Positions 1 through 64,000 of a stretch of 64,000 nt of DNA are shown in pieces. The stretch is taken from NCBI RefSeq assembly GCF_000151315.2, contig NW_011887304.1, positions 311,357 through 375,356 on the forward strand, given 5' to 3'. Under the pieces are notes generated by a model. The model worked only from the letters and a program-made list of their open reading frames with translations, was not told the origin of the DNA and searched no databases. The translations under genes were made by a program, and so were the position numbers. How positions within the stretch are numbered: position 1 is the stretch's first letter; each line of letters starts with the position of its first letter. The DNA comes from Capsaspora owczarzaki ATCC 30864 (lineage: Eukaryota; Opisthokonta; Filasterea).

Positions 1-3
1 GAA

Positions 4-15
4 TTTGGCGGGAAA
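4..15 (+). promoter_or_regulatory. E2F/DP consensus-like site in POLE intron
   Basis: TTTGGCGGGAAA is an excellent match to the E2F/DP consensus. It lies downstream of the second exon of POLE, within transcribed intron sequence. The same 12-mer recurs in intron 1 of FEN1 at 16500-16511. Binding is inferred from the motif only. Confidence 0.45.
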
Positions 16-84
16 AAACATCCAACAAAGACAAACAAAACTTTGGTGTTGCTTCTCTCCCTCTCCTCTGCTCCATTGACTGAC

Positions 85-529
85 CTCTTGAACAAAGTAG
101 TAGTCGACGGCACTGTACGTTTCACGACGGTCTGCGAGGACACAAGCCACCAGCACAAACAGCATGAAGTCAGACGATCGCCCTTGTCTCTGCTTTCCCC
201 CCCCCCCGCTTCTCTTCTCTCTCCCACCCCGATTCCTCCTCCAGCTCGCTCACCGGATGCATGTTGATCAGCCAGCCAAGTCGCTCGGAGGAACCAGTGT
301 AGCGATCGTAGCCAAACTTGACGTCCATCGCGTCGTCAAACTGGAGCCGCGCCGCCGCGTCTGCGAGCTGCTTGTCCTCCGCGCTGATCACTGCATCGTC
401 GCCAGCACCACCGCGACCGCCAGCAAAGCTGCCGCTCATGCTGCCTTTGGGTCTGTACTGGCCTCGGCGGGCAGGTCCTCCTCGCCCTGCGCCGCCACCG
501 CCTCGGCTCTTTCCGTCTCCAAACGCCAT
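85..529 (-). CDS. POLE: DNA polymerase epsilon catalytic subunit, N-terminal exons (partial)
   Basis: Two exons of a minus-strand gene that runs off the left edge. Exon 1 is 529..228 (ATG at 529) and exon 2 is 112..85; the phase-2 joint GG|T rebuilds a continuous peptide. After a Gly/Arg-rich start come DVKFGYDRY, GWLINMHP and, across the intron, SGAVDYYFVQE. This matches the N-terminus of Pol epsilon (human DLRFGFERL, GWLINMHP, GSAVDYYFIQ). The family product is the leading-strand replicative polymerase with 3'-5' exonuclease activity; only about 110 of over 2,000 residues are visible. A nearer GT at 253 would leave exon 2 out of frame, so the GTGGGA donor at 227 is preferred. A perfect E2F-type site lies in the next intron at 4-15. 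Identification rests on the conserved N-terminal block alone, but that block is diagnostic. Confidence 0.85.
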
Positions 530-1096
530 TTTGCACAAAGATGAAGACTGATTTGGGACCTGTCAAATCTCAGATCATGATTGCATTGACTGATCGAGAA
601 GTAGCTTTAAGGTCAAGAGTGTTGCTTGATGTGGACTTCCAACAAAGAGTGGTCGAACAGTGCTGGTTGAGACCAAAACTGCACAAACACTCGAAACTAA
701 CTTTGCTGAGCTGCTCTGCTTTTGCTCTTTTCTTGTTTGATATTGAGACGAAAATCACAACAAAACCAAAAAAGACAAAAAGACAAAAAAACAAGAAAAA
801 AAAACAAAAAAAAGGGGGGAAGAGACAAATAACAACAAACAAACAAACAACGACAAAGACATGCGGATTTGGTAGGTTTTTAAGACTGTGGGAAGAGCTG
901 GTTTGACAAACCACTCAAAAAAAAAGACGATAGTGAGAATACAACGACGAAAGCAAAGGCAAGGCAAGGCAAGGGAAGTAACAAGGCATCACAAGCACAT
1001 GGGCGCGAGGGGCGGGAGGGGCATTTTTCAAGCAATAGTTGAGTGGCAGTGCGCAACGAAACAGGTTGATTGGTTGGCAAAACAGACCAACTGCGC
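530..1096. other. Intergenic region POLE 5' / LARP1 3'
   Basis: No supported gene. It holds the POLE promoter side and the LARP1 3' region. It is rich in A-tracts on the plus strand (about 745-860), which would be U-rich in minus-strand transcripts. Open frames here are low-complexity Lys/Asn or Phe strings. Confidence 0.6.
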
Positions 1097-4000
1097 TTAT
1101 TTTGGTCGGAAATCGTCGAGCGTCTTGTAGTTGGAAAGAATGCTCTGCAGCTTGGCGTCGAGCTTAAGCGGGCGAGAGTCCTTGCGGTACTTGAGCAACG
1201 CCCAGAACTTTTCAATACCGTATTGGTAGCCTGCGAGCGAGCCAAAAGTTGCAAGGAAAAAAAAAGGTGAGCACAACCTGCGACGCATACATACCGTGAC
1301 CACAAAACCACTCCAGAAACAAATCATACCAAGCTCCATGTCCAACAGAGTATCCGCCTGGAAGAGATCGAAAACCTCGGGACGGAATCGCTTCTCAAGA
1401 CCGTAGCTGTAGAAGCGGAAGAGGCACTCAAAGCCGTAGCGGAAGCCTTCACGGGCATCCTCGATGGCAAGGCCACGGAACTGGTCAAACATCCTGCGGT
1501 TGAAGTTGTCACGCAGGAAGAAGGACCAGAAACGGAACAGGGTGTTCATTTCCATGGATTGGCCAACACCAAGGCGCTTGCGATCTGGAGAACAGCAATA
1601 AAAAACAAACCCAAACAAAAGACAAAGAAAAAAAAAAAAGTGAGCTTCAATCAGAACAAACAAATAAAACTCATCTCTGCACTCGACCGAGAGTCAAACT
1701 CACCCTTCAGGCAGGCCTGCTCGTACTTGTGGTACTTGTGCTGAACAAAGCCACCTTGCTTGAGCATGTCGTGCGTGGGGTGCGAGAACTTGGGAATCGA
1801 AGTGCCAAGGGCGTCCACGCTCGACGAGAAGCTCTCGGTGCGCTGACGGGACGAGGGAATGTCCGTGGGAGCGGATTGGGCGGGAGCCGCAGCAGCCGAA
1901 GAAGTCGAAGCGGCGGCGGCGGCGGCGGCAGAAGAGGAGGCGGCAGCCTGGGGTTGGGCAACCTGTTGGGGCTGCGATGCCTGCGGCTGCTGCTGCTGCT
2001 GCTGCTCGGCTTGGAGCCGTTGCTGAAGCGGGGAGCTGTCCAGCGGGCTGGCAGTCGGGGTAGTCTCCTGCGGGTGGAAAGGACGCGGCGACATGAGCCA
2101 GCCGACGTTGGATTCGATCGGAGGCTGCTCGGAATACTTGGTCTTGGCCTTCTTCTTGCCAGCGACGTCGGGAGAGGCCAGCACGTTCTCCTCCTTGCCG
2201 GTGGGGGCGGGGTAGAAGCGGGGGGTGGTCTTGGCATCCTTGGGAGTCTTGGGAGTGCGCGGGGTCATGCGGCCGGGGGTCATGGGCGTCTGCGGGTTGG
2301 ACGGGGGCGCGACAGCTGCGGCGGCAGCAGAGGCGGTGGCCTCCGCTTGAGCCTGCTCCTTGCGGAACGAAGCCTCGTCGACGACCGACACGCGCGACAG
2401 GTGGGCCTCAATGTCCTGCTTGCGGTTTTCGTACGAGTTTTCGTCGTGCTGGTTGAGCATGTCTTGCTCATAGTAGTACAGACCCTCGTTGATGCGATCA
2501 GCCATCTCGGACGACAGAGCGCTCTTGGAGGTGAAGCTGGCCGTTCGGTCACGCTTGGTCACCACGTTGCGGTTTTTGCGCGGGGGAGGCGTCTGGGTGA
2601 CGATGAGCAGCTTGGCAACGTCTTCGTCGTCCCACTCGCCGTCCGACTCTTCGTCGTCGTCATCGCTCAAGTCGTTCTTGCTGGACGAGCCGGCGCCGGC
2701 GCCCTGGCTGGAAAGATCTTCGTCAAACTGAAAGTCGAGCTCCTCGACATCCTCGTCGCCAGCGGCAGGCTTCTTGGCGCCAGACCGTGCGGAAGCCTCG
2801 GGCTTGCCAGAGTCGTCAATCGGATCCTTGAACTGAATGGACTGCGAAATGCTGCCAAGCGACTGGCGCTTGGACTTTGGCGGGTGCTTAACAATGGTCC
2901 AGTCTTCAACGACCTCGTCGTCCGAGCCAGCGCTGGTGGCGGTGGCAGTGGCGGTGGCGGTGGCGGGAGCAGCAGCGGCGGCGGCGGCGGCGGGAGCAGT
3001 CGCGGCCAGGGTCGCCTTGGGCACAAAGGCCGAAAAGTCGCCGCGCTTGCGGAAACTCAAGCCGTCGGCCGAAAGCTCGACGGGAACAGAGTTGCTCATG
3101 GCCGACTTGATAAACTCAATGTCCTGCGAGTGAATGCGGACGCGGTTGAAAGTGGCAATCACCGAGACAAGAATCCAGCCCTGCGCATCCATCTTGGAGA
3201 GGAGGAATTTGTCGCGAAGCAGGTTCTCCACGCTAAAGTAGTACTCAATCTGGCGGCGAACGAGGTCGCGGCGAGTCTGATCGTCCATTTGCACGGGGGC
3301 GTAAACAACGGGCTGGAAATACGAGGGCGGCGCAAAGGCAGGGGCGGAAGTGGCAGCGACGCTGGCAGCGTTGTTGGCGCCAGCGGCGGCCTGCGCGCCT
3401 GGCGCAGTGCCGAGCAGCGCTGGTTGCTGGTGGCTGTGAGGGTGCGCAGCCGACCCGGCCGAGGACGCAGCGTTGGCGGCAGCAGCGTTGGCCGCCTGAG
3501 CAGCAGCAGCCTGGGCAGCGTGCTGGGCAGCGAGCGTTGCCGACATTTGCGGGTGGCGAGCGTTGCGCGACGAGTTGTTGCTGTTGTTGTTGTTGTTGTT
3601 GTTGCTGTGGGCATTGTTGTTTGAAGACACGCCACCGGCATTGCGGGCGCGGCTGTGGGACTGGTTGCCACCAGCGCCGGCGTGCGAGTTGTTGCGGGAC
3701 TGCGAGTTGCCAGAACGCGGGGCCGACGAGCGAGCCTGCTGGTTGTGCGCCTTGCCGTCAGCGGTCGTGGCAGCGGAAGCAGCAGCAGCAGCAGCAGGGG
3801 TGGAGGCGGCAGCGCCAGAGGTAGCAGCACCTTCAGCAGCAGGGGTGGCAGCGGCGGACGAGGCAGAGGCACCAGAGCGGCCGTTGCCCGAAGAGGAGGG
3901 ACCACGACGGTTGGTGTTGCTTGTGCCGCGCGAAGCACCGGACGAGCCAGAGCCAGAGCCGGAGCCAGACTTGGCGCCCGAGCGTTGTGTGTTGTTGGAT

Positions 4001-4479
4001 TTGGAGGACGACGAGCTGGAGGCGTTCGACTCGCTCGCGTGGTGTTGTTGTTGCTGCTGCTGGCTGTAAGAAGGAGTGTCGATCGCCAGCGGAGTCCACT
4101 TGCTCTTGCCACCAGCAGGCTTTGGCACAGCGGCGGCAGAAGGAGCCGTTGCACCGTTGCTGCTGCTGGAGGCTGCGGGAGCCGCGGGAGTCTCGGCAAG
4201 CGTGGGCCAGGCAGACGCGTCGCCGATGGGAGACTTGGTCTTGGTATCGGCAGCCTTGGCGCCCTCAGTGGGGTTGGTCGCGGGTGTGCCGGGACGCTTC
4301 CAGGGGTTGACGGCCGGGGCGGGCGCGATCGTTGCGCGAGCAGGGGCAGGAGCGGCGGCAGCGGCAACAGGAGCAGCAGCAGGAGCAGCAGCAGCAGCCG
4401 GTGTTGCCGAAACGACGGGGGCAGTCGCGTCGGTCGCAGGCGCCGGGGTGGCAGCGGCAGCGACAGGGACTTCCGTCAT
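1097..4479 (-). CDS. LARP1: La-related protein 1 (LARP1)
   Basis: Three exons, 4479..1704, 1584..1330 and 1230..1097, with phases 1 and 1 that join cleanly to give about 1,054 residues. The first ~390 residues are an Ala/Ser/Asn/Gly-rich disordered region. A La motif follows around residues 395-485 ([19 protein letters not shown], then [19 protein letters not shown]). The C-terminal DM15/HEAT-like region spans the last two introns and includes [40 protein letters not shown] and [12 protein letters not shown], very close to human LARP1. LARP1 binds the cap and 5'-TOP mRNAs and links TOR signalling to ribosomal-protein mRNA translation; that role is from the family. The ATG at 4479 starts [10 protein letters not shown]; upstream in-frame sequence is low complexity and probably 5' UTR. 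A 631-aa antisense frame on the plus strand is only a codon-bias shadow. Confidence 0.93.
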
Positions 4480-5506
4480 TGTTGTGTTGTGAAAAAAAGG
4501 GGGGGGGTTTTGCAACAAGCAAAAGAAACTAAAAGGCTCGAGTCTTGGACCAAAGTGCAGCGCCTTCTGAGGCTTAGTTTGTTGCTGTTTCCTCGCTTTT
4601 TTTGATCGTGTGTTGTTCTTGGCCTGTTGTTTGCAGCACGAAGGGACACAAACACAGTCAAAAAAACCACGGGTCGAAGCGTGTAGTTTCAGGTCCGCGG
4701 GATTTCGGCAAAGAAACTGTCGCCCTATGAAAAGAGAAAGTTTCCAGACAAAGAATCGTGCAATACAAACGATGAGGATTCGGAAGGGTGAGTTGAGTGC
4801 AAAAGAAAGGACCAGCTGATGATGATGAGGGACAAGACAAAATACGAGGAACGATGACGCGTGGTTGCGACAACAAAGACGACGACAAGAAGACCAGGCT
4901 CCAGTTCGAAAACAAGCACAAGAGGAATATAGCGGAAGAAGAGTGAAAAAGAGTGGCAAGCGATGAATGGAAGGTCGGAGCGTGTGAGAAGAGGAGAGGG
5001 ACGGAAGCAAAATGGACCAACCACAACAAAGCCAAGAATGAACCTGCAAAACAAAACAAGAAACAGAAGAGAAAGACTAGCTCGGATTGCAATGGCAATT
5101 GAAAGTGAAAAAGTGGTCTCAATGCTCAGTTGTAGACCAATGATCAATGCAGCTGAAGCGAGCCGACAGTGGGGTGGAAATCTCGCTCATGCGCGGCGCT
5201 AGTTCACACGGCATCCGCCCAAAGACAGCAGTTTCCAACAATACAACAACAAACAACAAGTCGTCACGAGCGAGGTCGACCCGTCGTCTGGCTCAAGATC
5301 GAGTTGGACGCTCGCCACGAGGCCTCCTCGCTTGCATCGACCAACAGCAGCAGCAGCAGCAGCAGCACGCTCCATCAGACAGACGCTGCGCAAGAATCTC
5401 CCTCATTCTCGACACAAGTCTACCTTTTCTTGCTCGGGTTGATGCCCATCAGAACAAAGTCTCCTCATGTGGAAGAATCTCAAAACCAGCCAATGCACTT
5501 CCCAGC

Positions 5507-5510
<4 letters not shown>

Positions 5511-5539
<29 letters not shown>
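5511..5539. repeat. A29 homopolymer tract
   Basis: Uninterrupted run of A on the plus strand, upstream of LARP1. It would be oligo-U in a LARP1-sense transcript. Confidence 0.8.
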
Positions 5540-5540
<1 letters not shown>

Positions 5541-6140
5541 CGGCCACGAGGTTTTATTTTTTGGGTTTCTTTGGAAAACTCAATGGAAAAACTAGCAAAA
5601 ATCCCAAAATCCCAAAATCCAAAAAAAAAACAAAAAAAAAAAGCTTTTTTTCGTTTCAATCCCGACGCTGAGCTCAAGAAACTGAAAGGGAGACCATTGT
5701 GTTCCAAAAAACACAAAAACAAAGAGCTGAAGGAACCGATGTATGAAATTGCCTTGAATCGAAGCTCAGCGGTGAGGGAGGGAAAAAGCTGGCGATCGGA
5801 GGAAGAGTACGAGTTGAAATTCGGAGACTGTCGCGTGAGAGTGAGAGTTGAAGGAAAGGGAAATGGGGGGAAAAGCGAAACGAAAAGCAAGCCATGCGGT
5901 GTTGCTTTGCAGGAAAAAAAAAAAAAAAAAGATAAAGACAAAGACGATAAAGAAGTCCATTTGTCTCACACAAGGAGAAGCACGGCTGCTTGCGGCTTGC
6001 GGTCGGATGTGCAAGAAGGGTGCGTGATTCGATTCAAGGCGGCAGGGTTTTGGCGGTCACACAAGGGAAAAGGACGGCGCTCGCGATCGGAAGGCAAGGA
6101 AAAAAAAAAATCGTGCTTCCTTGTTCACGTTGATCGCGCT

Positions 6141-6141
6141 G

Positions 6142-6168
<27 letters not shown>
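6141..6168. repeat. (CT)n microsatellite
   Basis: About 14 CT units in the LARP1/AP4M1 intergenic region. It creates a spurious Ser-Leu or Glu-Arg repeat in open frames and is not coding. Confidence 0.8.
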
Positions 6169-6174
<6 letters not shown>

Positions 6175-7405
6175 GTTCCCCTCACTCTCGCTGACTCTTC
6201 GCTTGTCGATGGGGTCGGACAGCAAGTCAATGCGGTCTCAGTAGACTGTGATGCGTGCGTCGGGAATGCGCCGAAGGGGAAAGCCGCGGCAACCGCAAGT
6301 CGACAACAAAAAAAAAAAAAAAAAAAAACTAAACTCACAAAAAAAAAAGGAAAAAAAAAAAGAAAAAATAAGAATGGAAAAAAAAAGGTTGCAACAAACC
6401 AACGACCTCAGACAGGTAATCGGAAGAGCTGGAGTTGAACCGAATGATGCCAGATGAGTAGAACTGGTTGTGCATTGAAAAGAGCGAGAGGGAGCTCTTT
6501 TTGCGGGTGCTGAATGGTCGAGAAATGTCAAAACACTTTCACAACCAGTTTGGTAAGATCAACGACCAGCACACCTGAAAGCAAGGCAGGTGCACCCGCC
6601 ACTACTTGCAAAAGTCATGGCAGATATAGTTGCCCATGCGTTTCGAGGCATCGCGCTGCTTGAGACCTCCGGAAAGGCAGGGATAATTCGTTTCGGCAAA
6701 ACGCAAAGTTTGCTTGCGTGGTTGCTCCCCACCTCTGGGTGCTATCGTGCCTTTCTAATGTTGCAAAATTCACTGTGCAGTTGTTTTGTTGAACTTTGCT
6801 GGTTTGGTAGATATTTGGCCAAAGTTTTTCGTTTTTTGCCCTGCAAGCGTTTGTTTCTCCAATAACATTGAGAAGGCACTTGACAAGTCATGACGGCAAA
6901 GACTCGACAAATCTCCTCCACAATTTCAAGCCACCACAAACAGAGAACGATTTAATTTTTCTGAAAACCACGGGTCTTTAGCAGCATTTCCAAGCTCTCT
7001 AACACGAATCGAAACTTTGTCCGAACGAAAAAACAAAAAACAGTTTCTGACGTACTCCCGCTCCACCCCTGCCCGAACGACCATAAATAGATGGCAATTT
7101 ATTTATACTGCAAACCACCAGTCCGGAACAATCATCCGAAGCTCTCCGGCGCGAATGGAGCCCTGTTTAAAAACTGTCAGACGGAAACAAAGCCGGTCTT
7201 TCTTCCAGCTTCATCCTATGTTGCTCGCAAGCCAGTTTGCCCCCGTACAAATAAAACCCACACCCTCTAATGTCACCACTAAAACAGTATTTCAAAAAAT
7301 AACAACGACAACTTGGTGCATACCCAAACAAAAACACCCAAAAACACACCAACAAGAAAAAAACCTAGACAACTGTTTCAAAAAAAGAAAGAGCACTTCA
7401 AAAAA

Positions 7406-9168
7406 TTATATCCGGACCACGTACGAGTCGGATTGGGTCACCACACGAACCCAGCGGAAGGAAGGGGCGTAGGACGAGGTCTTTTCAAAGACGCGCAGAT
7501 AGCGGATCTGGAGGCCAGAGCAGATGTGCATGGGAATTTCAAACGTCATGCTGATGGGGCCCATCTCGCGGCGCAGGGCTGGGACAATGGACGCGTCGGG
7601 AACAAACATTTTGCATCGAATCACCTGCTCCGAGCTGCCGTTGACACGGCGAAGCGTCCAGATGGCCGTCTTGTCGTTGGCCTTGTACTCGGCAGACTGG
7701 CCGACACCGTGTGCAATCTCAAACGTGCAGCTGTTGGTCGACTTTGGCAGGGGAATGCGCACGACCATCTGGTTGGCGGCGATATTTCGAGGAACCTCGC
7801 AGCGAAGTTTGAGCACCAGGTCGATGCGGGTGCCGGAGACTTGTTCAACGAACGGGGTGATTCGGAATGGCAGCGGGAGCTCTCGGGTGAGGCGGTAGTT
7901 CATGAGCACCACCTCGCCGTCCGTCGGCACAAACGCAATCGTCTGGTCTTGCTCAAACTTTTGCAACGACACGCTCTCGTGGAAGTTGACGTCGTCGAGC
8001 ACGACCGATCCAGCACGGCCACCGGCGTCGCCTCCAGCGTGCGCCTTCACCACCAGATCGTCGTTCAAGCCGATGCGGATGGTCGGCGAGCCGCTGAGGA
8101 AGGACTTGAACTTGAGCATGCCGTCGACGTCCGAGCGGAGGACTGCGCCGTTGCTGCCGACCAAGACGGTGAGCTTCTCGATGAGGTCGACAAACACCTC
8201 GTTGCGACGCGTGCGGGCCTGGTCGTAGCTGACTGCGATGGGCTGGTTGGAGGCCGTCGCAGGGCGCGAAACTTGCTCCGCCGAGGTCGCAACTGCCGCT
8301 CGCGAAAGGGCGCCCAAGACACCCCCCGCCGAGCCCAACGTCATGTCGGTGGGGTCTGCCGGGACGGCGATCGGCGTGTTGTACACGAATGTCTTGAGCA
8401 TCTCGGTGGATGAGCCCTGCGGGTAGCCAAAATCGAGCATTTCGTCCAGCAGCTCGTACACCAGCACAAAGTTTCTCTTGAGCGACTCTTCGTTCAACAC
8501 ACCACAGTAATCTGGATGAATATGGATGGGAGGGGGGGGGAGAGAGGGGTGAGTAAACAGTCGAGTCAGTTGAAGCAAAAACTCAACGGGACAACGGCGC
8601 TCGTAGTCCCACGGAGGGGTTTGATTCGCACCTGTAAATACGCTGGCAACGCGATTGAGAAAGTCGAGGACAAACGCAGGAGCGACGTTGAACTTGGTCG
8701 AGCAGCAGAAGAGCAGCCCGTTGCGCTTGACGTACAAGAACTGGATGCTCTCAATGTTCTGTCCAAAGGCGACAAACCGTCCCAAAACATCAAAAGGTGC
8801 AGATTTGCATGGGCATTCCAGATCAGTGGGCGGCGTGGCGACTGGTGGAGTGGAAGTGGTCGAACGAGAGCGAGCAATCGAAGCGACTTACAAAGGCTGG
8901 AGGAGCCTCGCCGCCAGGCCACGACTTGAGCTTGCGGAAGAACATTTCAGGAGTGCCACGGACGACATCACCGCGATCTTGAAGCCGGCGAACGGGAGCG
9001 GTCAGGGGCGGCGGCGGAGAAGAGCAAGCAAGCAAAAGGGAAAAAAAGCAAGCGAATTAGTTAGCGAGGCGTAAGGATTTGAATGGTTAAAAGCGAAACA
9101 TTGCGCATACAGTCTTTCAAGATGAGCGTATCGCCGCGCGCGCTCAGCACAAAGAACTGTGAAAGCAT
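7406..9168 (-). CDS. AP4M1: AP-4 adaptor complex mu subunit
   Basis: Four exons, 9168..9111, 8977..8892, 8758..8632 and 8511..7406, all phase-consistent, giving 458 residues against 453 in human AP4M1. Residues 1-135 form the longin-type N-terminal domain (MLSQFFVLSARGDTLILKD, FFRKLKSWPGGEAPPAF, IQFLYVKRNGLLF, DYCGVLNEESLKRNFVLVYE). The mu-homology domain fills the C-terminal two thirds (NEVFVDLIEKLTVLVGSNG, LVLKLRCEVPRN, MTFEIPMHICSGLQIRYLRV) and ends WVRVVTQSDSYVVRI, closely matching human AP4M1 (WVRHLSHSDAYVIRI) rather than AP-1, -2 or -3 mu. AP-4 sorts cargo at the trans-Golgi network by reading tyrosine signals. The exon 3 acceptor (CAG at 8759-8761) was chosen because it alone keeps frame and domain length. 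Confidence 0.92.
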
Positions 9169-9666
9169 TTTGTTGGAAGATTGAACCACCACACAAAAGG
9201 AGACAAATGAGAATGAACACGACTGGATGTGAAGGAGATGATGGAGGACGTGGTGGGAAGCGAGCGGGGGCGTGACAAACGTAAACAAAACAAAGAGCTG
9301 TCAAAATGCTGAGAACCGCAGAACTGGAAAAGCAAACAAGAGCACAAAAAACGCTTGCTTGCTTCACACCCACGTTCTATGATGGTCTGCAGTGAATGGT
9401 GCAGCTCTCCATAGCTGTGAAGCAGCACAATCACAAATGTTCGACTTTGAGCTATCGGAACGCTCGCAATGGAACGCTTTAGCGACCGCTTGAAAGCTCA
9501 ATACATCTGCAATGCATCTCAGACCAGTTGGTGAGCTATTTGGACTCGTCCATACTTCTCAGACTAGCAAATCCAGTCACTTTTTCTCAGCCTTCTCGCC
9601 AACGTCTCCATTCTGACTTTCATCAACACACACGCAACTTCCTTCCTTGATCCAGATCCACTGAGA
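9169..9666. promoter_or_regulatory. Divergent promoter region AP4M1 / DHHC enzyme
   Basis: About 500 bp between the AP4M1 start (-) and the palmitoyltransferase start (+). No coding sequence was recognised. The head-to-head arrangement implies a shared or bidirectional promoter; no specific element is assigned. Confidence 0.4.
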
Positions 9667-11412
9667 ATGAGCGTGCTAACGGCAATGCCACGGCGGGCAT
9701 GGCGCTCAGTGGCGCAGCTGGTCGCTGGGACTGGACTCGGGTCGAGGTTGGCATCCGGCAGCTCGACCGGCGCCACACTGCTGCCTGGATCATCGTCGCT
9801 TGCGATCGGCATGCCTGGTGAGCACCATATTGGTAGCGGTGGTGGCGTCGACGACGCGGCGGACGACGAGGACGAGACTGGCGCAATGGAAATGCACTAC
9901 AGCTCGAGCGCGACTCGCCGTGGAGCGACCGCCGCTGCGTCGTTCTGCCATGCCGTGGCTGCATCGTCAGTGTGCTCGGAAGGCACTGCCGACGCGCCGG
10001 CGTCCGAGCGCGCAGATCCACAGCTGATGACGCCAAACCGATTGCCGAGCCTGGGAAAGCTCAAGTCCGCTGAAGTCAACGGGACGACAAGTGCATCCTC
10101 GAGCGGAGTGTCATCAACTGGTAGCGCTGGTGGCAACATGGAGCACCAAGGCCAGCATGGATTGTCGTTTGGCAGCCTGGAAAACAAGAACTTTGATATC
10201 GAAGCTGGCAGACTCCCATCTTTGGCAGCCTACGACCCGCCTACGGCAGTATACGGACGATGGCTGGTCGCGGATCCATGCGGGCTGGTGTGTGCCATCA
10301 TCACGCAGATGCTCGTCATGTACGCGTGGGGCGTGATGATTTTCTTTGTGTGCAGTGACGGATTTTACGAGCTCGGCTGGGACACGCTCCACATTGTTGC
10401 GTTTTCAACGGGCTGCTTTATGGCACAGTGGTCGCATCTGAAGGCAATGATGTCCAATCCTGGCACTGTCCCGCGCGGGCTTCCGGACTTTGTCATGGAG
10501 AAGATTGACCGCACAAACCCGATTGCTGTCAACAACGAGATTGTGACCAACTGCGTCCGCTGCAACAACTACAAGCCGACTCGCGCACATCATTGCAGTG
10601 TGTGTCGGCGGTGCGTTCGGAAGATGGATCACCACTGGTAGGTTTCCTTTTTTTTTTTTTGAGAAGGTTGCGAATGTGAGATCGCGAGTCTAACCGTACT
10701 GCGTTTTGTGTCTGGGTTTTTGCTGATTATGCGTCGACTGGATCATGCTCGCTGCGCTGATGCTGGCGTAGTCCATGGTAATTTGATATGATAGGCGTTA
10801 GAAATGTGTTCGGAGTGTTCTCATTCCCAGATGACTCACCCTTCTTCTCTCCTCTGGGTTTAGGATTAACAATTGTGTCGGACAGGCCAACCACAAGTAC
10901 TTTTTGCAGTTCGTGTCTTACATTCTCACAATTTGTATTTATCTTTTGGTGACCATTTCGGTCAAGGCCATTATTTGCGTTCGCAGTGTAAGTCAATCAG
11001 CTTCGAGCAAAAAAATGAAGCGCAGCTGGGTCTGGGCTAACGCTCTGTCTCGACATTCGGTTTATCTTTACAGAGATGGGTCGGGTGCGAAAAGTGGGCG
11101 ATGGCAAGCGGAGGCGCAGCGCTGATCATCTCGGTCATGTTCGAAGCCGCTTTGTTTGGGCTCTTTACGTCGATCATGCTGGTCGACCAGGTGTGCAACC
11201 TGTCGCAGGACGAAACCGGCATCGAGCGGCTGCAACGACCCATGGCGACGGTCGTTTCCCAAATCACCGACGCCAAGAAGAAGCGCAGGCGAAAGCAGAG
11301 CACTGTTCAAGCGCTCGTTGAGGTGTTTGGCTCCGACCCTGGATGGCTTTGGCTGCTTCCTGTGCGTCCCGTCCATCCGCGATACAGTGCATCGCGGCTG
11401 GTGGCTCTATGA
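9667..11412 (+). CDS. DHHC protein S-acyltransferase (ZDHHC3/7-like)
   Basis: Four exons: 9667..10637, a 6-nt microexon 10772..10777, 10864..10987 and 11074..11412, giving 479 residues. A ~200-residue Ser/Gly-rich N-terminus precedes four membrane segments (CGLVCAIITQMLVMYAWGVM, LHIVAFSTGCFMAQW, a segment after the catalytic domain, and LIISVMFEAALFGLFTSIML). The Cys-rich DHHC domain reads CVRCNNYKPTRAHHCSVCRR, then RKMDHH with the Cys codon split TG|T, CCA, TG|G, then INNCVGQANHKYFLQF. Only the microexon restores DHHC-PW in frame. The C-terminal DETGIERL block matches ZDHHC3/7 (DETGIEQL). The family transfers palmitate to cysteines of cytosolic proteins at Golgi or other membranes through an acyl-Cys intermediate on the DHHC cysteine. 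Confidence 0.9.
10772..10777 (+). other. 6-nt microexon (completes DHHC-Cys-Pro-Trp)
   Basis: TCCATG is flanked by ...GCGTAG at its 5' side and GTAATT at its 3' side. Joining TG + TCCATG + G gives TGT CCA TGG, coding Cys-Pro-Trp. Skipping it deletes two residues, including Pro, without shifting frame: TG joined to G gives a single Trp in place of the catalytic Cys. Confidence 0.85.
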
Positions 11413-12053
11413 TGATTTGTGCATTGCCGTTTGTTGTCGTTTGGGTTTGTGTGAATGAATGAATTGTTTTTCTCTCAGCGTTGATCCAGTCTCCATTGTT
11501 ATTTCTCGTATGGTCAACCAGATTTGCATCTTGTCTTGTTGCTTCAATCTGCCCATCGCTGCATTAGTTCTTTCAAACCAGCCAACCCGGCCATTCGCGA
11601 AGTTGGCGCCATGGTGTGAATGCCACTTGCCGCTCGTTCTCTCCACCCCTAGATCTAGTAGACGCTTCTGCGGCACGGCGACCATCGATTTTGCAGTTGT
11701 TGCAGTTGTTTTGTTCTTTGTTGAATGTTCAGAGCAGCGTTGTGGCGTTCATTGTGTTGTGAAATTTCGTGATCAGAACTGACAATGAAGCTCTCCAATA
11801 ATACAACACAATCCCAGTCATTCCTTTTTTTATTTCTTATAAATTTAATCATTTTGATCTGATCTGAGATTTTGGATCATCATGCTGAGACTCGTTGTCT
11901 TGGCGCCAAAACGTACACACGCTTCTGCAAATGCTCGCTGTTCTCGCGTTCACTCACTCACTCGCTCACTCACAAACGCCACTTTGTTTGATGCTGTATC
12001 TCTCAATGTTAGTCTCCACTGGCGGCGTCGTTGCGCCGTGGCTCGCTCGTGCA
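11413..12053. other. DHHC 3' region / TARS 5' region
   Basis: Contains the DHHC 3' UTR and the promoter and 5' UTR of the threonyl-tRNA synthetase. In-frame ATGs upstream of the chosen TARS start (for example near 11931, 11991 and 12006) leave open a longer N-terminus. No other gene recognised. Confidence 0.5.
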
Positions 12054-14644
12054 ATGGCGACGCACGCGTTCCGAGACGCCCGCCTCGCGCTCTTCAAGCG
12101 GCACTACGAGGCCTCCGATGGCGCCACTCCAACGACCACCAGTGCTGGCATCGACAGTCGCTCATCCTCTGAGACTGCGATGGCTGCGGACGCCCGGCGC
12201 GGGGCACTCAAAGCGTGCTTCAAACCAGCGCGCGCAGACGCTGCTCCAGTCACTGTCGATCTCGCATCCGACTCGAAGGCGTCGGTGATCCAGCTTGCGA
12301 AAGGTACAAAAATCGTCGACAGACACAATAACGGGGGAAGAAGTTTTGATTGTGTCGCTTGGATTGGCTTGGAAGTTCATTGGGAAACTTCCACTCGAAT
12401 CACTTCTGCGACGACGCGCTTAGTACAAGCGAAAAGGACTCGAGCTGAGAACACAGTGTTTGGGGGGTTTGACGAAAAGCTCGAGATGCCCCTTGCTGGT
12501 CTCTGTATCTGCCCAAAAAATTGCTCACTTCTTCCTGCTCCTTTTGTTTCTTTTGATTAGCCGCACTTGGATCAACGCTAGAGCTCGTGACATGCACCGT
12601 CAACGGCAAGCCGTGGGATTTGACGCGACCGCTAGCTTTATTCATCAACGAGCACGCACAGGACGCACCATCCAGCACATTGGAGGTGGAGCTGCTTTCA
12701 TTCGACTCGAACGCGGCCAAGCATGTCGCTTGGCACTCGGCTGCCCATGTGCTCGGCGCTGCGATGGAAGAAGTGTACGGCGATGATGTGGTGCTGTGCG
12801 ACGGACCGGCCATCAGCGAGGGTGGCTTCTTTTACGAGGGCATGCTTGCCAACGGAAGGGGCTCCATCTCGACCACCGACCTTGCCCCGCTGGTTGCCAA
12901 AGCCACGGCATTCATTTCGGCCAAGCACCCCTATCAACGTGTCAGCGTATCTGTGGCTGATGCGCTGGCCATGTTCCCGGAAAACCCATTCAAACAGCAC
13001 TTTATTCGCAAAGCGGCGGCTGCTGCTGCTCCCAGCTCCCCGCTCATCTCCATCTATCGGTGCGGTGATTTTGTCGACCTGTGCCGTGGACCGCATATCA
13101 TCAATACTGGGGTTGTGGGCGCAATCACCTTCCATGCCGTATCTGCAGCCGAATGGGCCAGCCCTCTGGCATCCGCCCCTGCTGCTCTGCCGTCGCCCAT
13201 TCCCCTCCAACGCGTGTACGGCATCTCGTTCCCCAAGGCAGCAATGCTCAAAGAGTGGGTTACTGCACGCGAAGAAGCCAAGCTGCGCGACCATCGGCTT
13301 ATCGGTGCAGCGCAGCAGCTCTTCATGTTCCACCCATACTCGCCGGGATCTGCCTTCATGTTGCCCCACGGCATGAAGATCATCTCCCGCTTGCAAGAGT
13401 ACATCCGCTTGGCTTACATCCACTATGGCTATCAGGAGGTGTCGACACCGATCGTGTATTCCAAGGAGCTGTGGGAAACGTCGGGACACTTGCAGCATTA
13501 TGCCCAGGACATGTTTGCCGTCACAGGTGGCCTGACTCCGGCTGCTCCTGCTGCCGGTGCTGCTGCTGGTGCTGCTGGTCACAGCCATCATCACGCCGAC
13601 AGCGATGCTTCGTCTGATGCGACCCAGGCGTTGAAACCAATGAACTGCCCTGGCCACTGCCTCATCTTCCAGCGCAAGCACTACTCGTACCGAGAGCTTC
13701 CCATCCGATTGGCCGACTTTAGTCCGTTGCATCGCAACGAAGCCAAAGGTGCTCTGAGTGGGCTGACACGAGTCCGCCGCTTCCACCAGGACGACGCACA
13801 CATTTTCTGCACACCCGAGCAGATCCAAGCCGAGATTTTGAACGTCCTGGGCTTTGTCCGAGAAGTGTACGGCCGCCTTGGCTTTTCGGAATTCACCTTG
13901 AAACTTTCCACCCGGCCAGAGTCGTTTGTCGGCAGCATTGAGCAATGGGACTATGCCGAATCGTGCCTCAAGGATGCTCTGCAGCAGACGTGCGGCAGCA
14001 ACTGGACTCTCAACCCAGGGGACGGCGCCTTCTATGGACCAAAGATTGACATTACAATCCGGGATGCCATCGGGCGCCAGCACCAGACCGCCACAGTCCA
14101 GCTCGATTTTCAGCTGCCACAGCGCTTTGGCCTGCGCTACTTTGACGCCAACCAGCAAGCACACACGCCCGTCATGATCCACCGCGCCGTGCTGGGCTCA
14201 TTGGAGCGGATGTTTGCCATTCTGATTGAGAACACGGCGGGCAGGTGGCCGTTGTGGCTGTCGCCCCGTCAGGTAGCCGTCTGCAGCGTCGATCCTTCTG
14301 TCAACGAGTATGCCGCCGAGGTTTGCAAGCAGCTGGAAAAGGTCAGTCTACGGCTGCCTGGCAGCGTGTTTGAAGTCAAGAACAACGTGACGACCGACTC
14401 GTCCGCAGCGACTCCCAATGGCTCATCGTCCGCGTTCGCGCTTCAAGTCGAGGCCGACTTGTCCGACAACCGCCTGAGCAAAAAGATTCGCGATGCCCAG
14501 GTCAGCCAGTTCAATTACATTGTGGTGACGGGCGCGCGCGAGGCGGCAGATCGGACGCTCAATGTGCGAGATCGCACTGGCGCACAACTCGGTACCATGT
14601 CTTTTGACAAGTTTGTACAACTACTCCACGATCAAATGGCGTAG
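12054..14644 (+). CDS. TARS: Threonyl-tRNA synthetase, eukaryotic type
   Basis: Two exons, 12054..12303 and 12561..14644, joined in phase 1, give 777 residues from the ATG at 12054. A TGS domain (TCTVNGKPWDLTRPLALFIN) is followed by the editing domain with HSAAH (the HxxxH metal motif) and CRGPHI. The class II catalytic core includes MNCPGHCLIF, LHRNEAKGALSGLTRVRRFH (motif 2), GDGAFYGPKIDI and HRAVLGSLERMFAIL (motif 3), then the anticodon-binding domain starting WLSPRQVAVC. The enzyme charges tRNA-Thr with threonine. The frame stays open upstream to about 11895, so a longer form with a hydrophobic/Arg-containing leader, possibly mitochondrial, cannot be excluded. The 3' end faces FEN1, leaving a 132-bp gap. 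Confidence 0.93.
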
Positions 14645-14776
14645 GTTTACTTGTTTTTTGAACGGAAAAGCCATGGTACTAGACTCTTTCATTAAAGTAA
14701 AGTTGCACTACTGTAGCATGCGTTTCGCAGCAACATTAACATTCCATCAATCAACAACAAAACAAGAAAAGTACGT

Positions 14777-16676
14777 CTAATACTTCTTCTTGGATTTGCT
14801 GGCGGCAGAGCCACCCTTAACCATACTCTTGACGCTCATGCGACCCTTCTTGGCTTCCTTTGCCAATTCTTCTTCGGACTGCACAAGGGGGAAAAAAAAC
14901 AAAAAAAAAACAAAAAAAAAAAAAACAAGACGGAAACGATGAGCACACACGTATCGTTCGCAACCAAGGTCGATCCATGAAATCACCCGTCTCACCTTTC
15001 GCTTGGACGAAACAACCCCGGACACGGTAAAGAAGTTGTCAAGACGCCCTTGTGTGGCGGTGCTCTTCAGATCGACGAGCTTGGCTGCATTGTTGCGAAT
15101 GCGATCCTCGCTACAAACCAAAACCATTAAAGGTCGGAATGTAATCAACAACGCCACCAAACACTCACTCTAGCCCTCCTCCGTACCTAAAGCCCTTCTC
15201 CTGCACCATGAACTTGACAAGGCCTTCGACATCGGGCGCAGTCCACTTGAGATCAAGCTCCTCGCCTGGCGTCACCTCGGGTTCGAGGAACAAGGTACGG
15301 GCCTCGGCGAACGCCCAGTTGGCAGGGAGCGGGTACTTTTCAGTGTCGAGGTTTTTGATAATCTCCTCGATTGTCTTGTACTCTTGGATGAGCGCGTAGG
15401 CGCGGGTCGGACCAATGCCCTTGATGGACTCGCAGTAGTCGCAGCCAAGCAAGATGCACAGGTCGACAAACTGCTCCATGGTGAGCTTGAGGCCTTCGAG
15501 CGCACGGTCCAAGTTGAACTCCTTGATGGGCATTTTGCGCGCTTCCGAGAATGTCAAGTGGCGGAGCAAGACCTTGGAGCCGAACGTGAGGGCATCCATA
15601 TCCTCGGTACCGGCCGCAAACACTGAGCCCGACTTGACAAGGGCCGCACACTGCGCCTCGGCTTCACACGGCGCCGAAATGTACGGCACGCCCATGAGCG
15701 TCAGGAGGCGTTTGCACTCTTCGTTGTGCTCTTTGGTCACCTTGACCAGTCGACGCTGGAACTTTTCCATCGTTTCCGACTCGCCGGCTTCCGTTGCAGC
15801 GTCGAGCGATGCCTGGGCTTCCTCTCGGCGCGCAGTGCGCTTGGCGAGCTGCAAGAGCGGCAAAAAATCGAATGAGCATTGATGCAAAAGAAGCGAGACA
15901 TTACCGCAACAAACGTCCGCGTTCTTACCTCGCCAGACTTCATCACTGGTGGCTTTCCATCAAAGACATAGCTACGGGAAACCGAGCGAACATCAAGAGA
16001 TCATCGCGAGTGAGACCAACGGAACAAGCAGCATTGAAGCTTATTTTCAATCCCATCACTGCTGAGAGGTCGAGACCACCGAAATCAACCAACTTACACG
16101 GGCTTGATGCCGTTTTCAAGCATGCGAATGGTGCGATAGAAGAAGCCGACAAGATGACTGTTGAATGGAAGCATCATTGGAAGCTGAGTGTTGATGACAT
16201 TTCACCACCCCCCCCGCCATCCCTCATCCAACACTTCACAAGGCACTCACCTCGTTGTCTCGCCAGCATCGTTCATGAGCTGGTTGCCCTCGGAGCGCAC
16301 GGCAATGAGGAACTGGTACATGCTCATCGAAGCGTCAATGGCGACCTTGCGACCAAAGTAAGCCTAGCACCACCACGCCACCGTTTCGACACATTTCAAC
16401 AACAAAGATATATACACAAGTGAGTGCAGAGACACCGTTGCGGGTGGAGCGAGAGAGTGCGCGGAATAAGCAATGGCAACGAGTTGCAACAGTTGCAATT
16501 TTGGCGGGAAAAATTGGCGGCAAAACAGTCAGATCTTCTGTTCCCTTGCGTCCAGCTTGATAGGGGAGCGGAGTCGAAGGCACAATAGCACGCAAAAAAC
16601 TCACCTTGATGACGTTCTCGCGAACGCAGTGCGGGGCTTGGTCGGCAAGCAACTTGGCGAGATTGTGAATGCCCAT
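14777..16676 (-). CDS. FEN1: Flap endonuclease 1
   Basis: Seven exons: 16676..16605, 16363..16251, 16157..16098, 15971..15929, 15848..15187, 15110..14996 and 14878..14777, all phase-consistent, giving 388 residues (human 380). It begins [15 protein letters not shown], with the mature N-terminal Gly2 typical of FEN1. The XPG-N block ([28 protein letters not shown]), the XPG-I block ([26 protein letters not shown]-type [12 protein letters not shown]) and the helix-hairpin-helix block ([18 protein letters not shown]) carry the acidic active-site residues. A PCNA-binding PIP box, TQGRLDNFF, sits near the C-terminus, which ends in a Lys-rich tail. FEN1 removes 5' flaps during Okazaki-fragment maturation and long-patch base excision repair. 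An E2F-type site lies in intron 1. Confidence 0.96.
16500..16511 (+). promoter_or_regulatory. E2F/DP consensus-like site in FEN1 intron 1
   Basis: TTTGGCGGGAAA, extended to TTTTTGGCGGGAAAAA and followed by a half-site TTGGCGGCAAA. It lies in intron 1, about 165 bp downstream of the FEN1 ATG. It is identical to the site in POLE at 4-15. Confidence 0.5.
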
Positions 16677-16918
16677 TCTGCTGCTGTTGTATGAATGAAA
16701 AGCTGGACTGCCACTTGCATTGCATTTATTGAGACGTGCATCAAAAAACAGTCGTACAAGCAATCAGACAACCAATCACGCCCAATAGCAAAGCAGATCT
16801 TGACAGTTGGGCGAACGACCCCAAGATAGCCAAGAAAAATAAAAATTCCAAACACCAAACAACCAAAACCACGAACAACGCCGCCAAATCCACCAAATCC
16901 CCACAGACAACTTTGTCA

Positions 16919-19900
16919 TCACGCAAAAATAAACGAAGATGAGCGCTGCAGCATGCCAGCGGGACGCTCGGCAGCTTGGTGGCGGGCAAGCTTCTCACGC
17001 TCGCGCTGCGCCTCGACAAGCTCCTTGCACGGGATGCTCAGGGCCTCGAGCTGGCCACTCGCCATCCAGCTCTTGAACAGAGAGGCCGCGTACTCGTAGC
17101 CAACGGCCGAGATTTCGGCATAGCGTCCAAACGCCAGCAGCGGGTAGTGGTTGACTGGCGGGCGAAGATACAGGCTGCAGTACAGCTCCTTGGTCAGCTC
17201 CAGGTTCAAGTCCGACCGAATGTAGCAAATGCGCTGTGAAATATCGCTCATCGACGGCACGTGCACGGGCTTTGCGAACGGATTGATCTTGCGCCAGAGC
17301 AGCCACCAGCCACTCAACGCGTCGCCATAGTTGTAGTAGTTGGTGTCGTCCACCGTGCCGACGTGCACCGCAATGATGTTTTGCGCGCCCAGAGCCTGCA
17401 TCACGTCGGCTAGAATCACATTCAAGACGTTTCAAACAACACTCATTCAGCAGAGTGATCAAGAGCAAAACAAGCACAAAACCAAGCCACCATTCACTTA
17501 CCCGGCAGATTGTTGCAGTAGCCACCATCCAACAGTAAGTTGTTCCCTTCGCACAGAGGGGGCATGAAGGAAGCCAGCGTCATGCTCGCACTGTCACCAA
17601 CCAAGTGCGCATTGAGTCAAAGAAGTAACGGCTCGGAACAACTTTTCGTGCTTTGATTCTCACCGAACATAGCGCCAGCCGGTGCCTTCCTGGTGAACAT
17701 TCAGAGAATTGGTGGTAATGTTGGTCGTCGTGCAAAAGTACGGCAGCCAGAAATCCTCGATCAGGGTCTCTCCAAAAATGCGGCGCAGAATCCTGTTCAC
17801 GAAAATACATTCACATGTTGTGAGTAACAACGGCTGCACTGCTGCAACGGGGGCAAGAGCAAAATCGCCCTCACCGGTTGAACGCATCGCCGGAAAAGAA
17901 GGAGGTCAGAGGCACCGTGAGATCGCGAATCAAGCGCCACTTGTTGCCAAACAGACGGCAGTACAACTTGGTTTTTTCTTCCAGAAGAGACGCGTCACTA
18001 ACAACCAAAGGTCGATGCGTGAGTGCATGCACGACATTTTTTTGCAACGAGTCACAGCTGCTCCTCGCTCACCGGTGCTTGGCGTAGAGAGCGCCGACAA
18101 ACGCGCCAATACTCGTGCCGCCAACCATATCAACGGGAATTTCGTGCTCCTCGAGCATTTTGATGATTCCCACATGGGACAGGCCTTTCGCACCGCCTCC
18201 TCCAAGCACGAGGCCGATCGACTGGCCCCGCACGCGGCGAGCCAAACGGGCAAAGTCCGACTTGTAGTGCTCCGTGTCCAGAATGAGGTGGCGATGCATG
18301 CAAACCTACCAGCAACCGAGATGAGTTGGGAAACACCCTCTCAACCACCTTGTTTTTCGTCAAAAAAGCCCAGACACAACTTACATGGTGATGGGCATTG
18401 GTCCACGACCGAGGCGCAGCCCAGAAGCGAGTGCCGTTGGGAGCGGTAAATCGCAAATGACTCTGGCGATCGCGCAGCGCCGGATCGGGCTCCGAGACAA
18501 AGCCAGCACGGCTGGCCAGCATCTTGCGCAAGAGGGCGTCCGACTCGGCCTCAACTTCGTCATGCAGCAAGACCAGCTCCTTGCGGGCGTTGCTGCGCTT
18601 CATGAAGGGCGTAATCTCCGCCTCGACTGCTCCAATCTTTGGCCCATTCCGGCCGTTGCAGACCACAAAGATGATATCGGCCTGGCGAATGCACCGCTTG
18701 GTCCAGGACGACGCCTTGTTCTCGGCTTCGTACACGACAATGTCATTCTCTTCCTCGAGCCGTCCCAGCCAGGACGTGAGCCGGATTTTGTCGAGCACCG
18801 TCACAGACTTGGAGTTGAACTGGGCCAGCACGGCGTCATGGTCGAGACGCAGCGTCTGGCCGAGCTTGGACAGGCAGGCGACCAGTCGGTTGGCAAAAGC
18901 ACGGAGAGGGACGTCGTCCGAGGAGGCAATCAAGGCCACGGTGGCCAGCTTGGCGCGGTTGGCATTGCTGTGTGCGGCCGACGCAGCAACCGCCGCTGTC
19001 GCAAACGGCACGGTGCCAGCCAGCACGGGATTGGGCGAGGCGGTCGTCGAGGTGGTGGCGAGCGATGTCGAGGACAAGGAGGGTTGCACCGTCATGCTGG
19101 CGCCAGTCAGTTCGTCCATGTCGGCCGGGCCGGAGGCAGGCCCGTCTCGTCCGATGGGCTGGAGCGTCGCAAAGTTCAACAGGTCGTCAAACACGGGGCT
19201 TCGAGCGACACGCTGCAGCCGACTGCCGATGCGCTTGTACATGGCGCGCGCAAAGTGGGCCATCACGTACGGATAGCGATTGACAATCATGGTGAACATG
19301 CTCTTCGGGATTTGGCAGATTTCCGTGTCACGGATGGCCACCACCGTGGCTGAGTGACGCGACTCGGTCAAGAGGTCGATTTCGCCCACACTATCGCCGC
19401 GGCCAAATTCTTCCGTCGCATGCTGCCCGCCGTTGATGGTCCACGAAAGCGTGCTGGCGGCCTGGTAGGCTGCGCTCATGGGACGGCCATTCGGGCCCAT
19501 GCGGTCTGCAGCCACCGGAGCGGGTTGGTGCGAGGCACGCACGCGTCCATGAAGCACAATATGCAGTCCGGTGCACTCTTCGCCCTGCTCGAACAAAACC
19601 TTGCCAGCCTTGCGGTACCGCCAGTCCAGCGCATAGTCAAACTGGCGGACGAGGGGACTCAGCCGGCGCGACAAGAAGAGCGCGAGTTGCAGAAAAACAT
19701 TCGGGTTGTTGTTGGCAATTTCGTCGAAAACATCGCGGGGCACATTGACCACTTGCGAGTCCTCCTTGGCGATGGCAAAAATGTCCGTGTGATCGCCCGT
19801 CAATGCGGCCAGGTGGCCAATGATGCCACCAACGCCGACGTCGTAGAGGGGATGCTTGGTGCCGTTTCGCTGAGTGGTGTACAGCGTGACTGAGCCGCGA

Positions 19901-21846
19901 ACAACAAACTGGATGGCGCTTCCCGCAGCCGGAGCGGGGACAGCTGCAGCGGACACGAGGCCGGGCACAGTCGGAGCGTCCGGTGGCGGGAGTAGCATGG
20001 CTTCCGATAGCGGTTGGTCTTTGCGAACGTTCATGCAGGCGAGATTCGCTTCAAGCAGCTCGCGGTCCTTTTGGTGGATTTCGCCAATGCGAGCGAGAAT
20101 CAAGCGAACGGCCATCTGGGACCAGGTTTCCTTGGCAGCTTCCGGGGCGTTGGAGACGTTGAGAACGTGCTGGTGGGGGTGGGGAATTGGAAGCAAAGGT
20201 CAGCAAAGTCGGCGGTTGCAAGTCAAGTTCAACAGGAAAACAAGGCTTACATCTTCAGTAGGCAACAAGAGCTCCTCCGTCAAACCCAAAAACTTGTACA
20301 GCGCCAAGAACGTAATACGCTGAAGACGCAACATGATCATTTGTGTGATGCGAGCCACGGCGTGGGGCGCGGAGCTTGCCAGCATGCGGAAGCTCTGAGG
20401 CAAACACAGAACGGCGAGTCAGTTGAATAATCTCACATGAGACTCCGTCATAGCCACAAAGGCAATCCACAATACCTCGCAAGGCAAACGAAGCAGCTTG
20501 GCATCCGTTGAAGCACGAGCGTAAACTTGACAGGGCAGCGACTCGTGTCCGGCCATGACGTCCAAATAGGTCAGCAAGCTCATTACAGTTTGTCCTTTGC
20601 ATGAACACAGAGGGGAGGGGAAATTAGTTGAAATGGGTGGAAATACAGGTTGAAGCGATTGTTTTCTTACCACTTCGAATGTCGCAGAGCAGCGAGGTCG
20701 GGTCATTTTCCTCCAAAAACAGTTGAACCTGCACAAAACAAGATATTCAATGAGCCACAAATCAAAACACAGATGCTGTCACAACAAACAAACAAACAAA
20801 CACGACTCACAGTTCCTTCCATGACAATCCAAAGATCAGGGCTCTTGTCGCCCTTGCGGAAGAGCAGCTCGTTCGCCTTGATTGAGAACGGCTTCATCAT
20901 GGTGCACAGCGATCGTGCCAGCGGTTCGTCCAAGTATCTCAGAATCTTGATCTTGCGGATGAGTTTTGCCGTTTCGTCCTCGCCTTCCCTTGCCTCTCGC
21001 TTGCCGTGCTTGAGTTTCCCGAGGTGTTTTCCAGCCAGAGCGTCGTCGCCAGCGTCTTGGCCATGCTCGTGCTTGTCCGACCCAGCCGTTGCTCCAGTTC
21101 CAGTCGCGCTGCTCGCCAGATTGTCCTTCAGATTGGCCGAATTGTTCGCCAGCAATTCTGATGCTTTGCGCCTGGCTCGCTCCTCGCGCTTCTTGGTCCG
21201 CGCAGTCGCAATGGCCGCCGCAGCAGCCGCCGCCTTGTACTTGTCTGCAGCGACCGCAGTTCCTCCTGCAGTGCCAGACAGCAGCGTGACTGGGGTGCCC
21301 GGACCCGCCGTCGAATTCGCCCCCGCGACTTGAACCGCAGCCCCAGCAGCCCCAGCACCAGCAGCCACAGCCACAGCGTCGTCATCGTTGTCCAGCCCAT
21401 CGTCGTCATCATCATCGTCGTCATCGTCGTGGCCAGCTGCAGCAAGCAGCTCCGACGCAACGTCAATGCTGTCGTCCTCCTCGTCCTCGTCCTCCGCGGC
21501 CAGCTGAAGGTCGTCCAGCGCTGCGTCGCGATGCAACCGCGTCAGCTTCTCTCGCCTCGCGTGCCGGCGTCGTCTGTTGATCAGCACAAAACCAATGTGA
21601 ATGAATGGATGAGCAAACATGATTGTGAATTTTGCGCAATCGTCAAAATCTCAGACAGGCACTCAGAAATCTCGTTCTGCTTTCGCTTGTGATGACCGCA
21701 AAACAAAAACAAGCAAGGGTCGCGCCTCACCGCAGCCGGATTTCCTGGCGAACAAAGGCCACAATCACAACACCAGCAATGCACACAGTCACGCCGAGCC
21801 CGACGCGCGACTGGAGCGTCCGACCGAGCTGGATGAATGAGAACAT
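16919..21846 (-). CDS. PNPLA6: Neuropathy-target-esterase-like patatin lysophospholipase
   Basis: Eleven phase-consistent exons: 21846..21731, 21573..20811, 20728..20671, 20594..20476, 20394..20251, 20169..18385, 18305..18073, 17997..17875, 17792..17664, 17590..17502 and 17409..16919, giving about 1,349 residues (human PNPLA6 1,366). An N-terminal membrane anchor ([18 protein letters not shown]) is followed by an Asp/Glu-rich region and three cyclic-nucleotide-binding-like modules, then a patatin domain. The patatin domain has the oxyanion loop [16 protein letters not shown], the nucleophile elbow [10 protein letters not shown] (Ser near 1060) and the catalytic Asp in [12 protein letters not shown] (near 1178). 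NTE enzymes hydrolyse lysophosphatidylcholine at the ER surface. The 5' end is divergent to the DUF268 gene across 243 bp. Confidence 0.94.
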
Positions 21847-22089
21847 TGCGAGAATTGTGAAGGAAAAAAAAAAAAAAAGAAAAAAAAAGCTCAGAAAAAA
21901 CAATGAATGGTAAAATATTCTGAATTAGGAACATTTTCAATGATTCGACGTTTTGGTCTTAAAATCTGAGAATCAGAAAGCAGTGACCAAAAATCAAAAG
22001 CAGTCCTTTTGTTGTTGTTGATTTTGGTTGGAAATTTCTACAGATTTTGAAAAGTAACGCAAAGCCGCACAGCACACAAGAGACAATCC
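21847..22089. promoter_or_regulatory. Bidirectional promoter region
   Basis: 243 bp between divergent start codons of the NTE-like gene (-) and the DUF268 gene (+). AT-rich with an A-tract at about 21863-21889. No defined element assigned. Confidence 0.4.
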
Positions 22090-23269
22090 ATGTTGCATCG
22101 AGGAGCATCCAAGTTCAAGATCAAGCTCGCTTATGGACTGGCCGTGATTGCGTGGCTGTTGGCAAATGCGAATCAAGTTGCCAAAGCTCAAGCAGCCGAA
22201 AGTATCTCTCAACCAGACACCGCTGAACCTTGGTCTACATCTACCTTATGGACCAATACATACCAACACGAGTTCTGCACTCAGACCCGAGCATTGCTGG
22301 CTGCCCGGATCCAAGCCGAGCAGATTCAGGCCAAACCTGCACCTCCCCCGCGAGACATTCCAGGCCACATGCTCGACGAGTTTACGCTCAATGGGCAGAT
22401 TCCGGTCTCACGCTACTACGTCGACGACACGAACGGCGGACAAGGTGAGCACGATGGCACGGCAATCGGGCAGGCTTCGACCAAACATGCACCAAATTAA
22501 AACTCATGCTCAAAATTCAACCTCCAATGCTTGCCTCTTTCTTGAACACTGACATGCAGGAACGCACATCGGCTACTCTCGAAACCAGATTGATCAGCTC
22601 GTGAGCCAGTTCAAAGAGCGACTGCGCAAAATCAAGGGAACTCGCGTCGAACTTCCGGTTGCAGACGCCACTGTTGTGGTTCCGCGTGCGATGCACGAGG
22701 ACTGGGTATTGCGAGCGCTCAGCGAGACAATCCGCACTGGCGATCGGGTGGTCGTCTACGGATCGATGACCCCAACGTACGAGGCCATGGCGCTGGCTTG
22801 CGGCGCCGCTGCCGTCGTCACGTCCGAGTACAACGCCCTGACATACCAGCATCCCAACATTACGACAGTCACACCCGACGTCCTGCAGTCGATGCCCTTT
22901 CTGCACGAGCACGGCCTGTTCGATGTGGCTGTTTCCATCACGAGCTTTGATCACGACGGCCTGGGCCGCTACGGGGATCCCGTCCATCCAGCTGCCGATC
23001 TGCTTGCCATGCAAAACGTACGCTGCGTTCTCAAGCCGGGCGGCCGGCTCGTATTGACAGTGCCGGTGGGACCCGACGGGCTCGCGTGGAATTTGCACCG
23101 CCGTTACGGTCCCCTCCGTCTGCCGTTGCTCATCCAAGATTGGCAGGTTCGGCGGCGGATTGGCTGGTCGTCCGAACGATATTCAGACCCTCAGGGCCGG
23201 ATGAACCAGGTGTATGAGCCGGTGTTTGTGTTGGAAAGCGCATTCGATGCCAAGCGGACGGAATTGTAG
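22090..23269 (+). CDS. DUF268-family protein (methyltransferase-like), membrane-anchored
   Basis: Two exons, 22090..22444 and 22560..23269 (phase 1), give 354 residues. A hydrophobic N-terminal segment (LAYGLAVIAWLLANANQVA) looks like a signal anchor. The C-terminal domain has the DUF268 signature (ITSFDHDGLGRYGDPVHPAA) and a methyltransferase-like KPGGRLVLTVPVG. An upstream VVVYGSMTPTYEAMALACGA could be the nucleotide-fold start. The family occurs in nematodes and in bacterial glycan clusters; its substrate is unknown to me. The likely location is the secretory pathway or Golgi lumen, inferred from the anchor. It converges with eIF4G2 across 152 bp. Confidence 0.82.
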
Positions 23270-23421
23270 CGTACAGCGATGAGTTGACTGAAGAAAATCG
23301 TTGTGTATTGATTTTGTGATTGATGGTACAAAAATTGATGGGTGGGTGGGTGGTAGTGGTGCTGGCGTAGGCGGGAGACGACGAATGCACGAAAAAAAGG
23401 CATGCTCATCATGAATTCTCA

Positions 23422-26400
23422 TCACTCGTCATCCTCATCATCATCATCGTCGTCGTCGTCATCATCATCATTCTCCTCGGCCTCTGCCAGGGCGTTGAGC
23501 CACGCGTTGACTCGGAACAATGCATTGCCCTTGCCAGGGAAATCGTCGTTGACATCTTCCTTCCACAGCACAAAGCCTTCCTCGTCGACGATATCGCAGT
23601 GATAGAGCAACTTGAACAGGCGGAGAATGAGGTCTGCACAAGTTTCACCCGAGGACATAGCGCAGAAGCGTCAGTCGTCTCGTCGAGAAATGCGGCAAAT
23701 TCAATCCAAAACGAAAACAAACAAAAAAACAAAACAAAACAAAAAAACCAACTGCTCTCCTCACCTTTGGGGAAGTCCCGCTTGAGAGCAAACAGCTGCG
23801 CCGCATAGACCACATAAAGTTGAAGCTTGACGTCGTGGTCTGTAAACTTGCGAATGATTGGAGCGTACTGCTTGAACAGAGCAAGCTCGGTCTTTTTGGC
23901 CTCGGCACTCAACGTTGAATCTCCGGCAGCGTCGCCTTCCGAGCCGGACATGACTTTGCTGTCAATGTGATCAAGCACCGCGGACGACAGCAGCAGTACA
24001 AAGTCGGGCTTGGTGAAGAACGAAGGATCGCACGTTTCCTATTCAAATTGTTTTGTTTGTTGTGTATACGGAAACCACAAAGGTCAGCGCCACCGCACTT
24101 GGCCCACGCGCCAAACTTGAACAAGCGGATTCCAACTTACCTTCAGGAACTTGTAAATCTCGGATATCGTGGCGTTGCTGGCCAGCATTTCGCGAAGCTC
24201 CAGCTCGGTGCGCAGCAACGGCTTCAAAAACTCCAATGCCTACGTCAAGCCATGCCAGTCAGTCGAACAAAACACAAGCAAAAAAATGCTGGAAAGAAAA
24301 TCATCAAGAATCCACCTACATAGCGCTTCAGGGTGTGGTAGGTCTCGGAGCTGGAATTTCGCGCATGGGGTGGAAGGAATTGGACAATGTCGAGCTTGGC
24401 GGCAGCAAGAATCTTGGGCAGCTCGTTGGCAGCGGCATCGGGTCCTGCAGCACGCGCCATGGCAGCAACCAATTCGAAAAGCAGCGGCGAGCAGGCGCAG
24501 TCCATGCCCTGGTCGGCAGCAACTTGCGTGTTGGCAGTTTGCAGCATTCGGGCAACAGTCATCAACGAAACAACATCCAGGGTGATTGCGTGACGAAGGA
24601 AGTCTGCGATAATGGCATCAGCCTGGGGCACGTCGACACGCAAGTCCGGGAGTGTCAGAACGAACGCCTCGAGTGCCTCTTCCACGTCGCTGGCAGACAG
24701 CAGCTTGGCCGTGATCAATTCGCTCACAAGGTTGGCCGCTTGGGCTGGTCGTCGCGCACGAGACGCGGCATCATGTGCAGCGCTGGGTTCGGGGTCGGCC
24801 AGGAGTCCGAGAAGCCGAGTCACAAGCTCAGTTTTGAGGGCACGCGACATGCGCAGTTCACGAATGCATGCGACCGCTTCTTTCAAGTCGACTACTGAAA
24901 AGTACTCGATCAGCGTGTCTTTGAAACGAGCACGGATTTCGTCGCTTGACAACGAGGCGGCCTTTTGAGATGCTGCCGGTGCTTGCTGCTGCTGCTGCTG
25001 CTGTTGTTGCGGAGGACGCGTCGAAGAAGGTGGCGGGGAAGGCGAGTTGGTGCCAGAGCGTGGCGCATCCGCGAGCTCATCGAGCCCACTCCCAGTTCCA
25101 GAGCTGGAGCGCGAGCGCTGAGAGCCTTGCAAGTTCCCAGCGACGGCTGCGTTGGCGTTCTGACCTGTCTGCGGCGATCGCGATCGCGCAGAGTAATTCG
25201 ACTCGGGCCGCAGACTGACCTCGCCGGACGAGTCGGCAGGGCGCCGAAGCGGCCGAATTGCCAGCGGCTCGTTGGGCGACGGCGCAGGAGGAGGCGCAAA
25301 CATGTTGCTTCGTGAGCGGCGGTTTCCGGTGTTTGCCCCGGCTGGTGATGTCTGGGGACTGACCGCTGGCTGGCCAGAGTGGGCGGCAATGGGAGAGCCC
25401 GCGCCTGCCGAAGAAGAGCCGTTTCGCGAGAGGGACTGCTGCTGCGATGGCGCATTCCCAAGCAGACCCGGAGGCTGGCGCTGAGCGGGATTGCCGCGGC
25501 CAGCACCGCCGAGACTGCCGTTGCCGCTGGAGGGCGATCCAGAGGAGGCCGAGCCCACGCCCTTGAACATGGGGTCGAGCGAAGCCTCCTGGCGAACCTC
25601 CTCAATCGTCTTTGGCCCGGCCTGGGTCTTGGACGCTGCGGTTCGGCGAGCAACCCAGTTCGCCTGCCGCAATTCGAGCACGTCTTGGACCATAAACCGG
25701 ATGCGAGAGGGAAGCTCGGGGTGGACGGCAAAGTCTTTCATCCGGTCAAAGTACTTTTGCATGAGCGGCTTGGCCTTCTCGTGATCGAGTTGCTGGCCCA
25801 CCGTCGTTAGCAGCTTGCAGAGACAAGCAATGTCGTCCGGATCGACGTGTTTCAAGTCTCCCAGCAATTGCTGGATGCAAATGTGCAACACCCGCTCTTT
25901 GAGCATCTCGAGCTTGAACAGCTCTCCGATAAACCGAATGTTGCCCAGCATTTTGCGCTTGGCGGCTATCAGGCGGTCGCGCAACTCTTCGTCCTGCGCA
26001 TCCCAGCTGTGTCCGCTCAGCTCGGACACCGCTTTGGAACGATTTTCAAACTCTCGTTCGCACTCCAGGAGCAGCAGTCGTCGGAAGGTCTGTGGGGGGG
26101 GAGGTGGCAGCACACGACAAAGCAATTTTGGGAATGGTGGCGGTGAGCGTTAGGAGATGCAAATTTCGCCTTTCACTCGAGTAAAACACAAAAACACGCA
26201 CCGTAATGTGCTTCGCGTTGGGTTCGGTGCTGGGCTCCTCAAAGTTCGGCGCCTCCGAGTTCAGCTTGGTGCACAAGGATGCATACATGGTGCTGTACTG
26301 GGGCTCATCGATTGCCTTTTCGAAAATCTAGCCGGTACAACACACCGATAAACCGATAAATCGACATCCGTGAGCACAATAACGAAAGGATTGCGACACA

Positions 26401-27234
26401 GGGCAAAATGGAGCGTCACGTCCATACCAGCAAGATAATGCCCTTGAGAATTTCGACATTTCGGATTCCCACGTCAAGTAGCGATGTTGCAATCCGCTCG
26501 TAATTGTCCGGGGTAAGCTTATTGAGAAGGCTGCAAAGAGGGTGAAAAAGGGGGGGGGGATGAGCATCCGATGAGCGTTTTCAAAAGTAGACGCAGACAG
26601 AGCGGCGATGGCCTCACCTTCGCACATTTCGGAATATCGTGTCGTTGTCCAAGACACCACTAGCGAGTGCGGCAGCCGCAGCGGGCGTCGGTGCAGCGTT
26701 GAGCGCGCGCGCAGGCAGCCACCTATTGTTGGATCTTTGCAAGGGCGCAACCTGGAGCAAAACCAAGCGAGAGGATTGGTGGGTGAGTCAAATCAATTCT
26801 CACCAACATGCAGAGCGATCGATTGTGTGAAAATGACTCACGGGCGACGCGAGGCTCGGATGGGAGCTCGATGGCCCACCAGGGCTGTTCGATGCAGCGT
26901 AGCCATCGCGAGCACTGCCGCCATCTCGACCGCTTCTTGGGGTATGCGGCGATGATCCTCGCTCACGGTGCAACGGCTGCTGCTGGTGGTGGTGGTGCTG
27001 GTGGTGGTGTGAGTGGCCAGCAGAAGCAGCAGATTGACGCGATGAGGCAGGCGGGGAGGACAGCAACCCGACAGGCGGTGCAGCTGAGCCTGAATGGTGC
27101 GTCTGTCCTGTCGACGACGACGACGACGAGTGCGGCGACGACGAGTGCGGCGAGTGCGGGTGCGAGTGAGACGAGGCCTGGTGCTGCTGGTAGTGTGGAG
27201 AGTGGCCGTCTCGCTGGGAACACCGCAAATCCAT
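23422..27234 (-). CDS. EIF4G2: eIF4G2/DAP5 (NAT1)-like translation initiation factor
   Basis: Eight phase-consistent exons: 27234..26842, 26751..26618, 26530..26428, 26327..26202, 26089..24320, 24239..24141, 24038..23765 and 23633..23422, giving about 1,036 residues. A His/Ser-rich N-terminus leads to the NRWLPARAL block, then MIF4G at about 163-398 (NVRSLLNKLTPDNYERIA, RKMLGNIRFIGELFKL, PSRIRFMVQDVLELRQANWV), a disordered linker, MA3 at about 631-750, and a C-terminal W2 domain (GFVLWKEDVNDDFPGKGNAL) ending in an Asp run. These blocks match human eIF4G2 (QKWIPARS, AFLAWKEDITQEFPGKGKAL) more closely than eIF4G1. No YxxxxL-hydrophobic eIF4E-binding motif is visible in the modelled N-terminus. 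It would scaffold cap-independent or alternative initiation through eIF4A and eIF3. The 5' end is uncertain: exon 1 may start upstream or at a non-AUG codon, as in human. Confidence 0.85.
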
Positions 27235-27928
27235 CAGAAAAGAATAGTCACAATCCAAAATGCAAAAAGTTCCATAGATGAGTGAGTCATGCACATTGAG
27301 TGAGATGTGAGGCAGAGTGTTGAAGCCGGACGCGATAGAGCGAGAGCGAGAGCGAGAGAGAGAGTCAGACTCGACCCGAGCCTTGTTGTTCTCTCATCTT
27401 CCAAACTTTGTCTTGGTTTGTTGCTGTGAGGATGGTGATGGCGATGCCGTGGTGGCAGGTCAAAGAGGGAAAGCCATAAAACGCAATGCAACGCCAAAGC
27501 AAAGAAAAAAAAAAAAAAAAAAAAAAAATAGACTTTTAGGACTTTGACGCCTTTTTTTCGTTTGTACTCGCCGTCCATCCAAGACAACGAGCGGGGCTTC
27601 AAACGCCAGCGAGCGAACACGCGCGATGTTCGAGGGGCGGTGGCGGTGGCGGTGGCGGTGGCGGTGGGTGTGGTCGGATGCGAAGCAAAAAGCTCAATGG
27701 AACCTTAAAGAGAGAAAAAAAAGACTCTATGCGTTTTGCCCAGCCATGCACTCAGGCACAGGCTCAGACGCCTCCCCCACAGCGAGCGCTCGTGAACAAG
27801 TAGAAGAAGACCACGCATTCGATTAGTCAGTCAGGCAGCCCAGTCAAAGAAAGGGGGGGGGTTCTCGTTCAAAAAAAAAAAAAAAAAAAAAAAAAAAACA
27901 CTGTAAAACACGAACACAAGAACACAAG

Positions 27929-27964
<36 letters not shown>

Positions 27965-28430
27965 TGGCTGGTTTTGTTGTTTGGCTGGAGAACCATTGCC
28001 TGCCTTTGTTGCTTGTGTTGGTACACTCAAAAACGCCACTTCGCAAGGCGCCAAAGACAAAAAGATACGTTTCATGGTGTGCTTGAACGTATTGCAAAAA
28101 AAAAAAAAAAAAAAACGGAGTCATGGAGATGGAGCACAAAAAAAAAAAACAAACCGATCGCATGGTAAAGAATGACCGCTTCTGTATTTGGATTTGACAG
28201 CCAAAAAGTGAAACACACAACAAAATGCAGGTTGAAGAAAAATAATGTATGGGTGTGTTGGGAGGCAAGCAAAAAAAAATAGTCGTATCAAACTCTGTGG
28301 TTGCACGCATTAGCAAGGGCTGACCAAAAGATTGGCAACAGCCCCCGCCATCCGTCATGTCGGTCCCTCCCTCCTGTGCAAATGCAAAACCGACAAGGGC
28401 GCCAAAAACTCATGCAAACAGAAGCTCGCG
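27235..28430. other. eIF4G2 5' / sphingomyelinase-1 3' intergenic region
   Basis: 1.2 kb with no recognised gene. Contains long A-tracts (27504-27528, 27871-27898, 27930-27960, 28097-28115), a (GGTGGC)n-type repeat near 27640-27665 and GA-rich sequence near 27340-27365. An eIF4G2 leader exon could be hidden here, but none could be supported. Confidence 0.55.
27871..27960. repeat. Pair of long A-tracts
   Basis: Two runs of roughly 28-31 A separated by about 30 bp of A-rich sequence. Oligo-U in minus-strand transcripts. Confidence 0.8.
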
Positions 28431-29289
28431 CTAGCAGCGACGTCCAAAGTAATCCAGAGGCAGCGCGGGGACGGCGGGGGAGCTGCGGCGCTTGTTGGTC
28501 TCGAACGCCTCGAGACAGCCCGCGTAATAGTTGACAATGGCGTTGTTGGTCAGGCAGTAGAGCACCGCGGCGCAGGATTCGAGATCGCACGGCCGCGCGC
28601 CATTGCCGGCATGCATCAGCGTGACAAAGAGAGAGGCCAGCTGCTCGTCCACGCGTAGCCGCTGCGAAAGTGCGGCAAAGCTTGTCGTTGACATGTCGGT
28701 CATGTTGAACGTCTCCTTCATCGAGTAGAGACGCCCCCAGGCACTCAGAGCAATTTCATCGAGCCGGGTCGCGTTCGCAGCGGCACCGCTTGCTTTGGCG
28801 TCCAGGTTGGCCTGGGTCAGATTGAAAAAGTACGTCTCGTGGTCGAGCAGCTCGAACGTGGTGGCATTCAGCGTGTACACGCGGAATGCGGGATTCAGGT
28901 CGACATACGGGGTCAGCGAAGGCGCAATGAATGTGACGCGCGTTGGCTGATCCAGCAGCGTCACAGAGGTTCCGTTCGCGGTGGAAACGGCATGCGCAAT
29001 CTGGTAATAGTCCAAGTGCTCGTGTCCAAACGCAGCCAAGACAATGACGTCCTGGAACTGGGTGAGCAGGTCGGCAACAGCACCTCCGTAGGGCGGCGTC
29101 GCATCGAGCGTGCCCGGAGGGACGTGTCCAATCAGCACCACTTTCTCGCCCGACGCGCGCGCGTTTGTGAGTGTTGTCACGAGGAATTCCTGATGCTGAC
29201 GAACAATGTCTAATTGGCTGTTCAGAACCACATAGTAGTTGCGCTACCAGCCGAGAAAAAAAACAAAACAAAAAAAACAAAACAAAAAA

Positions 29290-29351
<62 letters not shown>

Positions 29352-31300
29352 AAGCGCAGAAACAGGACGCAAATAACAATCCGTAAGTGTGCAATAATGA
29401 AGCAACTCGGATGGCTACACGCGCAAACGCAAACTCACCGAATACCCAAACTGCGTGTTCATGGCGACCAGACGAAGACCGGGAAGAATACCAGTGGTGT
29501 AGGCGCCGAGATATCGAAAGTTGTTCAGCGTGTTGTTGGGCACAAGATTTGCATAGACATTGGCCAGGCCATCCAACTGGTACATGTCCGACCGAGGGTC
29601 GAAGAGGTTGTCGGGGTAGTAGTCGTGGTTGCCGGAGGTTGGGAAGAGCGGCAATTGAGGCAAGTTGGCTTTCAAGATGGCGGCGATTGTGGCTGTGCGA
29701 TTGAGGTTTTTGGTCCAAGTCGAGTTCCAAAAGTCGTGCGCAGGGTTGTCGCCATTCCAAATGCCAAAGTCCAGGCGCCCGTTCGCGGCCGTCTCATTCG
29801 TGACTGCAGAGTTCCCGACAAACGCAAAGGTTGCATTAATGTAGGCAAACAGCGACCGAATGGTGCGCGGCGCCAGGTCGCACTGGTAGTCGCCAAACTC
29901 GCCTGCTGTTCCAGAGCCGTCCGATGGCTGGCAGCACAGATACGTCCCGCAGTCTACCTTGGTTCCGGCGGCATACGTTAGGTCGAGATGGATATCCGTC
30001 AGTTGCAAAACTCGAATGGTGGCGTTTGGCGACACGCCTTGTGTGTAGGTCGGAAAGTTGCGCCGCTCCAGCTTGTTGGGATCGGACCGAGGTTGTCTAG
30101 AGGCGGACTTGCGAGAGCCAAACAGGCGCGCTAGATCGGGAGTCGCGGATGTTGATACTCGAGCAGCGCGGTCAAAGCGGGCAACATGAGGCGCGGTTTG
30201 CGCGCCGCCACGACGACTCGCAGACGCCTTTGTGCGTGCGTGCGGCAAGCGATCTTGGAAGAGCAGCGCCAACATCTGGACGGCGTCCGTCAGTTGCTGG
30301 CTCTGCATCAGACCGGAAGGGTTTGCGTCGCCTCCTCGGGCAGGTCGGTTGTCGTTCCGTCGCTCACTCAGGGTGAGGAACGGCGTCAAGTCAACGACGG
30401 AATTCTGGCCGTTTGTACCCATCGTAATGTTGGGCACGATGCAGTAGTTGACCAACGAGCAAATCTCGTCCGGCGTGAGGTACGACGCGCGCAATGCCGA
30501 AACGACCGCTGGAACATAGCGGCTCGACAGTCCAGGACAGACCTTGTCGGTATCATATCCAAAGAAACTGAGAGCTGTGTGCAAGGCACAAAGCACCAAA
30601 AACCAAACAAACACACACAAAACAAAGACAGGGTAGGGTGTAATTGCCAAGTTAGCAAGTGCGACGCGCGGACTTTTTGTTTATCGTGGGTGTAGTGCAC
30701 GTCGGCTTTGTTTGTTGTTTTCCTGTGAGAAATTCCCAAATAAATCGACTCCACTCCCCTGTTCGGTGGATAGCGCGGGCGTGTTTTTGGAATGTGTGCG
30801 TGTGTGTTTACGTGTTCACGGTTGCTTTGCATGGGTTGCGTGTGACATGCCCAGCAAACTGGCACCATCTCATGAAAACCATTCCCTATCCATATGGAAG
30901 CCAACTTACACTGTGAGCAAATGGTTTTGAACGCCAACTCGATGGTCGGGTCGTCAACGGTTGTCGAGACAAGCTTCAGGGTTGGCAGTAGGCGCTGACA
31001 TGTCCCGCACAGGCTGATGAAGTTGGACAGTTTCGAGTCTGTGAAAGGATTGTTGAATGGAAGTGGCACCAATGGAGCAGCGAGGTCTCGGCGGCGACGG
31101 TCGGCGAAGCGAAGAGACTGGTCGGCGTTCTTCTTGTCACCTGGCGCGTTGGCAACGCGATTGCTCGTTCTTCGCGCAGCACCGACACTGCGCTGATTGA
31201 TGACTGGAGCAGCATATGCGGTAGAGAATTGGTGCACGAGACAGCAGGCTGCCAGCGCCAATACGAGCGTGAAAAGCACCGATTTGCGTAACTCTGACAT
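28431..31300 (-). CDS. Acid-sphingomyelinase-like phosphodiesterase, copy 1
   Basis: Three exons, 31300..30910, 30574..29439 and 29243..28431 (phases 1 and 0), give 779 residues. A signal peptide (VLFTLVLALAACCLVHQF) is followed by a saposin-B-type domain split by intron 1 (CGTCQRLLP, ICSLVNYC). A calcineurin-like metallophosphatase domain carries an intact metal site: LTDIHLDL, WNGDNPAHDFW, TSGNHDYYP, IGHVPPG and FGHEHLDYY. A CGTYLCC...FGDYQCDL segment matches the ASM family (CADPLCC, EYSKCDL). The family hydrolyses sphingomyelin or other phosphodiesters in lysosomes or outside the cell. It is the last member of a four-gene head-to-tail array and appears catalytically competent. Intron 2 contains a 59-nt A run on the plus strand. 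Confidence 0.9.
29292..29350. repeat. A59 homopolymer in intron 2 of sphingomyelinase copy 1
   Basis: Uninterrupted A run on the plus strand, U59 in the pre-mRNA, placed roughly 50 nt upstream of the intron's 3' splice site. It is the longest homopolymer in the window; its exact length is vulnerable to assembly error. Confidence 0.8.
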
Positions 31301-31558
31301 GTTGCAGATTTAGGGAAAAACGCGGAAATAAATTAACGGCGGAAAAAAAAAATCAGAAAAGGGGAAATGAGCTCAAAAGTTTTGTTCGAAAGAAGAATAA
31401 GTGTATTGACACGAGCTCATTTTTGACTGAAGACTGGACTGACTTGGAGCAGAGAAATAGATGATCAGGCACTAAACGAAAACTAAACACAAACAACGAA
31501 TGCAAGCAAGCAGAACGAGACGAAGCAAAGAAAACGAAAGAAGAACGTTGTTGTCGCG

Positions 31559-34500
31559 TTAGACATGAGCACCAAAGTAATCCAGGGCGGGTGGCAAGGC
31601 TGCGGCGGCGCGTCGCCCCACGGCAGAAGAGGTGTTGTTGGTGTTCCCGACGACACAACCGGCATAGTAGTTGACGATGGAGTACTGGGTCACGCAGTAA
31701 AACACGACGCCGCACGTCTCAAGTGGACAGGGTCGCGGGGCACTCGCAGTGTAAGCAAGAGTCGCAAACTGAGCAGCGAGCTGCTCGTCATGACGGAGGC
31801 GGAGGCTGAGACCGTGCATCGAACTCGGCGAAACATCCGTGAGGTTGTAGAAGGCTTTCAACGAGTACAGCTGGCTCCACGCATCCAGCGCAATCTCGTT
31901 CAGACTGGCACTCTGACGTTTGCTGGACCCGCGCCACGGCTGGCTGGCAATGTTTGCTTGGGTCAGATTGAAAAAGTGCGTTTCCGCGTCCAACAGCTGA
32001 AACGTTGTCGCATCAAGCGTGAAAACCCGGAACGCAGGATTGGTCTCGGTGTACGGCGTCAGAGAAGGCGAGACAAACGCGACAGTGACGGGCGCTGTCA
32101 CGTTCGGAGTCGGGTTTGTATCGTTAGTGAGAGCAGAGACCATTTGGAAAAAGTCCAGGTGGTCGTGGCCAAAGACACCAAAGAGAACAACGTCTTGGAA
32201 GTCAAGTAGAGTCTGAGCAGCAAGTGAGCCGAAGGCGGGGGTCGAGTCCATCGTTCCGAGCGGTACGTGGGACATGACAATGACTTTTTCGCCAGCGAGT
32301 CGAGCGTTTAGCATGGTCGCGCGAATGAAGGTCAGAGCTTCGGCGACTACCGAATTTTGATTGTTGAGAATAACGTAGAGATTGCGCTGCAGGTGTGACA
32401 AGCGCGTCCGAGCAGAGTGCAAACCACAAACAATCAAAGTGAGTTCGAAAATGATTCCAGTGAAAACAGTGCAAAAACAACCTCAGAAATACATGTACCG
32501 ACCGAATACGAGTACTGCGAATTGAACGAGAGAACACGCAACCCAGGACGTAGCAGCATGGAATACGTTCCATACTTGCTAAAGGCGGCTTTTGCCGGGG
32601 CATCCAACCAAGGCTCCCACACGTCAGCAAGCGCTTTGAGAATGTAGCCATCCGTGGCAATGTTAAACAGATTGTCAGGATACACGTCATGGTTGCCGAT
32701 GGTGGCGATGACAGGCACACCAGGCATGTTTTTCTGGAAAGCGCGAGCCAGGATTTGGGTCATTTGCAAGTTCCGGCCCCAGCTGGCATTGTACATGTCG
32801 TGGGCAACGCTGTCGCCACCGTAAAGCACATAGTCAATATGACCGTTAATGGCGGTTCCTTCCGGCAGTGGGCTGCCAGGATAGGAGAAGGTTGCGTTAA
32901 TGTAGGCGAAAAACGAGTTGAAGGTGCGGATGGACAGGTCACACTGGTAGTCCCCAAAGGTACCAGCTGAGCCCGGTCCAAAGCTTCCGTGGCAGCAGAG
33001 ATATGTCCCGCAAGTTGCATCACTGCCGTTGAGGTATTGCAGATCGAGATGGACGTCCGTGACGTGGAGAATCCGGACGGTCGGCGAGCCCGGCGCCTGG
33101 CGACGATGAGAAGCAAGCTCTTGCTGGAGCTGACGAGGCGTCGATTTGGCACGGAAGATGTTTGCCACGCCTGGGAAATCATCGAACGAAGCCCGCGCAC
33201 TGGTGTCAAACCGGGAATGGGTCGCTTCGGTTGGCATTGCTCGAATCGCGTGCGCCAGTTGTTCTGAAGCTTCTTTGAGCACTTGGCGTCTGTAGCGGCG
33301 CATCGGCGTCATTGGCGGTGGAGTATTATTGATAACCACGGTTCCAGTTGCGCTTGACGAGGGACGCGGGGTTTCGGTGCTTGACGAGACGCGCAAAGTA
33401 TTGGCACTTGAAGAGAAACGCAAAGTATCGGTGGCTGCGAGACGCGAGTTGTCATCGCTCGCACCGGATGGTGGCGGGGTCGTAGCTCGGCTGCTGCTGC
33501 CTGAGCTTGATGAGCTTGGAGGCGAGTTGGATGCGAGCGGACTGTTGCCCAGAGAGGCGGCGCCTGTGGAACCCCTGGAGCCGGTTGCAGAAGTGATACC
33601 TGGTGCAGGGCCAGATTGAGATGGTAGTGATGTACCCGAAGGATTATTGGCGAGACCAGACGTGGCAGTCGGATTGACTGGAGGCGCTTGGCCGGTACTG
33701 GTCGCCACAGGCGGATTGCCTCTCGAAGACGGCGGCTGCGTCGTTCCATTGGTAAAGGACGAAAAAATGGTGGTGTTGAACCGCACGCAGTAGTTGAGAA
33801 GCTCACAAATCTGGGGTGCCGTCAAGGTAGTGGTTCGCAGCGCGAGATCTGCGGGAGGGACATAGAGGATGGCCAGTCCCGGGCAAATCAACTTGCTGTT
33901 GTAGCCAAGTAGTTGCAGAGCTAAGAAAGGCGTCAATAAGATCAAATCAACGGCGAGTCAGTGTGCACACAACAGCAAGTTGTACAATTACCCAAACAAG
34001 GTTTTATCACCATGGCAGTACAATGGAACATGCCAAACCCACGCAAACACGAAAAAAAAAAAAAAAAAAAAAAACGCCCGAAAATTCCTGACTCGCGCCA
34101 CCGATCGAATAAAAAAAATCGACATTCATCACGCATCCAAAGCCCAAAATGATAAAAGAAAAGAGAAAAGAACGCCAAATTGATACGCATTGCTGCAAAC
34201 GGCAGAGCAAACGGAAAGAGCTGTGTCCCTGCGCTGTCAACCATTCCTGTTGATTGACCGTCGACGCATGCAACGAGCGTCATGGCCAAGGCAGAAAGCA
34301 GAGGAAGGTGTGTTGCAGTCGTACAAGCCTTCGTGCCCCGGTTTTGTTTTTGTGTTTGTTTTTGTGTTTTTGAAAGGTTTTCATGGCAGCGTGCATGTTT
34401 TTGGCACTGCGTCAAAACACTGTCCGTTGCACCGTCTCTACCGCTGCAAGTTCGTCAAAAGATACCTGCACTGAACAGAAAAAACAACTACACTTACAAG

Positions 34501-34942
34501 CATCGCACACGGAGGAGAACGATGTCTGGAGCGAATAGTTGCCTGGGGCTTGAGCGAGCCGGAGCAGCACTGGCATCAAATTCAGACAATTGGTGCAAAT
34601 CGACTGCAACGATTGGCCGCTGTTGATGCCCGTCAGCAGTGGATCCGAGGGTAAAGGCACGATGGGTACAATGGGTCCAACGGCACTGTCAGACTGGACG
34701 TAGACGTCCCAAACGCCTGCGCGGCGAGAGCGACCAGGTTTGAAGGATGAACGCTCGGCTCGCCTCCCATCTTTTGAATCACCGACTTTTGAGGGCCGAC
34801 TGCGACCACCGGTTGTTGCACCCGGAAAAGCTTCACTGCTGCGACGATGTGATCGATGGACAGGGGCACTCTCTGTGACGCTGCAGAGCGCCAGCGCGAG
34901 CAAGAAGACGATCAACGCGGAAATTTGCCAACGAAAACGCAT
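31559..34942 (-). CDS. Acid-sphingomyelinase-like phosphodiesterase, copy 2
   Basis: Three exons, 34942..34498, 33920..32503 and 32386..31559, with the same intron positions and phases as copy 1, give 896 residues. A signal peptide (ISALIVFLLALALCSVTESA) is followed by a saposin-B-type domain (CTNCLNLMPVLL, VCDAC, ICELLNYC). A long Ser/Pro/Thr-rich linker (roughly residues 200-320), absent from the other copies, precedes the metallophosphatase domain. The metal site is intact: VTDVHLDL, YGGDSVAHDMY, TIGNHDVYP, MSHVPLG and FGHDHLDFF. The intron 2 donor is the unusual GTCGGT; it alone keeps frame with the conserved RNLYVILN start of exon 3. Probably an active secreted or lysosomal phosphodiesterase. 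Confidence 0.9.
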
Positions 34943-35131
34943 TCGTCAAAAAAAGCGAAAAAAATACAAAGTGGAAAAGCAAAAGGTAAACAAACGGAGT
35001 AAATGTTGTAAAATGACTGGCGCAGGATGTCCCACGCACGCATGGCGTTTATTATATCTACACATCGAGTTTGAAGAATGATAAAGTATAGTCAAGTATT
35101 TTTCCTGGGCGCGACAAAGCCAATTTCGTTG

Positions 35132-37713
35132 CTAGGTCAGGCTGGTCAGCCCGACAATGCAGCCAGCATAATAGTTTACAATGCCATACTTGGTCATGCA
35201 ATAGTTGGCAACACCGCACGTCTCCATTGGGCAAGCTAAAGGCCGCCTGGCGGTCGTTTGAATTGTCGCAAACAGCGATGCGACTTCTGGTTCGACGCGA
35301 ATGCGCTGGCTCAAGTTTTCAAAGCTCCGAGGCGACATGTCGGTCAGGTTGAACGTCTCTTCAAAGCTGTGCAGCTTGCTCCACGACGCCAGTCCGATTT
35401 CGCGCAACGCGCTGTCCCGTTCAGTTTGGTTGAGACCGGGAGCCAGTTGGCTCAGCGCCGACGCGTTCGCATTGGCTTGGCTCAAGTTGAAAAAGTGCGT
35501 TTCCATGCCAATCAGCTCAAACGTCGTCGCGTTCAATGTATACACGCGAAAGGCTGGATTCACGTCCCGGTACGGAGCAACGGAGGGACAAGGCAAGATC
35601 AGATTGACAGGTTGGTCTTCGTGCAGCCGGCCTGGAGATGTACCGTTCCCTAGCTCAGTTGCATGGACCACCTGGAACATGTCACGATGCATGTGTCCAG
35701 TGGCAGCAAAGAGGATTGTGTCCGAGAATGTCGTCACAAGACTTGCGGCGTACGCACTGACGCTCTGCAATGCGTCAGTCCCACCGGATGAGAGGTGCGT
35801 TATAAACAACACTCGGTCCCCAGCTAGAGACGCATTCGCCAGTAGCTGGTCCAGCAATTGACCTTGCACGTGTCCTGCCTCAGTTTTCAGGTTTAGCGCG
35901 CTGTAAAAGTTGCCCTAGACGCCAGTAATGAAAGTAAGTGAGTGACAAACGTGCTGCACCCTCCAAAATAGAACAACAGTCACTCTAGGATGATGCCATA
36001 CCGTAAACGTCAGCATGGGATTCGCAGCCAAAATTCTCAAGCCGGGCAGCACTTGGGCAGTGTAGGTCCCAAACTGCCGAAAGAGAGCGAGGTCTTCGTC
36101 GCTCAGCCACATGCGGTACAGATCCGCGTGAGCGTCGAGTTGCGCCTGGTCGTGCAGAAAGTCGTACATGTTGTTTGGCGAAAAGTCATAGTTGCCAATC
36201 GTAGGATACACTGGCAAACCAGGGAGGTTGTTGAATATTTCTCGCGCAACAAATGCGGTCGCGTTGAGGTTGCGCCCGTTGTCTGGCTTCCAGATGTCGT
36301 GCGCCGAATTGTCACCCGTCCAAAGTGCAAAGTCGAGGTGTCCATTGGGTGCACTAGATGCATTCAGCGACGGGTTGCCAGGATAGGCGAACGTGGCGTT
36401 AATGTAGGCAAACATGGATTCCAACGTTTGCGTTGGCAAGTCGCACTGATAATCGCCAAAGTGGCCTGCACTGCCAGGCCCGCTATCACTGCGACAACAC
36501 ATGTAGGTCGCGCAGTTGGGATTCGTGCCGCTCTTGTACTCAAAGTCCAGGTGGATGTCTGCGATTTGCAAAACACGAATGACATCGCCGGGTCCCCGAC
36601 GTTGGCGGTCTGTGTCACGGCGTTTGTGCACGGCGTGCATCTGTTTGTAGGATGGCTTGGGAGCAAATAGCTTGCTCATGCTGGGAAATGACGATGCGAC
36701 CTCTGAAACTGGATCCAGTGAAGGCAAGGAAAGCGGCCTTGACGGCCAAAGGATGGAGGCCAGTTGGTCCGAGTGTTGCTGGAGCAGTCTTCGGGCATGC
36801 TTGAGGTCGTGCGCACGTTTCGATGCAACACTCTTTGAGCCCGATCTTGGTGATTGCCATACTTTGGTATCTCGCACCTCGTCGAGAGCGCGCAGGGCTG
36901 AACGGGACACGGAAGGCGGGTCTTGTTGTCTCCTTCGCGGCGGCGTCGGAGGTGGCACGGCCACCGGAAACACCCCAAGGCTCTCGCGAGTCGTATTGAA
37001 ATCGATACAATAGTTAAAGTATTCGCACACTTCATCGGGCGTCAGCGTCGTCTGTGAAAGCGTTGTTTGCATCGGACCAATGAATCTCCGAGCCAGTCCG
37101 GGGCACATGGCATCCGCGTTGTAATTCTTTGCTTTGAGCGCTGTCAAATCAAAGAGCGCAAGTCAGAGTGTGCATCGAGTTCTGGACTTCTCGTTTGATT
37201 GAAAAAAAAAAAAAAAAAAAAAAGAACAAAAAAGAGGTGCGCGTTCATCTTTTTGTTTGTTTGTTGTTGATCGACTTTTCTTTTTTGTTGTTTTCCCACG
37301 GTTTGCGTGTTCCGGCGCTTCGAATGTCGATGACTCATACCAACGAGATGGCTAGTGGTTGAATGCAACAGACAGGTGTGGCAGCAGTGCTGTTGCGCCT
37401 GCTCTGTTGCGACTTACTCTGGGTGCACAGGCTGAGAAACGTCGCGTTCAGCACCGAGGTCTGGTCCACGGTTGCAATGAGCATCAACGCCGGCATCAGA
37501 TTGCGACAAGCGCGACAAGTGGAGGCGATTGTCAGGCTGGTGGTCGATGTGACATTGAGGTCGTTGACCTGCAGTGGAACAATGCCGAGCGGGAGTCCTG
37601 CGCCGGCCGCTCGCCTGCTTGTGCCTGTGCTCGCGGTGGCGAAACGACGACTTGAAACGTCATTCCCACAAAGTGAATATTTTTGATGTTGAATGAACGC
37701 GTGCTCTTGTCGT

Positions 37714-37752
<39 letters not shown>

Positions 37753-37826
37753 GGGACTGGCAAACCATCGCTAAAGCAAGCCAGCCATGAGATCCACAAC
37801 GTAATGAACAAAGCAAAGAAGCGCAT
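35132..37826 (-). CDS. Acid-sphingomyelinase-like protein, copy 3 (altered active site)
   Basis: Three exons, 37826..37418, 37140..36002 and 35914..35132, give 776 residues. A signal peptide (FFALFITLWISWLACFSDG) is followed at once by a polyglutamine run coded by CAG repeats, then a saposin-B-type domain and the phosphatase domain. DIHLDF, WTGDNSAHDIW, ITHLSSG and TGHMHRDMF are present, but the GNH motif reads GNYD (IGNYDFSP), so the His of the Asn-His pair is Tyr. The saposin Cys that intron 1 splits in copies 1, 2 and 4 (TGT) is Thr here (A|CG). Activity is probably reduced or changed. It shares NPSLNASSAPNGHLDFA with copy 4, so these two are the closest pair. Confidence 0.87.
37715..37753. 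repeat. (CTG/CAG)n repeat in coding exon
   Basis: About 12-13 triplets coding polyglutamine just after the predicted signal peptide of sphingomyelinase copy 3. Confidence 0.85.
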
Positions 37827-38000
37827 GGATGTAGCGCGCAAAATCAAACAATGGACAACAGAAACAGAAAAAAAAAACGCAAAGAGATGGAGCAACAAGA
37901 AAACAACAAAAAATAATAAATGTGGATTGGAGTGTCAATTGCGATGTGCAGGTGATAGAAATAACACAACAAACAAACAGAAAAAACAAATTAACAACGA

Positions 38001-40674
38001 CTACAACCAACCAGCGGAAATGTCAACGGGACTGGTGGAAGTCAGACCGACAATGCAGCCGGCGTAGTAGTTCAAAATGGCGTAGTTGGACGTGCAATGC
38101 AGCCCGATTCCACACGTTTCCGGGGCGCAGGGTCGAGGCTCACTCGCTGATGTTGCAAGAGTGGCCATGACCTCGCCGGTGCCCCGGTCATTGCGGAAGG
38201 TTTGGCTCAAGTTGCCAAAGCTGGCTGGGGACAAGTCGGGCATCTCGAACGTTTGCTTCATCGTGTAGAGCTTGCTCCACGAGCTGAGCGCAATCTCGTC
38301 TAGCTGCCTCTCAATGCTTGCGTTGACGGAGGTGTTGCTTGGGAGCAACGCCAAGAGTGCTGCCGCTGCGTCGTTGGCGGCCGTGAGATTGAAAAAGTGC
38401 GTCTCGTGGTCAATCATCTCCATGGTAGTGGCGTTCAGCGTGTAGATGCGGAATGCTGGATTTGTGTTCTGGAACGTCGACAAAGAAGGCGCATGAAACC
38501 ACACGGACACTGGCGGAAGGGCAGTGTTCAGCTGTGGTCGCCCTGTTGCCGAGCTCGGCATGGTCAGCGGGTGCACCAGCTGGAACATGTCACGATGCGT
38601 GTGACCGCTTGCAACCCACTTCATGACGCCAGGATGCATGGTTGACAGGTATGAAATGTACGCGCCGCTGCGAGCGGTGGCATCCGCCGATCCGACTGGC
38701 AAGTGCGTGAATCCGAAAATCTTGTCCCCTGCTTCCTCGGCGTCCAGGAAGGCCTGGTTGAGAAATTCCTCTTGATCGGCAAAGTCGGAGCGCTGCGGAT
38801 TGACGGCATTGTGTACGTTCAGCTAGAGCGTGAAGCGGCAAGCAGTTAGTCAAGCAGTTAGTCAACAAATGTGTGTTTGGACAAAAAGCTCAAAACGCCC
38901 ATGCACGCAAAGCCAACTTACCGCGATGGAAAACATGGAATTCATGGAGAGGACTTTCAAGCCCGGGCGGACGGACGCAGAGTACGTGCCAAAATCGCGG
39001 AACGAGGACAGCGTGTCGTTGCTGAGCCACAAGTTGAAGAGGTTGGCGTACGCATCCAGGATGTGCTTGTCTTGCTGGATGTCAAACAAATTGGCTGGAT
39101 AGGTCTCGTAGGTTCCAAACGTCGGGTATACCTGTAGGCCGGGGAGATTGCTGAACAATTCTCGGGCAATGAAGGAGCTGGCATTGAAGCTGCTCTCCCA
39201 AGTCGCCTTCCAGATGTCATGCGCCGAGTTGCCGCCCGTCCAGATTGCAAAGTCGAGATGTCCATTGGGTGCACTAGATGCATTCAGCGAAGGGTTGCCA
39301 GGATACGCCAGCGTGGCGTTAATGTAGGCAAACATGGATTTCAAGGTCTGCACGGGCAAATCGCATTGGTAGTCACCAAAGTGACCTGCGTTCCCAGGCC
39401 CGCTGTCCCCGCGACAGCACATGTAAGATGCGCAGTTTGGGTTTGTCCCTCTTTGGTACTCAAAGTCGAGATGGATGTCTGTGATTTGCAGGATACGGAT
39501 GACATCCGTTGCTTCCGAAGCTGGTTGGTCCCTCCGGTGCGAACGCTCTTCGCCACGACGTCCATGTGTAGCAAGCATCTCCCTGTAGGAAGGCTTTGGT
39601 GCAAACAACGCCGCCACGCGGTTGGAATGGGGCCGATCAGGTTGCATCGTCGTGTTTGGCGCGACCGGTTCAGATTGGATTTCTGGGCTTGTTGTCTTCG
39701 CCGTGCCGACTGCCCTGCGTGCAACGAGCGACGTTGCAAACTTGAGAAAGGATGCCTCGGCCTTGCGATAAATGCGCTGCGTGGCCTCCCTCGTGGTCGG
39801 GCCAACGCGACCCTGTTTCCCCGAGAGCGTCATTGGTGCGCCCAGTGATAGCTGCGTCGTATTGTACGCGATGCAGTAGCTAAACAACTGGCAGAGCTCT
39901 TCCGGATTCATCCTTGTCTCGCCGAGGGCGCGCGCAGTTGGGACCAAGTATCGCTCGATCAGCCCGCTGCAGATCGTTCCGCCGGTGTCGTTGATGCCCA
40001 ACGATAGCAATGCTACAAGCCAAGTAACCAGAACAAGCACAAGTCATACGTTATGAGTCGCCCCCAAAAAATATCCAAAGCCATTTTCCCGCTTTTGTTG
40101 AGGTTTTGGACAAATTTGGGATTGCAAGAACAACGCTGCGTCTCGCCACGCCATTCTGCGAATCATTCCTTTCGTTTTCACATCGCTGAATTTCTGTGTT
40201 CTTTTTTTATTCAACCTCAAAATCGGACTCTATCTGAAAAAACATGTCCAGTGAGTGAGTGGATGCGACGGACTTACAAGTGTTACAAATTGTTCGAAAG
40301 TTCGTGTCGAGAATATCCATGCTGGAGACCATCGAAAGCAGGACCAAGGTGGGCATCAGTCCCTTGCATCTGTAGCATGTCTCGGCAATTGTGCGGCTGG
40401 AGCTGGGTCCGGGCGTCAAAGGGCTCAACTGCCACGGCCAAACCCCAAACGAGAGTCCCGGTCCCGTCAACCTCCGGTGTTGGGAACGCGTGAGCTGAGA
40501 CTCGTGCAAGTGATCGTTCGTGATTGTTCTCGACGTATTCAAGGTACTGGGCTGGCGAGGTTGGTCGGGATGCTGGGGGCGGTGGTTTGGCTGTGGCAAA
40601 GGGGCGGCGTTGGCGTTGATCATGAGCACTGCGCAAATGAATACGAGTGCACATCGCAGAGACGTGATCTGCAT
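38001..40674 (-). CDS. Acid-sphingomyelinase-like protein, copy 4 (probable pseudoenzyme)
   Basis: Three exons, 40674..40278, 40012..38922 and 38822..38001, give 769 residues with the array's shared intron positions and phases. A signal peptide (LRCALVFICAVLMINANA) is followed by a saposin-B-type domain (CYRCKGLMP, ICNTC, LCQLFSYC) and the metallophosphatase fold. DIHLDF, THLPVG and GHTHRDMF remain. The motif with the metal-bridging Asp reads WTGGNSAHDIW (Asp to Gly), and GNH reads FGTYETYP, losing both Asn and His. In human ASM these positions are Asp278, Asn318 and His319, which bind zinc or act in catalysis. The reading frame is otherwise open and conserved, so it is more likely a retained pseudoenzyme than a decayed pseudogene. 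Confidence 0.87.
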
Positions 40675-41003
40675 TGGTGCTATGCCTCGAGTGATGGTAT
40701 GCACATCCAGGTAGGTTGGTAAAGAAACAATAGAACTCTCCGGTGGACTTTGCCCGAGCAAATTACGAATAGAAATGAAGAGTGAATGAACGGGGGAAAC
40801 AACACCATCGGGCTCAATTTTTGGTTCGCTCATCGATCGGTAACTTTTTGAGCGCGTGCGGTTTACACCTTCGACGACTTTTAGCGGTGCTTTCATGTTG
40901 GTATCTCAAGTACAGATACAGTATTGGTTGCCCCATAAGATGTGTGTGACTGCAACAAGAAGAAAGCAGTGTATATTCGCAACACACATAGTTACATCGA
41001 AAC
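40675..41003. other. Intergenic region upstream of the sphingomyelinase array
   Basis: 329 bp holding the presumed promoter of copy 4 and the 3' region of the RUN/Rubicon-like gene. The frame of copy 4 stays open upstream of the chosen ATG, but the signal peptide favours 40674. Confidence 0.5.
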
Positions 41004-44000
41004 CTACATATCCGCAACAGCGTTCGCCATCTGCTCGAGAGCAGTGGATGCGGCAAGGACGTGCTCATCAGACTGACCAGGGCGTTGACGTTCAAACCCG
41101 AGGGCCTGCGAGCCGCTGCTCCACCCTCGGGAGTGGGATCGGCCGCAGCGCGGGCAGGCTCCGACGCGCACCATCCAGCACGATCGATGAAAGAGCGCCG
41201 GGCAGCCTTTGCAGCCGACAGTGTCCGTGTCAAACGGAAACAGCCTGTCTGGGCCACGGCAGATGGCGCAGTTCATCCCTTTGGCCTGGCATTCGCTGCA
41301 GTTGGCCACGTGGTGAAGCGCCGTGGCGATTGCTTTGCGCAGCAGCGGGGTTAACGTGCCGGCATGCAGTTGAACGAGGTCATCGCCCGAGTACAGATCG
41401 ACATTGTCATCCAACAGGTGGTCGCGTGGGTACAAAAGCTTTCGTAGCGGGTTGGAGTTGCCGAGCTTGCCCGGTTTGACACCAGCACCGCCACTACCAG
41501 CCTGTTGGCTAGATTGAGGAGCGAGCGCTGTCGACTGCTGGCGTGAAGCTGCTTGGCGGGAGGCTGGCGGGGCAAATCCAGACGTCCAGGACGAAATCCA
41601 GCTTCCGGCAGCAGCAGCAGCAGCCGCGGACGGCTGGACCCCGCCGTCCTGCGCATCAGCATCCTCTGGCAAGACGTCTGCATTGTCCGTGGAAGGCGCT
41701 TCATGGCTGCTGGGCAGGCCTTCCGAGTCGTAGAGCCGGCATCCGCTCACCACATTGCGGATTGCCAGCAGTCGCTGTCGAAGCGACTTGACCTCTTGCA
41801 ACTCTTCAACAAGGCCGTAGAGCAACGGGTTGATGAGTTGAATGTCGAATACGGGCGACGGCCCCATGTAGTCGAGGAAGTCACGCGCGACACGGGACAC
41901 GGCGTACTTGGAAAAGTCCCAGTTGTGCACAATTCTCGCCGGGATGATGCGCAGGTCATTGTGGTGGCAAGACTGGCAGTAGTAGCGACCGTCGTAGCTG
42001 CAGATGCGATAAGGGCCAAACACCATGCCGATGGGCGACTTGCAGCCGTGGCACTTGTACAGCTGCGAGTCCAGACCCCGCTCGGCTCCGAGCTCGTAGA
42101 TGAGCGACAAGAGCGCCAAAAACGCATGGTCGTTTTCCTCGCGATAGGACACGGCAACAAGATCGTCCTCGCCCTCCAGGCTGTTCATGACAAATTCAAA
42201 CTCGCCATCCGAGTCGTCAGCCGTGTGGGCGGCCGACTTTGGGGTTTCCTTCAAGCTGCGCGTCTGCTGGTAGTGCGAAAATAGTGAACTGGATTGTCCT
42301 ATGCTGATTTTGGCGGCTAAAAAAGCACAAAGTCCAGAAACACACACAAAATAGCCAAAGCAAATGAGAAACAATGCAAGGTACACGTTTTTGTTTCCCC
42401 CCCCCCTCGCACTCCTGCAAATAACACGTACCTCGCAGATAAGAGCTAATACCGTCGACAGCACTGCTGGCAAGCATGGAAGAGGCAGCGACTGCGTTGG
42501 CCGAGGCAGAAAAGGCCAGCTGGCGGGCTGTCATGGACGCTGCGACGAGCGATGCAGTCAAAGCCCCAAGTCGAGCCTGGGTTGTGGTCGGCCGATCGAC
42601 TCGGCGCGCAGAGGCATCCAATGACGCCTCGTACTCGGCCGTCAATCGCTGGATTTCAGCCTCGCTTGCGAATGGGTTGGGCGGAGCCGACAACTCGGAC
42701 GATGTGGGATGGTCAAGGTGACCACCAGTGTACAGCTCGTTCCGTGTTGTGTTGGGCTTTGCGTAGAGTTCATTGCGCACTGCTGTGGCATCCGATTCGT
42801 CCTCCGGAGGGGTAGATGGCCGTTCTGACACGGGTGCAGAGCTCGCCGCAATTGGCTCTGGCGCCTGCGTCGCAACAGAGGCCTCATCGATTGGAACTGG
42901 ATCATGGGCATGGTTTGATTGGTTTACATCGACGATTGCGGCACGATCCTCTGGTACTGGTGGTTCCGAACTCTCATTATCGGGTTTTGCCGACGACTGG
43001 AGTTCCGGCGGCGAGTGAGGCGAGTCAGGCGAGTCAGGCGAGTCAAGTTGGTCTGGAAGTTCAGGCTCTGTCGCCTTTTCGTCAGTCTTGGCAACGCTTG
43101 GGTCATGGCTATCGTCGGCGTCAGGGACTGGGGAATCAGGCGAGACAGCAGGCGACAGAACACCAGCAATCGGGGAAGAAACATTCACATGTCGGGACAG
43201 CAGCGACCCATAATCCTCGAAATCCTTGATCGGAGACTTTGGAACAAGCGGGACATGTGCGAGGAGCTCTGCGGCAGGTGTTGGCTTGGACTCCGCGACA
43301 TCCTCATTATCGTCGTCATCTTCAGGAGTCGTTTTGCGATCATGCTCTGACGTCTCGGGTTGCAGGTCAGCCAGAGGATGAGAGGACGGCAGCTTCAGCA
43401 GTGCTTCGAGATCCGGAGTGCTTGAAGGCTTCTCGCCAGCAGGTGCCTGCAGCGTTGCCGCGTCCGTCGACTCTGGCTGGGGCCCATCGTGAACGATGAG
43501 CGGACCAAAAGCCAGCGATGCATCGAGAACCACCATCGGCGCGACGGTAAACGAAGATAGTTGCTCGGCCTGCTCGGCAGCAGCCGCCTTGCGATTAAAA
43601 GACACGAAGGCACGCGCTGGAGTAGGCTGCGGGGATGCGTGTTGTGCTGGAGGGGCTGGCTGCGTCGCGTACACGGAAGGAACAACCGTCGCGGCGAAAG
43701 AAGACAGGGCGGACGACATGCGCGCAGTCATTGTTGCTGGTTCCGAGGAAGGAGCGGCAGTTGTGGAGGACGAAAAGCTGGACTTTCGGGCGCCAGAAAC
43801 ACCGTCGTCGGTGGCTGCAGGTGACTGAGAATCGGTGGACGCACGCTTGCTGGGCGACTCTGGTGCGGGTGGAGGGGCGTGCAATTGTGTAATCTGGGGC
43901 ACTTTGGCCTGCTTGCGCGACTTGCTGCGCTTCTTGGACACAAAGAACGAAGCCATTTCATCATTGTCAAGTCCGTTGCTGGACTCTCCGATTGCGGGAG

Positions 44001-45991
44001 AGAGAGATGTCACGGGAGATCGAGTCGTTGCGTTTGGCGGCGACCCGACAGGCGAGTCGAACGTCGGTTCTTCGGTCGGAGTCGGCTCGTCGGCCAGAAT
44101 GGGCTCGTCGGCCAGCACGGGCTCTTCTGCCAAAATGGGCGAGTCGGGTTGCTCGTTACTAGGAGGGGCATTGCTGGGTTCGGCAAGGCGACTGGAATCA
44201 TCAACAACCTGCTGTTCGCTCTCGACACCCTCATCAGCGCCAACGTCACTGGGCTCGACGTCTGTCGTAGTCAGCTCGCGCTCTGGACTGTCAATGCGGT
44301 CAAACGACGTGTCGTGCGTCAGAGATGGGGATTGGTGGGCAGACTCGGGCAAATCAGACATTGCTATTGACGGAGTGCTTGGCGTGGCTGGTTGAGATGG
44401 CTTCTTCGTGGTCGCAGCACCTCCGGTGTGTGCAAGGGAATGTAAGGGCGCAGGTGCTGACAAATGCGTCTCCTCGCACCACGTGTTCAAGGAAGGGTCG
44501 TTCAGGGCGATTTGGAAGGAAACGGTATCGAGGCTGGCAATCAGCATGCAAATGGTATCCCGGCGCTCGCCGTCAAGCATAATGGCGGTGGGTGAATAGT
44601 ACGATCTGCACACAGAGCAAGGCCAAAAAACAATAGTGAGCTCGAATTAAAGAGCGTGTGTGTGCAAGTTTTTCGCTGCGAAATTCCTTTTCGTTACCGT
44701 AACAGCTTGCTGTTGGATTCCGAACAAATGAAACGCAAGTAGTTCTCGAGCGAAAACTCGTTCAATGCGAGGCGCACCCAGGCCTGAGAAGAAAGCCAAC
44801 GTCAAGCAACCAGTTCAGCAAAAAAAACCAACAACACTTCCAAATTCCGCCAGCAACGTACGCGAGAGCGACCAATGTCAGTGGTCAAGACACGAATGGA
44901 TGTCAGCTCGGATACAGCAGCCTTGCGCGTAAACTGCACGACAAACTCCCAGAATGGGCTGCGCGGCGGGAACTGCATGACGAGGTCGTGCTTGTCGACG
45001 TGCAGCGATTGGAATGCCTCTTTCACATTGAGCATCTGATCAGCGAGCGGATCGAGGGTGAGTGCGTGCGTTTCTGGAGGGCACCTTCTCCCAACCATGT
45101 TCTGTTTTACCTTTGATTTCAAACCAGGGCGGAAACCATGCACAAATATACTTTCGATGGCCGAGGTCAGATGCACGACGGCCGGTTCGCTCTTGAGCGG
45201 CTCTTGCTGGTTGATGGCAAACCTGGCCAAGCACTGTGCACGCACAAAACATGATGCAATGCAATTGCGGAGTTAGCAACAATCTCAGACCGATCTCAGA
45301 TTTTTATGGCTTCGGTCTCAACCTCTTGGAGTGCAAATTTGAGCTGCAGGATGAGCTGTTGCTTCTCGGTGGTGAGCGGGTCGTGCATTGGCGATCCCGA
45401 CTGAGTGAATCGCGGCGACGGCGACGGCGACGACAGCGGAGGATGGGCGTTAGAGTTGGACGACGACGACGACGCGGAGCGGGATAGCGGCAACCCGGTC
45501 ATCGAAGTCGAAGCGGACAGCAGCGACGACGATGCCGACGATGAGGCCGACAATGGCGAAGCTGCTGCGACTGCGGTTGAACGTGTCGCTGCAGAAGAGG
45601 AAGCAGAGGAAGAAGAGGAAGAGGAAGCAGAGGAAGCAGTATTGGCTGAGATTGATGACGCAGCGCCAGCTCCAGCAAACAGCGCCGTCCACGACCGACC
45701 GCTGCTGCCCTGCGCCCCGCCTGAGGATGATAATGACGCGCTGGTGGTGGTGGTGGTGGTGGTGGTGGGCCGCGGTGGAGCAGTCTTCAGTGGCTGTGCA
45801 TTCGACGCCGACGACGACGAAGACACAGTCAAACTTCGTTCTTGGATGAAGTCCTCCGCTTCGTCGGGTTGGACGTGCTCGACTGATTGGTCATTCTCAT
45901 TGGTCGCGTGCTGTTGCTGTGTTGGTGGTGGTGGTTGGCTGTGCTGCGGTTGCTGCTGCTGCGGCTTATGATGAGACTTGCGACCAGCCAT
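41004..45991 (-). CDS. RUN and Rubicon-homology domain protein (Rubicon/PLEKHM1-like)
   Basis: Six exons, 45991..45323, 45233..45111, 45035..44862, 44783..44698, 44605..42432 and 42316..41004, give about 1,512 residues. A low-complexity N-terminus precedes a RUN domain at about 224-395 (LTSAIESIFVHGFRPG, FWEFVVQFTRKAAVSEL, DIGRSRAWVRLALNEFSLEN, YYSPTAIMLDG). A long acidic, Ser/Pro-rich middle leads to a C-terminal Rubicon-homology zinc region from about 1160 (LYKCHGCKSPIGMVFGPYRI, YYCQSCHHNDLRIIPARIVH, NWDFSKYAVSR, CSECQAKGMNCAIC, LFHRSCW, CPRCGRS). No PH domain is seen, unlike PLEKHM1, so the layout resembles Rubicon. In animals such proteins bind Rab7 through this region and regulate endosome or autophagosome fusion. 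Exon 1 uses a GTTGAG donor. Confidence 0.85.
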
Positions 45992-46245
45992 TTCCAGCGT
46001 TTGAATGCGAAACACAAAGGAAGAAGAATGGATGGCATTGGTTTTTTGTGTGAGTGTGTTTTTTACAAGAAGACAACAGGAAAATCAAACACCGATCGTG
46101 GGCGGACAAGAAGAAGAAACAAAAGGCCCACAACAAAAAAAAGACATGAAAGATATCAATCAAAATCCACAACCTGGCAGCACTGCTGACCAAAGAAACG
46201 GAATAAAGGGAGGAAAAGTCAGGCAGAGCGATCAACGCAGACAAG

Positions 46246-47929
46246 TTAAGCATCGATCTTCTCAAAGTGAGGAAGGAGAGACTCGTAAATCTTGAGGTTC
46301 TACAAAAACAAAACACAAAAATCGTCAAAATCGTCAAAATCGTCAGAACTTGCATCCCTTTTTTTTTTTTCCCTCAAAGCCAGCTCCCCATGCACAAACA
46401 ATCACAAACTCACCTGAGAATGATGGGCAATCTGGGCATTTGCGAGATCCGTCAGAATCTTCTTGAAATCCTTGACCTTGCGGCTGTGCCACGAATCAAA
46501 CTCTTGGAGAACGAGCTCGTCAGTCTCCTTCTTCTCCTGCTGCTTTTCGCGGAGGGTTTGCTCGTCCTCGGCAATGGCGGTGGCGAGCTTGTCGAGCTTC
46601 TCTTGCTTGAGCAGCTCGGGGTTCTTGGACGAGAAGAAGGAGCCGAGGCCAGCCTTGCCGTCGGACGACTCGAGGCTGTTGCGCTCGTTCTCGTGCTTCA
46701 TCAGCGTGTTTTGGGCGTTCTCGCATTGGTACTCGACGACGTCGCGCTTGTCCAGGAGGTCCTGTGTGGGGGAAAGCAGAAATGGTGAGTACTTTTTGTT
46801 CAGGCAATCAAGAAAGCAAACTGCAGTAGTCAAGATATCATTGTAGCTCTTACAGCACTGGCGGCAGCGTACAAGACGTACTCGTGGACGGGGTTGTTGT
46901 AGAGAGCGTCGAGCTTCTCAGCCTATTGTTGAACGCAAAAAAAAAAAACACACACATCAAGTCAGCCGATGAATGTCGAATCGATGCCACGCACTGATAA
47001 CACTCAGAACATCACGACATACAGTCTCGTGGCCAATGGTGGCAAGCTTGTCGAAAGCCTGGCCGGCTTGGGTGAAGACGTCGCGGAGCTCGGATTCCGA
47101 GTTGGCAAGCATGGTGAAGACGGGGCCCATTTCTTGCAAGTCGTCGGCAATGTCTGTTCAGTGGAAATGGAATCGCCGCAGAGTGAGTCAAAAAGGCAGC
47201 GAAGAAAGAGGACAAAGCAGGTCCATTTCGGTTTTTTTTTTTTCACCAACAAACATGCCAAGAATACTCACCGCTGGCGTGCTTTTGAACCTTGGTGCCA
47301 ATCTTCTCGAGGCTGGTCAGGTGCTCGCCAAGCGAGTTGGCGTGCGAGCGCAGGTTGGCAAAACGTTCGTCGGGGTTTTTGAGCTTGTACGAGGCAACGC
47401 GCTTGTCGATCGAGTCCTTGACCGAAGAGAGGAACTCGCCCTTCTCCTTCTTGGCAGTGTCGAGAGCCCACTTTTTCGCCTCGAGGAAGGTGTGCAGGTC
47501 CTTGCTGGTGGAGAGCTTGGCGTGGCTGGCGCAGCGGCGAAGGAAGCGCTCGAGGAAGTAGCGGCGCTTTTCGAGGAACTCGGGCGAGAAGCGGTTGAGG
47601 TGCTTGGCGACATCCTTGGACGGGAGCTGGGGGATGACGGAGGTTGAGAACTCGCTGAACAGCTTGGAGCGGAGCCAGACAAAGTCAGTGTAACGCCTGC
47701 GCACGAAAAACTCTTGCGCCTGGAACTCTTGCATGGTGGTCTTGGTCGTGACGCAGAAGCTGACGTACGCGTCCATGCCACTGCCGTGCTTCTCGGGGTC
47801 GGTGACAAAGATCTGCAGCGCAGCATTGTCGTAGGGCTCGAGGGCGGTCTGGCTCGACGAACCAGCGGCGCCAGAAGTCGATTCGGTGCGGGCGCGGATG
47901 ACCGCGGCGTCGTCGTGTGCGTCCATCAT
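46246..47929 (-). CDS. PX-BAR sorting nexin (SNX7/SNX30-like)
   Basis: Five phase-consistent exons, 47929..47272, 47153..47023, 46922..46854, 46761..46414 and 46299..46246, give 419 residues. A PX domain at about 35-155 carries the phosphoinositide-binding block FFVRRRYTDFVWLRSKL, plus IPQLPSKDVAKHLNRFSPEF and RRYFLERFLRRCA. A coiled-coil BAR region follows, with PVHEYVLYAA, which matches SNX7/SNX30 (VHEYVLYSE), and a C-terminal NLKIYESLLPHFEKIDA. It would bend endosomal membranes and sort cargo; SNX4/7/30 relatives also support autophagy. The start could be at either of two adjacent ATGs (MM). It lies 254 bp downstream of the RUN/Rubicon-like gene start on the same strand, and its 5' end is divergent to PHF5A. 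Confidence 0.87.
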
Positions 47930-49054
47930 GGTGTAGCTTTTTTTGGTTCTGTGAGATGTGCCAAAGAGAGAGAGAGATGAGTGGTGAAGTGAGTTGAAGT
48001 GAAGTGTTTTGCGGGAAGAGTGTGAAGGTGCGATGAGACCGCCACCAAGCGACATGGCACCGATGCAAGTCCAAAGTGCAATGAATGCAGGCATGAAAGG
48101 TGGGTTTGAACGGGAAAGGGCCTGGGGGTTAAAAGGGACGAAACAAAGGACAAGATAAAGAAGAAGAAAAAAAAAGTGGTGAAAACAGTAAGAAGAGCGA
48201 GGTATGAAAAGATAAGCAAGGGTTGTTAGAAAAGCGTAAGGAAATGATTCGTTTAAAAAAAAAGTGGACTTGCATTTTTTTTTTTTTTTTTTTTGTTAAA
48301 GAGATCTGTGAAAAATAACAAATAATAACAAATCATAAAATAAATAAAATAAAATAAATAATAAATTGTATTGATTGACGTTGTGTTCGCTCAACAAACG
48401 TTTCTTTGGTTCTTTTGGTTTGTGTTTTGATGGCTGTTTGTTGAAGAAGCGACTGTCGAAGAAGAAGAAAAGCGTCCAAAGCGAAAGAAGAATGGAAGAA
48501 CGAGAGACGGGGAGAGAGAGAGAGAAGGGGAGAGAGAAGGGGAAAAGAGGGGAAAAGCTCCACCGCTCGCCTTTCGAAGAGAGGAGAGAGAGAGAGCCAG
48601 GCAAATGGGGGTGAGACGAGAGAGGAGATGGAGATCAACGCAAATGGGGTGAGAGGGTGAGAGGGGGAGGGGGGAGAGAGGGATGAGAGAGAGAACAACA
48701 AGAACATAAGCAATGGAAAATCCATACAAAAAATGATAAAAGACTGGAAGCAAAAGCACTCGGATTTAGAGAGTGAGAGAATGGATGGATGTTGGAGATT
48801 GGAGATCAAATAGTAGCAAATCAGCGGAAGAGTCGAGGCGCGTGGAGGAGCCACCGAGCCGGCTCGAACGGATTTTGTTGAAGCGAGAGTGACAAGCTTG
48901 GATTGAGGGGATCTGTGGTGGCTGGTGAGTTACTTGTACCTCAGTGCTACAACTTGAATGCTGCAAAGCTTGAAAATGGAAACCTGCTGCTGCTCTGAGC
49001 AGCTCAGTCGTCTTACTTTTTTCCGTTCTTTCTTGCTTTTCTTTTCTTTCAACC
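47930..49054. promoter_or_regulatory. Divergent region SNX / PHF5A
   Basis: 1.1 kb between divergent start codons. GA-rich low-complexity sequence (48480-48700) and a T-tract at about 48276-48295. Open frames are Ser/Leu/Pro or Arg/Glu low complexity; no gene recognised. Confidence 0.45.
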
Positions 49055-49299
49055 ATGGCCAAGCACAACCCGGATCTCATCATGTGCCGCAAGCAGCCTG
49101 GCATCGGTAAACCCATCCCCTTGATGCGACCATTGCCTGAACTCGACTGTTGAGAGATCGAACTAACTATGACTTTGCATTGTGGACTTTGCATTGTAAC
49201 TGTTGACAGCGATTGGCCGGCTCTGCGACAAGTGTAAGTTGTGGTCTTGAATGAACTGGAAATCAGCTGCTTCGTTTGACCTCTTGGTGCGATCTGTCC

Positions 49300-49330
<31 letters not shown>

Positions 49331-49988
49331 GTGAGAAGGGACGCGACGACTGAACGACGCTCAAAGCTGGCCTCGCCCCCACCCTGACACGCTCATCGCG
49401 TACAACCACTTGCGATCAAACATCCAGACTGAGTTAGACCTGAGTCTGGAGTGGACTTGGACTGGACTGGGCGGATGCGAGCAGAAAAAGCATCTCAATC
49501 TGCGTTCGGCCAATGGACGCCAACCATTGAATCGCGTACTCTCCTCACTGAAGCATCACCAAAACCGTCCGAATGAATGACTCAAAATGCATTGTGATAC
49601 TTCCTTCCTTATAGGCGACGGCAAATGCGTCATCTGCGACTCGTATGTGCGCCCGTGCACGCTCGTTCGCGTGTGCGATGAGTGCAACTATGGCTCCTTC
49701 CAAGGACGGTGTGTGATTTGCGGCTCGGTTGGCATCTCGGACGCCTACTACTGCAAAGAGTGTACCATTCAAGAAAAGGATGTAAGAGAACAGCGGTCGT
49801 TTTGTTGCCAAACTTCTGGTTTTGTTTGCTCACGACGCTTTTTTCTGTTGTTGTTGTCATCACCATAGCGCGATGGCTGTCCAAAGATTGTCAATCTAGG
49901 TGTCTCAAAAACAGACATGTACTACGAACGAAGCAAGTACCAATTCAAAAAGGACCAGGCCAATGGCGGTGGCGGCGGGTTTGGGTAA
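49055..49988 (+). CDS. PHF5A: PHF5A/Rds3, SF3b spliceosome subunit
   Basis: Four small exons, 49055..49106, 49210..49233, 49615..49781 and 49869..49988 (phases 1, 1, 0), give 120 residues; human PHF5A has 110. The product begins [16 protein letters not shown] and continues [40 protein letters not shown] and [20 protein letters not shown], nearly identical to animal PHF5A with all zinc-binding CxxC pairs. The C-terminus has a short Gly-rich extension after [11 protein letters not shown]5A joins SF3B1 in the U2 snRNP pocket that recognises the branch-point adenosine, so it is a core splicing factor. The gene is missed by open-frame searches because exon 2 is only 24 nt. Intron 2 contains a (GA)n microsatellite. 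Confidence 0.96.
49300..49327. repeat. (GA)n microsatellite in PHF5A intron 2
   Basis: About 13-14 GA units followed by degenerate GTGA sequence. Confidence 0.8.
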
Positions 49989-50039
49989 CAGTTCGCCCGC
50001 CCGCCCGCGCCCATTGCTGCTTTGTTAAAAACCGCGCTA

Positions 50040-50123
<84 letters not shown>

Positions 50124-50384
50124 TGTTACTTGTTTAACATGGCTTCTTGCCCATCCTCAGTCGACTCCAAGTTGCGCAGGTGAAGAGAGAAGAGCGGGAA
50201 AAATTGCTGAGCGCTCCATTGCAGCACAGAATTACCACTCTACACCAGCTCAGCTCACCCCACCTCACATTCCCCATAAATCTCCCACTAGTTGAATTTC
50301 GTTTGAATGTCTTGATCTGAGCGTCTGATGATCGTGTCCTCGTTCAGTTCACTTTTTTTTTTTTCTCTTCGTCTACCTTCGGAC
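49989..50384. other. PHF5A 3' region / CRN-like gene 5' region
   Basis: Contains the GT microsatellite and the presumed promoter of the next gene. A T-rich tract (50353-50364) followed by CTTCGTCTACC precedes the chosen ATG. An in-frame ATG at 50328 would add 19 mostly hydrophobic residues. Confidence 0.45.
50042..50121. repeat. (GT)n microsatellite
   Basis: About 40 GT units with one early GC interruption, just downstream of the PHF5A stop. Its Cys-Val reading frame is not a gene. Confidence 0.9.
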
Positions 50385-52244
50385 ATGGCCGCAGCCCAGC
50401 CCCAGTCCGTTACCATCACATTGCGCGAACTTGGTGCTCTCAATGCGCCCACCGACTTGCAGACGCAGCTCCTGCAGCACAACGTACTCCACCTCTTTTC
50501 GCGAGATGTGCCGTATGGTTTCCTCGGCGTGCAGCCGCTCCTGACAGGTCGTGCCTCGGCGCCCCCGCACTATCTCACAGGCCCTGGTGGCGTTGGCAAG
50601 AGCGGCATCCTGTTCATGCTGGTGGTCGAAGTTCTGCGTCACAACAACGCGGTGCTCAACGGTCGCGCGTCGCCAGTCCCGAACGCCGCCAACGAGCCTG
50701 TCCTCATCATCTACGTACCGAATGCAGACGAGATTGTGAGTGCTGCGCCGCAGGTTGCCGCAGAGTTGATGCTCGGGCATGTTCATCGTGCCAACGACAA
50801 CGCGCTACAGGTCGAGCAGTGGCCCTCGACTATCTCGACGCGCGTTCGCGACTGGTGGACGAAGCTGAGACAGACTCTAGACCGCGACGCTCCTGCTCTC
50901 GAAATCTGGGAAGCGGTTTTGGCGCTCCTGCGTCAGCAGCCGCTTCGCGCCCTGTTTGCCATTGACCAGTGGAACGCGCTCGTCACCGCCAGCAACCTGC
51001 CGGACAATCACCCGCTGCGACCGATGCGATCCATTGCCTTCGCCACCTATCTCTCGCAGCTCATCACCGCCGTGAGCTCGTCCTTTGGCGCGGTCGTTCT
51101 CCAGCCCGGGGTCTTCCGTGACGCTGAGCGCACCACTCGACAAGTGGATGTGAGGCGGCTGACCCCGGCCGAAGGAGAGGCCCTGCGCGGGATCTGGAAC
51201 CAACGTGCGAGCCCCATCGTCTCGCCTCAAGACATGCGCGCCGTTGTGGAGCGGACTGGAGGCATTCCGCGGCTGTGCGAGTTCTACTACTGGTCTCGGC
51301 GAGACACTGCCATGGCTTTTGACCGCCTTTGCATCAACTACTACTTGGAGCGCTTCCACGGCGTGGCGCGGCATCTCGCGGGTCGTTTGGACGACACCGA
51401 CATGACGCGTCGCTTCCAGGAGGATCTAGTTTCGCTGTATCTGCAGCGCCCGTCCCTTCAGTCGTCGCCCTCGGTCACGGCGCTCTGGGAGAGTACCGGA
51501 ATGCTCATTCGGGACAACAACGATCTGAACAAGCTCATCCCACTCAACGCGTTCGTCATGAGCGCTGCCACTATGTTCATCGACAGCACACTCGCTCATC
51601 GACTGAGCACCATCTACCACGACCCTCCCATTCGCTGGCGTGCCCTCGAGCTGTTCGTGGCCGCTTGTCTTCGTTCAAACAGACTGACGGCCATTCACTC
51701 GACCAACCTGCGGCGTGACACCCGGCGCAAACCGTTTACCATCCAGTGCACTGCACCCCATTTCCTGGACGCAAGCTTCTGCTCGGACGTTACGGCGTAT
51801 CTTGCGCAGCACAACGGCGGCCAACCCTTCCCGCTCGGCACCCTTCTCGCGCCGGCCTTCAACCTCCCGGTCGTCGACTACGTCACTTTTGCACCGTGCG
51901 GAGATCCCCAGGGTCGACGGGCGGTCACCCACGAGCTTGTCTTTATTCAAGTCAGCGCTGGCTCATACGCCGACCACCACACCAAGCTGCCCCACCTCTA
52001 CCAGCAACCACCGTCATGGGGCGACACTCTCCTGCGTTCGTTTGAGCGCGCGTTCGGAATCGCTCCCGCAGCAGTCCCGATCGACCGCACGCAGCTTCCG
52101 CCGCGAGTCAGATACATCTACATCACGGTAAGCTCGGTACGAATGCAGCGAAACACGCTCGGCTCCGGAAGTCTCGTTCATCTCGTTTCCGAAAACGATG
52201 TCGAGGAAATGGACCGCGCACGCTGGGCTGCCATGGCTCAGTGA
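50385..52244 (+). CDS. CRN/RHS-like P-loop ATPase with probable nuclease-type C-terminus
   Basis: Single-exon gene of 619 residues. A Walker A motif (TGPGGVGKSG, residues 66-73) and a Walker B-like LFAIDQWNALV (Asp194-Gln195) fit the Crinkler/RHS ATPase group, in which the B motif is typically hhDE/Q-x-N. RRLTPAEGEAL and TGGIPRLCEF follow, as in STAND-like ATPases. The C-terminal third contains LELFVAACL, PVVDYVTFAP and ELVFIQVSAGSY, arranged like a restriction-endonuclease-fold core (E...D...Q-x-V). CRN/RHS proteins are known from oomycetes, chytrids, trypanosomes and some free-living protists, where they are considered derived from mobile elements or act as effectors. Function here is unknown. 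It is the only complete intronless gene in an intron-rich window. Family assignment rests on motif pattern only. Confidence 0.6.
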   Translation: MAAAQPQSVTITLRELGALNAPTDLQTQLLQHNVLHLFSRDVPYGFLGVQPLLTGRASAPPHYLTGPGGVGKSGILFMLVVEVLRHNNAVLNGRASPVPNAANEPVLIIYVPNADEIVSAAPQVAAELMLGHVHRANDNALQVEQWPSTISTRVRDWWTKLRQTLDRDAPALEIWEAVLALLRQQPLRALFAIDQWNALVTASNLPDNHPLRPMRSIAFATYLSQLITAVSSSFGAVVLQPGVFRDAERTTRQVDVRRLTPAEGEALRGIWNQRASPIVSPQDMRAVVERTGGIPRLCEFYYWSRRDTAMAFDRLCINYYLERFHGVARHLAGRLDDTDMTRRFQEDLVSLYLQRPSLQSSPSVTALWESTGMLIRDNNDLNKLIPLNAFVMSAATMFIDSTLAHRLSTIYHDPPIRWRALELFVAACLRSNRLTAIHSTNLRRDTRRKPFTIQCTAPHFLDASFCSDVTAYLAQHNGGQPFPLGTLLAPAFNLPVVDYVTFAPCGDPQGRRAVTHELVFIQVSAGSYADHHTKLPHLYQQPPSWGDTLLRSFERAFGIAPAAVPIDRTQLPPRVRYIYITVSSVRMQRNTLGSGSLVHLVSENDVEEMDRARWAAMAQ

Positions 52245-53521
52245 CAACACACCATTGCATTGACCACGTTTTTTTTCTCGGCTTTACATATTGTTGGAGA
52301 TCCTCTGGGACTACAAAGTAAGTGTGGTGAGACGGGCACAGGCGCAACTTGACTTGTGTCCATATTTGGCAGGAGGGGCCCTCGCGACCGACACAAGGCC
52401 TCCAACGCATTCCATCGCCCTCAAACTATCCTATTTTGATGCTTTGTTGACCCAGTTTCCATCTGTGAGACTCCGATTCCCACGGGTTGGGGCTTAAAGC
52501 TCTTGGCCAGGTAACGTCGATTGATTGATACAAAATGCGCAATGACAACTATCCAAAAGCATCCAAATACACCAGAATGTGCTAAATCCTCATTAACTAC
52601 CACCGGCTAACCTCGCCGGCTGGACGGACGCAAACTCGGGTCCTGACACCATCTATTGCGAAAGTTGGAATAGACTGGAAGCGCATTGTGATTTTTGCCT
52701 CAAAACAAAAAAAAAAAAAAAAAAGTTTTAAAAAGCAACCTTTTCCCCTTCCGATCCGCACCAAAGTTACCAAATCAACTATATAAATTTGTTCTTTCTA
52801 ATGATAGAGGTTGCAGGGCGAAGAAATGAACAAGGAGGCTTCGAGTCTTTGGAAGCTCTTTTTTTTTTTTTCTTCAATTACAACTCAGTCTTTCTTTTTT
52901 TTTTTTTTGTTTTTTTTTTCTTTTTTTCCTTGGTGCATCCCGACCGCGGCTCTTCCTCCGTTCCCAGTCACTCACCTCTCCACTCTTGCCTGCAGTACGC
53001 TCACGCAGCCCACTTCTCCCTCCCCCCCCCCTCCCCGCCTCGACGGCCCACAGCAAGCAACAGGCTTTCATTCTTTTCAATCGGCACCCTTTTTTTTTTT
53101 TTTTTTTTTCCTTGCAGTTGTCCGATCGGTTCCCTCCCTCTGGTCTCGTTCTCTCGCTTGCTTCGTCCATCCACCCATCCATCTTCCCCTCAGTGTGTGA
53201 AGCGAGCAACGTCTCCCATCTCAAAGGCCCCAAACAGCAGCCATCCACACAAACAGGAGAGGACTTTGCGTTTTTGAATTGGAGCACAAAACAAACGGTG
53301 CTCTTCTTCTGCCAAAACAACACAAAAAGCCCCCTTCTTCCAAATCTCGACTTCTCGACCAGCTTCAGCTTCAGCTTCAGCATCGGCTCATTGTGCTTGT
53401 GTTTTGCTTGACAATCACCACCACTTCCCCCTTCAACGCCAAACACAGCTCAAAAAGCCCGCGGCTCAACACAAATCTAAACCCGAAATAAAGGCCAAAT
53501 ATTAAAACGAAAAAAAAAAAA
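52245..53521. other. 1.3 kb non-coding region upstream of RapGAP-LIM
   Basis: No gene recognised. Contains an A18 run at 52707-52724 and long T/pyrimidine runs (52858-52927, 53091-53110) typical of 5' regions of plus-strand genes here. The long open frames are Phe/Ser/Pro or Lys/Arg low complexity. Confidence 0.55.
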
Positions 53522-53771
53522 ATGTCTGGACTCGATGCCTCAGCCTCGGCGGCCTCCCTCGGGTCTGTGCAGGGCCCCGCGACCACCAACGTGCTTGTGA
53601 CGCCAATCGCAGGCTTCCACACTGAGCGCGAGCGGCTCCTCTCCGTCAATCTCGGTGGTACGTTCAAACAATACCAAAAATGCTCAAAAACAATACTCTT
53701 CCAATGCATACAACTGTGGCTTTTTATTTTTTTTTTTATTTTTTTTTTTTTCATTCCTTCAAACCCTTCTG

Positions 53772-53808
<37 letters not shown>

Positions 53809-54302
53809 CCTTCTTTGCTTTTGCTTTGCTTTTGCTGGTCGACCGGTCGGTCTGTAGGTGGAGTCCCCTCTGTTCGCACTCCACTGAATTGCTCTTCTCT
53901 CGCTCTCTCTCTCGCTCTGTCTCATTCGCTTTGGGCTTGCGTGTCTATTTTTTTATGATTTTTTTTTTTTTTTTTGTTGCGGTTGCATTTTTTCTTTCTT
54001 TTTTATTGTTTATTCGTTTTTAGTAAGCTGATCTGGTTTTTAAGGCTTGAGCGTATACGAGTTGTTCACTACCACGCCCTGTCATTTTCTTTTCTTTTTT
54101 TTTCTTTTTTTCAAAGATTCGATCTATCTGGTGTTTGCCCTCTCTGATCTTTGAGAAGAGGGGGAAACAATAACCTTTTGTAATGAAGAGCAGCAGACGA
54201 CGGCAATAGCCGACCACAGTGTGTGGCAACAGTATCCACTGCAACCACAAACCTCAGCTTGACATTCACCTTTGCTATTTTTGTGCAAATGCGTGTGAAA
54301 CC

Positions 54303-54380
<78 letters not shown>

Positions 54381-56923
54381 CAAGACACTCGACTCGATCA
54401 AGACCAAGACATACACCATCGAACACACCCGAGAGCGTTGGTACGAGCGGTTCTTCTGGGACAAGGGTAAGTCGATCGTATTGTATTGGATTGATTGTGC
54501 TATGTTGGAATTCCGTTGGTTCTCCTCAAAGCATGTTCGCACATGCACACAAAAACTCAAACTCAAATCAACCCTTGCCAACCACACAGAGCACCAGAAC
54601 TTTGTCGGCAAGCACGATGTTCTCGGCCCGATCGCATTGTCGTTGCTCAAGGAAAAGGTCGTTTCGTCTGCCGACGAGAAAAAGTACCAATACCGCGCTA
54701 TTCTGTGGACCAAGAAGGTATGTGAGACAGGGTCTTTGTTGCAAAGTGTTTGGAACCTCAGCAATGATGATGCGGGGCTTTTTTTTTTTTTTTTTTCGCT
54801 TTTTCGCTTTTTCGAAATCACAACTTTGTTGCTTCTGCTCATCTCCTCCTCCATTTCTCTTTCTCAATCTCTCGACAACCCCACACAGGGAATGCTCCGA
54901 TGCTACTTCCCCAAGAAATCAAACAAGACGGCAGACGTGTTTGCATCGATTGCAGATGCGTGCGAGTTGCAACGCTCGTCCTTGAACAATTTGATGCTGG
55001 TGCAAAAGGAGCAACAGCAAAAGCTCTCGACAGACCTGCTCAAGATTGAGTCGATGGAGACGTCTTCGCGACTCATCTTTGGCGTTGTATTCGGCCGGAA
55101 CAATCAGACAAGCCTCGAAGACATGCTTTTGAACGAGCACGGCTCGGAGACGTTCACTCAGCTGCTCGATGTGATTGCGACCAAGGTGGACGTGAACACA
55201 TTCCAGAACAAGGATTTGATGAAGTTTGCCGGCTTGAGCGCCAAGTCAGAAACCACCTCGGACGGTGTCGAATCGGCCTACTATACCGAGTTTGACGGCT
55301 TTGAAATCATGTTCCACGTCTCCACCCTTCTGCCATACGTTGCCTCCGACATGCAGCAAGTCGCCCGCAAGCGCAAGATTGGCAATGACATTGGTGTGTT
55401 GGTCGTTCACGAGGGCACTGGCGGTTTCTCGCCGTCCATGACCAGCAGCAAGGTCAACCATGTTTTCGGCATGCTCCAAGTCGACAAGCGACAAAACACG
55501 CATGTGCAGTTCCGCTTTGTCACCGCCGCCAAGGACGAGGTCCCAGCCTTTGGCCCCGTGCTCCAAGAGGAGTTGACTGTTTTCGACGATCCTGCCGTTT
55601 TCCGATCTTTCATTCTGACCAAGAGTGAGTGTGGCTTGTTGCCGTTGTCGATAGTTGTGCTTTTTTTGTTTTTGGCTGATATCTCGCAATGACTGACGTG
55701 TTTGTCGTTGTGTTTTGTCTGCTGCAGTGATCAACGGTGTCCATGCCGCCTATCACCATGCTCCTGGCTTCCGACGCGAGACAACGCAAGAAAAGCTGCT
55801 CGATGACTTGTTGAATCGCTACAGCAGTCGAAACCGGTATGCATTTATGCTTGCAACAATAGAGCCGTGTTTTGTTTGTGCCTTCATCAAACTCACTTCT
55901 TGCTGTCTCTCCGCCCCCCCCCCGCACCCTTCCTTGTCCAGCTGGGTCTCGTGGTCGTCAAAGCACGCTCGCCGTCGCTCAGTACTCATCTCGCCAGCAG
56001 AGCTGCATGCAGGTCTTTGCGCGTCCTGCTTGAAGCCAATCACCATTTCGGAGACGGGCGTGAGCGCGCTGGGCAAGTCGTGGCACGTCAACCACTTTGT
56101 GTGCGCTCACTGCGACGTTGCGTTCGGCACTTCTCCGTTTATTGTCAACCCGCAAGATAACAAGCCTTATTGCGAAAAGGACTATGAAGACTTGTTCTGC
56201 CCTCGGTGCCAGGCGTGCGAGAAGCCCATTTCCGACTACGTGTTGCAGGCGATGGGCAAGACGTGGCACATGCTCCACTTTGTCTGCGACGAGTGCCAGG
56301 AACCCATCGGCGAGCGTCTCTTTGTCGAAAAGGACGGCAAGGCATACTGCCTCGACGATTTCTACAAAAAGTTTGGCTTTGCCTGCGCCAAGTGCAGCGA
56401 GCTCATCACCGGCGAGTACATTGAGGCCCTCGGTCGGCGGTGGCACACGCAGTGTTACACTTGCTTCTCGTGCAACAAGTCCATCAACGGACCCAACGTT
56501 AACGCGATGGGCTTCCCGTGGCATCCCGACTGCTTCTGCTGCCAGGTAGGTTTTTTTGGCAGAGCGCTCGTTGAGTGTGGAGTTGTCTGGAGTCGAGTGT
56601 CTGACTGTTCTTTTGCTCTTTTCGACCACTTTTTGATGCCACAGGTCTGCAGGAAGACGTTCGACGACGGCTGCTTCTTTGAGCATGAAAACAGGCCGTA
56701 CTGCGAACTCCACTTTTACGACATTACGGGCTCGTTGTGCGCCAAGTGCCAGGAGCCCATTTTGGACGACCAAATTGTCCGGGCCTTGGACAAGAGCTAC
56801 CACGCCGACCACTTCTGCTGCATGAAGTGCAACAAAGTGATTGGCGACAACGAGCACTTTATTGAGCACGAGGCCATGCCTTACTGCCAAGGATGTGCTG
56901 TCGAGTTTGAGTCTTCAACATGA
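53522..56923 (+). CDS. Rap GTPase-activating protein fused to LIM domains
   Basis: Seven phase-consistent exons: 53522..53657, 54380..54466, 54590..54717, 54889..55624, 55728..55836, 55942..56545 and 56645..56923, giving 692 residues. The N-terminal part is a RapGAP catalytic domain (WYERFFWDKEHQNFVGKHD, FGVVFGRNNQTSLEDMLLN, FEIMFHVSTLLPY, ARKRKIGNDIGVLVVHEG with the catalytic 'Asn thumb' near Asn283, VPAFGPVL). From about residue 425 come four paxillin-like LIM domains (CASC...HFVCAHC, CQAC...HFVCDEC, CAKC...CYTCFSC, CAKC...HFCCMKC). The RapGAP-to-LIM joint is the phase-2 intron CG|C at 55836/55942, in frame on both sides. It would switch off Rap, probably at adhesion sites targeted by LIM domains; that role is inferred. 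LIM3 carries an extra C2HC zinc module. Confidence 0.88.
53777..53805. repeat. T-tracts in RapGAP-LIM intron 1
   Basis: A run of about 29 T, with further T-rich runs at 53720-53750 and 53958-53976, all in intron 1 on the sense strand. Confidence 0.75.
54305..54377. repeat. (CA)n microsatellite abutting a splice acceptor
   Basis: About 36 uninterrupted CA units inside intron 1 of RapGAP-LIM. The last CA runs directly into the CAG acceptor of exon 2, which begins at 54380. Confidence 0.9.
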
Positions 56924-57395
56924 GTCTCTTAGCCCCAGCCTAATATTCGTGGTTGGATCAATGTTCGCTTTTTTCTGCTCTCTTTTTTTTTTTTTTTTTA
57001 ATTTTCTTTCGTTTTGAACAAATCCTTTTTTTGGGGGGGCTTTGCTTGGTATTGGAGGGTTTTTTGTTTTGCCACCTGCACGACGCCTGGGGCGTCTGTT
57101 GCTTTGGCTTTCATTCCCGCCGTCCTTTGATGCAGAGCCCTTTTGTTTCCTTGGTCTTGTTTTCACGCTCTTGTTCTCGCATAAGTGTATGAGAGCGTGT
57201 CGGTTCTCTCTTGCCTTTGTTGTTTGTTGTGCGTGTACTGTCTTTTATGTGTGTTGCTTTGTTTGACCAGTGTTTGTAGTTGTTGTTGTTCAGTGTTGCA
57301 CTTTTTTGTTTGTTTGTTTGTTTACAAATTCATCTCATTCATCAACTCCCAACCAATTACGGCATCTACAAATATTATCTAATAACAAGTTCGGT
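56924..57395. other. Convergent 3' regions RapGAP-LIM / CDK
   Basis: 472 bp between converging stop codons. T-rich on the plus strand near the RapGAP-LIM end. No gene recognised. Confidence 0.55.
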
Positions 57396-58940
57396 TTACT
57401 GTGTGAATTGCGAATCCAAGTGCGATGGGTGGGCCTGTGATGAAGAGTTGTTGTTGTTGTTGTTCACGACGTGGTTGGGCTGGGCTAGCAAATGCTGGTG
57501 AGCTTGGAGCTGCTGGAACTGTTGGAATTGGCTCATTTGTTGCATTCTAGTAAGCTGGAGCTCGCGCTGTTGTTGGTCCTGGAATGCTTGTTGTTGTTGA
57601 GATATGTCTTGTTGTTGTTGAGCTATTGGTGCCGGAACGGCGGCAGCTGCAGCTGCCGTTGACGCAGCCGGCGCCTGTGCTGCCTCGACAGGAGGCTCGA
57701 GAATCATGGTGATGCCAGTGCGGTCGAAAATGCTTTGCTCTGTGCCGGGTTGAACAGACTGTTGGTTATCAAACAACAACAACAACGACAAAACACTGCT
57801 GCCCCCACTTTGCCATCAAAACAACACAGTCCGCAAATAGCTCACCATTGGGAAGATTGCCAACGATCGCATGGATGGAAGCAAAGTACACGTGTTGAAG
57901 CGCTTCGGCCGCGGAGACACGCATGGCGGGATTGTACTGGAGAAGTCGGTTGAGCAAGGTCACGCCGAGCGAATCCATCTTTGGCACAATGGAGGCCAGC
58001 TGGACGGCCGGTGTGACTGGAAAGTCGCCGCGAAAGTTTGGCAGCTGCGACACGCCAGGCCAGGTGAGCTCGGTGGGTGTGCCGCGCTGCTTGAAGATGC
58101 GCGCCAATTGCTCGTCGACATTCTTCCCGGCAAACAGCGGACGGCCAGTGGTCATTTCGCCAAAAATACAGCCAATCGACCACATATCGATGGACGTGCT
58201 GTACACCTGCGAGCCCATCAGGACGTCTGGCGGCCGGTACCACAGCGTGACGACTTCGTGCGAGAATGCCTTGACGGGGATGCCAAATGCGCGCGCCAGG
58301 CCAAAGTCGGCCAGCTTGACGTCGCCGGTCGCGCGATTGAGCAGCAGGTTCTGCGGCTTGAGGTCGCGGTGCAGGATGGACTTGGAGTGGCAGTACGCGA
58401 TGCCGCGCAGGACCTGGTACAGGATGAGCTGGACGTTCGCCGGCGCCAGGTTCTTTCCGCACGCGTCCATATGCTGCTTGAGGTCGCAGTCGAGATGCTC
58501 AAAGATCAGCGTGAGGCGCTCGCGGGTGTGCGCGACGTCCAGCAAGGCGACAATGTTGGCGTGTCGGAGTTCCTTGAGCAGCGAGATTTCACGCAGCGCA
58601 GTGCACGGCGTCCCTTCGTCGCGGTTGAGGTTGATTTGCTTGAGCGCGACGAGGGTCGAGCTTGGTCTGTAATACAGCAGGAGGAGCATGGAGGAGGTGG
58701 TTCAGTTCAGAGAGAGAGGATTAAGGTGTTGAAGTGGTTTTGAGGTTTGAGACCGCAAAGATGGAAGATTTTCTGAGATTTCTGAGATTTCTGAGGGTTT
58801 TGAAAGATTTCGAAACATTTTGAAAACACTCACTTGTGAATGGCGCGGAAGACGCTGGCGTAGGTGCCTTCGCCGAGCTTGGTGGACAGCTCGTATTGCT
58901 CAAGCTTGCGGGCGTACGCGTCGGATAAATGGAAGGACAT
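57396..58940 (-). CDS. Cyclin-dependent kinase, CDK5/Pho85 type (PCTALRE)
   Basis: Three exons, 58940..58834, 58666..57846 and 57739..57396 (phases 2 and 1), give 423 residues. The kinase domain has the Gly loop GEGTYASV, catalytic Lys in VALKQINL (about 45), C-helix PCTALRE (about 56-62), [32 protein letters not shown] (DFG and activation segment) and [26 protein letters not shown] and the lack of a CAK-type T-loop Thr agree with CDK5/Pho85 enzymes; PCTALRE is close to PCTAIRE and PSSALRE. A Gln/Ala/Asn-rich tail of about 110 residues follows the kinase. The exon 3 acceptor at 57740-57742 is preferred over a nearer CAG because only it keeps frame ([11 protein letters not shown]). The cyclin partner cannot be told from sequence. 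Confidence 0.88.
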
Positions 58941-59272
58941 TGGATTGAACACAAAGAGAGACTGAGAAGGAAAATATACATTTGGGGAAAATGGCAATAC
59001 AAAAGACTAATAACAACATAATGGACGAGTCGAGGTAAGCAGCTTGGTCAAAAAAGCACACGCAGCTGGATGAGAGACGATTAACAACAATAAATGAATG
59101 AATGGATGAATGAATGTCGGGACTGGGAGATAGAGGATGGTGAGAAGCGCGCGCTCAAGTTAGAGCGTTGCCAAAGAGACTGGTGGCTGTTGGGTGGCTC
59201 GATGGGAAACAGCGTCGTTGAGATCACTCGGCAGCAGCGCTGGATATTGATTCGGTTGATCGCTGACTCTCG
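58941..59272. other. CDK 5' / PX-protein 3' intergenic region
   Basis: 332 bp between same-strand genes. It must hold the CDK promoter. No gene recognised. Confidence 0.5.
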
Positions 59273-61449
59273 TCAATTGGGGCTCTCGCCAGTCTCCTGC
59301 TCGCCAAAATCTTCTTCCTCAGGAACATACGACAGTCGCCCGGTGGGACTCGTCGGAGGAAGGCTGGCCAAAGACGAAGGCGGTGTCAAAGGAACCACCG
59401 CTGTGACATCGTCGGGCGATGACACTTTCGAATCGAACGGGTCGGCCGACAGCTCCGACAAGTTTGACAGTGACGAAGACTCGGCGGATGCCAAAGGACT
59501 ATTGTCGAAAATCGCATTCAGCAAGCACGCCTGCACGCCCGCCAACACGTTGTCTTCGACCGTTCCTGAGGAGATTGTTGACCCGCCTCGCCTGGTGACT
59601 GGCTCGTGTGTTCCAACTACAAGCAGAGGACACAGAACAAAACATCAACGAGTTGGAATGAGCATTGGTGGGAGGGGGGGGGCAAGAGTGCAGACATTTT
59701 CCGACGAACGGACGAAACTCACCTAAATCATTCAAATCCACTAAAAGAAAACTGCCAACTCGCGTGCGCGAGGAAGCACGAGGCTTGACAGTGCCACCGA
59801 CAGCCATGACGCTGGCAGCATTGTCCAAGTCCTTCAAACTGTCGCCGTCGTTCTCGTCTTCGTCCATGCGGTATTCAAAGTCGCGCAAGTCGCCATAGAC
59901 GTTGATGGTGACAAAGAGAGGCTTGATGGAATCATCGTCGTCGGACTCTTCGTCGTCTGGGAGGTCTGAGATGTCCATGACGCTGTCGCGCACTCTGCCG
60001 ACAGAAACAACTGGCTCTGTGTTTGACTCGATTGTTTGCTGAGACGCGCGCCTTCGCCTCCAGGGCAGTCTGCTTGATCTTAGTGACGGTGCGGGCGAGG
60101 TGGCTCGAGACGAGGCTCGTGTGCTGCTCGGAGAAGATGCGTTGGAGGAAGTCGAATGAACGGACGGCGAGTAAAGCGGGTTCATGGAGCCAGCAGAAAT
60201 CGTCCCGCTGTGTTCCCGTGATGGGCTGGAGACGGTGGTGGCCTCTGAGGATGTGAGGTAGGATGCTGTAGGAGGAAAGACCTCGAGAAACTCGAGAATT
60301 TCGCGGAACGGGGCAACCAGGGATGGCAAGTTGGGAATCGACAAGAGCTCCTGCATGTACTGCTCCAGCTTTCGTCTTCGCATTTCGATGAATTCGGGTC
60401 GCTTATTGCCAAGAGCCTGTTTTGAGTGATGTGGGAAGTGTTGGGGGACGAGTGAGCTTCAACGATCGAGAAAGCAAAAGTTCAATCCGTTGAACATCGG
60501 CCGCTGCTGCTGCTGTACCTTTTTGCCTGGAAAGAGTGGGAGCGCAGTTTTGATGGATCTTCGCAGTGACTCGTTCAACGAGTAGAATTGGTTGTATCTC
60601 CTGTGGTTGGCACCATGTTGTCTTGGTGTTAGCAAACTGCAAACTCCTGAACAACTGAAAAAGAGTCAAAGAAAAAAAAAAGCAACAGACCTGAATACTG
60701 TCCACCGTCGCCCCATCACTGAGCTCGACACTTCGATGCGATACGTAGCAAACAATTTCCTACAATCACGCACCATCCATACAAAGTGAGTCTATATCTG
60801 AGCAGCTTTTCAATGCAATCCCATTTCAAAAGCAATGCAATGCCTCGCTTTTTCTCGCGGGGCAGACCCGACTCAACTTGTTATCTGCAGCGGACGATCG
60901 CATCTCGGCGCCTTGGACTGCGACGCGCAGTGCAGACTGGTCTGGCAGCGGCGGGCACACGGACGAGACGCTTCCATATCCAGCCAGCGGTCCGACAATG
61001 CTCGCGGCTGAGGGCGGCCTCGCCAGCATCGCAGCTGCTCCTCCTCCGAGCTGCTGATACTGCTGATATTGCAGCTGCTGGGGCCGCAGCGGCGAGAGTG
61101 CCTCGACAACATCGTCGTCCTCGTCCTGGTCGTCCTGGTCCTGGTCCTGGTCTGCTTCCTCACGCCGACGCTCAGCCCCGGCGGCAGTGGCGCCATTGCT
61201 TGTGTTCAATGGGATGAAGATGTTCGAGGTTGGTCGGTGTGGTGGCGCGGCTGTAGTGGTCGTCGCAGCCGCTTGCTGTAAGGAGGGCGCATTCGGGCGA
61301 GGTGGGCGCTGCGGCGGTGGCTGAGCCTGAGGCGGCGTTGACGGCTCCGATGATGGGGATGATGTTAAGGAAGGGCGCTCGTCATCTGGTGCAAGCGGCA
61401 GTGGTGGTGGTGGGTCGGTCTGCTGGACGAGCTCATCCAAGGCAGACAT
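59273..61449 (-). CDS. PX-domain protein of unknown family
   Basis: Five exons, 61449..60878, 60759..60691, 60600..60519, 60416..59723 and 59616..59273 (phases 2, 2, 0, 1), give 586 residues. The first ~180 residues are Pro/Ala/Gln-rich with an acidic Gln-Asp run. A PX domain at about 180-285 spans four exons: ALRVAVQGAEM, KLFATYRIEVSSSVMGRRWT, VFRRYNQFYSLNESLRRSI, FPGKKALGNKRPEFIEMRRR and KLEQYMQELLSIPNLP. The RRY element and the Pro-rich loop should bind PI3P. The C-terminal half is Ser/Asp/Pro-rich with no recognised domain. Exon 1 ends with a GTTGAG donor that alone keeps frame. It is likely endosomal; the function is unassigned. Confidence 0.82.
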
Positions 61450-62616
61450 TGTTGAATGGAAGTCGAAAGAGAACGAAAGAGTGATCCGAGTCTGAGCGAC
61501 AGTGACCACAAAAGTAAGTGAACATGCAAGAATGGGGAAAATGAGCATTGAAACGAGGGGCGAAGAGCAGGGGGCGGCGGGAGGTGGAGAGCGGGAGAGC
61601 AAAGTTGCTGAGAAAGTGTACAGAGCGCCGAGCGTTGAGAGTGTCGACTATGGTAGCCTGAAGTAGTGGTGGAGATGAGGTTGAGTACAAAGCGAGGGAG
61701 TTGAATTGTGAGGGGCAGCAGCACCGAATGGACGGAAAGGGAGAACGAGTTTGGGAAGAGAAAAAGCCGGGAACGTTGGCTCTCGAGCTCAGACAAGCGT
61801 TAAACGTAGGACACGTGGTGGGATGGAGAGAAGGGGCAGAACGATCTCAGAATGACGATCTGAGCATTGTAAGGGACAGCCGCTGAGATTGATTACCCAT
61901 CTTGAAACTTCAGACGAATGAGGCTGTTTGGCAGCGCTTCGTGTTGTTGATCTCACTTCACTCTGACCAGTATCATTATGCCCTAGCGTTGCATTAGATG
62001 TTGTTGGATTACTCTATTCTCGATCAGCGCGCCTTTTGTGGAGCTCTACAGAAGTTGCCGTTTACCCACCAAAATCTATTCCCATCACCAGCTCTTTGAT
62101 TCATCTTCCTCGGCTCTGTTCTCGATCAATGCACTCCCAGTGATTCTCCAACTAATGCCCCTTTCGCTCTATTCTCTTCGAGTGAGTTGAGCGATCTTTC
62201 CAATCCAAATCCGATCAACCTTCCTCCGATCCAACATGTCCTCATTCCCCCCCCCTCGTTCGCTTCCGATATAGATCTATTCTCCCTCGTTCATCTCGCT
62301 ATGCTTCTTTCAATCTCCCGACTTGTGACGTTTTCTTTCTTGCTTTTTGTTTTGGCTGGAGTTGCATTGGGGGAAGATTTCAGTCCCGGTTTTTTTTTTC
62401 TTTTTTTTCTTTTATTACTTCCCATTCATTCATTCATCATTGAATGTCCTCGTTCTCTCCTTCTGTGCCTCACCATCCGTCTGCTCCGACGCCCGCTTCC
62501 AGCAGCAGTCCTGCGTGGTGCTCTACGCGCACTGGCGGCGTCGCAGCGTGGGCGGAAGGGGCCTCTGCACCGCCTACCGCTGAGCTGTTCCGCTCAACAA
62601 CAATGATGACGCGCTG
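61450..62616. promoter_or_regulatory. Divergent region PX protein / RING-LysM gene
   Basis: 1.17 kb between divergent starts. Contains the PX-gene promoter, T-rich sequence at 62390-62412 and a 57-codon upstream frame for the RING gene (62444-62617). No independent gene supported. Confidence 0.45.
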
Positions 62617-62617
62617 A
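62444..62617 (+). other. 57-codon uORF overlapping the RING gene start (TGATG)
   Basis: ATG at 62444 opens a Ser/Pro/Ala-rich frame (MSSFSPSVPHHPSAPTPASS...) that stops with TGA at 62615-62617, overlapping the ATG at 62617-62619. It is either a uORF or the true N-terminus if one base is missing from the assembly or a small intron is present. Confidence 0.4.
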
Positions 62618-63949
62618 TGGTCACGTCGATCAAGCCGAGCCGCACGCTGCAGACCATCACTCACGATGATGCTGTTGATGATGAGCATGGCGAGCAGGCG
62701 AAAGGGCCGCTCGTGCAGGACGACGACGGCGACGACGACCAGGCCAACATGCACCTGCTCTGCTGCATCTGCGTCGAGCCGCTCGTCGACAACCGCCAGT
62801 GCCCGCGATGCTGCAACATGTGCTGCAAAAAGTGCCTCGAGTCGTGGGTCGCAGCCAGGCCGACGCATTTGGTGGCTGTTCCGTGTCCAATGGTAAAAAA
62901 CCAAATTTACTCAGACATCTGAGACGAGCGATTTTTCTCAGACAAAAGTCCCCCCATCAGAGACATTTCTGATGGTCAAAGGCACTCATTGCTCACCTCT
63001 CTGGGTTTCTATTGCCAAAATTTTGCCATTTCCATCCCAGTGCCGACAACCCGCGCATCTGAACGATTTCAAGCTCAACGCCGAAAAGCAGCAGGCGGCA
63101 GACGCAATCATGCTGCGCTGCTCGGATGGATGCGGTGCTGTGCTGCGTGCCTGCGATCGTGGCGCCCATGCGACGCGATTCTGCCTCGAGGCGACCATTC
63201 CATGCCCGTTCATTCATTGCAAAGCGACCATGAAGCGCAAATCGCTCGATGTCCATGTCTTTTCCTGCCCATTCCGCACGCAGTACTCTGAGGTACAGTG
63301 TGACTATTGTGACTATCGTTCGTCACCCTCCTGTTGAACTCACTTGCCAACCTTTGATTTTGTAGAAGGAGCTGGAGGCCGCAGTCGACTTGGCTGAGGG
63401 CCGCAGCGTCCAGGACGAATCGCGCGTCAAAGCGGCTCTTCGTGCGAGCTCTCTGCGTCAAGAAACAATTGTGCATTACGTGAAGGAGAACGAAACACTC
63501 GCTGGCCTTGCCATCAAATATGGTGAGTTCTGGGAGCGTTTGTTTGTTTTTTAAAAAGCTGATGGCCTTCTGACACATCAACGGCTTTGCTCCGCATCGT
63601 CAACAGGCACGTCAAAAGAAGAAATCAAGCGCCTCAACCGACTTGTGGCTGACAACATTCACACGCATGTGATTCTACTAATGCCGAAATCATCCGTCGT
63701 TCCGCCTCCGTACGGTTTTTTTTTGTTTTGTTTTGGTTTTTGTGTGTTTTTCAATACGTCGTCGTGCTGAACCTCCTTCGTTTTTCAATACGTCGTCGTG
63801 CTGAACCTCCTTCCCTTTGCACTCACGAACCCAACAAGGAGGTCTTGGACTATAGGCCAGCTGAACCCAACAAGGAGGTCTTGGAGGCCTTGCGAAGGCG
63901 CCGGATGCTCAAGCAGTTCATCCGAGTAGCAGAATGCGAGCTGCATGAG
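62617..63949 (+). CDS. RING / TRAF-type zinc finger / LysM protein (5' part)
   Basis: Exons 62617..62892, 63041..63292, 63366..63522, 63607..about 63695 and 63839..63949; the gene continues past the right edge. A divergent RING finger spans the first intron (LLCCICVEPLVDNRQC, CCKKCLESWV, then CPM|CRQP). A TRAF/SIAH-like zinc finger follows (LRCSDGCGAVLRACDRGAHA, PCPFIHCKATMKRKSLDVHV), then a linker and a LysM domain (IVHYVKENETLAGLAIKYGT, SKEEIKRLNRLVADNI). A basic helix (EALRRRRMLKQFIRVAE) comes next. It would be a probable E3 ubiquitin ligase; the LysM is intracellular as there is no signal peptide. The end of the fourth exon is uncertain, because the donor is either GTCGTT at 63696 or GTTTTT at 63715, and only the former keeps frame. 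Confidence 0.72.
63746..63813. repeat. 34-bp tandem duplication in RING-LysM intron
   Basis: A unit containing TTCAATACGTCGTCGTGCTG occurs twice back to back with a one-base difference at its edge. Confidence 0.9.
63827..63885. repeat. 36-bp-spaced direct repeat duplicating a splice acceptor
   Basis: GAACCCAACAAGGAGGTCTT (plus GGA) occurs at 63827 and again at 63863. Each copy contains AACAAG|GAGG, a possible 3' splice site, in the same frame 12 codons apart. Confidence 0.85.
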
Positions 63950-64000
63950 GTACGTGTCTCTGTCTTTCTCAACCATGTTCATATGATGCTCACATTGCTT

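Follow-up and report, generated by a model that had tools for sequence, protein, structure and literature searches.

The window, a stretch of 64,000 nucleotides from contig NW_011887304.1 of Capsaspora owczarzaki ATCC 30864, carries at 53522-56923 a gene in which a RapGAP half is followed by a LIM cassette. Splicing of its seven exons gives an uninterrupted frame of 692 amino acids, from an ATG at 53522 to a TGA at 56921-56923. All six introns have GT-AG borders, and frame, phase, and splice sites are consistent at every joint of the gene model. Third-position GC runs from 0.60 to 0.82 across the seven exons, compared with an overall GC of 0.38-0.51 in the introns. From the sequence, we infer that the mRNA is expressed and spliced as modeled. 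The exons, the catalytic region, and the LIM domains are collected in Table 1. On the upstream side, the window has a long single-exon open reading frame (ORF) on the plus strand (about 50385-52244) with a P-loop-like motif, GPGGVGKS; its 619 amino acids gave no Pfam match at an E value of 0.001. On the other side lies a protein kinase ORF with a CDK-like look on the minus strand (57769-58701; Pkinase, 201 bits), and downstream of that ORF there is a Gln-rich frame (57396-57815).

Table 1. Features of the RapGAP-LIM gene, with positions in the window and, where available, on contig C13
Feature	Position in window	Strand	Position on contig	Description
Exon 1	53522-53657	+		ATG and first 45 residues; strict LD motif absent
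Exon 2	54380-54466	+		Rap-GAP dimerization domain begins
Exon 3	54590-54717	+		Rap-GAP dimerization domain continues (Pfam residues 65-129 overall)
Exon 4	54889-55624	+		Bulk of the Rap_GAP catalytic domain
Lys280-Ile-Gly-Asn283 codons	55375-55386	+		Asn283 codon at 55384-55386, counted by hand
Exon 5	55728-55836	+		RapGAP C-terminal helix and start of linker
Intron 5	55837-55941	+		Phase 2, 105 nt, no in-frame stop, no AATAAA or ATTAAA; inside genomic frame 55697-56923
Exon 6	55942-56545	+		Remaining linker, LIM1, LIM2, larger part of LIM3
LIM1	56018-56197	+	C13:367374-367553	
LIM2	56207-56374	+	C13:367563-367730	
LIM3	56384-56713	+		Three zinc-ligand modules; intron 6 (56546-56644) lies inside; genome end counted by hand
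Exon 7	56645-56923	+		End of LIM3, LIM4, stop codon
LIM4	56738-56899	+	C13:368094-368255	

The join between the two halves is independent of the splice model, because the length of intron 5 is divisible by three, the intron contains no stops, and one genomic frame takes in both the C-terminal RapGAP helix and the LIMs. This frame has no stop and spans exons 5, 6, and 7 together with the two introns between them. Intron 6, at 99 nt, is also a multiple of three with no in-frame stop. Whether introns 5 and 6 are spliced or retained, the LIMs stay in frame with the RapGAP helix. When intron 5 was shuffled base by base, it came out stop-free in 0.413 of 5,000 trials, so its openness is in itself unremarkable; the key point is that no stop stands between the halves. 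The initial annotation had described an in-frame fusion at 53522-56923 through a phase-2 intron, and the spliced frame with its six GT-AG introns bears this out. It had also assigned both halves to one polypeptide, which is the natural reading and is better supported than had been claimed, since the frame is kept with intron 5 either retained or spliced. We are highly confident that the RapGAP and LIM halves form one fused protein.

Four of the six introns of the gene (54467-54589, 54718-54888, 55837-55941, and 56546-56644) have lengths divisible by three and contain no in-frame stop, and their retention would leave the frame open. Intron retention is described as frequent in Capsaspora, but read-through introns as a low fraction of the regulated ones (PMC3870316).

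The full RapGAP domain with a catalytic Asn that the initial annotation had reported was recovered. Pfam Rap_GAP matches residues 196-383 of the spliced protein with 128.9 bits against a cut-off of 27, and Rap-GAP_dimer matches residues 65-129 with 32.5 bits against a cut-off of 27, over profile positions 3-62 of 106. A profile search of the whole genome (27.46 Mb in 29 contigs) also recovers the Rap_GAP exon of the window, with 122.8 bits, as well as its LIM exons. The catalytic center of Rap1GAP is placed at Asn290 (PMC4432964). Our alignment with Rap1GAP (1srq) extends from residue 63 to residue 390, covering the dimerization region and reaching into exon 5, with an E value of 6.6e-31. Asn283 falls at the position of the catalytic Asn. 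The surrounding RK-x-IGND is retained. Three residues before the Asn, Lys280 occupies the position of a Rap1GAP residue that we take to be His287. In Rap1GAP, His287 helps to bind or orient Rap. A His is found at the position equivalent to Lys280 in all eight of the other RapGAP loci of the same genome that we compared, which were taken from 13 other RapGAP places and selected without requiring a His; it is present in Rap1GAP, tuberin, and RalGAP-alpha2 as well. By these alignments, the His is conserved, though it may not define the family.

We then considered how far this RapGAP has diverged from the others in the genome. In a nine-row comparison, which includes L003 and leaves out L006, a locus split over two exons, the window RapGAP has lost 10 of the 32 positions that are invariant in the other eight rows. 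The corresponding losses in the other eight rows are 0, 0, 1, 1, 2, 2, 3, and 5 of 22-27 invariant positions. An earlier row set that included the same RapGAP domain gave a loss of 10 of 37 invariant positions; its rows had been selected by a pattern that demanded the His, which biases the His count in that set, and L007 seems to be misaligned in its C-terminal part, which can only reduce the number of invariant columns. The window RapGAP also has the lowest tblastn score among the nine own-genome RapGAP places compared, one split exon aside. Judged by these comparisons, the RapGAP half is complete in layout and clearly the most altered of the nine rows, and its activity is uncertain. If the protein is fused, we lean toward its having catalytic GAP activity.

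The second half matches Pfam LIM in five stretches of the spliced protein, above the cut-off and with 204.3 bits. The initial annotation counted four paxillin-type LIM domains here, and four is indeed the number of units, with the difference that LIM3 has three zinc-ligand modules where two are usual. The extra CxxC...HxxC module was found in a regular-expression scan. Of the 22 other LIM loci of the genome that were scanned, three (L044, L048, and L050) show the same three-module pattern; L029 in this set overlaps L046. An error of modeling in LIM3 was considered and rejected, since no plausible small intron is visible by eye and the pattern recurs at these three loci.

Searched against solved structures, the cassette matched 49 sequences, with paxillin at the top (2.3e-29) and PINCH second (5e-22). 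Among the 22 other LIM loci of the genome, the best match is L040, with 39.2% identity over 265 residues and 212 bits, followed by L042 with 172 bits. In L040, LD-type motifs (two strict and five loose pattern matches) precede the four encoded LIMs, and on this basis we take it as the paxillin of this genome. In a tree of 28 domains, LIM1, LIM3, and LIM4 of the window grouped with LIM1, LIM3, and LIM4 of paxillin, with support of 93/89, 85/85, and 86/67, respectively; none of these three groups was starred, each has other loci inside it, and LIM2 was unplaced. Pairwise scores favor the matching paxillin domain at two of the four positions, LIM1 and LIM3. At the other two, paxillin LIM1 scores above the matching domain (150 versus 148 for LIM2 and 107 versus 96 for LIM4). 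The top single tblastn match of LIM1 is L051, not paxillin. The paxillin label of the initial annotation therefore stands for the cassette, which is nearest to paxillin both among structures and within the genome, and is only partly borne out position by position. As a description of the whole cassette, "paxillin-type" is a fair name; descent of the LIMs from paxillin domain by domain is suggested by the tree, not proved.

A pattern scan of the 692-amino-acid protein found no strict LD motif, and we rejected full membership in the paxillin family because strict LD motifs are absent. Residues 387-394 (55796-55819, counted by hand), which close the C-terminal helix of the RapGAP and directly precede the LIM linker, read LDDLLNRY. 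This stretch is one letter off the strict LD-motif pattern, and the resemblance may be due to chance.

The pairing of LIM with RapGAP is not confined to this gene. At C1:2065793-2072506, a single frame of 2,237 codons (L039) encodes a LIM, three DEP domains, Rap-GAP_dimer, and Rap_GAP (217.8 bits). Its RapGAP carries the canonical His, and its only LIM, which is N-terminal, sits on a long branch of the tree, distant from the LIMs of the window. By eye comparison of the coordinates of two lower-bound lists, at least 2 of 14 RapGAP places belong to genes that also encode a LIM. Since L039 and the window gene differ in both order and content, we suggest that the combination arose twice, separately. 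A third arrangement is found at C3:1080809-1085017, where a myosin head and a Rap_GAP are each listed in an open frame of 1,675 amino acids, on one strand and about 1.6 kb apart; in translation, the RapGAP there is preceded by a stretch that resembles an IQ or coiled-coil region. Rap_GAP has been listed as a partner domain of myosin specific to filastereans (PMC3942036).

We next looked for the likely substrate and setting of such a protein. Seven small-GTPase places were examined, and one of these, C3:853996-854442, is Rap1-like with a DTAGTEQF motif (Thr61-type). It is identical to human Rap-1b in 133 of 147 aligned columns, the N-terminal exon lying outside the comparison. A small GTPase on C11 has DTAGTENF instead. 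Integrin-beta is found at four places in the genome (six matches). The integrin-beta tails of Capsaspora are described as recruiting talin, and its inside-out integrin control as remaining to be elucidated (PMC6450878). Integrin adhesome genes rise in Capsaspora aggregates (PMC3870316). In beta3-integrin adhesions, paxillin is brought in by its own LIMs, with LIM2 as the major determinant (PMC8007706). Dictyostelium cells without RapGAP1 or RapGAPB attach more firmly (PMC9197732).

Our interpretation starts from what was observed: the architecture, the common frame, homology in both halves, and the presence of Rap1 and integrin-beta genes. GAP activity, localization, and an effect on adhesion are what we infer from them. 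A basic linker of about 34 residues connects the C-terminal helix of the RapGAP to the paxillin-type LIM cassette. In the proposed mechanism, the cassette would carry the GAP to integrin/talin/kindlin adhesions or to strained actin, where the dimeric GAP would hydrolyze Rap1-GTP locally. The lower level of Rap1-GTP would then lead to less integrin activation and aid the turnover of adhesions. Given one fused protein, targeting to adhesions or actin by the LIMs is likely. For the reading as a whole, a single-gene fusion of a Rap1GAP-type dimeric GAP and paxillin-type LIMs that is placed at adhesions or strained actin and hydrolyzes Rap1-GTP there, we estimate a probability of about 0.5. The initial annotation had already proposed that the fusion ties Rap inactivation to adhesion structures; the Rap1 gene, the integrin-beta genes, and the paxillin-like cassette speak for this, and the change of His to Lys beside the Asn, in the most diverged of the RapGAP rows, speaks against it.

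Catalysis is the main doubt about this reading. Those same changes would fit a fused protein whose RapGAP is no longer a working GAP and serves as a Rap-binding or dimerizing scaffold, leaving most of the work to the LIMs. Lys replaces an otherwise constant His, the number of otherwise invariant positions lost is twice the 5 of the next row, and the tblastn score is the lowest of the nine places, again with one split exon aside. Such a scaffold is a serious alternative, though less likely in our judgment, with the catalytic Asn and RK-x-IGND kept, a Rap_GAP match far above its cut-off, and both the dimerization domain and the C-terminal helix in place. An active RapGAP could also be sent elsewhere, if what the LIMs bind is not integrin adhesions but filopodia, the nucleus, or actin structures in general. 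Several targets of LIM cassettes are known, PINCH is the second relative among solved structures, and paxillin LIMs are documented on strained actin. But paxillin is the nearest cassette in both comparisons, and the adhesion gene set is at least partly present, so that we regard such a destination as improbable.

The remaining alternatives question the fusion itself. The two halves could be made separately, with one transcript that encodes the RapGAP and stops within or close to intron 5, and a LIM-only protein that starts from an in-frame ATG at 55847, inside this intron. This is very improbable. No stop separates the RapGAP helix from the LIMs with the intron spliced or retained, only 105 bp are available to house a terminator and a promoter, and the splice sites of intron 5 are standard and its C/T content is 0.69. 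AATAAA and ATTAAA are absent from all six introns, though also from the 900 bases after 56900, which makes this a weak test. We therefore rejected two genes as the main reading, the frame being open either way; alternative transcripts from the fused gene are possible. Least probable of all, and highly unlikely, is a chance or assembly artifact that joins neighboring genes: frame, phase, and splice sites agree at all joints (in one assembly), and L039 provides an independent LIM and RapGAP gene in one uninterrupted frame.

The preferred reading, a RapGAP placed by LIMs at adhesions or strained actin, brings known families into a new combination. The initial annotation knew of no described RapGAP-LIM protein, and we found no description of this fusion in the subset of open-access literature searched; the pair of domains is nonetheless not unique, given L039 in the same genome. 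In domain databases such as InterPro, an unannounced annotation of the architecture may well exist. Passages of PMC5560861 mention LIM-homeobox genes and not RapGAP. More speculatively, the gene may encode a built-in adhesion off-switch of filastereans: by means of its paxillin-type LIMs, a Rap GAP would enter integrin adhesions as they assemble, making assembly itself the step that brings in the Rap inactivator, and, together with L039 and the myosin-RapGAP, the coupling of Rap inactivation to cytoskeletal modules would be a theme of the lineage before animals. We hold this wider idea tentatively and with some doubt. A single protein with both halves, in a unicellular relative of animals that has integrins, would show that the coupling of Rap control to adhesion targeting already existed beyond animals and was reached by a different route. 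The gene offers a simple handle for asking if Rap acts on the integrins of filastereans. Transfection works in Capsaspora (PMC6001378), and editing of its genome has been achieved (PMC9170242).

How does this protein compare with known systems? It shares with Rap1GAP (RAP1GAP; PDB 1srq and 3brw) a dimerization domain followed by a catalytic domain, in the same order and with the Asn conserved, and differs from it in the added C-terminal LIM cassette and in the Lys for His before the Asn. With paxillin, Hic-5, leupaxin, and Dictyostelium PaxB it has in common a C-terminal array of four LIM units; unlike these, it has a RapGAP in place of the LD-motif N terminus and an extra zinc module in LIM3. 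Animals have Rap1 GAPs and paxillin as distinct proteins, which are brought together by several partners. The filasterean myosin with Rap_GAP (PMC3942036) similarly joins a RapGAP to a cytoskeletal module, which is a myosin head rather than LIMs. L039 is alike in having LIM and RapGAP, with the dimerization domain, in one protein, but it has one N-terminal LIM, three DEP domains, and the canonical His, and its domain order is reversed with respect to the window gene. Yeast Rga1 and Lrg1 also carry LIM domains on a GAP for small GTPases; there the GAP is a RhoGAP, an unrelated fold that acts on Rho/Cdc42.
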